DNA of 36,052 nt from a virus. A model generated the notes under the pieces. The model saw nothing but the letters and a program-made list of their open reading frames with translations. It was not told where the DNA came from and made no database searches. Each line of letters starts with the position of its first letter. The stretch's first letter is position 1. The stretch lies in the IMG/VR virus record IMGVR_UViG_3300037189_018073, positions 1 through 36,052 of that record; one strand, 5' to 3'. Shown here one piece after another: positions 1 through 36,052 of the stretch. A program made the position numbers and the translations under genes.

Positions 1-968
1 GTATTTACGTCAACGACCCCGTCGATCCTTACATCATCTTTGTTTTTATCAATTCCCCATTTACCAAGAAGCCATTGTTCGCTGCCAAAAAACAACACAC
101 CATCAGCTTCAAAACAAACAAACTGGGCATCACTAGCAAGTTGCTTTAGTACGTCCCAAGTTGATTCTCTTTCCCCGAATTCGTTGGCTGATGATTTTAT
201 CTGTCTGGTTTTTGTTGTTTCTTGACCTATAAAATCCAAATCAAAAGCAATTGCCACCTGTCTTGCCCATGCCGTTCCGTTTGTTCCACTAAAACGTGCT
301 GGGTTTTTGTCTCTTTTCATTCTCTGAATAGCTTCAGATCTGCATTCAAGCGTTACTTTTGGTGAAGAACTTTCGCCAGGGGCGTACTCAACAGAAGCTA
401 TTTCATACCTGTACCACTGATCTAATTTTTGATTGTAGTGCAAAATCAATCTTCTTAAACCTAGGTAATTATTTGGCCCTTCAAGGAGAAAGTAATTATT
501 ATTCAACATTTTCATGTCTGGATCAATAAGGGAAATTGTCATTTGTGCTGCCCCATCAAGGGTCCAACTCATTTGAACAGATGTTATGTTTTCAGTAACT
601 TCAGAAGATATCTGAAAATCTGCGGCATTTTTTATTTGATATGTTTGTAATGCTTTTGTAGTTGGGTTCTTTACGCCTTTGTCCCAAACGCCCGTGGCCG
701 ACTTGAGGGGGCAAGCAACGCCAAGCGCTTTTAACGCTTTGATCAACGCGGTTTGCAAAGCTTTTACTGCAGCTCCGCTATCTCCTTTTTTGCATAATTT
801 AGAAATACCAAGTTTTGCTGCAGTTGTCTCATCAAGTACACCATCTATTCTTGTTGCCCATCCAACAAAAACTATATTAAATGGAAATCCGGTAATTTTT
901 GTATCTATAGCACCTAGTGGGTCCGTGATACTTAGCACCTTTTGCGGGTCTGGTATCTGTGTTGTCAT
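1..968 (-). CDS. Baseplate hub / tail protein with inserted peptidoglycan-binding-like domain (3' end outside window)
   Basis: An open frame starts at ATG 968 (MTTQIPDPQK) and runs off the left edge, so only about 322 residues are seen. The part after residue ~125 (SWTLDGAAQMTISLIDPD, then a VEYAPGES segment) resembles the gp27/gpD/XkdQ-like hub of contractile tails, which joins the tube to the spike. Residues ~58-115 read like a PG_binding_1 repeat: KKGDSGAAVKALQTAL, then TGVWDKG and TTKALQTYQ. This is the family pattern G-x-x-G-x-x-V-x-x-L-Q followed by G-x-(Y/W)-D...T-x-x-A-(L/V)-x-x-(F/Y)-Q. A wall-binding module in the hub would suit attachment to or penetration of a Gram-positive envelope. 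The gene lies 2 nt after the previous tail gene, in the same operon. The hub call rests on context plus fold-like patterns; the PG-binding motif is the stronger evidence. Confidence 0.7.
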   Translation of the reverse strand, partial: MTTQIPDPQKVLSITDPLGAIDTKITGFPFNIVFVGWATRIDGVLDETTAAKLGISKLCKKGDSGAAVKALQTALIKALKALGVACPLKSATGVWDKGVKNPTTKALQTYQIKNAADFQISSEVTENITSVQMSWTLDGAAQMTISLIDPDMKMLNNNYFLLEGPNNYLGLRRLILHYNQKLDQWYRYEIASVEYAPGESSSPKVTLECRSEAIQRMKRDKNPARFSGTNGTAWARQVAIAFDLDFIGQETTKTRQIKSSANEFGERESTWDVLKQLASDAQFVCFEADGVLFFGSEQWLLGKWGIDKNKDDVRIDGVVDVN

Positions 969-970
969 AA

Positions 971-1684
971 TTAATTTTCTCGCATTAATTGTGCTTTGGT
1001 TTTGGCTCCAAACTTGGTATCTTTTTGTCCATCGCTTCCAACGACATAAAAAGAATCTGGGGTACTAGCATCGGTCCTCCACAATAGACCAAAATTGGGA
1101 TCTGGGTTTGTTGTTATACGCGGAGGCACATATGTGTACGTAAATTTTGGTATAAATACAGACTGCAGGAAAGATGGGTTGTCTTGTCTGCAAGTTAGAT
1201 TGACAGTTGCCCTTGTTGGTAAAAGCGTTCCACCAGCAGTTTGGTCCGAAGTCATTCTTGATTGTATGGCAAAATCAATGTTTGTTATTCTCCAGTAAGG
1301 GAGACCTCTAACCCCTGGCTGACCAAACATCAAATCAAGAATGTGTGGAAAATTGTAAAACACAACAGGTGATCTTTTATGAGGACCATCATTTGGCGGA
1401 TTGGCAATCGCTCTCAATATTTGCAAGTCTGTCTCAATTGAAGACATGTCGTTGTTTCCAACAACAAAAGACATCGATATTTCGACAAGGCTCTCGGATC
1501 CAAAATCCGTAAGTGGAGCGTTTCCTGGTCTGGCAATTTCTGCGTATTGTGGAGCTATGTTTCCAACTTGAAATTCGCTTGGAGGGTACTTAAGTGCATA
1601 CATAGGTGGGTCAAGACGGCTCTCAGTGTTACTAAAGTCGCCAGTACCGTCTGTCGCAAGACGTATCTGATAAACGCCAGTCAT
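971..1684 (-). CDS. Tail tube-associated / baseplate protein (CIS-tube / XkdP-like)
   Basis: 237 residues directly downstream of the tape measure, with 1 nt between them, and upstream of the hub. Around residues 35-75 the pattern EFQVGNIAPQYAEIARPG followed by PLTDFGSESLVEISMSF resembles the start of contractile-injection-system tube / XkdP-type proteins (Asn-Pro-rich strand, RPG, PL.(F).S....L.(F)). These join the tube end to the baseplate. There is no LysM-like C-terminus, which many XkdP homologues carry. The C-terminal part (TYTYVPPRI..) has no recognised domain. Position between tape measure and hub is typical of myovirus baseplate-initiator genes. The family is assigned from pattern and order; P2 gpU-type or gp53-type proteins are alternatives. 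Confidence 0.55.
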   Translation of the reverse strand: MTGVYQIRLATDGTGDFSNTESRLDPPMYALKYPPSEFQVGNIAPQYAEIARPGNAPLTDFGSESLVEISMSFVVGNNDMSSIETDLQILRAIANPPNDGPHKRSPVVFYNFPHILDLMFGQPGVRGLPYWRITNIDFAIQSRMTSDQTAGGTLLPTRATVNLTCRQDNPSFLQSVFIPKFTYTYVPPRITTNPDPNFGLLWRTDASTPDSFYVVGSDGQKDTKFGAKTKAQLMREN

Positions 1685-1685
1685 G

Positions 1686-4600
1686 TCATGACCTCTCGTT
1701 CATTGAACGCTGAGAGCGCTTGATCTTTTCCATAACTGCATTTGCAATCGCCTCTGGGTCTTGATTTGCTCCATTAACTGTTATGTTGTAAGAGTTTGCA
1801 ACTGAACCACTTCCAGAAGAACTAACACCAACCACTGACGGCATTGGACTATCACCAGTTCCTGGGACTACGTGTAAATGACGATCAGCTTGTCCACCAT
1901 GGAACTCTGCAAATCCGCCGCCATTTCTTACAGCCACGCCGTATGCACCTAGGTTTTGTCCAACCAGGTCGTACGCTCTTCCAGTTTTGTGATCTGAATT
2001 CAACGAACCAAGATTAAAATTACGTAGAGATGAAGTTACTGATCGCTTTCCTGTGATGCCAGAATCAATTTGTCTGTGGCGATCAAGCGTCTGTTGAACT
2101 CTTGAAGTAGGAGTGTCATGCTGTAAACCCTTTGGTGTTGAAGTGTCGCCACTATACCAGTCTGGTTTTGTGGACCACCAGGTTGGTGTGTCTTTAAACC
2201 AGTTTGGCGCAGAACCAGTAGACATTGATTTAGCAATATTTGACCATTGATCGGTCAAGCCCTGAAGCACTGCGGATTCAGATTCGCTCATCAAGTCGAT
2301 CGCTGTCTGAGTTGATTTCTCTCCAGCCGTAGTGCTTGCCGTGAGGTCTCCTGATGTTAGGTTTAGTACTCCGGCCTGCGGTCCCAAAAGGGCGTTTACG
2401 TTTGCAATGATTTGTTTATTAATTTCAGCTTTTGCCTGCTTTGCTTCATCGCCTGTTCCGCCAGCTTTATTCATTAACTCCTGACTTATACTAAAACCAC
2501 CATTTTCTTTCATCGTTGTCATTTTGCTGTAAGCGTCAAAAAGTTGGTTAGCACTTAGTTTATTGGTTAATGTGTCAAGTACGCTTTGTGGGAGAACCAT
2601 CCCACCCTCGGTTGCCATGCCCTGTATTTGATCGTAAACACTAAATGCTGTTTTTGACCTAAGACCAGTTGTCGGATCGTTCATGACTTTATTTATAAGG
2701 GCATCAGCGCCACCCTCAAAACCACCAGCGTTTGAAAATGAGTCAAATGCTCCATAAAGCGGGCTGGTCTTGTCAGCAAAAACTCTTGAGTTTTTATTTA
2801 ATTTTCCATTTGGACCAAGCCCAATTGTGTCCATAAACAGTTTCATCGCGGCCGCAGGGTCATTTGGATTCACGGTTTGAGCATTGGTCATGGTGTCTTG
2901 CATGAATTTTGTAACATCACTAGTTTCTAATCCACCAGCGCGAGCTTTTTCACCAAAACCCTTGGCTATTTCGTTCATTACCAACGGAGCATTTTGCGTC
3001 TTGACGAATTCGTCAAGAGCGGAAACAGAATCAATCATTGCATTTGATAATTCCGTCTTAAGGGTTTGTGCGGTTTTTGCAATAAAAAATCCAAGCTGCT
3101 TTAAGGCGTCAATCGATTTTAGGGTTGGGTCCAAAAGATTAATACCCATTGAGTCTGCCATCTTCTCAATTTCGGCTGCAGATTTTCCAGTTAGTTCCGC
3201 CATTCTTTTGATTTTTGGATCATAAGAATCTTTCATGATCTTTCCAATTTTTACGTATGCGGCGGCTTGTTTTTCTAGTTCCTTGGTAAATGCAGTTGAG
3301 TGTTTCTTTGCTTCTTTGCCCTGTTTTGCAGTAAGCGTTCCGTTTGAAACTAGGTCATCAATCATTCCGCCACGGACTTGGTCTGTGCTAGTTTTACCAC
3401 CAGCATCGCCAAATTTTTTGGCCATGTTTATTACTTGGTTGAAATTGCGATTTACATAGTCAGCTCTTGTTGTTCCACCCTTGCCTGTAGTGGAATATTT
3501 AGTGAATGCCTCGTATGAAGCTTTTTGCTCAAATCCTTGAGTTATTGCTTGAGCAACTCCCTTTGCTGCTTTGCGTTCTAACTTTCCTCTGTTAATTGTT
3601 CCTGCCGCAAATCCAACAACTGCACCAATAGCGGCACCGACTGCCGTTCCTATTCCTGGGACCATTGATCCGATTGCGGCACCAGCTATTGCTCCGGCGG
3701 CAGCACCACCTTTGGCTGTCTTTGCTTTCAACGCAGAGATACCAAAGCCAACACCGATAGCAGCCATTGGACCAAACATTGGAGCAAGAGAAGCACCAAG
3801 AGCCATTCCACCTTGATCACCTACACCCTTTGAGGCAAGGTAGCTCATACCGATGGAGGTGGCCATGTTTACGCCTTGGCTTTGTCCGCCAAGCGCACGA
3901 CCAGTTCTTGACTTGTACTGTCCATTGGCATCTTTGGCACCAAGTAGGCCTGGACCACCAGGACCAAGTTTTCCGGTGATAGAACCAGAAGAGAAGCGCT
4001 TGAAATTCAAGCCAGCCATTCTTCCTCTAAATCCAGCACCTGTTCTTGCTCCGCCACTGGTTTGAGATGCTTGTTGAAGTTCGCTTAGTTGTTTTCCTTG
4101 TCCAATTCCAAATATTCCACCGCTAGCTCTTCTTTCGGCTATTGATGCTTTGAAGTTGGTGTACTTTGCTCGTAAAAATTGACCGTTTGACTGATAGTTT
4201 GCCGCGTCAGATCTAAGACCCGCACCTTGCGCTCTAAATTCGTCCCTACGACGAGTTAGTTGTTCAAGTTTTCCCTCTACCGTTCTTCCACCAGCAGTTC
4301 CAGTTGAATATCCCTGCTCTGCGTTTTTTGCTCTATCACTTCTTGAAGCCAGGTCCGATCTGTAATATTGTCTCCCGGTTGCTGCAGAAGTTCTTCTTTC
4401 TGTATCACCGGCCTTTTGCCCACCAGTTGTTACTCCTCCAGCCGTACGACCTGCATACTTTTTGAGCATCTTGTCTGATTCGCCACCAACTACTGCTGAT
4501 TTGTGTAAAGTTCGATCGGCTTTTGCTTGAAGTCTTGCTGCCTCAACGTGATCCCCTGATGCCGCTGCTGCTCTTGCTTGAGCTTCGTAGTTCAAACCTC

Positions 4601-7124
4601 TTGCTTCAAGATTTTGGGATTTGGCCAGAAGTCTTTGACCATGCTCGGTCGCTTTTTGTTCTACTCTTGCTTCTCTGTTTCCTTGCATTTTCCTCTGGAA
4701 CGGAGTAAGACCAGTATTGCCACCTGCTGCTGCAGATGCAGCTCTTGCTTCTTTTCTTTGCTGCAATGTTTCAGCACGTTTTTGATCTGAATCAAGTTTT
4801 GACTTTTCGGCTTCTGCTGCTTGGAGTGCAGTTATCTGTCCTCTTGAGGCAACAGTTTCCAGTGATGCAAGTTGTCTGTTTTCCATATGCGTTCTAGTAC
4901 CTCCTAGTCCGCGCAATCTTCTAAGTTCTTCCTCCATTTCCGTGCCTGTTTTTAAGTTGGTTACACCGGCAGTTTTTATTTGTGAAAAAATTTCTTTTGG
5001 GGCCTGATTTATGGTGTCAATGTGATCCGCTAATCCTGCCGCCCCAGCCACACCGCCATAGCCCATCCCAACCATTCTTCGTTGCACCTGACCCTGAACC
5101 GTTCCGACGCCATGCAATCTTGTTTCTTCGTTGTATGTGAGTTGCTCCGGTGTCATCAGAGAAGGGCTAATCATCCCAACTCTTCCACGCAATGAACTTT
5201 GGTCGTAAAACTCTCTACCTCCACGTGATCTTTGACCAGTGAGGAATGACATTGAAAGTTGACCACTACCAGCTCCTGCACCGCCTCCTGCACCGCCAGC
5301 ACCTGGCGCACCTGGGACCATTGCGCCGCCTGGTCCTGAAGTTGGGACCATTGCAGTGTGGCCAGTTGCCATTGCCATTTGTCTTGCGTACCTATTTGTC
5401 ATGTAAGCATCATTTGGATTGTTTCCCTGACCAGGAAGACCCATCTGCCTATTCCACATTCGACCCATGAACCCGCTGTTTGAAGCGCCCTTGGTGTATG
5501 AGTCCTTGTTACCCAAGAATGACTTTCCTTTGAACATCATGCCCAGCATCATTGCACTTCCGATGCTTCCAAGGATATTTGTTCCGCCGCCTTTTCCGCC
5601 ACCAAGACCGCCAAGGTTGCCTAGCGCTCCAAACACCTTGGATATCATTCCAACAAGTGATGCAAGCGAGTTGATTATTGGTGTCAGAACTGGCAATAAT
5701 CTGAAAAATGCTTTTTGAATTTCACCGCTGAGCTTGTTTAGATTCTGCAATAGCTTGCCGGTCGCATCTGCAAAATCATGCAATTCGAGTTTATTGTCCT
5801 TGATTAGGTCGCTAACTCTTTTTACGTTTCCACCAATAAGCGGACCAAAGATCTTGCCAAACATGTCTGTAAGAACACGAGCGCTTTCGCGATAAGGTCT
5901 TAGCGTGTTTGGAAGTGTTTCTTTGAAAAACGTTGTTATGTAGCGGAATGGTTTTTGAAACTTTTCAAACCAACCGCTTGCTTGTGGTAAGTATTTCTGT
6001 GTGAGACTAACCATTAGGTCAGCTAATTTTTGAACCACTCTTACGATAAAAGGTATGCTCTTGTTGGCACCAAATTGCTGGAAGCTAACTGATATTTTTG
6101 CAAATGCGTTTTTAAGAATTGAAAATATTTGTTTCAAGGCATCTTTTGCTGGGGCAAGAAGTGGTTGACCAAAGTCTGCAAATAACGACTTTGCTTGACC
6201 CATATAGCTCTTAAGTTGTCCGATCAAAGTTCCGTTCATGGTTTCGAGCATGTCCTGAACGCCAGCCATCTTGGCAAGCTTTCCAGTCATCACGGCTTCA
6301 CGAATTGATTTAACCGATCCGAGGTTTACCTTGTCTGCTTTTTTAGCTTTAGCATTTGCAAGCTGAATCTTCTTGTACATATCATCACCCATAGTTGCCT
6401 TCATGGCTTTTTGGATTTGAAATATAGATGCTTTTTTCTTCTCAAGCAGACCAACAAAATCTCCTGCGGCTTGCATGGCTTTTTCTGGGTTTCCACTAGC
6501 AAGAGCAAAGTTCGCCATCTGCTTCAATGCGGCTTGAGAGGCACCAGTGAACTCTGAGTGCTTTGATGCAGCCTGAAATGCAGACGTAAGGGCCTTGGTG
6601 CCAAGTACGGCAAGTTTTGCGTCTCTTTCAAGGTTTGATAAAGCTGCTCTTGCTTGGTTTATTGCCGGACCAAATTGCTTTTGTGAAGAATATTGAAACG
6701 ATGACATTGCTGCGGTGTTTTCTCTCATCGCTGCGGCAAATAGACCAGCTCCTGCCACGGCCGTAGCAAATGCTCCAGCTAGTCCTGCCATTGCAAATTG
6801 ATAGAACTTTGCAGCACCCTGGCCGATTCTAAATAAGCCGTTTACCGTAGAAATTGCAGCTGCAAAAACTCCAAGTTGAACTCCAGCGTTCATTGTTGCA
6901 ACTTTAAAAGTACCGCCAAGTAACTTTGATGCTGTTGTAATTGATTTTTCAAAAGCAGTTAATGATCTTTTGGTGAAATCAATGTTCTTTGCTGTCTTGC
7001 CAAATAGCTTTCCGGAACGATCAGCATCGCTTCCGAGGGTACGCAACAAGGCCTGGGTTCTTGCGATTGCCCCAGTGTCAGATTTGACATTTAGCCTAAT
7101 TGTTACGTTGTTTTCAGCTGGCAT
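1686..7124 (-). CDS. Tail tape measure protein with C-terminal M15-like domain
   Basis: At 1812 residues this is the largest gene of the tail block, placed right after the chaperone pair as in nearly all long-tailed phages. It sets tail length and occupies the tube lumen. Visible layout: N-terminal VTIRLNVKSDTG start, hydrophobic Ala/Gly-rich stretch at ~70-135, helical middle, Gly/Ala-rich low-complexity linkers at ~600-700, Arg/Ala/Gln coiled region at ~800-1000, a Gly-zipper membrane-like segment near 1120-1180 (AAAGAIAGAAIGSMVPGIGT), then a helical tail. Residues ~1695-1755 carry an M15/VanY-like pattern: H1712 in SDHKTGRAYD, D1719, then FAEFHGG and RHLHVVPG (H1749, H1751). The end (SYNITVNGANQDPEAIANAV) is the usual tape-measure C-terminus. 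SD-like GGTGGGG lies before ATG 7124. At the commonly used ~0.15 nm per residue the tail would be roughly 270 nm. Confidence 0.95.
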   Translation of the reverse strand: MPAENNVTIRLNVKSDTGAIARTQALLRTLGSDADRSGKLFGKTAKNIDFTKRSLTAFEKSITTASKLLGGTFKVATMNAGVQLGVFAAAISTVNGLFRIGQGAAKFYQFAMAGLAGAFATAVAGAGLFAAAMRENTAAMSSFQYSSQKQFGPAINQARAALSNLERDAKLAVLGTKALTSAFQAASKHSEFTGASQAALKQMANFALASGNPEKAMQAAGDFVGLLEKKKASIFQIQKAMKATMGDDMYKKIQLANAKAKKADKVNLGSVKSIREAVMTGKLAKMAGVQDMLETMNGTLIGQLKSYMGQAKSLFADFGQPLLAPAKDALKQIFSILKNAFAKISVSFQQFGANKSIPFIVRVVQKLADLMVSLTQKYLPQASGWFEKFQKPFRYITTFFKETLPNTLRPYRESARVLTDMFGKIFGPLIGGNVKRVSDLIKDNKLELHDFADATGKLLQNLNKLSGEIQKAFFRLLPVLTPIINSLASLVGMISKVFGALGNLGGLGGGKGGGTNILGSIGSAMMLGMMFKGKSFLGNKDSYTKGASNSGFMGRMWNRQMGLPGQGNNPNDAYMTNRYARQMAMATGHTAMVPTSGPGGAMVPGAPGAGGAGGGAGAGSGQLSMSFLTGQRSRGGREFYDQSSLRGRVGMISPSLMTPEQLTYNEETRLHGVGTVQGQVQRRMVGMGYGGVAGAAGLADHIDTINQAPKEIFSQIKTAGVTNLKTGTEMEEELRRLRGLGGTRTHMENRQLASLETVASRGQITALQAAEAEKSKLDSDQKRAETLQQRKEARAASAAAGGNTGLTPFQRKMQGNREARVEQKATEHGQRLLAKSQNLEARGLNYEAQARAAAASGDHVEAARLQAKADRTLHKSAVVGGESDKMLKKYAGRTAGGVTTGGQKAGDTERRTSAATGRQYYRSDLASRSDRAKNAEQGYSTGTAGGRTVEGKLEQLTRRRDEFRAQGAGLRSDAANYQSNGQFLRAKYTNFKASIAERRASGGIFGIGQGKQLSELQQASQTSGGARTGAGFRGRMAGLNFKRFSSGSITGKLGPGGPGLLGAKDANGQYKSRTGRALGGQSQGVNMATSIGMSYLASKGVGDQGGMALGASLAPMFGPMAAIGVGFGISALKAKTAKGGAAAGAIAGAAIGSMVPGIGTAVGAAIGAVVGFAAGTINRGKLERKAAKGVAQAITQGFEQKASYEAFTKYSTTGKGGTTRADYVNRNFNQVINMAKKFGDAGGKTSTDQVRGGMIDDLVSNGTLTAKQGKEAKKHSTAFTKELEKQAAAYVKIGKIMKDSYDPKIKRMAELTGKSAAEIEKMADSMGINLLDPTLKSIDALKQLGFFIAKTAQTLKTELSNAMIDSVSALDEFVKTQNAPLVMNEIAKGFGEKARAGGLETSDVTKFMQDTMTNAQTVNPNDPAAAMKLFMDTIGLGPNGKLNKNSRVFADKTSPLYGAFDSFSNAGGFEGGADALINKVMNDPTTGLRSKTAFSVYDQIQGMATEGGMVLPQSVLDTLTNKLSANQLFDAYSKMTTMKENGGFSISQELMNKAGGTGDEAKQAKAEINKQIIANVNALLGPQAGVLNLTSGDLTASTTAGEKSTQTAIDLMSESESAVLQGLTDQWSNIAKSMSTGSAPNWFKDTPTWWSTKPDWYSGDTSTPKGLQHDTPTSRVQQTLDRHRQIDSGITGKRSVTSSLRNFNLGSLNSDHKTGRAYDLVGQNLGAYGVAVRNGGGFAEFHGGQADRHLHVVPGTGDSPMPSVVGVSSSGSGSVANSYNITVNGANQDPEAIANAVMEKIKRSQRSMNERS

Positions 7125-7153
7125 CTATACGCCCCACCATTCAAGAAAACAAA

Positions 7154-7366
7154 CTATTTTTTGTTTGCTTCTGCAGCCTGTTTTGCGCGATCTTGCTCAA
7201 TAACTTTAGCACAAGCAAACCGTATCAGCCATTCGTCTTCGGGTACGTGAAGTATCACCAAAGGGTCTGTTCCGAATAGTTCTCCTAGCCTTGCCGCTGT
7301 TTGTATGCGGCTGTCCTCGACGAGATCGTCTAGGACGTCTTGGTAGGGTCCGTTGTATCGACAGTA
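7154..7366 (-). CDS. Tail assembly chaperone, second frame reached by -1 frameshift
   Basis: The frame is open for 70 codons plus stop TAG at 7156-7154, in the -1 register relative to the preceding chaperone gene. It has no ATG near its start and no properly spaced SD. The translated core (DPLVILHVPEDEWLIRFACAKV, split here as DPLVILHVPEDEW and LIRFACAKV; then EQDRAKQAAEANKK) resembles the T part of lambda G/GT-type pairs in actinobacterial phages. Such proteins are made as a fusion by programmed -1 slippage and guide tube polymerisation on the tape measure. The -1 frame has a TGA at 7369-7367 and the zero frame stops at 7332-7330, so the shift must occur in that ~35-nt window. No canonical X-XXY-YYZ heptamer is present. 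The nearest option is single-codon slippage at GAC-CCT (CCT to CCC). The tape measure follows 29 nt downstream. Confidence 0.75.
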   Translation of the reverse strand, partial: YCRYNGPYQDVLDDLVEDSRIQTAARLGELFGTDPLVILHVPEDEWLIRFACAKVIEQDRAKQAAEANKK

Positions 7367-7890
7367 TCAGAATACCCGGCGGCCTCCAACACTGCAAGGG
7401 CAGCGGCTTCTACGTGTGGATCAATCCCAAAAAACGCACGAACGGCGTCTGGTACAGCTCTAGTGGTTTGTGTCATCTTGTGGATGTCAGGAGAGGTGAA
7501 GTTCAGCGAGTAGCCATCTTCGTCAAATGCTTCAACATTGTTAATGAAAACACCGTTGGTTGTAGCGGAGATTACCGTGCAAGCAAACTTGGTTGGGTCA
7601 ACGCCATTCTTTGAGTCTTCGCCGCAGTTTTTACGCCACTGACGAATCTGATGCTGTGTAATGTTTGGGCTGACCCGAACTGTTACACCTGGACGCTCTG
7701 GAACCTCAATGAATACATGCGGTCTCTCAATCTTCTTTGAGATAACAGCTTTTAGCTCATCAAGGACCGAAGGTGGTCGTTCAGCGCGTGTCTTTGCTGT
7801 TGTATTGGCTTCTGGCTGTTGAAAGCCAGATTGAACCTCTACTGCGGACTCTTCTTCATTTCCATCTGTGAAATTGATTTTAGTTGCCAT
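7330..7890 (-). CDS. Tail assembly chaperone, first frame (gpG-like)
   Basis: 186 residues. After an acidic, disordered N-terminus (~1-35), the body contains a beta/alpha segment (HVFIEVPERPGVTVRVSPN at ~58-76), then QHQIRQWRKNCGED and the helical end EAAALAVLEAAG. Between tail tube and tape measure, with an alternative-frame extension, this is the standard slot of the tail assembly chaperone, which binds the tape measure during tail assembly and is not in the mature virion. ATG 7890 has no recognisable SD (GTGTTCGCTGC precedes it) and follows an intergenic stretch with three small stem-loops. Expression may therefore be lower than that of the adjacent tube gene; that last point is inference. 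Confidence 0.8.
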   Translation of the reverse strand: MATKINFTDGNEEESAVEVQSGFQQPEANTTAKTRAERPPSVLDELKAVISKKIERPHVFIEVPERPGVTVRVSPNITQHQIRQWRKNCGEDSKNGVDPTKFACTVISATTNGVFINNVEAFDEDGYSLNFTSPDIHKMTQTTRAVPDAVRAFFGIDPHVEAAALAVLEAAGYSDTVDTTDPTKTS

Positions 7891-7899
7891 GCAGCGAAC

Positions 7900-7954
7900 A
7901 CTAGCATCAAGCTAGTTCTAGTACGTGAACTATCTAACTTTTATTATTTAGATA
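7900..7954 (-). repeat. Cluster of small stem-loops between tube and chaperone genes
   Basis: Three inverted repeats sit in the 79-bp gap. ACTAGC (7900-7905) pairs with GCTAGT (7911-7916), perfect with a 5-nt loop. GTTC (7914-7917) pairs with GAAC (7927-7930). TATCTAA (7931-7937) pairs with TTAGATA (7948-7954), perfect with a 10-nt AT loop. None is followed by a U-tract on the minus strand, so this is not a classical terminator. A role in mRNA stability or differential expression of tube versus chaperone is possible but unproven. Confidence 0.4.
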
Positions 7955-7969
7955 ATTATTTACGCAGTA

Positions 7970-8428
7970 TTAGTTGTTTTTTGGCGAAACGCTGCTGACG
8001 CTGAATGTCAAAGCAAACGTTGCTGGTGCACCTGAAGACGAGTCGCCTTCTGGATCAGTCAATCCAACTAGCAAGCAATTTGGATACATGCGTTGGGTGT
8101 TCTGAATAACACCGAAGTCAGTGTCAGTCGAGAAGATTGTTACGTCGTAACGGGCACGACCTACAACTTGGCGAGCTTCCATCAAGAAGCCTGCAACGTC
8201 GTTCAGGTCGGTATCGTAGTGAGCTGTAACGGTGATGTCACCAATTTCTGCTGGAGCAGGGAGAACTTCAGGGAAGAGTCTTCCGCCAAGGTAGATCTTT
8301 TCTACCGAAGCAGTTACTTCGCCACCTGATACCTGAGCAAAATACGGAGCAAAGATTGGACCAACAGGAGCCGAGTCGGTCCGTGGGTTGATCTTTGCGA
8401 GTATTTGCCTTTGTGCTGCTTTTGCCAT
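7970..8428 (-). CDS. Tail tube protein
   Basis: 152 residues, immediately downstream of the sheath gene, the invariant sheath-tube order of contractile tails. It has a beta-rich body (GGEVTASVEKIYLGG, then EIGDITVTAHYD) followed by the helix-strand segment NDVAGFLMEARQVVGRARYDVT and a strand-rich end (FALTFSVSSVSPKNN). This matches the size and make-up of T4 gp19-like tube proteins, which stack as hexameric rings inside the sheath. A strong SD (AAGGAG, 8 nt before ATG 8428) indicates high expression. The call rests on position and size plus the general fold pattern. Confidence 0.85.
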   Translation of the reverse strand: MAKAAQRQILAKINPRTDSAPVGPIFAPYFAQVSGGEVTASVEKIYLGGRLFPEVLPAPAEIGDITVTAHYDTDLNDVAGFLMEARQVVGRARYDVTIFSTDTDFGVIQNTQRMYPNCLLVGLTDPEGDSSSGAPATFALTFSVSSVSPKNN

Positions 8429-8445
8429 GACTTAATCTCCTTCGA

Positions 8446-9894
8446 TTACGAGAGTGAACCGCTGATGTTCGACTTCAAAATGTCGACTTGAATCAATTCG
8501 CCGATTGTAGAAACTCTCAAGCCAACACGTGCCTTGATTGTTCCTTCTGCGAGTTGTGCTGATGGATTTAGTCCATTGTCGCACTTAACCGTGTATCCGT
8601 AGTCAACGCGCTTTCCTGTTGAGTCAAACGCTTCGTACAAACCACCGGCAAGTCTGATTGGTTCGATGATGGCAGTGAGGCGCGATGCAATTTCTGCAAA
8701 AATCGCGTTTCTACCGTCAAGTACGCCGAACACAAGATCCTCAAGGGTTGACTTGCAAGCAACAGTGATGTAGTTGATTGCGTCACGAGCCGTGATGAAC
8801 TTGAAGTCTGCCGATTCCGAAGAAACCGAACGAGCACCGTAGATTCTGATTGAACCTTGGATCACACGGATTGCGTTGACGTTTGCAGCATTGAGCGTAT
8901 CGCCGTCTGTTCTGCCAACTTCGGTGACCAAACCTGTAACGTAATTAGCAACAGAAACAAGACCAGCAGAAGGAGCCCATGCACCAGTCTGTGTGTGGAC
9001 CTTGCTTCTCTTTGCTGCAACGTATGCGTCTGGTGGAATTGATCTTGTTCCGCCGTTTGTAACGCCGTCTGGAATCTTTACCCATGGGTAATACAGTGCG
9101 CCGTACTCAGCGTAATCCAGCAACGATGCTGCTTCAGAGTCTGCAATCGCTCCGTTGACAGTCTGTGCTGCAGTCGAGTGCAGCAAGGCGATTCTGTTAT
9201 TTACGTAGCCGTGGTTCAAAAGAACTTCATGTGCAGCAGATGTTCCGAGTTCAACAAGTGCAACAGCTCCAGCACCGAGGCTGTCAATGAAAAGATTCAA
9301 AGCTGCTTCATGCTGGGTAATTGTTATTGCACCTGCACCGGATGCTCCACCATCAAAAGCACTAGCCGAAGCTGTGGTTGGCAAAACTGTCGATGCTCCA
9401 GCTGATGCTGAGACATACAACGAAGCAACTGGGCTTGCGTTTAGGGCAGCTACCAAGTCTGCAACATTGTCGTAAGCTGCGCTCTGGTAAATTGCCGTTG
9501 TGCTAGTTGGGTAGTAAAGACTTACTACCGAACTTCCACTGGATGTTGTTACCGAAGCGTAAAGATCATCCGACCAAGCACCAGGGCCCTTAGCGGTCAA
9601 ATCAATTGACGTGCCGAATGAAAGTTCGCCAGATACTGCATCTGGACCAACAACTCTTGCGACGTAGGCTCTTGCGCCACCCTCTTCAAAGAATGTTGCG
9701 ATTGAGTCGTAGAGATTTGATCCCGCGACTCTTCCGCCGAATACTTCCTCAAACTCCGATATGGAGGTGATTGAGACGTATTCGTCAGCAGGTCCGCGCT
9801 CTGCGAAACCAGCTACGAAAAATGATGCTGCAGGTGCAACTTGTGCACCTACTGGACCGGTTCTTACTGAAGTTGAAACTATTACACCTGGCAT
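8446..9894 (-). CDS. Tail sheath protein
   Basis: 482 residues, close to the usual sheath length. The N-terminus has the classical features MPGVIVSTSVRTGP, then VAGFAERGP and SISEFEEVFGG at ~45-55, followed by SIATFFEEGGARAYVARVVG, the signature of phage_sheath_1 proteins. The C-terminus has the conserved domain: IRVIQGSIRIYGARSVSS, then INYITVACKSTLEDLVFG and KRVDYGYTVKCDNGLNP. It forms the contractile outer layer around the tube. SD GGAGG lies 8 nt before ATG 9894. It is followed by tube after 17 nt. The morphotype call for the whole window rests largely on this gene. Confidence 0.97.
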   Translation of the reverse strand: MPGVIVSTSVRTGPVGAQVAPAASFFVAGFAERGPADEYVSITSISEFEEVFGGRVAGSNLYDSIATFFEEGGARAYVARVVGPDAVSGELSFGTSIDLTAKGPGAWSDDLYASVTTSSGSSVVSLYYPTSTTAIYQSAAYDNVADLVAALNASPVASLYVSASAGASTVLPTTASASAFDGGASGAGAITITQHEAALNLFIDSLGAGAVALVELGTSAAHEVLLNHGYVNNRIALLHSTAAQTVNGAIADSEAASLLDYAEYGALYYPWVKIPDGVTNGGTRSIPPDAYVAAKRSKVHTQTGAWAPSAGLVSVANYVTGLVTEVGRTDGDTLNAANVNAIRVIQGSIRIYGARSVSSESADFKFITARDAINYITVACKSTLEDLVFGVLDGRNAIFAEIASRLTAIIEPIRLAGGLYEAFDSTGKRVDYGYTVKCDNGLNPSAQLAEGTIKARVGLRVSTIGELIQVDILKSNISGSLS

Positions 9895-9932
9895 GTTGCC
9901 ACCCTCCGTGCTTTATCGGCTGTTGGGGTTTG

Positions 9933-9962
9933 ATTTACTTCTCCGATTGTACAGAAGTAAAT
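9933..9962 (-). repeat. Perfect 10-bp inverted repeat in the sheath 5' leader
   Basis: ATTTACTTCT (9933-9942) and AGAAGTAAAT (9953-9962) form a perfect 10-bp hairpin with a 10-nt loop in the 87-bp gap upstream of the sheath start. No U-tract follows on either strand, so it is not a typical intrinsic terminator. The loop on the minus strand includes a -10-like TACAAT (9951-9946), but no matching -35 was seen. It may be an mRNA-stabilising hairpin, a processing site or a protein-binding site at the start of the highly expressed sheath-tube pair. Confidence 0.6.
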
Positions 9963-9981
9963 GCCACTCCGACAGCAACTA

Positions 9982-10572
9982 TTACTCGGGAACAATTAAT
10001 TCCGTAGAATAATCTACATCTATGGAATTAACCGTGCCGATTGGTTGTCTTGTTACTGTTTCAGTCATCGCCAAATCGTAAGAAAGATACGCTCCGGCAA
10101 GTAATCTGTCACCCTTTATTAGAGTTAAATCTGAGAATTCTTCAGTAAGTGTTGATTCGTCCATAACTGCCTGAAAAGTCTTCTCTGGGTCTATGGATCT
10201 GAGGGATGGATAGTCAAGAAGCGACGACCTAAGAACCGTTGTCAAGTTATCTCGCATAAATGTAACTTCTTCAGATCCCTGAGCACGCACCCAGACGTAA
10301 GTCCTCATGCCGTAGTTGACTCTGTAGGTAGGGTCGTTGCTTGGCGTGAATGATTCCCTGCTAAATGATTTGGTCGAAATTGCAACAGTAATGATCATTG
10401 GCCACGTATCCATTGCCATTGGCTCGTAAGTTGCAAATTTTGCAATATCAGGAAGCCTGTCGTCGTCAAGACCCCATTCGTTCCTGTAGGTAATGAGTCT
10501 TCTTGGCATGTCTAAGCTCAAAAAATCGTTCATGTAATTTTTTGCTTTTGCAGGGCCAAACATTATCGTCAT
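9982..10572 (-). CDS. Tail terminator / tail completion-like protein
   Basis: 196 residues between the gpS-like gene and the sheath, the slot usually held by the tail terminator (gpU / gp15-like) that caps the tail tube and sheath. The sequence is alpha/beta with a tail-completion feel: TWPMIITVAISTKSF, then YRVNYGMRTYVWVRAQGSEE, FMRDNLTTVLRSSLLDYP and the strand-rich end DLALTETV-like. It starts with ATG 10572 (MTIMFGPAKA); ATG 10563 is an alternative with a similar context. No specific catalytic or binding motif is visible, so the role is inferred from order and size. Confidence 0.55.
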   Translation of the reverse strand: MTIMFGPAKAKNYMNDFLSLDMPRRLITYRNEWGLDDDRLPDIAKFATYEPMAMDTWPMIITVAISTKSFSRESFTPSNDPTYRVNYGMRTYVWVRAQGSEEVTFMRDNLTTVLRSSLLDYPSLRSIDPEKTFQAVMDESTLTEEFSDLTLIKGDRLLAGAYLSYDLAMTETVTRQPIGTVNSIDVDYSTELIVPE

Positions 10573-10584
10573 GTCAAAAACCTA

Positions 10585-11055
10585 TCATCCAGGAACAATT
10601 CCATCGACAACGTATCTAGAAAGATCCTGAGCAACCGCTTCAGCAAAAAGTGGTGGTTCAAAAACAAGCTTTCTTTTTGCCATTTTTGTTGTTCCATATT
10701 GATGGAACTTTGCAAACTCTACGTTGGTTCCAAACTCTGCTTCGCTATCGCCAATCCTAGATGCAGAGTTTCTCAAGTTTGTCAAACTACCAAGAAGGCT
10801 TCCATCTTGAACCATTATTGGTGCACCTGGGAAGTGGACCATTTTCCAAGATGCGTACTTTGCATCGAGTGGAGCCCAACCACCAGACGGAAGACCCGCC
10901 TGTGCAAAGTTGTCTGCGTAGGCGGTTTCTAACAAAAATCTTGCGTGGCTAAAAATTGCCCTTGGATGCTCGGCTCTTTGTTGAATTTTTTCAAGATTTA
11001 ATATTGCTTGATTTAATTCTCTTTCATCAACATTCATTTCGACTCTATCGGCCAT
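10585..11055 (-). CDS. Phage virion morphogenesis protein (gpS / HK97 gp10-like)
   Basis: 156 residues. It has an N-terminal helical part, a QAGLPSGGWAPLDAKYASWK segment typical of P2 gpS/virion-morphogenesis proteins (W-x-P-L), and the family hallmark EFGTNVEFAKFHQYGTTK followed by KLVFEPP (family consensus A-x-x-H-Q-x-G...R-x-F/V). These proteins act at the head-tail or tail-completion interface. The ATG at 11055 overlaps the stop of the upstream connector gene (TAATG), indicating translational coupling. The order connector, gpS-like, terminator, sheath fits a standard head-tail joining cluster. Confidence 0.8.
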   Translation of the reverse strand: MADRVEMNVDERELNQAILNLEKIQQRAEHPRAIFSHARFLLETAYADNFAQAGLPSGGWAPLDAKYASWKMVHFPGAPIMVQDGSLLGSLTNLRNSASRIGDSEAEFGTNVEFAKFHQYGTTKMAKRKLVFEPPLFAEAVAQDLSRYVVDGIVPG

Positions 11056-11708
11056 TACGCAATCCTTCTGCGTCTATACCTTTTTACAGCCATTAATTCT
11101 TTTTCCAAAAATCCAACCTCTAAAGGGGCAACATTTCTAGTATTCAAATCTTTAACACCAACCACGTCGTCGTGCATATTTTGCATTTCTCTGGTGGCTG
11201 CTCTGAGAATCATCAACTTAAACATTTTTATGTTTTCACCAGCAAGGCCAGCCGTATATGTGTAGGTAACAAGATCATTGGCGTAACCATAGTAAAGGTC
11301 GACCCCAAATTTTCTTACAACATAATCCTGTTCTTGAACCAGTTCGAACTCGTCCCCATACTGAGGTTTTACTGTTATCGAATCAACAGATATGACTGGA
11401 GAGTTTTTAAAATAAACAGTCTGTGGTGGTCTCATGAATGTAGACGAAGGTGTTTGAGAGTTCCATGTTTGAAATGAACTATTAAAACTTTGTCCTGCAT
11501 CATTGTAGAAAAAAGAGTTCATTGGCATGCCAGTAAACGTCGACTCAAGACGGTATTCTTCGGTGAACTCATTCACTTGTATTGGCCTGCCAAGGTATGC
11601 TTCTAGTTCGCTCTGGAGTCCCTCTATTACCATCTGGGCGGCGTCGGACTGCTTATTGGAAAATGAAATATCCATATAAGTTTTTAGATCTGAAACTGTG
11701 ACTAGCAT
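11055..11708 (-). CDS. Head-tail connector protein (gp6-like)
   Basis: 217 residues. The start MLVTVSDLKTYMDISFSN followed by AAQMVIEGLQSELEAYLGRP is the typical helical opening of phage head-tail connector (gp6/gp15-like) proteins, which form the ring below the portal. The middle is strand-rich (VYFKNSPVISVDSITVKPQY) with an extended DLVTYTYTAGL segment that matches the conserved Y-x-A-G motif of the family. The C-terminus is basic (KRYRRRRIA). SD GGGGGG lies just before ATG 11708. It is followed by, and overlaps, the gpS-like gene. It is longer than the minimal ~100-residue family because of a central insertion. Confidence 0.75.
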   Translation of the reverse strand: MLVTVSDLKTYMDISFSNKQSDAAQMVIEGLQSELEAYLGRPIQVNEFTEEYRLESTFTGMPMNSFFYNDAGQSFNSSFQTWNSQTPSSTFMRPPQTVYFKNSPVISVDSITVKPQYGDEFELVQEQDYVVRKFGVDLYYGYANDLVTYTYTAGLAGENIKMFKLMILRAATREMQNMHDDVVGVKDLNTRNVAPLEVGFLEKELMAVKRYRRRRIA

Positions 11709-11733
11709 TTTTCACCCCCCATGGGAGTTTTAA

Positions 11734-11946
11734 TTAACTGCGACGGCGACGAAGAAGGTTTCTTGCTGCCTGACCTAAGCGGGATTCACGCAAAATCTGT
11801 CTTGCTGTCGCGCTTCCTGCCTGTCCGGTTCTTCTGCCGCCAATACCTTCGACTACTCGGTTCACCAATCGGCGAGCAGTTCCAGCACGGCCAACACGGC
11901 CCTCGGTCTCTTCTCCACCAATTTCAGGGAAGTTGTAACAAATCAT
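11734..11946 (-). CDS. Small Arg-rich basic protein
   Basis: 70 residues, about a fifth arginine (15 Arg by count), ending LLRRRRS. After an acidic start (EIGGEETEG) it is strongly basic with helical character (RLVNRVVEGIGG, ARQILRESRLGQAARNLL). SD GGAG lies 8 nt before ATG 11946. It is codirectional with and just upstream of the connector. A plus-strand frame over the same bases is equally long but has no SD and poor context. A small nucleic-acid- or capsid-binding protein is possible, but no family is recognised. Confidence 0.55.
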   Translation of the reverse strand: MICYNFPEIGGEETEGRVGRAGTARRLVNRVVEGIGGRRTGQAGSATARQILRESRLGQAARNLLRRRRS

Positions 11947-12009
11947 GATTGATGCTCCAATGGCTTGACAATTACTAAAAATTCTACCATGTATTACATC
12001 TTTGACTTA

Positions 12010-12579
12010 CTACCTGTCCGCGTTTGGTGGTCTCTCTATGCCCACAGCGGAACCAACAGGTCCAGCGTTGACGGATTCGGTAGACGCCTCAATTGGAACC
12101 CAAGCACGAGAATACCTATGTTCAGAAATATTTTTTGCTTTTAGGACTGTTCCGTCAAGCATTATGTCAAGTTCGTCGTATTTCATACACAGCATTTCGG
12201 CAAGTTCTTCTTGTTGATAAGCGCCAGAAGAAACAATATCCTTGACAATGTTAGATAGGTTTTTTGCAACAACCGAACCTCTACCCCTGTTAATTGATAC
12301 ATGAAGAATTCTGGCGTCTATTGAGTCGCATTCAACCCTAACCACCGGGATCATGTCACCAACAACTTCGCGGACATACTTGTTGTCCTTGGCAAGCATC
12401 CATCGTTGCACCCCATCAATTATCAAATTTTCAGAATTAACAACCAGGGGTGAAAGAATTCCATATTTACAGATCGAAGAAGATAGCACCACTAGGTCTG
12501 GTCGCAATATGTAGTTTGCGTGCCATGTTGGCTTCTTGAGATCGTCAACGCTAACAAGTTCAGTTTTCATAAAGTTCAC
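12010..12579 (-). CDS. ParB/Srx-like nuclease-fold protein (IbrB-like)
   Basis: 189 residues. The N-terminal ~110 residues have the ParB/sulfiredoxin fold pattern: DLKKPTWHANYILRPDLVVL, SSSICKYGILSPLVVN, then LIIDGVQRWMLAK (G-x-x-R, residues 55-60), corresponding to the phosphate-binding motif of the family. A second part (EELAEMLCMKYDEL) resembles a helix-turn-helix. It overlaps the upstream PAPS-reductase-like gene by 20 nt from the GTG at 12579; ATG 12570 is an alternative start. Paired ParB-like and PAPS-reductase-like genes are the arrangement of E. coli IbrB and IbrA, which co-activate prophage gene expression. That is established for E. coli; extending it here is inference. A DNA-binding or DNA-modifying role cannot be excluded. 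Confidence 0.75.
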   Translation of the reverse strand: MNFMKTELVSVDDLKKPTWHANYILRPDLVVLSSSICKYGILSPLVVNSENLIIDGVQRWMLAKDNKYVREVVGDMIPVVRVECDSIDARILHVSINRGRGSVVAKNLSNIVKDIVSSGAYQQEELAEMLCMKYDELDIMLDGTVLKAKNISEHRYSRAWVPIEASTESVNAGPVGSAVGIERPPNADR

Positions 12580-13711
12580 TGCTTTCTATTATTTCTATTT
12601 CTTTCTTTCTAACAGAAAAAGCCTTGGTCTTTGGGCCAACAGGAGAAACAGCGCTTCCGTTGTCTATGTTGTTCAATAACAGATTTCGCATCAAGAGATT
12701 CATTGGATATGAATGTTTGTCAAGTATATGTTTTTTCCTAAACTCAGAAACGTAGGACTTGGCCCGTCGTTGTTTTGTGACACCAATAATGTAATCCTCA
12801 ATCAACCACTTGGCTCCTTCGAAACCATGAACTGCATAGTTTGAAATAAGAGTCTCGAAATCAAAATCTTTACCTATGCGTCTCTGGGCGTCAATGTACG
12901 GAAAGCACTCAACCAGCCTGTCGTAGAACTCTGGCTCAGTTGCTACAACATCACCAATCCTACGAATTGCAACTGCGTGCAAAGGTATTCCAACTCGCGT
13001 GTTGCTTCCTGTTATTGCTGCCAAATCGTAGTATTCGCAATACTCGGCACCATGCTCTTCGGATAGGTACTTGAAGACGTCATTAGTTTCCCAGTCGTAT
13101 ATGATCTTTGCAAATTTTAAAGGTATTCCTTTTTTTACACCAAACGGAGTGACAATGTAGTTCTCGTGCAATTTCTGAACACAGGCCCTATATCTGACCA
13201 TAGATTCATTTGCTCGCACCCCAGTTATGAAAGCAACGTTTCCCTTTTTCCCTTGCATTGTGTAGTAATCGATAGATTCGACCAATGGCTTAGCAGGGTC
13301 TAGTCCGAAATGTTCTGCTGTTATCGCCCATGGCGGCATCTCTCTAACAAGACGTCCTTCTAGTTCACGCTTCTTGCTCCACAGCAATGCCGACTGCCTC
13401 CTACCAAGAACCCATATCTCTGTTCCGTATGGAAGGCAATACCACTCCATGTCAACCCAATCGTAGTTGCGTACCTTTTCTATGTACTCAATGGTTTTTG
13501 GGGTGATCATTTCTTCGTCTCTGAATATGACTTTTACAGGACCAAGACCTCGTTCTTCGTGTATTTCTTTCGCCAGATAAAGAACTGCTGTTGAATCTTT
13601 CCCACCAGAAAACTGAATGCAAACAGTGTCAAATGTGTCGTAGACGTGACGTATCCGAGCACGCGCCGCTTCAACGCAACTTATATTCAAGAACATCCGC
13701 TGCCTAGTCAT
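12560..13711 (-). CDS. PAPS-reductase-like ATP-pyrophosphatase (IbrA / DUF3440-like)
   Basis: 383 residues with a clear N-type ATP-pyrophosphatase P-loop: QFSGGKDST (residues ~33-41). Other conserved patterns are FRDEEMITPKTIEYI (~63-77), GVRANES (164-170, family G-x-R-x-x-E-S), IYDWETNDVFKYL (~204-216, family W-x-x-x-D-(V/I)-(W/F)) and SNTRVGIPLHAVAIRR, typical of the DUF3440/IbrA group. Such enzymes adenylylate a substrate using ATP, as in PAPS reductase, IbrA or DndC. A C-X-C-X-x-C cluster like that of DndC was not seen. Overlapping or adjacent ParB-like genes lie on both sides, so the three are probably one functional unit. The actual substrate (sulfur transfer, nucleobase, or none) is unknown. 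SD AGAGG lies before ATG 13711. Confidence 0.85.
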   Translation of the reverse strand: MTRQRMFLNISCVEAARARIRHVYDTFDTVCIQFSGGKDSTAVLYLAKEIHEERGLGPVKVIFRDEEMITPKTIEYIEKVRNYDWVDMEWYCLPYGTEIWVLGRRQSALLWSKKRELEGRLVREMPPWAITAEHFGLDPAKPLVESIDYYTMQGKKGNVAFITGVRANESMVRYRACVQKLHENYIVTPFGVKKGIPLKFAKIIYDWETNDVFKYLSEEHGAEYCEYYDLAAITGSNTRVGIPLHAVAIRRIGDVVATEPEFYDRLVECFPYIDAQRRIGKDFDFETLISNYAVHGFEGAKWLIEDYIIGVTKQRRAKSYVSEFRKKHILDKHSYPMNLLMRNLLLNNIDNGSAVSPVGPKTKAFSVRKKEIEIIESSELYEN

Positions 13712-13714
13712 TGA

Positions 13715-14494
13715 CTAAACCTCTGTATGTTGTTCGATGAAATCGATTAACTTTTCAGCAGTAGTTGAACCGTCTACCCCTGGATCACTCCTGAGCCACT
13801 TTATAAATGAGTACCATTTTGACTGCTGATCTGGACTATCAAAAACAATTGTGTATTGAACAACCGCTTGCGGCGCTGAAGCCCTCGCAGCAACAGTGCT
13901 GCCTTTTATCGCAACCTCGTTGTGATCCATACCATTTGGGGCAATAATTTCCATATCGCCATCTTCGTTTCTCTCTAGCATTGAACGGACTTCTTTGTCT
14001 CCTTCAACATTAGGCTGGACAATCACCGGAGCAAAATATTGTGAACCAGTCAAAACTTCCGTTTGACTTGCAATCGTTTCATTGATCGAAGCCATTTCAA
14101 ATTCGTCCCACCCGAGATCATTCCAGAGTTCTGGGTAGATGTCGGACACTTCAACGAGAAGTTGGGACAGCATGTCATTGTCTGTCTTGCCGAGCTCCAT
14201 TGTTCTATTGTCAGCAAGCGCATAAGCAATGGCTCGATCGTCATCTGCTTCCAGGAACACACAAGCAATCTTGTCCCACCCAAGTTGTCTGGCTGCTTGA
14301 AGCTGGTGGTTTCCGGCAATTACGGTTGCTGAACCATCCTCGTTCTTTTTGGCAACAATTGGTTTTACTTGACCGAATTCCTCGTATGAAGCGGCTATCG
14401 CTCTTACGTCACCTTTTCTCGGGTTGTTTTCAAGAAACGAAAGATCATCAATGTTGACAATCAAATTCTTTAATGATGGATGGATGTTTGTCAT
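13715..14494 (-). CDS. ParB-like nuclease-domain protein
   Basis: 259 residues. The N-terminal domain shows DLSFLENNPRKGDVRAIAAS, a YEEFGQVKPIVAK strand, then ATVIAGNHQLQAARQLGW (residues ~57-73) in place of the usual IAGHRR-x-x-A-A, and DDRAIAYALADNRTMELG, the pattern of ParB domains attached to phage or plasmid DNA methylases. No methylase follows. A middle acidic stretch leads to a C-terminal segment, VVQYTIVFDSPDQQSKWYSF, followed by SDPGVDGSTTAEKL, that looks like a small partner-binding domain. The last gene base is 4 nt before the PAPS-reductase-like start. GNHQ instead of GHRR suggests altered nucleotide or phosphate binding. The ParB-fold call is solid; function (transcriptional, nuclease, modification) is not known. 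Confidence 0.85.
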   Translation of the reverse strand: MTNIHPSLKNLIVNIDDLSFLENNPRKGDVRAIAASYEEFGQVKPIVAKKNEDGSATVIAGNHQLQAARQLGWDKIACVFLEADDDRAIAYALADNRTMELGKTDNDMLSQLLVEVSDIYPELWNDLGWDEFEMASINETIASQTEVLTGSQYFAPVIVQPNVEGDKEVRSMLERNEDGDMEIIAPNGMDHNEVAIKGSTVAARASAPQAVVQYTIVFDSPDQQSKWYSFIKWLRSDPGVDGSTTAEKLIDFIEQHTEV

Positions 14495-14495
14495 T

Positions 14496-14834
14496 TTAAA
14501 CCTGCGCTCTAACGTTTGCGTTTAGTGTTCTGAGAGCATCAATACTAGTTCTAAGCGACAACAATTTTTCACGCTTCGCCTTCAGCAATCCTTCGGCCAT
14601 CTTGGAATCGAAAATTGGATCGCCAAGTTTGTAGTCAGCCCAAGCCTCTCGCTCCTTGATTGAGCCTTTCGCGGAAAGATATTCTTTGGCCCAACTAGAT
14701 TTCATGAAGGCATCTTTCTTGGCAAAATCTTCTGCAAGTTTTTCAAACGCTTCGGTTTCTGATTCAAGCAAATCAAGCAAGCGAAGTATTTCGTTCTCAA
14801 TATCAACTTGACTTATAGGGCCATTCCTAGTCAT
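14496..14834 (-). CDS. Small helical protein of unknown function
   Basis: 112 residues, nearly all predicted helical: EILRLLDLLESETEAFEKLA, then KKDAFMKSSWAKEYLS, WADYKLGDP, and a C-terminal KAKREKLLSLRTSIDALRTL coiled-coil-like stretch. No catalytic motif is seen. It sits between RuvC-like resolvase (8-nt overlap) and the first ParB-like gene (ends 1 nt before). Small coiled proteins with a C-terminal KAKREKL-type segment occur next to recombination genes in many phages, so an accessory role in recombination or replication is plausible. Not a recognised family. Confidence 0.75.
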   Translation of the reverse strand: MTRNGPISQVDIENEILRLLDLLESETEAFEKLAEDFAKKDAFMKSSWAKEYLSAKGSIKEREAWADYKLGDPIFDSKMAEGLLKAKREKLLSLRTSIDALRTLNANVRAQV

Positions 14835-15366
14835 TAAGTATCCCTTCCAAAGGCTTTACTGGATTCCACTCTATCTTTTCCAAGCTGGAAAGACTTACCT
14901 GCGGCCACTGGTGCTTGCCGCGCCCGTAATGCGAAAGAACCATTTCTTCAAGGATCCACGCATCACATTTATCATCCGACCCAGAACCCGACCAAACAAT
15001 TCCGGTCTTTGCTGATATTGCTGAAATAACGTCGTTCTTAGAAGCATTACCTCTACCCGTTGCAAACTTTGCTCTGCATGTTGGAGGGATCTCAATGTAG
15101 GGTATGTTGTTTGCATAAAGCTGAGCCCTGACTACTCCACCTAGTTCCCCAATGGAGAACGCTTGAGAGTTTCTTGCTGCGAATGCGTAACCCTCTATGG
15201 CTACTAGTCCAACCTTTTCTTTGAGCGCCAAACTGACTATTGTCATGCTTATTTCGATCAGTCTTGCAGGGCCTTTTTCTTTTGATGCAATGACAAAGGT
15301 TTCCCCCTCCACCGATAACCCCGTTGAGGTGAGCGATAGGTCTAGCCCCATTACCTTTGATTTCAT
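14827..15366 (-). CDS. RuvC-like Holliday junction resolvase
   Basis: 179 residues. RNase-H-fold resolvase pattern with the catalytic acids in order: D9 in MGLDLSLTSTGLS, E58 in LVAIEGYAF, D132 and D135 in GSDDKCDAWI. The GRGNASKNDVISAISAKTG segment matches the RuvC-like helix region. It cleaves branched DNA, here likely before or during packaging. First gene of leftward block 1. ATG 15366 has no convincing SD (preceded by CTGTCT); a -10-like TAATGT lies at 15378-15373, 6 nt upstream, which would suit a leaderless transcript. That is speculative. Confidence 0.85.
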   Translation of the reverse strand: MKSKVMGLDLSLTSTGLSVEGETFVIASKEKGPARLIEISMTIVSLALKEKVGLVAIEGYAFAARNSQAFSIGELGGVVRAQLYANNIPYIEIPPTCRAKFATGRGNASKNDVISAISAKTGIVWSGSGSDDKCDAWILEEMVLSHYGRGKHQWPQVSLSSLEKIEWNPVKPLEGILND

Positions 15367-15391
15367 AGACAGACATTAGCCCATATAAAGC

Positions 15392-15419
15392 AAAAAGCCG
15401 CCAGCATCTAGCCGGCGGC
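15392..15419 (-). terminator. Minus-strand intrinsic terminator T1
   Basis: On the minus strand GCCGCC (15419-15414) pairs with GGCGGC (15402-15397), loop 11 nt, followed by TTTTT (15396-15392) and GCTTTATA. It lies just upstream of the RuvC-like start. It would end any transcript entering from the control region, including a possible short RNA from 15.5 kb. Confidence 0.65.
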
Positions 15420-15432
15420 ATTGAGCGCAGTC

Positions 15433-15515
15433 ACAAAGAGGAGCATCTAAGCGAAAGCACCGCCTTCGCCGTGGACGTTTAACCCACTAGACATGGATCA
15501 CCTACCCCTCTTTGT
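15433..15515 (-). ncRNA. Candidate structured minus-strand RNA
   Basis: A perfect 9-bp pair closes the element: ACAAAGAGG (15433-15441, plus strand) and CCTCTTTGT (15507-15515). Inside, read on the minus strand, CAT-(GT)-CTAG pairs with TTAGATG with one G-U pair and a 2-nt bulge, and GCGAA pairs with TTCGC as a hairpin. The G-U pair exists only if the minus strand is the RNA. It is followed by terminator T1, about 130 nt in all if transcription starts in the AT-rich region. It lacks tRNA features (no T-arm GTTCGA, no canonical acceptor/anticodon arms). No known riboswitch family is recognised. Confidence 0.35.
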
Positions 15516-15519
15516 TGAA

Positions 15520-15591
15520 AACATTAAGTTGTAAACAAAATCGTAACACTTTTTAAATAACAATATAAGTTAAAAATTGTTAAATATAAGT
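15520..15591. promoter_or_regulatory. AT-rich repeat block, likely promoter/operator region
   Basis: Very AT-rich stretch. AATATAAGT occurs twice (15562-15570 and 15583-15591), spaced 21 bp, two helical turns. TAACAAT (15558-15564) and ATTGTTA (15576-15582) form a perfect 7-bp inverted repeat overlapping them. This looks like an operator or a bidirectional promoter, but no good -35/-10 pair was found. It contains no gene. Confidence 0.4.
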
Positions 15592-15594
15592 GCA

Positions 15595-15646
15595 TAAAAT
15601 GCAAAAGACGCAAAAGCCGAGTGAGCTTCCCCACCCGACTTTTGCG
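15595..15646 (-). terminator. Minus-strand intrinsic terminator T2
   Basis: CGCAAAAG (15609-15616) and CTTTTGCG (15639-15646) extend on the minus strand to a 15-bp stem using G-U pairs, with loop GGGAAGCT. It is followed by CTTTTGCATTTTATG. The plus-strand version would have A-C mismatches and no U-tract. It would stop antisense transcripts that read through the plus-strand cassette from block 2. Confidence 0.65.
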
Positions 15647-15715
15647 CCTATAACGGTCCTAAGGATTACAACTTTACACCCGTCAGCAATACAGGAAGTG
15701 TTAATAATAAACTTT

Positions 15716-15758
15716 TATAAATAAATTTTTGTAGTAAGATATTTGTCTACCCTAAGGA
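15716..15758 (+). promoter_or_regulatory. Rightward promoter and strong RBS of the two-gene cassette
   Basis: TAAGAT (15735-15740) is a good -10; no clear -35 was seen. TATAAATA at 15716-15723 equals the T4 late-promoter core, but it occurs once and its spacing to the -10 makes it a likely coincidence. A strong SD, TAAGGAG, is 5 nt before ATG 15765. Promoter confidence is modest; the RBS is clear. Confidence 0.4.
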
Positions 15759-15764
15759 GCAAAC

Positions 15765-16457
15765 ATGTCCGGAATTATCCCACCATCGGTCGTCAACTAC
15801 GACTGGACTGTCAGAATTGACGACCCCTCATACCTGAATGTGTCTTTCCCATTCCGTGTCAAGATTGAGTCAATCTGGTTTACCACTCAGCAGATTTACA
15901 ACGGCACCTCAGGACTCTGGGAAATGGGTGACGGTGCAGTAGATATTGAGACAACCGAAAGACTGCTCCGCCTTGCAGCATTCAAAAGCAAGAACTCCAA
16001 GACACAGCACAACATTTATGACAACCCGTCAGACTGGCTGTTTGCCTTTGAAAATGTTCCGTGGGACGGCGACGTCAACGAAAACCTGAAGCCAACAATG
16101 TGGCTTGGAAACCCAGACGATGCCGCTGGAAGAGTTGGCGCATTTGGAACACAGCAGTACTGGGGCAACGGTTCACTTGACATCCGAAGCACAGCAGCAA
16201 CACCTATTGATAAAGCCCGTGCACAAAACAATAGTTGGTATAACTTTAATCTATGGAATGAAAGGACATACCTCGCCGATGTTGCAGTTATGAACACCGA
16301 CGAAATCCTCCAATTGTTTGTCTACAGTGACGGTGGCGACTGGTCTGGATACGAAGACGACGCAAAGGTCACAATCTCGGTTGCTTACACTGGCATGCAC
16401 AATGAAGAAGCAATTTCTGCTTCAGCAAAGCCATGGGTTGAATGGTGGAACGACTAA
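15765..16457 (+). CDS. Trp-rich protein of unknown function, first gene of the plus-strand cassette
   Basis: 230 residues with 13 tryptophans (about 6%), acidic overall, with no signal peptide and no membrane segment. The pattern is beta-strand rich: YDWTVRIDDPSYLNVSFPFR, RVKIESIWFTT, ITISVAYTG-like end KVTISVAYTGMHNEE. Three repeats of a W-rich turn (SDWLFAFENVPWDGD, PTMWLGNPDD, NNSWYNFNLWNE) give it a carbohydrate-binding or virion-decoration look, but no family is recognised. It has its own promoter candidate and the strongest SD in the region, and it is transcribed against its surroundings. Candidates are a decoration protein, a moron or a receptor-related protein; all are inference. Confidence 0.85.
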   Translation: MSGIIPPSVVNYDWTVRIDDPSYLNVSFPFRVKIESIWFTTQQIYNGTSGLWEMGDGAVDIETTERLLRLAAFKSKNSKTQHNIYDNPSDWLFAFENVPWDGDVNENLKPTMWLGNPDDAAGRVGAFGTQQYWGNGSLDIRSTAATPIDKARAQNNSWYNFNLWNERTYLADVAVMNTDEILQLFVYSDGGDWSGYEDDAKVTISVAYTGMHNEEAISASAKPWVEWWND

Positions 16458-16466
16458 TATAGCCGG

Positions 16467-17087
16467 ATGGCTTTTAAGCAACTCTGGTTCTGGAAACCAA
16501 AACAATTAACAGACAGATGGGCGGAAGTTCATGCTTTCTCTACGGAGGAGTTTGAGCGTCCGTCCATTGTTGTTTCCGAGAATAGACCGACCGATTCAGA
16601 TGTAATCTGGTTTGGCTCCGTTGATGAAGATGAGAATCTTTTCATAAACTGGAGAGACCAAGATGTAATGGGAATTGCACCACCACTCTGGTATGTAGTG
16701 AAAGATGCACCACGACCACACCCAAATGGACCAGATATTCCAATGATGTTTATTTATGCTTTGTATGGTGACGACTTCCCATCAGGAACGATAGTCATGG
16801 AAACAGATTTAATCAAGAACAAATTTGTCGGTCATTCCGAGCGGGTTGGTTTCCTTCAGTGGTTCAAGCAGGATTCAAAAATACAACAGATTTTCGTAGA
16901 AGAAAAATGGCGTCGACAGAGAATAACGCTTGCCCTATTTGGAGTTGCTGATTTAGTAATAACGTCTGGCAACTACGGCCCGTTCCTAAATGGAGGCGAA
17001 GTTACGACAGGTGATGGCGAAACATTGCGAAATGCCTGGGATGGAAGCAATCGGGTGAACAAGAGAATTGGTTCTGTAGATAACTAA
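16467..17087 (+). CDS. GNAT-like acetyltransferase-fold protein, second gene of the cassette
   Basis: 206 residues, 9 nt after the Trp-rich gene. The central to C-terminal part has GNAT-like elements: MFIYALYGDDFPSG, ERVGFLQWFKQDSKIQQIFV, then EEKWRRQRITLALFGVADLV where motif A (R/Q-x-x-G-x-G/A) is degenerate (RRQRIT), and a GGEVTTGDGETL stretch at the end. If it is a GNAT it has lost the usual glycine and may be inactive or bind something else. It overlaps the HNH gene on the opposite strand by 4 nt, with no terminator between. The weak SD suggests coupling to the upstream gene. Confidence 0.7.
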   Translation: MAFKQLWFWKPKQLTDRWAEVHAFSTEEFERPSIVVSENRPTDSDVIWFGSVDEDENLFINWRDQDVMGIAPPLWYVVKDAPRPHPNGPDIPMMFIYALYGDDFPSGTIVMETDLIKNKFVGHSERVGFLQWFKQDSKIQQIFVEEKWRRQRITLALFGVADLVITSGNYGPFLNGGEVTTGDGETLRNAWDGSNRVNKRIGSVDN

Positions 17088-17458
17088 CGCTCCCAGCCGT
17101 GTTTGGCTAGACCCAAATCAAATGCAAGTTGTGGATAGTTCCCAATCCTGGTGTGACAAGGCCTGCATACGGCAAGAACATTATCTTCATCCAATATCGA
17201 CCCACCTTGAGATCTGCGAATCAACTCATGCACATCTTGACTTGGTAATTGAACAAAAATGGTTTTTTCGTCGTGTAGCGCAAACACCTTACAAGCCTGA
17301 CAAGCCGGACGCTCGCTTAGTATTTTCTCAACAAAAAGACGGCGTTCTTTATATTTTTCTTCTGTTTTTTTGCTTCTGTTTTTAGGTTTTGTTTTCCGTT
17401 TTGGAGGAGCTCCACGCTTAAGCGGAGTTCTCTTTAAAGGTTTTTTCCTATTTTGCAC
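17084..17458 (-). CDS. HNH endonuclease
   Basis: 124 residues. A basic N-terminal tail (residues 1-40, Lys/Arg-rich) precedes C53-x2-C56, VHELIRRSQGG (H77), NVLAVCRPCH (N93, C98, C101, H102): the HNH fold with a zinc knuckle. Such proteins often assist the large terminase in packaging or act as homing-type nucleases; in block 2, a packaging role is plausible. The start is GTG 17458 (CAAAATAGG follows); no ATG exists upstream in frame. The C-terminal end overlaps the convergent plus-strand cassette. Confidence 0.9.
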   Translation of the reverse strand: MQNRKKPLKRTPLKRGAPPKRKTKPKNRSKKTEEKYKERRLFVEKILSERPACQACKVFALHDEKTIFVQLPSQDVHELIRRSQGGSILDEDNVLAVCRPCHTRIGNYPQLAFDLGLAKHGWER

Positions 17459-17476
17459 AAAGCCATAATATCAATA

Positions 17477-17983
17477 CTAAAGATTGTCAATGTTGATTGT
17501 GTCAAATTCCCACTTGCCATCTAGTGACATGTAAAGGGCTCTGTCAAGTGCTGTCTCTTCAAGATCAAACTCATCCATTAGTCGCCTATGTGTTGAGATG
17601 GATTTACGAAGAAATACCGCTTCTTCCCATCCGTCGTTTTGCTCTACGTCACCGCTTTCAATCATTGAAACAACATCGTCTAGCCGTCTAACAACATGAA
17701 ATCTAAACCTGGATATTTTGTCCATCTTGTTTTTGTATGCAGACTTTGCTTGTGCCATCAAAACTTTTCCGTCACGACCTAAGGCGGAGTATCTCTCTTC
17801 ATCTGCGGTATCATCTGCCGAAAGATCGTCTAGCTGTCTATCAAGATTTTCGATTAACGCAATCAGCGCTTCTTTCCAACGCTCAAGGTTTTCCGCTTCA
17901 AGCAAGACTTTTCTCTGTGTTGGAGAAAGCCTGTTCTTGACTTCTTCCGCTACCAGACGAACAAATTCATCATCGTTAATCAT
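17477..17983 (-). CDS. Helical protein of unknown function
   Basis: About 168 residues from ATG 17983 (MINDDEF), which overlaps the stop of the Cas4-like gene as TAATG with GGGTG 5 nt before. A longer start at 18004 exists but has no SD. It is all-helical and charged: LVAEEVKNRLSPTQRKVLLE, ALIALIENLDRQLDDL, then an acidic C-terminus ending WEFDTINIDNL. It resembles coiled assembly or nuclease-accessory proteins, but there is no recognisable motif. It lies between the Cas4-like nuclease and HNH genes, so packaging or recombination accessory is the best guess from context. Confidence 0.8.
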   Translation of the reverse strand: MINDDEFVRLVAEEVKNRLSPTQRKVLLEAENLERWKEALIALIENLDRQLDDLSADDTADEERYSALGRDGKVLMAQAKSAYKNKMDKISRFRFHVVRRLDDVVSMIESGDVEQNDGWEEAVFLRKSISTHRRLMDEFDLEETALDRALYMSLDGKWEFDTINIDNL

Positions 17984-18786
17984 TATTTCACCCATGCTGG
18001 ACATATCGTTTTATAACCGCACCAGTTGCACAACATGGTCGGATTCGGATCAAACCTGCCCGTTTTGCAAGCAAGGTCAATTTGAGTCTTTGTCTTTTTT
18101 ATGCCAACAGACATTTCTTCAATGTCGTCGTGTTTTACCTTTTTGGAAAATCTAACTCCGTCTTTTAGATAGAGCAACTCAATAGTTGGTTCAGGTTTTA
18201 CAATAAACCGATCCTGCATCTCATCAAGCAATAGACTGCTATAGATAATCAATTGAGTAAATTTGTCATCAACGTACTGTTTCTTTGGAGTTTTCCCGGT
18301 TTTGTAGTCACTAATAGTGATGTCGTTTCCATCAAACAAATACCTGTCTATGAAGCCCTTCATCTTGACGCCAGCAATAGAACCGTTTAGCTCGTGTTCA
18401 ATTTCGGAAACCTCAACAATATTTGGGTCCTCAATTTTCCATAGATTCTCAACGCACCACCATGCTTGCCACCTGAAGGTTCTGAGTTTCTCTTCGTCGT
18501 AGATCAAGGTGGAGATTTTGTCTTTCCAACCCTCAACATCGTCATACCCATTCCAGGTTTTGGACATTAGATTCTTTGCAAGAACAAGGGTTCGTTCATT
18601 TTTTTCATGGGCATAGAAAAGCTCAAGAGTTTCGTGAACAAAATTTCCAAGCATTGTTTCTTGAGTTGGCTTGTCTGGAATAAAATCTATTTTGTTGTAC
18701 TTAAATTTCAACTGACAATTCTGGAATGTCCCTATTGAGGACGGTGACAAGTATGGCGGTGGGGTTAGATCAGTTTCCAGTGACAA
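17983..18786 (-). CDS. Cas4/RecB-like PD-(D/E)XK nuclease with Fe-S cysteines
   Basis: About 270 residues. The catalytic set is visible: H56 (NFVHETLELF), D152 (KGFIDRY), D165-Y-K167 (ISDYKTGK), numbered from the longer start. Cysteines C29, C258, C261 and C267 (CQLKF; CNWCGYKTIC) fit a 4Fe-4S nuclease of the Cas4/AddB type. Start choice: SD GGTGGAG lies 6 nt before TTG 18786, inside the longer ORF that begins at 18801. The gene overlaps the upstream Rad52-like gene. An annealase plus exonuclease pair of this kind carries out single-strand annealing recombination, in the way of Red/RecET systems. Confidence 0.9.
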   Translation of the reverse strand: MSLETDLTPPPYLSPSSIGTFQNCQLKFKYNKIDFIPDKPTQETMLGNFVHETLELFYAHEKNERTLVLAKNLMSKTWNGYDDVEGWKDKISTLIYDEEKLRTFRWQAWWCVENLWKIEDPNIVEVSEIEHELNGSIAGVKMKGFIDRYLFDGNDITISDYKTGKTPKKQYVDDKFTQLIIYSSLLLDEMQDRFIVKPEPTIELLYLKDGVRFSKKVKHDDIEEMSVGIKKTKTQIDLACKTGRFDPNPTMLCNWCGYKTICPAWVK

Positions 18787-19411
18787 CGTATTCTCCACCA
18801 AATGACAGTCTCACCGCTTCACCATGCAAAGACTTTAGATCCTCAAGACTCACATCACTAGGTGTTTTTGGTTTTGGGCTGTTATTGCTGTATGTGGACC
18901 AAAACGTAGTCAAGGCGTCGCGTTGTTCGACGCTTAGTTTTTTGCTAATTGCAACGAAGTCGACCCATACCTTTTCTGCTTCAGGGTCAACGTTTGCTGC
19001 TGCCTCTATGACTTGTTCAATTTCCATAGCATCCTCGCTTCTCGCTAAATACAATCCAACACCAAGAGTTTGAACCGCCTTCTTAAGGGCATCAGAAACA
19101 GCACCTTTGACCTCGTCACCAAGATCAAGTGGGTCTCCCTGCTTGTTCAATTTGATCTTCTGACCGCCTACGCCCTCGCGCGTGACAGTTACGCCATCAA
19201 TATTTGCTTTGACTCTCACATGCGCAACAATCGATGTTCCAAGATGTTGCCAAGACCTCACAGTAAATGACCATTGCTCAACCCCAAGAACCTTGTTCAT
19301 GCGGTTAATTACTTCGCTTACTGGAATGTAGGTAAGATTTGCCCCACCCTTGTTGAGGGAGCGCTCCATCTCCTGTGGAAATGGCTCTGTTAGCTGTTGA
19401 TACATGTTCAT
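18770..19411 (-). CDS. Rad52/Rad22-like single-strand annealing protein
   Basis: 213 residues. The N-terminal half has the Rad52-like pattern: YIPVSEVINRMNKVLGVEQW, SFTVRSW, a long strand IVAHVRVKANIDGVTVTREG, and GDEVKGAVSDALKKAVQTLG followed by VGLYLA, matching the Rad52_Rad22 core. The C-terminal ~80 residues are a helical tail (VWVDFVAISKKLSVEQRDAL). It pairs single strands during phage recombination. It overlaps both neighbours by a few nt: the ATG at 19411 falls in the ATGA stop/start overlap of the upstream gene. Confidence 0.93.
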   Translation of the reverse strand: MNMYQQLTEPFPQEMERSLNKGGANLTYIPVSEVINRMNKVLGVEQWSFTVRSWQHLGTSIVAHVRVKANIDGVTVTREGVGGQKIKLNKQGDPLDLGDEVKGAVSDALKKAVQTLGVGLYLARSEDAMEIEQVIEAAANVDPEAEKVWVDFVAISKKLSVEQRDALTTFWSTYSNNSPKPKTPSDVSLEDLKSLHGEAVRLSFGGEYVVTGN

Positions 19412-19920
19412 TCTGCGTTTCCCTTTCGTACGATAATGCTGGTTTTTAAGTCACCGGTTTCGCAATAGTTATCCGCATTGATGCCAACTTTTGACAACTC
19501 GGTCGTACGCCAGTACGAAGGTTGCATATAGTCAAGAAGCTTTACCACCATGTCCTCTGGCGAAAGAACAATTTCTCCAGTATCCATATCAACAGACATT
19601 TCACTGATCTTTTGAGCAACAGCACGACCAAGGTCTTTGTGTTGCCAACCTTTTCTGTCGTAGGACATTTTCTTTTCTACGGTTGCGCCATCGCTTGCAT
19701 TCAGCATGTTTTTTTCGCCCATTACATGACCAACGGTTTTTGAGACTCCGTCATAGACAAAACCAATATCCCGCTTGACAAGATTCATCTGCACAAGCAG
19801 ATTGCACATCATTTCAAGATTTTCCTGATTATCCTCTAGTGAGGCAAATTCTGTTTGTATTTTTGCTTCTAGATCAAGTATTAATTTACGGAAATTGGAC
19901 ACTTCTTCAATGAGAGTCAT
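19408..19920 (-). CDS. Protein of unknown function next to the recombinase
   Basis: 170 residues. An N-terminal coiled coil (FRKLILDLEAKIQTEFASLE, EMMCNLLVQMNLVKRDIGFVYD) is followed by a compact domain with MSYDRKGWQHKDLGRAV and a PSYWRTTELSKVGIN segment. This resembles small proteins found just upstream of phage Rad52-like genes (by context only). It ends in an ATGA overlap with the Rad52-like gene, so the two are translationally coupled. A DNA-binding or loading role is possible; no catalytic motif seen. Confidence 0.75.
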   Translation of the reverse strand: MTLIEEVSNFRKLILDLEAKIQTEFASLEDNQENLEMMCNLLVQMNLVKRDIGFVYDGVSKTVGHVMGEKNMLNASDGATVEKKMSYDRKGWQHKDLGRAVAQKISEMSVDMDTGEIVLSPEDMVVKLLDYMQPSYWRTTELSKVGINADNYCETGDLKTSIIVRKGNAE

Positions 19921-19952
19921 GTAGTCGCCTTTAGTAATGGGTTAGTAATTAC

Positions 19953-21257
19953 CTAGACGATGATAGCGACACGTTTTCTTTGTGGCAACCCCAATCCAGT
20001 TAAAAACGTGAATGCACCAACAGCAGAGTCAACTTGGTCGTCGTGATCGCATGCTTCAGGAAATGAAGCAAACTCATCAAGCCATTCACTGAGCCAAGGT
20101 CCACGCACAACACGAACATTCCCGTTGGCCACGGCAGCAGCAAATGGCCTAGCCCTCGTTACCTTATCCCCTGTAGCCCTCAATGCTGCAAAATCGTATC
20201 CAGGAATCACATATCTTGCATATTGATCCATTAAGGCTTTTCCAGACGATCCTGGCTCTTGCTCCATTCTTATGGGAACAGTGTGCCCATCCTCGTAGGC
20301 AGTTTGAGCAATCAACTGTTCTACCTTGTCGCCCTTAACCCTCGCCTTTTTCACATCCAAGACATAAGCAACGCCTTGGTCAAATAACATCAAAGTCCCA
20401 ACTGTCCAGTCGGGATTTGGTGTCTTCTCCGATGGTTCCGTTGCTGCAAGGTCCCAAAATCTGCAGACCCTTGCCGATGATGTCATCTGAGGGATTTCAT
20501 TTCCGTCCACGATCACCAATGAGGTTCTTTCAAAGAGGGAGCCCAGTGTCGTGCTCCACCAGTCGCCTTCTTCCAGTCGCCTACGCTCTACTGGGTCAAG
20601 AGCCTGAAGGGCTTGACGGTATGAAGCCGCATCAACTCCAGGGTTGTCGGCAAGTTTGGAAGGGACAAAGATTCTCCCCTTGTCGATACCTTCAACGATA
20701 AACCGTTGCCTAACCCAATTAGGGGCGGGGTTTGAGGCCGCCCTCATTCGTAGTGGAACTTGAGATAGCGGTCCAGTCGCAGGTCTTCTAAGACGGGAGA
20801 ACAGGTATCTGTAGTCACTTTCTCGGATTTCGGTTACTTCGTCCATGCCTATAAATTGGAATTCTGAACCTTTATAACGGAGGTAGTCGCTTTGGTTGTT
20901 CAAGTAACCAAACGAAATTCTCGCACCAGAAGGGAATGTGGCAATAAAGCTGTTGTTATTCCAGTGGATGTCGTCGTTGGGCGCAATCCATGTCCTAAAT
21001 CTGTCCATGAGTGCTCCAGGAAGAGATAGGTCAGCAAATGTTCTACGAAAAAGAATTGCTGAATATCCAGGGACATCGACATATTGCATCGCAGCCATAA
21101 GCAATGCCGAGGATTTTCCTCCTCCTGCCGCACCACCAAAAAGTGCTTCAATCCCATATGTTCTTAGGAAAACCTTTTGATTTATGGATGGTTGTTCTGG
21201 CACGAACGGAGGCATCTTCGGCTCAAGGTAGTCAAGAACTTTTTGCCAATCAGTCAT
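19953..21257 (-). CDS. Terminase large subunit
   Basis: 434 residues. ATPase: Walker A GGAAGGGKSS (residues 41-50), Walker B FIGMDE (~135-140) with its coupling segment. Nuclease: D269 (RFWDLAAT), E332/E334 (MEQEPGSSG), and D406, D407, D410 (DDQVDS), the RNase-H-like triad. It translocates DNA into the prohead and cuts concatemers. The size is typical for a phage TerL. No small subunit is seen next to it. First gene of leftward block 2, in a divergent arrangement with the portal; SD is weak (GAAAG). Confidence 0.97.
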   Translation of the reverse strand: MTDWQKVLDYLEPKMPPFVPEQPSINQKVFLRTYGIEALFGGAAGGGKSSALLMAAMQYVDVPGYSAILFRRTFADLSLPGALMDRFRTWIAPNDDIHWNNNSFIATFPSGARISFGYLNNQSDYLRYKGSEFQFIGMDEVTEIRESDYRYLFSRLRRPATGPLSQVPLRMRAASNPAPNWVRQRFIVEGIDKGRIFVPSKLADNPGVDAASYRQALQALDPVERRRLEEGDWWSTTLGSLFERTSLVIVDGNEIPQMTSSARVCRFWDLAATEPSEKTPNPDWTVGTLMLFDQGVAYVLDVKKARVKGDKVEQLIAQTAYEDGHTVPIRMEQEPGSSGKALMDQYARYVIPGYDFAALRATGDKVTRARPFAAAVANGNVRVVRGPWLSEWLDEFASFPEACDHDDQVDSAVGAFTFLTGLGLPQRKRVAIIV

Positions 21258-21323
21258 AAATTGCTTTCAGATTTATTGCCCATCATTCAGATTAGAGCAC
21301 AGTTATGCGCTACGTTAGTGCAT
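21258..21323. promoter_or_regulatory. Divergent intergenic region between terminase and portal genes
   Basis: A short region with a start on each side, so both rightward and leftward transcription must begin here or upstream on the opposite strand's genes. It has no consensus -35/-10 pair that I can defend. AT-rich stretches flank it. Nothing else was seen. Confidence 0.3.
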
Positions 21324-21506
21324 ATGCTTAATTTTGTTCGCAAGGCGCTTCGAATATTTAACCGTTCTACCTTCGCCAATTTGTTTATGTGTTCATTTAT
21401 ACTGTTTACAAGCATTGGTGCGGCTTTAATCTCCCCACCCCTAGGACTAATCGTGGCGGGTATAACGTGTGGCATATTCGGATTCTTGTTGGGCCAAGTT
21501 GAGTAA
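21324..21506 (+). CDS. Small two-helix membrane protein
   Basis: About 60 residues from ATG 21324 (GTG 21318 is an alternative). Two hydrophobic helices: LFMCSFILFTSIGAALIS and LGLIVAGITCGIFGFLLG. The N-terminus is basic (FVRKALRIFNR). The longer ORF reading back to 21177 overlaps the terminase N-terminus on the other strand and lacks the expected pattern. The gene ends 2 nt before the portal start, so it is likely co-transcribed. Holin-like by form, but not by position; an unknown membrane protein is the safe call. Confidence 0.65.
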   Translation: MLNFVRKALRIFNRSTFANLFMCSFILFTSIGAALISPPLGLIVAGITCGIFGFLLGQVE

Positions 21507-21508
21507 CT

Positions 21509-23524
21509 ATGGCATGGAATAAACCAGAAAATAAATCAATCTTTGGAAATCAAAGCGAAAAGGCTCTAGGTCCGGGCGCCCCAGTTGCAAACAATCCTGG
21601 ATTTACCACCAGGGGATACAAGGACTCGTGGGATATCGAGCGTGCTTACAGAGAGGGAATGCAGCGCGTCACTTGGGTTTCAAGATGCGTAGACGCGATT
21701 GCCGGGAACCAAGCAAGACTCCCAATGATACTGAGAAAAGGAAACTCCAATCATGGAGAGATAATCGTTGGTTCAAAAGCTGACGAGTCAACGCTTCTTC
21801 AGGTCTTGAATACTAAGTCAAATATTGGTGAGAACTCTTTTATATTTAGATACAGACTGTCATCACAGCTCCTCATAAGCACCAGGGGTGTATTCATAGA
21901 AAAGGTGCGTTCTAGGAACGGTGAAATAATTGGGCTCAACCTTCTTCCACCACAATCAACTTCGCCAATTCCAGATCCAAAAACATTTGTTTCCGGATAC
22001 GAGGTAATGCTTCCTCACGGTCAAAAAATAATAATGAAACCAGACGATGTTGTTTGGGTTCGCAAGCCACACCCTCTCGACCCATATCTGTCCATGACTC
22101 CGATGGAAGCTGCCGGCGTCGCCATTGAAATTGAGAACATGGCAAAGCTTTATAACAGAAACTTCTTAATGAATGACGGCAGACCTGGTGGTTTGCTTGT
22201 TTTGCGTGGAGAAATAGACGACGAAGACAAAGAGGAATTGCGCAGTAGATTTAGGGGCAATTTGAGCAGAAGCGGTTCTACTTCAGTTGTTTCTTCTGAT
22301 GATGGTGTTGATTTTGTTGACACCGCATCCAACCCACGCGATGCTGCTTATATTCAAATGCGCCAGATAACAAAAGAAGAAATTCTTGCATCGTTTGGTG
22401 TTCCAGAGTCGGTAATCGGAAATGCTGCAGGCAGAACTTTCTCGAACGCAGCAGAAGAACATCGCGTTTTCTGGAACGAGACAATGCTTCCACATCTTGA
22501 GCCAATCGCTAGAGCATTTGATGAGCTAGATGAGAAAAACTATGTTGACTTTGATTTAAGTGAAGTTCCAATTCTTATTTTGTATAAGCAAGAACGAGAA
22601 AGATACGTTATGGATGAGTTCCAAAACGGTCTCATCAGCGCCAATGAATACAGAAAAGCAACTGGAAAAAAGACAGTAGAGAGCGATCTTGCTGACTCAA
22701 TGTTGCAGAATCCAAACTTGACACCGATTGGCAATACTGAAAAACCAATGCCTTCACCACAAGCCCAAGTTCCTGGTGCTGGAGTACCTGGAATGCCTGG
22801 CGCTCCAGTTCCTCCTGGTGCAGAACAGGCCGGCGGAATGATGACTCCAGACGGTCAGCCGGCCAATCCACTTGATCCGACAACGATGGCTGGAGCACTT
22901 GCCGCAACGCAAGGTGGTGCCGCCCCAGAAACAGCAGCAGCTCCAGTTCCAGCGGGACAGGCATCTCTGTATGAATCTGAAATCCAGTACAAATCAGACC
23001 ATAATCAGTTATTAGAAATTGATAGATGGACAGAAATTTTGAATAGAGCTCTTGAAAGAGTCTTCGACAGACAGCAGAGAGTAGTTCTTGAAAAAGCTGC
23101 TGGTGCAAAATCCAAGAAGCAACTATCAACTGGATCCCTGGATGTTGAGTCGATACTCAGCCCTGAAACATGGGCCAGGCAGATGGATGAAGATATTAGA
23201 CCAGTGCTTTCAGCAATCATTCTTGATGCCGCAAAATCAGATGGTGTTGGTTCTAGGAAGATAAAATCTTTGCCACAAGAAGAGATCTTTGTTCACCTTG
23301 AATCACAAATGGAACGAATCAAGAAAATAAACGAAGAAACATCTGCCGAGATAAAACAAGCAGTTAGAGATGTGGTTCATATTCAAAACGAAGATGACAG
23401 AAGCACTGCATTTAGGGCTTATACCGTCAGCGCGTTTACCAATCTTCTTGCTAAAAAGAGATTTGAAATTGCAGAAGCAGAAACAGTTAGAGCCTGGAGA
23501 TTTGGTTCTGCCCTTCGAAAGTAA
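21509..23524 (+). CDS. Portal protein (HK97-type) with extended C-terminal domain
   Basis: 671 residues. The first ~400 match HK97-type portals: WVSRCVDAIAGNQARLPMIL, a GGLLVLRGEIDDEDKEEL segment, then EILASFGVPESVIGNAAG and FSNAAEEHRVFWNETMLPHL. It is followed by a Pro/Gly-rich linker (~413-485) and a helical C-terminal domain (~486-671, e.g. ILNRALERVFDRQQRVVLEK, PETWARQMDEDIRPVLSAI) that resembles minor-head / MuF-adjacent portal extensions seen in actinobacterial phages. It forms the dodecameric channel for DNA packaging. It starts 2 nt after the membrane protein gene. Confidence 0.95.
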   Translation: MAWNKPENKSIFGNQSEKALGPGAPVANNPGFTTRGYKDSWDIERAYREGMQRVTWVSRCVDAIAGNQARLPMILRKGNSNHGEIIVGSKADESTLLQVLNTKSNIGENSFIFRYRLSSQLLISTRGVFIEKVRSRNGEIIGLNLLPPQSTSPIPDPKTFVSGYEVMLPHGQKIIMKPDDVVWVRKPHPLDPYLSMTPMEAAGVAIEIENMAKLYNRNFLMNDGRPGGLLVLRGEIDDEDKEELRSRFRGNLSRSGSTSVVSSDDGVDFVDTASNPRDAAYIQMRQITKEEILASFGVPESVIGNAAGRTFSNAAEEHRVFWNETMLPHLEPIARAFDELDEKNYVDFDLSEVPILILYKQERERYVMDEFQNGLISANEYRKATGKKTVESDLADSMLQNPNLTPIGNTEKPMPSPQAQVPGAGVPGMPGAPVPPGAEQAGGMMTPDGQPANPLDPTTMAGALAATQGGAAPETAAAPVPAGQASLYESEIQYKSDHNQLLEIDRWTEILNRALERVFDRQQRVVLEKAAGAKSKKQLSTGSLDVESILSPETWARQMDEDIRPVLSAIILDAAKSDGVGSRKIKSLPQEEIFVHLESQMERIKKINEETSAEIKQAVRDVVHIQNEDDRSTAFRAYTVSAFTNLLAKKRFEIAEAETVRAWRFGSALRK

Positions 23525-23627
23525 TTTACTTAAACTATTTCTGTAATTTAGTCGTTTAATTCATTTTGTTTCCTCAATACATACGTGAAGTGGTTTATCA
23601 TTTCTATGTACAAGAGGAGATCTTCAA

Positions 23628-26600
23628 GTGACAAAAGACATTCAATACAAGTCCGGCAATGCTGGTCAAATAAACGTGGATCAGGCAGAAGGAATCGTTG
23701 AATGTTTCGTTGCTGGAATCGGCAACAAGGACTCAGTGGGTGACGTAGTTATCTCTGGAGCGTTCTCCAAAAGCCTTTTGCGCCGCAAGCCACGTGTTGT
23801 TTGGGGTCACAACTGGAATGAGCCAATCGGCAAAGTTCTTGAAATGTACGAAGTTCCAGCAAGCGATCCCCGTCTTCCTGGAAAAATGAAGGCTGCAGGA
23901 ATTGGTGGTCTTTACGCAAGAGTTCAGTTCAATCTTCAATCAGAAAAAGGAAAAGAAGCGTTCGCAAACGTGGCTTTTTTTGGAGTAGAGCAAGAATGGT
24001 CAATTGGCTACAAAACACTTGATGCAGTTTATGATCAAAATCTAAAAGCAAACATCCTAAAAGAAGTTGAGCTTTACGAAGTAAGCCCTGTTCTGCACGG
24101 AGCCAATCAGCTAACAGGGACAATCTCTGTAAAGAGTGAAGAAAAAAACCACATCCCGATGATGGATCTTAGAAGAACCTCAATTGCGGCCGGAATACCA
24201 TCTACTTACAACAATGGTGGAGATGCACAAGAAACAAATTTGTTTGCAGAAGGAGTAGCTTCTTCCGCAGAAAATTCAAGAAAACAGCAGCTCGTTGCAG
24301 AACTAATGAAGAGAACTGGATCCAGAGTCAGGATCATTAAAGCAACTGACAATATGGTGCTGTTTGAGAGAATGACAAGCGATGGCCAAGAGTCATATTT
24401 CAGAGTTGGCTATCACACCCCTGATGGCGGAAATACTTTTATGTTTTCCAAGCCGGAGCGCGTTATTAAACAAACAATGTATGTTCCAGAAACCGACATG
24501 GATCAGTCTGGTACCAAGGTTGGCGTAACGGAGCAGGCGTACTCTTCCGACGAAGAAGACGAAGAAGGCTACGACGATGGCCAAGAATCTGGGATGCTTG
24601 ACGATGGGGCAGACGAAAAAGCAATTTGGGACAACATTGTTCGTTCGGCATTCAGAAGAGGAAAGCGACGCGGAAAGTCGGAAGATGTTGAACTTGAAAC
24701 CCTAGATGCTCAACTTGATTACAACCTTGACTACAAGGCGGGTCGTGTTCTTAGTTCAAGAAACCTTGCAAAACTAAGATCAGCCGTTGAGTCCCTTCAG
24801 CAAGTTCTTTCCTCTGCGGATAAAGAAATTCAAGAAAAAACTGAAGAACATTTAATCCCAGTTGATACCAAGGACGCTTTTCGTGTCAAGCAAGCCATAG
24901 ATCCAATTCTCGATTACTACAGAGTTGAAAACTACGTTGCAGAAGACGGAATAGTAATAACATCTGGCCTCCCTGAAGGTTTTACTGACGCAATCAACAC
25001 AGCCTTTAAATCTTTAGGCGGATCCATCGGGGGCGGTGGCCCGGGAAAAGCTAGGCGTGCCGGTCGCGAACTCACCGGCAGATTTGATCCAGATGCGATA
25101 GACGCAGATGGTGACAAACTAGTTCAAGAGGGTACGGCGTTTGAACGTCCGGGTATACCTCGTAAACCAAAAATTGCATCTGGTGCTCAAGGCAGGCCAG
25201 GGATGGTGCTTCGCGACGACAAGGGTCAAGTTGATACTGCTCCAGCAAAAGAAATGCTCAAGCGCGTACAGGAGGATCGCTTCAAACGACTTCGCGAGCT
25301 TGGTTTTAGCGAAGAAGAAATTCAAGCCCTACATAGCCCTTCCACTGGAAGAGGAATGCCATCAAGAACTGTTGGTTCAGCAACCGACACTGGAAAAAGT
25401 TTCTTTGAAATAAAGCCCAAGGACTGGGATTCACTAGACCCTTATGAAAAAGAAGAAAAGCTTGCAACTGAATTAAAACCAGAAAATAGTGGATTAAACC
25501 ATGAAGTCTGGGTTGCGCAAATGCAAAGAGTTTTTGACGAGCAAGTAGCGCTTGAAGATAGAAAAGAAAAAGAAAAACGCAGATCAAGCATGCCAAAAAC
25601 CCCACGCGCAGAGAGGCAGGCTCCACAAGCAGAGGAGAAACCAGGAAAGGTGGTTAAGCGTCTAAGCAGAGATTTACCAAAGACAGAACAAGACGCAATG
25701 GAGATGAGAGCAAGCGACATAGATTCGCTCCAAAACGCTATCTCATACATTGAAAAACTTAACGAGCGCAATTCTCGCGGTAACAAAAAAGATCACGCAA
25801 AGCTCATGGATTCCCTGTCCATTGCCCTAGAAGATGACTTATCTCTTGACGGAATAACAGAGATGAGAGATGCAATCGAAAAGCACTCGGCAACGATGGA
25901 CACCAGAAACCAAACACCGGCTGACAGAAACGTGCAGCGTGGAATAGACATACTTGATGGAAGGCTTGCTGCGCTTGACGCCTTCTACGCGAAGGATAAA
26001 TTCATCGACAGGGGTTCAAGAGGAGAACTCGACGCCAGCGATGCATCAAGAATTGCATCGTCAGCAGACCCAGAAGTAGACGATCTTGGCCCTTCGGCAG
26101 TTGGTGGGTCGCTTGTACGTGGTGAGTCAAATGCCCCAAAACCACCAATTGAAGGCTTTGATTCAAAGAGGAAGATTGCTCAATCCTATCTGGATTCTTC
26201 AAAACGTAAAAAAATGGCACGTGGATTTGCTTCTACCCGAAATTCTGATTCAGAAAAAGCAGGAAGAACACAGATAAATGCCGAGGCAACCTGGTTCAAG
26301 CAGATAGAAGACTCATTACCAAAAGAGATAACCGCAGCACAAAAAGCTGGCGACAAACAAACTGCAGATTCACTTTCAATGTTGCAAACAATAATGAGGC
26401 GTCAAGAATCAGGCAAGACTGGTGCAAAAAGAACAAACGCTGGAGTCTTACTAACAACTCAAGAGGAAACAGACAAGATACTTGAGGCAGTAATGGCTGT
26501 TGTCGATAGGCAGGTTGAGACGGGCGGTTCTCGTGCAGAAATATTCGCACAACTAATGGACAAGATGGCACAGGCTGCAATGGGAACTTTTATAGACAAA

Positions 26601-26636
26601 ACCACTGAACCTATTTCATCAAGAAACAAAAATTAA
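23628..26636 (+). CDS. Prohead serine protease with a ~800-residue extension
   Basis: 1002 residues from GTG 23628, with SD GAGG 8 nt before; an ATG start is not available. The N-terminal ~170 residues are a Peptidase_S78/HK97-type prohead protease: VVWGHNW (H61), EQEWSIGYK (S125) and EVSPVLHGAN (~151-160), the conserved triad region. Typical proteases are ~200 residues. The rest is disordered or charged with helical parts; it includes GRFDPDAIDADGDKLVQEGT (~485), a signature I associate with actinobacterial phages, and a GFASTR segment at 866-871. It matures capsid proteins and probably serves as a scaffold or internal protein through its extension. About 103 bp precede it with no other gene. 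Confidence 0.93.
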   Translation: MTKDIQYKSGNAGQINVDQAEGIVECFVAGIGNKDSVGDVVISGAFSKSLLRRKPRVVWGHNWNEPIGKVLEMYEVPASDPRLPGKMKAAGIGGLYARVQFNLQSEKGKEAFANVAFFGVEQEWSIGYKTLDAVYDQNLKANILKEVELYEVSPVLHGANQLTGTISVKSEEKNHIPMMDLRRTSIAAGIPSTYNNGGDAQETNLFAEGVASSAENSRKQQLVAELMKRTGSRVRIIKATDNMVLFERMTSDGQESYFRVGYHTPDGGNTFMFSKPERVIKQTMYVPETDMDQSGTKVGVTEQAYSSDEEDEEGYDDGQESGMLDDGADEKAIWDNIVRSAFRRGKRRGKSEDVELETLDAQLDYNLDYKAGRVLSSRNLAKLRSAVESLQQVLSSADKEIQEKTEEHLIPVDTKDAFRVKQAIDPILDYYRVENYVAEDGIVITSGLPEGFTDAINTAFKSLGGSIGGGGPGKARRAGRELTGRFDPDAIDADGDKLVQEGTAFERPGIPRKPKIASGAQGRPGMVLRDDKGQVDTAPAKEMLKRVQEDRFKRLRELGFSEEEIQALHSPSTGRGMPSRTVGSATDTGKSFFEIKPKDWDSLDPYEKEEKLATELKPENSGLNHEVWVAQMQRVFDEQVALEDRKEKEKRRSSMPKTPRAERQAPQAEEKPGKVVKRLSRDLPKTEQDAMEMRASDIDSLQNAISYIEKLNERNSRGNKKDHAKLMDSLSIALEDDLSLDGITEMRDAIEKHSATMDTRNQTPADRNVQRGIDILDGRLAALDAFYAKDKFIDRGSRGELDASDASRIASSADPEVDDLGPSAVGGSLVRGESNAPKPPIEGFDSKRKIAQSYLDSSKRKKMARGFASTRNSDSEKAGRTQINAEATWFKQIEDSLPKEITAAQKAGDKQTADSLSMLQTIMRRQESGKTGAKRTNAGVLLTTQEETDKILEAVMAVVDRQVETGGSRAEIFAQLMDKMAQAAMGTFIDKTTEPISSRNKN

Positions 26637-26644
26637 ATTAAGTG

Positions 26645-26703
26645 TTAACAGTGTTTACTTATTTATCAATACTTCCAATGGAAACAGCCATATGGCGTAT
26701 AAT
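26645..26703 (+). promoter_or_regulatory. Promoter region before the zinc-ribbon/PepSY-like gene
   Basis: The 143-bp gap has TTAACA (26645-26650), a 17-bp spacer and AATACT (26668-26673), a plausible -35/-10 pair. A perfect TATAAT lies at 26698-26703 but lacks a good -35. The gap ends with SD AAGGAG before ATG 26780. No terminator hairpin was seen after the protease gene. Confidence 0.4.
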
Positions 26704-26779
26704 TTTACAACTGAAGTTTTACAAGCACGAATTTATGTTGTTCAACAACGAGCAATATTAAACAAGGAGCCACACAAAA

Positions 26780-28234
26780 ATGAGTTACGACGAAAAAGCA
26801 GTTGTCAAGATTGACAGTGACGGAAATGTCACCAAATGCGCAAAGGGTCTTGGCTCTAGTGAGTGCGGCTTTGAAGCAGGAGCAAAGGTATGCGGCAAGT
26901 GCGGAGCTATGCCAGTACAGATAAAAGGCTCACCGCTTGAAGAAGAATTTAGAGGCAATCTAACTGATGGCATGCCAGAAGGCAGCTATGAGTATCACCC
27001 AGAAGATAAGCCGTTGAAGAAGAAGAAAAAGATTGTTGTTGCTGGACCAGACTACGCAGAAGGCGCAGAAGGTCAACCAATCGATGAGACCGACATGGCT
27101 GACGAGGAAGATGACTCAACGGCAGATACCGATGCAGATGAGGGTCAAGGCGGAATCGTAAAGCCAAGAAGACCTGCCGCTGGAGAGCAAGAGCTCGAAA
27201 AGGGTTTTGGCAAGGCAAAAAGAATTCTTCGCATGAAAGAGGGCGATGAAGAAATGCCAGAAGAAGATGACGCAGGAGATGAAGACATGATGCCTGCTTC
27301 CGACATGGAAAAAATGCGTAAAAGAAGACTCACAAGCATGGGCATGGATCTTGCCGCTGTAGGCAAGACTGCTTACCTATGCGCTATCGACCGCAAGGTT
27401 TATCCAGGTGGAGCAACCGTATGCGATGACTGCCCAGGCGGCTGCATGGCAGAAAAGGGCATGCCAGGATTACTTCATGTTGAAGGAATTGCCGAAGACA
27501 TGTTTGACGGCAAGGTAATCGATTCTGGCTACTCATCTGATGCGGACATGTTTGTTGTTGACGTTCAGGTCAAAGACGGAAGAGCAGTTGAAATGTTTGT
27601 TGATGGAACAACCGCAGAGGTTCTCGGTTGGCACAAACTTGACAATGATTCATTTGAACAAAAATCAGCTTTCGAAAACATGATGGTAATTGACATGTCG
27701 GAGGCAGCACAGATTGCAGTTAAGTCAATCGAGGGCAATGTTGTTGCTGTTGAACCAGACGTGTTCGAAGGCTTTGACACATACGCTGTAGAGATTGAAG
27801 GCATCAACGGTAAGTCGTATGATGTTTTCGTTTCGCTCGACGGCGAAGTTATGGGTTACGACGTCTACGAACCAGAAGAAGCAGAAGATATCGAAGCTGA
27901 AGCTGCAGAAATTGCTCTCAAGAGAGCATTCAGTGAAGACATGAGAAACTCAATGGCAAAAGAAGGCACAGCCCTTCCTGATGGTTCTTTCCCTATCGCA
28001 ACAAAAACAGATCTGGAAAATGCAATCCAGGCTTATGGTCGCGCCAGTGACAAAAAAGCAGCTAAACTGCACATAATGAAGCGCGCACAGGCTCTTGGTG
28101 CAGAATCACTTATTCCAACGTCATGGGTTGCAGGAGGACAAGATGGAGAATCAAAGTCAGCTGAATCTGATGACTTCATCGCATCGTTGCTTGAGTTTGA
28201 ACTCATGTCCGCCGAAGTCGACGAACAAGAATAA
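26780..28234 (+). CDS. Zinc-ribbon / PepSY-like head-associated protein
   Basis: 484 residues. N-terminal C20-x8-C29-x8-C38-x2-C41 looks like a zinc ribbon. There is a Lys-rich, acidic middle, then a second Cys cluster near 200 (C-x13-C-x2-C-x3-C: YLCAIDRKVYPGG, TVCDDCPGGC). A PepSY-like region runs ~280-370, with MSEAAQIAVKSIEGNVVAVE and INGKSYDVFVSLDGEVMGYD. The C-terminus ~400-450 has FPIATKTDLENAIQAYGRAS and KAAKLHIMKRAQALGAESLI, a motif widespread at the ends of actinobacterial phage head proteins (from recall). Position between protease and giant protein suggests a capsid-internal or scaffold role. SD AAGGAG supports ATG 26780. Confidence 0.7.
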   Translation: MSYDEKAVVKIDSDGNVTKCAKGLGSSECGFEAGAKVCGKCGAMPVQIKGSPLEEEFRGNLTDGMPEGSYEYHPEDKPLKKKKKIVVAGPDYAEGAEGQPIDETDMADEEDDSTADTDADEGQGGIVKPRRPAAGEQELEKGFGKAKRILRMKEGDEEMPEEDDAGDEDMMPASDMEKMRKRRLTSMGMDLAAVGKTAYLCAIDRKVYPGGATVCDDCPGGCMAEKGMPGLLHVEGIAEDMFDGKVIDSGYSSDADMFVVDVQVKDGRAVEMFVDGTTAEVLGWHKLDNDSFEQKSAFENMMVIDMSEAAQIAVKSIEGNVVAVEPDVFEGFDTYAVEIEGINGKSYDVFVSLDGEVMGYDVYEPEEAEDIEAEAAEIALKRAFSEDMRNSMAKEGTALPDGSFPIATKTDLENAIQAYGRASDKKAAKLHIMKRAQALGAESLIPTSWVAGGQDGESKSAESDDFIASLLEFELMSAEVDEQE

Positions 28235-28269
28235 TAACTTTAAAGACGTTCTGAGAAGAAGGACCCGCC

Positions 28270-31200
28270 ATGACGGGTAGGTTTAAACGCACACGCACGG
28301 TCACGTCAAAGCGTGCTGTCGACGATAGAAAAACTCGTCCTGACTTCAACGAGATTGCAAAGAACTTTACCTCGTCTTTGGAGATGCAGGTAAAATCCAA
28401 TCAACTTGATTTAGATATGTCGATGAAGGCTGCTCCAAAACCAAAAAAATCAAAACCAGTAAAAGCTCCAAGAAAAAAACTTGGCAAATCCATATGGTCT
28501 GTTGGTGGTGTCCGCTTTAACAAGAATAGAAGAGGGATTCTTGGAATGCGCTTTAAGCCGTACGTGACTGCATCAGAGTTAAGAAGTCAATCCGATAGAC
28601 CAAACATTGGCTGGGTAAATGCCCCAATCGGGCTATCTCCGGAAGCAGCAAGAAAACACTTAGCAAAAATTCACTTTGGTGATGGCAAGAAAAAAATAAA
28701 TCTAAAGTACAGAGACATAAAAGCAGATCCAAGAACCGGAAGCGTTTCAGTAAAGTCTCTTGGTGACTCGCTTGATGAAATACAACCACTTGCCGGCGTT
28801 GGTGTTCGTGCTGCAGCTAGATCCGGAGTGATGGTTGATGCCGCAGGAAGATTTAGGTGCCCACCTGGTGTTCCTGCAGCAAACCAGTTTACTGACAAAA
28901 TGGGCTCAAACTGTTTCGACATTACACCACAAAACAAAAGAAGAGTAATTGAAGAATCAATACAAAAAGCTGCAAGATCACTATCTCAAATACATATCGC
29001 AAATACAGTTGTTGATTCGCTTCCAGAAGATGCTCCCCAGGCGGCAGTAGAAGACGCTATTAGGGATTTAAACCTTCCAGAAGACGAAGCAAAAAACATT
29101 ATAGAGATAGCCGCAAAACGAAAAGCCATTCTTGATGAGGTTGCACGAATTGAAGAATCCGCGTTAGAACAAATTAGAAAAACAGACCCAACTTTTACAG
29201 AACTTACAAGAAGCGCAAATGGTTTAACTTTTGATAACGACCCGTTAAAAATTGCAAAATCAGCGATACTCGCCATCCAGGAAGCAAACCCAGACATTGA
29301 TTTGAGTGGGATACTTTGGACTGGTGTTGGTAGCAGGGCGGGAGTGACCCCCGCAGACTTGGAAGAAGCCATTGATGCTCACGTGATGGCCGTAGCGGAT
29401 CATATTTGGGATCAGCTATTTGGCGAAACCGTAATGGGCAAAGATGGAATTCCAGTATTTAGGGATCTAACAAAGCAAGAGCTTAGTCGCAAAAACAAGA
29501 TGATTCAATTTGCTCTCAACTTTGAGGGTAATACTGGTGGAACATTTGTAGGTGATAGCGGATTGTTTAATCGTGCATTAGCTGGATACCTCGCAAAAGA
29601 ACAAGGTTTTTTATACGGAATGCTAGATATGGCAAACAGCAACCCAAACCTTTTTGCCAAGTTCTCCAAAATTGTTGCCCTTGGACCAGATAGCGATCCT
29701 GCTGATTTCGCCGAAGTTGAAGCCAAAGCATGGGTTGATGAAGCAGGAAATTTTGTTATGTACTGGAATCCAATGCTGCTCATGCGTCAGGGAAGAGGAT
29801 ACGGCAGACCGCTCATATCCGACGGAGAGTATCGCCTGTTTGAGCCAGCAGACGATTCAATCGACGCGATGGAGTCGGCAATCCTCAACGAAATAGCCGA
29901 TGCCGCAGATTCTGACGCTAGGAGACTTGCAGTCAACAAGCTATTCAACCACAAGTACGACAAGGTTAAATCCGGAGAAGGATACCTAGGTGCTCTTGTT
30001 GACGAATTCGGCGGTGAACGAGCTCAGTCGATGTTCACAATATCACACGAAGTTGGCCATCACTTAACTTTCGATATAGCGATGGATGTTATAAATGGAA
30101 CCGCTATTGATGGGGAGTTTGAAAACATAGAAGAAGCACTTTATGACGTGCTTTTTGATGGTGAGGTAACAGCATTGCTGCCAGACATTCTGGAAATGTT
30201 TGAAAACCAATCAACAAGAGACGTTATGAACGCACTTTCAGAGACAGGCTTGGGCGGGAAAATGCCGCTTGACTATATGTCTGATGTAAAAATGTTTGCA
30301 CAGTTATCCGATGCCTTTGAAAAGGGTGGCGTTAACAAAATGCAGGAAGTATTAGATTCATTACATTCCTCTGGATTTATACAAGACGCAGAAATCGATA
30401 CATGGCTTGATCGTTGCGAATCGCTAATAGCGGGAACGGATAAGGAAGCAACGCAGTTTATGAAAGATTGGAAAGTTCAGCAGCAAGCAGTTGTTGCTGA
30501 GTTGATTTCAGAACTCAGAGCTGCAAGACAATTTGGCCTCGTAGACGCAACGGACCCTGCTGTATCAAAAGCGCTACGAGCAATTGATATAAAAGAAGCA
30601 GAAATTGCTGCCAGTGATTCTGTAAAAAAATTAGCTAAAGAAGCAAAAGAGTCAACCGAGGACATTCGTGGAATGTCAAGCAGGAGACTGCAAAAAATAT
30701 TTGAAAAGGCAAAAGAAGGAGACTACGACACGACTCCTGGTTGGCTGCTTGGCAAGACTCCAGAAGAGATGGCTGAAGCGCTAGTTCCAGACAGTGAAGA
30801 ATCATTACTTTCCATCATGTCGTTTGCTATTTGGAAACAAAGACAACCAGATGAAAAAATGCGCAAGATGATGAAAAAGACGATTGACCTAGAATTCGGT
30901 GGAATGGAGAATATCGACTTTAGTCCTGAGTCTGTTGCGGAAATGAGAAAGCGAACTGCTCAAGCATTTAAGGATTTTCCTGAATTCTCAAGAGTGGTTC
31001 AAAGATTTGGCGCTCCACCTTTCCTGACAACAAAAGACATGTACTCAACAATAATTGGTGGAGAAATGGGAGTTCATGCCTTTTATGCTCCTGGGTCTAG
31101 GTCGATAATGCTCAATCCAGGAATCGCTGGGACATCTGGGCACGGTAAGGGGCAATTGATTTTTCAGCGACAAAAAAAAGGTTTTGATGATAATGGTTGG

Positions 31201-34200
31201 GCGGAATTAGTTGGCCACGTTGCAGAGAGTTCAGTAGATGACGTTTTTGGACCGACAGTTATTCACGAGTACGGACACTGGCTTAGCTGGATGGTCTCGT
31301 TTGCTGAAAGCGGCGACTATGCAGACATGAAAACATTACTTGATTCTGGCCTGGATGAAGAAACGATAAAATCTTTAATTGCCGAACATGGTAAAGATGG
31401 ATTGTTTAATAGGTACAACATCAGTTACATTTCTGATTTGATTTACCAACTTTCGGATGAAGACATAAAGGTAAATAAGAAAAACGCCCAGGAAATAGCC
31501 CGTGACATTTTTGAATCCAACGACTTTGGGGCAGTAAAGGCAAATGCTGACGCCCTGTCAATTCCGTTGTCTTTAAGTAAGTATGGGCTCTATGGTGGAG
31601 CTCAGGAAAACTGGGCGGAAGGATTCACCGCTGTATTAACCAATAAAAAAGATTTAGTTAATGAAGCAATGGAGCAATCTGTTCTTCGTTTGATTGGTGA
31701 TAGAAATGACATTGAGCGCTCAATATTTGCTGGATTCAATTCCCGTAGATCAAAGACCAGACCAGCTGAAATTGGTGATGTAAAAAAACGTTCTCTTTCT
31801 AGATTGATTAGAAATCGAAAAATGAACGAAGAAGAAATCGGTGCTGTTGTAGAACTCGAAAAAGCCAACGAGCTGATAAAAAATAATGAGCCACATGCGG
31901 CTCTTGCTATTTTGTCTGCAGAAGCATCAGAAGGTTCTGGTCCGGAAGTTCTCGATCAGGCTCTTGAGAAGATATCTACGGATGGTGCTTTGATTCCAAA
32001 AGAAGTAGAAAAACTTGAACGACTTACCAGGGCAATATCCGACTCTCCAAATGGAGCAAGCACCTCAGAGATATTTATGAGTGCAAAACGTGAAGCAGAC
32101 CGTCTGGATGCCTCATTCAACCCACCTATTGAAACAGTCAAACAGGAAAGCATTGGCAGGGCAGTAGGGGAAATACGCGGTAACGCACCGCAAAGTAGAA
32201 CCGAATCCATACTTGCCGAAGCTGAATCTATGGGCATAGATATTGATTTGTACGAAAACGCTAACGGTGAAAGAATAATGAGATTTTCGCCTATTAGCAG
32301 CTTTGAAATAAATGATTGGCTTGGTAATTTTTCTACACCATCAACAGATGAGGAAAAGGTTCTGTTTGAAAAAAGAACTGGGTTTTCATTTGATAGACGT
32401 GCCGAAATACTTAAGGAGCACGGGCTCAATGGCGGTTCAGAGTTTGATGCACTCCTCAAATACACAAGTCCAGAAGAAAGAAAATCATTTAGTGCGCGTC
32501 TCTATGTTGCAAGAGAGGTAGCTGTTGGTAGAGGAGACGAAGACAGGGTTGCCCAAATTGATGACTTCTTGGACGAAATCAATGCTATGACTCCGGATGA
32601 GTTTCAAACAGCTGTCATGGAAGCATCAAAACGCATGGACTCCCAATTTGACGGCAGAGTTTCGGTTGCTGTAAAAGATCCACTATCAATAATTAACGAA
32701 GGGAGATACCACACTGTTCACGACAGGGTATCGATGAAACGAACTGGTGCTCAATCCGTTAGCGAGGGAAGGAATGGTTTTGACCCTGACACCGTAGCAA
32801 GAATCAGACGTGGACACGAACAGACATTTTTGGGAATAGACGCAGAAGATCAAGGCGAAGAGGCGATGCGTATGCGACCAGCATCTGGATATGTGAGCGG
32901 GATAGCTCCGATTGATGCAAGAAGAAACAAACTCAAGGAAATGTACGGCGAAGACGTTGACATACAACACGACTATGCAGTTGGAAAAGATGCAACACAG
33001 TTAAGAGATAACGGCGGTCTTGATGGAAGAGCTGGCCTAAAAGCTTACGGTGGATCCACAATAATTCTTAAACCTGAAGTTTCTGAACGTTCGTTAGTTT
33101 TTAAGGGTGACAGCATTAGTGATCAGGGCACCTATTCTCCGGCTATGCGCCTTTCGACAATGGGTGAAAAAGAATTGCAGTCACAGTACTTCAATCCGAT
33201 GTCGATACTCTACCAAGATCGGACTGGTGACACCTCAGGGATAGCATCACCATCACTAAATACAGGAACTCCATACTCTGAGGCAATGGTCCTTGGATCA
33301 TTTGAACCACAGGATATTGAAGCTATTGTTTCTGATCCATTCTCCTTGAGGGAGGATAGTAATTTTGGGACCATGAATATGGCTGGTGTCAACCCAAAAT
33401 CCGATCAAAATCTTACGTCAATTATTTCTGCTGCAAAGACTCGTGACAAGTTTTCAAATTCAGACATTGATGTCGTAATAGATTCAGGATATTTTCCACT
33501 TGATGAAGTAGAACCATTCAACTCAAGCATGACGAGGACTTGGGTTGAGAGACAGATATCAAATGGAATCTGGAAAGATGTTTCGCCAAGTGATGTAATA
33601 GAAGATGAAACCACAACTCCCTACGAAGCATTGCTCAAATATCATCGTTTGGGTAAAGCAAACACAATTTTTGATCATCCAGATAATGAGCCTGGAAATA
33701 AAGCAAAGAACGCCCAGAACCTTGTTTCGATGATTGACGAAGAACTAGCGCGAGTCAAGAGCGCAAAACAAACAGTTTCAGATGACGCCGACATAAGAAA
33801 AGCAGCAGGTTTTGCTTCAAGAAGAACACCACTTCGTGACGTATTGGCAAAAGATGGGTTCGTGCCAACAACAAGACAGGGTACGGTTAGGCACTTACTT
33901 GGTTCAAGAAGTTCTCTTCTTGATTCTCTTGGTGAATCAGAACGGGTAGCAGTAATAGAGGCCACCAGAGATATGTCTTCTGTGTCAATACCATCGACAC
34001 TAGACGATCTAAAAAAGATGATAGACAACTCAGTTAAAACTAAAAAATATGGCGAAAATTATAAAGTTGAAGAAGGTATAAAAAATAGAGAACTGGCATC
34101 AATAATTAACGAATTAATAGTGCCTTTCAACAATGTAGTCTCAAGAACAGAACTTGGGCAACCGTATAGAACACAGATGAACTTAAGAGTTTCCCCGGAG

Positions 34201-36052
34201 ACTGGAATAAACCTTGCAGAAGGAGACATAATAGATATTCCAAATCATTTTAGATCTGATGTTCTATCGTCTGATTCTACCGTGATGAATTCTGCTGCAG
34301 GTTTCTCATCAAGAAGAAGATTTATTCCACGAGATCAATGGATTGAGCAACAGCGCGCTGGCGGCATGCATCGTGACTCTAACGGAACTTATTGGAGAAT
34401 GACAGGATCTGGAATCTGGACCGAATGGGACGAACCTGTTGATGATGAGCCACGGTATCAGCAGAGACGGAGGCCAACGGTAAAAGCACCAGAGGACTCA
34501 ACCGACCTAATACGTGATGCACGTCAAGTGGATAACGATTTTGTTCGCTCTGTTGTCGGTCAGTTTGATGACAGGGGAAGCCTAACGACTAAACAGTGGG
34601 ACGCCCTAAGAAGGACAGTCAATCGTGATCGCAAAATGAACCCCGAAAAATTTGCGGCTACGGCAGCAGACGTTACAGATGGATTGCCAAAATCACCAGA
34701 AGAACTAGCTCCCATCGGAAAAGATGGTTCGGCAAAGATAATAATTATTGCACACGAAACCGACAAGGGCATACCTGATGTTGTTGGTGATAAACCAGAG
34801 GTACATACAACCGCCATAACGATGCCGCCAACAAAATTAAAAGTAGAGCACATAGGCGAAGACGGAACAGTTTATGTTTCGGTTGCAGAACAGAACCATG
34901 TTGACCCAATAGACAAGATTTCCGATCTTCTTGAACAAACAGGAGAGAACTTGGATGAGTCTAAAAAAACCGAAGTTGCCTTAGCAAAAACGACTGTTCA
35001 ACAACATAAGAAACAACGACTTAGGGGATTTTCCTCATCCAGGGAAAGATTTAAGTCAAGCAAAACCGGTTTTCCTAAATACAAAGAGGAAGCAGCATCA
35101 TTCAGACGAGCTGAAGATGTGGTTACAGCAAGGGACATGCAGCCAGAATCAAAAGAGACACGGAGAATACTGCAGGGCTTAGAGAGTTCAGGAGCAACAT
35201 TTGCCCAACCAGTTTCAAAAGAATATCTTGATATTGAAGATAAAAATGGTTTTGGTCGTGGATCAATACCTTATGAGAGAAGAGTTGATTCACATAAGAG
35301 GTCAACATTTAACATGTTTGATGCAATTAGAGCTAGATCAGGTGGCAAGGAGTTTTACACCAGCGAAGAAAACGCATATGGTTCTAGAGACTTTTCCTCT
35401 GGTGACCCAGCAAATGTTGAATTAGCAAAGCAGTCTTTAATGCGGATGGCAACCGATCGCCAGATTGATCTCAACAATCTTTTTGAAACTTTGCCTCAAT
35501 CGGTTGTTGATCACATCAATTCTCGCACCAACGACGAGTTAATGGATGACCTTAAATCCGCAGCAAAGCAGTTCAACGAAGGTCTCGATAGGAGGGTAAG
35601 AGTTCGCGTTAAGTCGCCTTACTTGAGGAAATTTGCTGAATCTGGTGAATACAAGACAACCCATGACGCTGGCATAATTTCTGAACATTCAGCTGCTTTT
35701 GGCAGAAAGAGTGCAGAAGTACAATTCGGAATACCCTCAAGTACTCCAGACGAATTAAGACCTGCTAGCGGATACGTATTGCACAGGGATTCAATAGCAG
35801 CGGTAGAGGAGCATGCAAGATTAAAGATAGCCGAACGTGGAGATGATGCAATATTGGGTGAATTTTTTGATTGGGATAGCTACTCTGCGTCAAGTGATTT
35901 TGACAATAGAGTTGGTATCTATGGTGGAATCGAGATACTCCTAAATGATGACGTTGCTCACAGAACTGCTATAACCGGTGGAGATAGTCTTAATGGGTGG
36001 CACAGCCCGTCAATGCTTGGAGAATCGGATCCAGAAAAGATGTTGATGTCAC
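28270..36052 (+). CDS. Giant polyvalent-type protein with two zincin domains (3' end outside window)
   Basis: Open for 2594 codons to the right edge with no stop. SD GAAGGA lies 6 nt before ATG 28270. Features seen: a basic N-terminus; a Cys pair RCPPGVPAANQ / GSNCFD (C197, C215); first HEVGH at 593-597 in FTISHEVGHHLTF; second HEYGH at 999-1003 with a third-ligand candidate E1117 (NWAEGF), a gluzincin-like layout; a duplicated domain at 1463-1690 and 2441-end sharing ASGYV, YGG and GDS-(I/L); and five G-[FM]-x-S-x-R segments between domains (801, 1155, 1847, 2011, 2253). This matches the idea of polyvalent proteins delivered with phage DNA. Peptidase and toxin-like activities are inference; the zincin motifs are seen. 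Confidence 0.8.
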   Translation, partial: MTGRFKRTRTVTSKRAVDDRKTRPDFNEIAKNFTSSLEMQVKSNQLDLDMSMKAAPKPKKSKPVKAPRKKLGKSIWSVGGVRFNKNRRGILGMRFKPYVTASELRSQSDRPNIGWVNAPIGLSPEAARKHLAKIHFGDGKKKINLKYRDIKADPRTGSVSVKSLGDSLDEIQPLAGVGVRAAARSGVMVDAAGRFRCPPGVPAANQFTDKMGSNCFDITPQNKRRVIEESIQKAARSLSQIHIANTVVDSLPEDAPQAAVEDAIRDLNLPEDEAKNIIEIAAKRKAILDEVARIEESALEQIRKTDPTFTELTRSANGLTFDNDPLKIAKSAILAIQEANPDIDLSGILWTGVGSRAGVTPADLEEAIDAHVMAVADHIWDQLFGETVMGKDGIPVFRDLTKQELSRKNKMIQFALNFEGNTGGTFVGDSGLFNRALAGYLAKEQGFLYGMLDMANSNPNLFAKFSKIVALGPDSDPADFAEVEAKAWVDEAGNFVMYWNPMLLMRQGRGYGRPLISDGEYRLFEPADDSIDAMESAILNEIADAADSDARRLAVNKLFNHKYDKVKSGEGYLGALVDEFGGERAQSMFTISHEVGHHLTFDIAMDVINGTAIDGEFENIEEALYDVLFDGEVTALLPDILEMFENQSTRDVMNALSETGLGGKMPLDYMSDVKMFAQLSDAFEKGGVNKMQEVLDSLHSSGFIQDAEIDTWLDRCESLIAGTDKEATQFMKDWKVQQQAVVAELISELRAARQFGLVDATDPAVSKALRAIDIKEAEIAASDSVKKLAKEAKESTEDIRGMSSRRLQKIFEKAKEGDYDTTPGWLLGKTPEEMAEALVPDSEESLLSIMSFAIWKQRQPDEKMRKMMKKTIDLEFGGMENIDFSPESVAEMRKRTAQAFKDFPEFSRVVQRFGAPPFLTTKDMYSTIIGGEMGVHAFYAPGSRSIMLNPGIAGTSGHGKGQLIFQRQKKGFDDNGWAELVGHVAESSVDDVFGPTVIHEYGHWLSWMVSFAESGDYADMKTLLDSGLDEETIKSLIAEHGKDGLFNRYNISYISDLIYQLSDEDIKVNKKNAQEIARDIFESNDFGAVKANADALSIPLSLSKYGLYGGAQENWAEGFTAVLTNKKDLVNEAMEQSVLRLIGDRNDIERSIFAGFNSRRSKTRPAEIGDVKKRSLSRLIRNRKMNEEEIGAVVELEKANELIKNNEPHAALAILSAEASEGSGPEVLDQALEKISTDGALIPKEVEKLERLTRAISDSPNGASTSEIFMSAKREADRLDASFNPPIETVKQESIGRAVGEIRGNAPQSRTESILAEAESMGIDIDLYENANGERIMRFSPISSFEINDWLGNFSTPSTDEEKVLFEKRTGFSFDRRAEILKEHGLNGGSEFDALLKYTSPEERKSFSARLYVAREVAVGRGDEDRVAQIDDFLDEINAMTPDEFQTAVMEASKRMDSQFDGRVSVAVKDPLSIINEGRYHTVHDRVSMKRTGAQSVSEGRNGFDPDTVARIRRGHEQTFLGIDAEDQGEEAMRMRPASGYVSGIAPIDARRNKLKEMYGEDVDIQHDYAVGKDATQLRDNGGLDGRAGLKAYGGSTIILKPEVSERSLVFKGDSISDQGTYSPAMRLSTMGEKELQSQYFNPMSILYQDRTGDTSGIASPSLNTGTPYSEAMVLGSFEPQDIEAIVSDPFSLREDSNFGTMNMAGVNPKSDQNLTSIISAAKTRDKFSNSDIDVVIDSGYFPLDEVEPFNSSMTRTWVERQISNGIWKDVSPSDVIEDETTTPYEALLKYHRLGKANTIFDHPDNEPGNKAKNAQNLVSMIDEELARVKSAKQTVSDDADIRKAAGFASRRTPLRDVLAKDGFVPTTRQGTVRHLLGSRSSLLDSLGESERVAVIEATRDMSSVSIPSTLDDLKKMIDNSVKTKKYGENYKVEEGIKNRELASIINELIVPFNNVVSRTELGQPYRTQMNLRVSPETGINLAEGDIIDIPNHFRSDVLSSDSTVMNSAAGFSSRRRFIPRDQWIEQQRAGGMHRDSNGTYWRMTGSGIWTEWDEPVDDEPRYQQRRRPTVKAPEDSTDLIRDARQVDNDFVRSVVGQFDDRGSLTTKQWDALRRTVNRDRKMNPEKFAATAADVTDGLPKSPEELAPIGKDGSAKIIIIAHETDKGIPDVVGDKPEVHTTAITMPPTKLKVEHIGEDGTVYVSVAEQNHVDPIDKISDLLEQTGENLDESKKTEVALAKTTVQQHKKQRLRGFSSSRERFKSSKTGFPKYKEEAASFRRAEDVVTARDMQPESKETRRILQGLESSGATFAQPVSKEYLDIEDKNGFGRGSIPYERRVDSHKRSTFNMFDAIRARSGGKEFYTSEENAYGSRDFSSGDPANVELAKQSLMRMATDRQIDLNNLFETLPQSVVDHINSRTNDELMDDLKSAAKQFNEGLDRRVRVRVKSPYLRKFAESGEYKTTHDAGIISEHSAAFGRKSAEVQFGIPSSTPDELRPASGYVLHRDSIAAVEEHARLKIAERGDDAILGEFFDWDSYSASSDFDNRVGIYGGIEILLNDDVAHRTAITGGDSLNGWHSPSMLGESDPEKMLMS
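32656..33339 (+). repeat. Duplicated domain, copy A (protein level)
   Basis: Residues ~1463-1690 of the giant protein: begins RVSVAVKDP, includes RYHTVHD, ASGYV (1538-1542), GGSTIILKPEVSERS, GDSIS (1613-1617), YSPAMR and ends YSEAMVLGSFEPQDIEAIV. It aligns with copy B at the same order of motifs. Function unassigned; an ART-like fold was considered but cannot be supported from sequence alone. Confidence 0.65.
35590..36052 (+). repeat. Duplicated domain, copy B (protein level, cut by window edge)
   Basis: Residues ~2441-2594 of the giant protein: RVRVRVKSP, EYKTTHD, PASGYV (2498-2503), YGGIEILLNDDVAHRT, GDSLN (2571-2575 region), HSPSML. Order and spacing mirror copy A, so an internal duplication is well supported. 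The end of copy B lies beyond the window. Confidence 0.65.

Follow-up and report, generated by a model that had tools for sequence, protein, structure and literature searches.

Two ParB-fold proteins and an IbrA-like PP-loop ATP-pyrophosphatase form a conserved phage gene triad with a possible role in nucleic-acid modification

What do two ParB-fold proteins and a PP-loop ATP-pyrophosphatase, encoded side by side between recombination and head-tail genes, do for a phage? The locus lies in a window of 36,052 nt, the whole stretch of viral DNA analyzed here, which encodes a contractile-tailed phage as judged from its gene content (terminase large subunit, annealing protein, exonuclease, tail sheath, tail tube, tail assembly chaperone, portal and head protease). 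A preliminary description of this DNA had placed two different ParB-fold proteins around an ATP-pyrophosphatase with the motif SGGKDST, and all three open reading frames were found: ParB1 (13715-14494; 259 aa, ParB fold, phrog_723 type, motif GNHQ), the IbrA-like enzyme (12560-13711; 383 aa, phrog_2302, 'PAPS reductase', SGGKDS intact, DUF3440 absent) and the IbrB-like ParB2 (12010-12579; ParB N-domain, HTH and tail, 189 aa when read from GTG). The enzyme is present as a single copy in the virus record. The three genes belong to one operon, with RuvC on one side and head-tail genes on the other, and all the genes with coordinates in this paragraph are on the minus strand. The RuvC-like resolvase gene (14827-15366) is the first of the conserved operon, followed by a small conserved partner (phrog_1389; 14496-14834), which is 1 nt upstream of ParB1. 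The spacing between ParB1 and the enzyme is 3 nt, and ParB2 overlaps the enzyme gene by 20 nt from its GTG start, or by 11 nt from an ATG at 12570, in agreement with the overlapping or few-nucleotide spacing described before. Downstream are a small basic protein (11734-11946), the head-tail adaptor (11055-11708) and the tail sheath, and upstream of RuvC are found the exonuclease and annealing protein, farther away, and the terminase large subunit (19953-21257), so that the setting between recombination and head-tail genes was also as described. Judged solely from its place in the operon, the triad would act late.

Some other features of the window were also recorded. Two strong terminator-like hairpins (15606-15649 and 15397-15419, with 20 and 9 pairs, respectively, and T-rich tails) closely precede the RuvC start at 15366 and lie, like RuvC, on the minus strand. 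About 30 nt remain in which a promoter could fit, and antitermination of the operon is possible. The slot of the small basic protein is occupied in L014, L018 and L036 by small proteins ending in Lys/Ala-rich, histone-H1-like tails. A divergent gene (16467-17087, plus strand) is conserved in 17 relatives; its assignment as a GNAT was rejected since the match was too weak (E 0.09). The product of 17084-17458 (minus strand), conserved in about 41 relatives, looks HNH-like by eye (C..C, H.....GG, C..CH). The window gave no Rfam match and no tRNA, megablast found no DNA relative among named phages, and there was no prophage match pointing to a host, the scan of the genome collection giving distant homologues only.

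At least 599 IMG/VR stretches encode a relative of the enzyme, and the best 80 of these share 69-97% identity with it; most of those 80 with a long enough contig have the order RuvC, small gene, ParB1, enzyme, ParB2, a variable gene and the adaptor. We then considered 110 related enzyme loci with at least 1.2 kb of flank on each side, many of which are closely related, so that the counts do not represent independent events; several relatives exist as fragments only. A ParB gene was present within 4 kb of the enzyme in 104 of the 110, and ParB1 upstream together with ParB2 downstream in 90 (54/60 in the window's clade and 36/50 elsewhere). The preliminary description had named a lack of co-occurrence in homologous phages among the findings that would refute its reading; the outcome favours the module. 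It had also regarded the flanking ParB pair as unusual; in this subfamily the pair is the rule. The same gene order occurs in Arthrobacter phage Salgado, Mycobacterium phage Phlyer, M. abscessus prophage prophi79-1, Bacillus phage 031MP002 and Rhizobium phage RHph_I4, whose enzymes have 28-41% identity to that of the window, and in the IMG/VR relatives of these phages. All 30 carrier records searched have a ParB_N match, and in a 154-kb relative the two ParB_N matches in total are those flanking the enzyme. In the bacterial loci with a strong enzyme match (E below about 1e-50; L156-L172 and L174, L173 being excepted), a ParB gene adjoins the enzyme, and ParB2 is next to it in all except L156, where the contig stops within the enzyme gene and ParB1 is present upstream. 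Seven relatives with enzymes of 72-73% identity (L028, L030, L044, L046, L048, L052 and L064) have no adjacent ParB, and two of these have a ParB elsewhere on the contig. In L028, the enzyme gene is flanked by a 341-aa ORF and, on the opposite strand, a helicase-like ORF. Compared with the close relative L005, the enzyme has a dN/dS of 0.024 and ParB2 one of 0.052, the synonymous sites of ParB1 being saturated; nonsynonymous change is strongly suppressed, that is, purifying selection is strong. The order kept in unrelated phages and the dN/dS values confirm that the triad is a real, conserved module, beyond chance. No account of it as a single functional unit was found in the literature searched.

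The central enzyme matches PF01507 (E 5e-11), with the motif FSGGKDST, and phrog_2302 (E 1e-75). Residues invariant among 39 diverse members include R19, SGGKDS, D65, E67, W111, G164, R166, E169, R173, D206, W207, D211, Y228, R239 and P260. A phmmer search against solved structures gave no match, so profile and fold searches were needed. In sequence profiles FAD synthase ranked first (E 5e-8), followed by ATP sulfurylase (E 3e-7). The best fold match of the AlphaFold model (pLDDT 85.9) was the PAPS domain of FAD synthase (Z 16.7, 3.3 A, 178 residues), and APS reductase (Z 14.9), ATP sulfurylase subunit 2 (Z 14.7) and FMN adenylyltransferase (Z 14.7) were also matched; these matches barely cover the C-terminal region past about residue 260. 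With an intact PP-loop and nearest folds that transfer adenylyl groups, the enzyme should, on sequence and model grounds, cleave ATP into AMP and pyrophosphate, and it presumably adenylylates something.

The family name suggests a true PAPS reductase, an auxiliary metabolic gene boosting sulfate assimilation of the host. The Pfam name of PF01507 agrees with this, and phage PAPS reductases have been interpreted as sulfate-assimilation genes (PMC6145125, PMC8879888), a reading on which doubt has been cast (PMC11437467). The C-terminal catalytic cysteine motif of the EC.GH type was not found in the enzyme alignment by motif search or in the cysteine columns, and the constant ParB partners have no role in sulfate reduction. 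Together with the intact ATP loop, these points led us to reject an assimilatory PAPS reductase, which we consider extremely improbable as the function of the triad enzyme. The label 'PAPS reductase' is misleading in view of the intact SGGKDS, the FAD synthase and ATP sulfurylase folds, the lack of an invariant cysteine among the 39 diverse members and the lack of a cysteine desulfurase in the carrier records (0 of 28, with the control positive in 14/14).

The last two observations also bear on DNA sulfur modification of the DndC type, which the preliminary description had brought in. A DndC/SspD-like phosphorothioate system could draw its sulfur through a host cysteine desulfurase such as IscS, and there were weak, partial matches to DndC, SspD and BrxP. 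Cys225, in the motif YC..YD, is retained in every triad-type member of the alignment except L131, but the Hendrix-type branch mostly has Asn at this position, and the residue also fits the YC.LYD motif of FAD synthase. The conserved cysteine pair of DndC was not found across the enzyme family, the DndC model TIGR03183 scored 22.9 bits, far below its cut-off of 290.4, and neither DndD nor DndE was noticed adjoining the module. The phosphorothioate reading is therefore disfavoured, and we regard it as very improbable.

As for the flanking proteins, ParB1 matches Pfam ParB_N (E 6.5e-8), has the motif VIAGNHQLQAA and carries a conserved C-terminal region (FD..QQ..W). GNHQ, pointed out earlier as unusual, is indeed fixed in ParB1 of the window's clade (40/40 rows readable at the motif), but the motif is variable elsewhere, and the arginine is missing also from the GNHT, GTHT and GNNL of other ParB1 proteins. 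ParB2 has a marginal Pfam match (E 0.063) and matches phrog_2159 (E 3e-27). In its AlphaFold model, a ParB N-domain is followed by a helical HTH region; the model matched Myxococcus xanthus ParB with CTP-gamma-S (Z 14.1 over 92 residues) and KorB (Z 13.7 over 141 residues, HTH included). Residues D55-G56-x-x-R59, P78, N97-R98, E136 and W160 are invariant in a 35-row alignment, and the nucleotide-site motifs DGxxR and NR are among them. Residues 152-189, modelled with pLDDT below 50, form a presumably flexible tail, yet carry an invariant tryptophan motif (Y..AW), and the terminal PPNxDR is present in 20/20 rows of the window's clade; the simplest explanation is that this tail may serve as a docking element. 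The ATG at 12570, which gives 186 aa and aligns with the start in many relatives, is likelier to be the start of ParB2 than the listed GTG. A plasmid-style partition ParB was not favoured; no ParA was noticed adjoining the module.

The relationship to the IbrA/IbrB pair, which the preliminary description had given as a parallel, proved to be one of homology and not mere analogy. The enzyme aligned with the IbrA homologue of phage PhiR5_2 (hhalign 100%, E 6e-45) and ParB2 with the IbrB homologue of the same phage (99.9%, E 3e-34), and these profile alignments establish true, though distant, homology of the two proteins to IbrA and IbrB. (The IbrB homologue of Edwardsiella anguillarum, L168:7261-7821, seems split into two ORFs.) DUF3440 (PF11922), present in phage IbrA homologues, was absent from the window enzyme and from four other triad-type enzymes scanned. 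Given this absence and the added ParB1, the triad represents a DUF3440-less branch of IbrAB with an extra ParB1, and it is this variant that is new here, the IbrAB kind itself being known but poorly understood.

This homology raises the possibility of a transcriptional co-activator. ParB2, with ParB1, would act as an NTP switch on operator DNA, and the PP-loop protein would adenylylate or otherwise alter RNA polymerase, a regulator or DNA, turning on late genes as IbrAB does for eib; in E. coli, IbrA/IbrB were reported to activate eib gene expression (Sandt 2002, as given in PMC6008420). The match of ParB2 to KorB, a ParB-family transcriptional repressor, the position of the operon among late genes and the ybdNM pair of E. 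coli K-12, which has the same PAPS-reductase/ParB make-up and no settled function, with YbdM a predicted transcription factor (PMC9068703), are consistent with such a role. However, it leaves unexplained why other carriers have accessory genes for a methyltransferase, a GNAT or a glycosyltransferase, a constant enzyme-ParB core across many gene orders is not expected for a regulator, and the mechanism of IbrAB was described in none of the literature searched. We consider a co-activator possible, though on balance unlikely. It would overlap with a modification function if IbrAB itself works by modification.

The accessory genes just mentioned, found outside the window's clade, encode enzymes with the potential to act on a modified base. 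The methyltransferase phrog_11826 directly adjoins the module in 10 of 66 loci, including those of Arthrobacter phages, the M. abscessus prophage and Bacillus phages; GNAT acetyltransferases adjoin it in some carriers outside the window's clade, and a glycosyltransferase-like protein with methyltransferases does so in the Hendrix-type branch. After these modifying genes there are usually genes for an HNH nuclease, a terminase or both. In L066 (10011-11078), the slot after ParB2 is occupied by a 355-aa ORF, glycosyltransferase-like by eye. Phage Hendrix (NC_047977.1) has a glucosyltransferase, a methyltransferase, an acetyltransferase and the enzyme at one end of the record (93630-97757), and three ParBs and the terminase at the other (1-4307); this two-end gene set is a candidate hypermodification cluster.

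The explanation that we tentatively prefer, at rather less than an even chance, is that the products of the triad assemble into a single ATP-dependent machine for the chemical modification of nucleic acid, the phage's own DNA being the likeliest target. The conserved order, purifying selection, adenylyl-transfer folds, likeness of ParB2 to CTP-binding ParB, neighbouring modifying enzymes and precedents support it. In phages, CmoX, a DNA C5-carboxymethyltransferase, and its AMP-forming ligase are found together with ParBc genes (PMC12783734), the ParB-like ATPase DpdB acts with DpdA in the insertion of preQ0 into DNA (PMC12839542), and in DNA phosphorothioation a PP-loop enzyme has an ATPase and a DNA-recognising component as its partners (PMC12707154). 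ParB2 would bind DNA in an NTP-dependent manner and hold the catalytic subunit through its tail, ParB1 being a structural or DNA-entry subunit. The PP-loop subunit would adenylylate a base or phosphate, to which a small nucleophile could then be attached. In other phages, the adjoining methyltransferase or GNAT may complete the modification, and in the window's clade the bare product may be made. Of the earlier interpretation, the IbrA/IbrB pairing stands and the modification role is still leading, though unproven, whereas the phosphorothioate branch has been weakened.

Several points stand against a modification complex. Phrog_11826 was absent from the long records of the window's clade tested and a GNAT was present in one of 17 records; phrog_11826 itself had no clear match to a Pfam DNA-methylase. 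The reported activity of IbrA/IbrB is activation of gene expression, the HTH of ParB2 would suit a transcription factor just as well, and the enzyme occurs without an adjacent ParB in a few relatives in the window's clade, as described above.

The terminase genes suggest a further possibility, an accessory of packaging or recombination in which the ParBs would nick phage DNA or load onto it around the step of terminase or RuvC action, the PP-loop enzyme serving as regulator. The terminase large subunit is nearby in many carriers, RuvC is present in the window's clade, and nicking and NTPase activities of ParB-fold proteins have been reviewed (PMC5512222). In Rhizobium, Escherichia, Lactobacillus and Streptococcus phages, however, the genes do not adjoin the terminase, and the ATP pyrophosphatase chemistry would be left without a role; we hold this explanation to be improbable.

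More broadly, though we regard this as doubtful, a modification complex might exemplify a widespread, as yet undescribed type of hypermodification of phage DNA: NTP-dependent ParB-type proteins would seat a PP-loop adenylyltransferase on DNA, the base or phosphate would be activated by chemistry like that of TilS or FAD synthase, and the finishing acetyl-, methyl- or glycosyltransferases would be swappable. The IbrA/IbrB-like pair is found in many phages and Enterobacteriaceae, its enzyme is often annotated as a sulfate-metabolism gene, and no mechanism for it was found in the literature searched. The triad with its swappable modifying enzymes near the terminase suggests a concrete function that can be tested through the chemistry of virion DNA, and Bacillus phage 031MP002 and Arthrobacter phage Salgado are culturable carriers. 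If the modification complex is real, it would add a route of modification and correct annotations of auxiliary metabolism.

Among the known systems close to the triad is IbrA/IbrB (E. coli ECOR-9; PhiR5_2 and Streptococcus phages), in which the homologous genes are adjacent and often overlapping, except that IbrA has DUF3440 and the triad has the additional upstream ParB1. The triads of Arthrobacter Laroyevirus, Phlyer, prophi79-1, 031MP002 and RHph_I4 have the order of the window; they differ in that they often have phrog_11826 or an adjoining terminase, and they have been annotated gene by gene. FAD synthase and ATP sulfurylase (CysD), the nearest solved folds of the enzyme, are alike in adenylyl-transfer chemistry but act on small-molecule substrates and have no ParB partners, whereas the classical PAPS reductase in the alignments lacks the SGGKDS loop that the window enzyme keeps. 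In DndBCDE and SspBCD, too, a PP-loop enzyme works with an ATPase and with components for DNA recognition, DndB being ParB-like (PMC10853773, PMC12707154), but the triad enzymes show no conserved dyad of cysteines and the carrier records searched contained no cysteine desulfurase. The CmoX/CmoY carboxymethylcytosine pathway resembles the triad in having a ParBc gene beside DNA-modifying and AMP-forming enzymes (PMC12783734), although CmoX, compared by description, is of the methyltransferase type and not a PP-loop enzyme.
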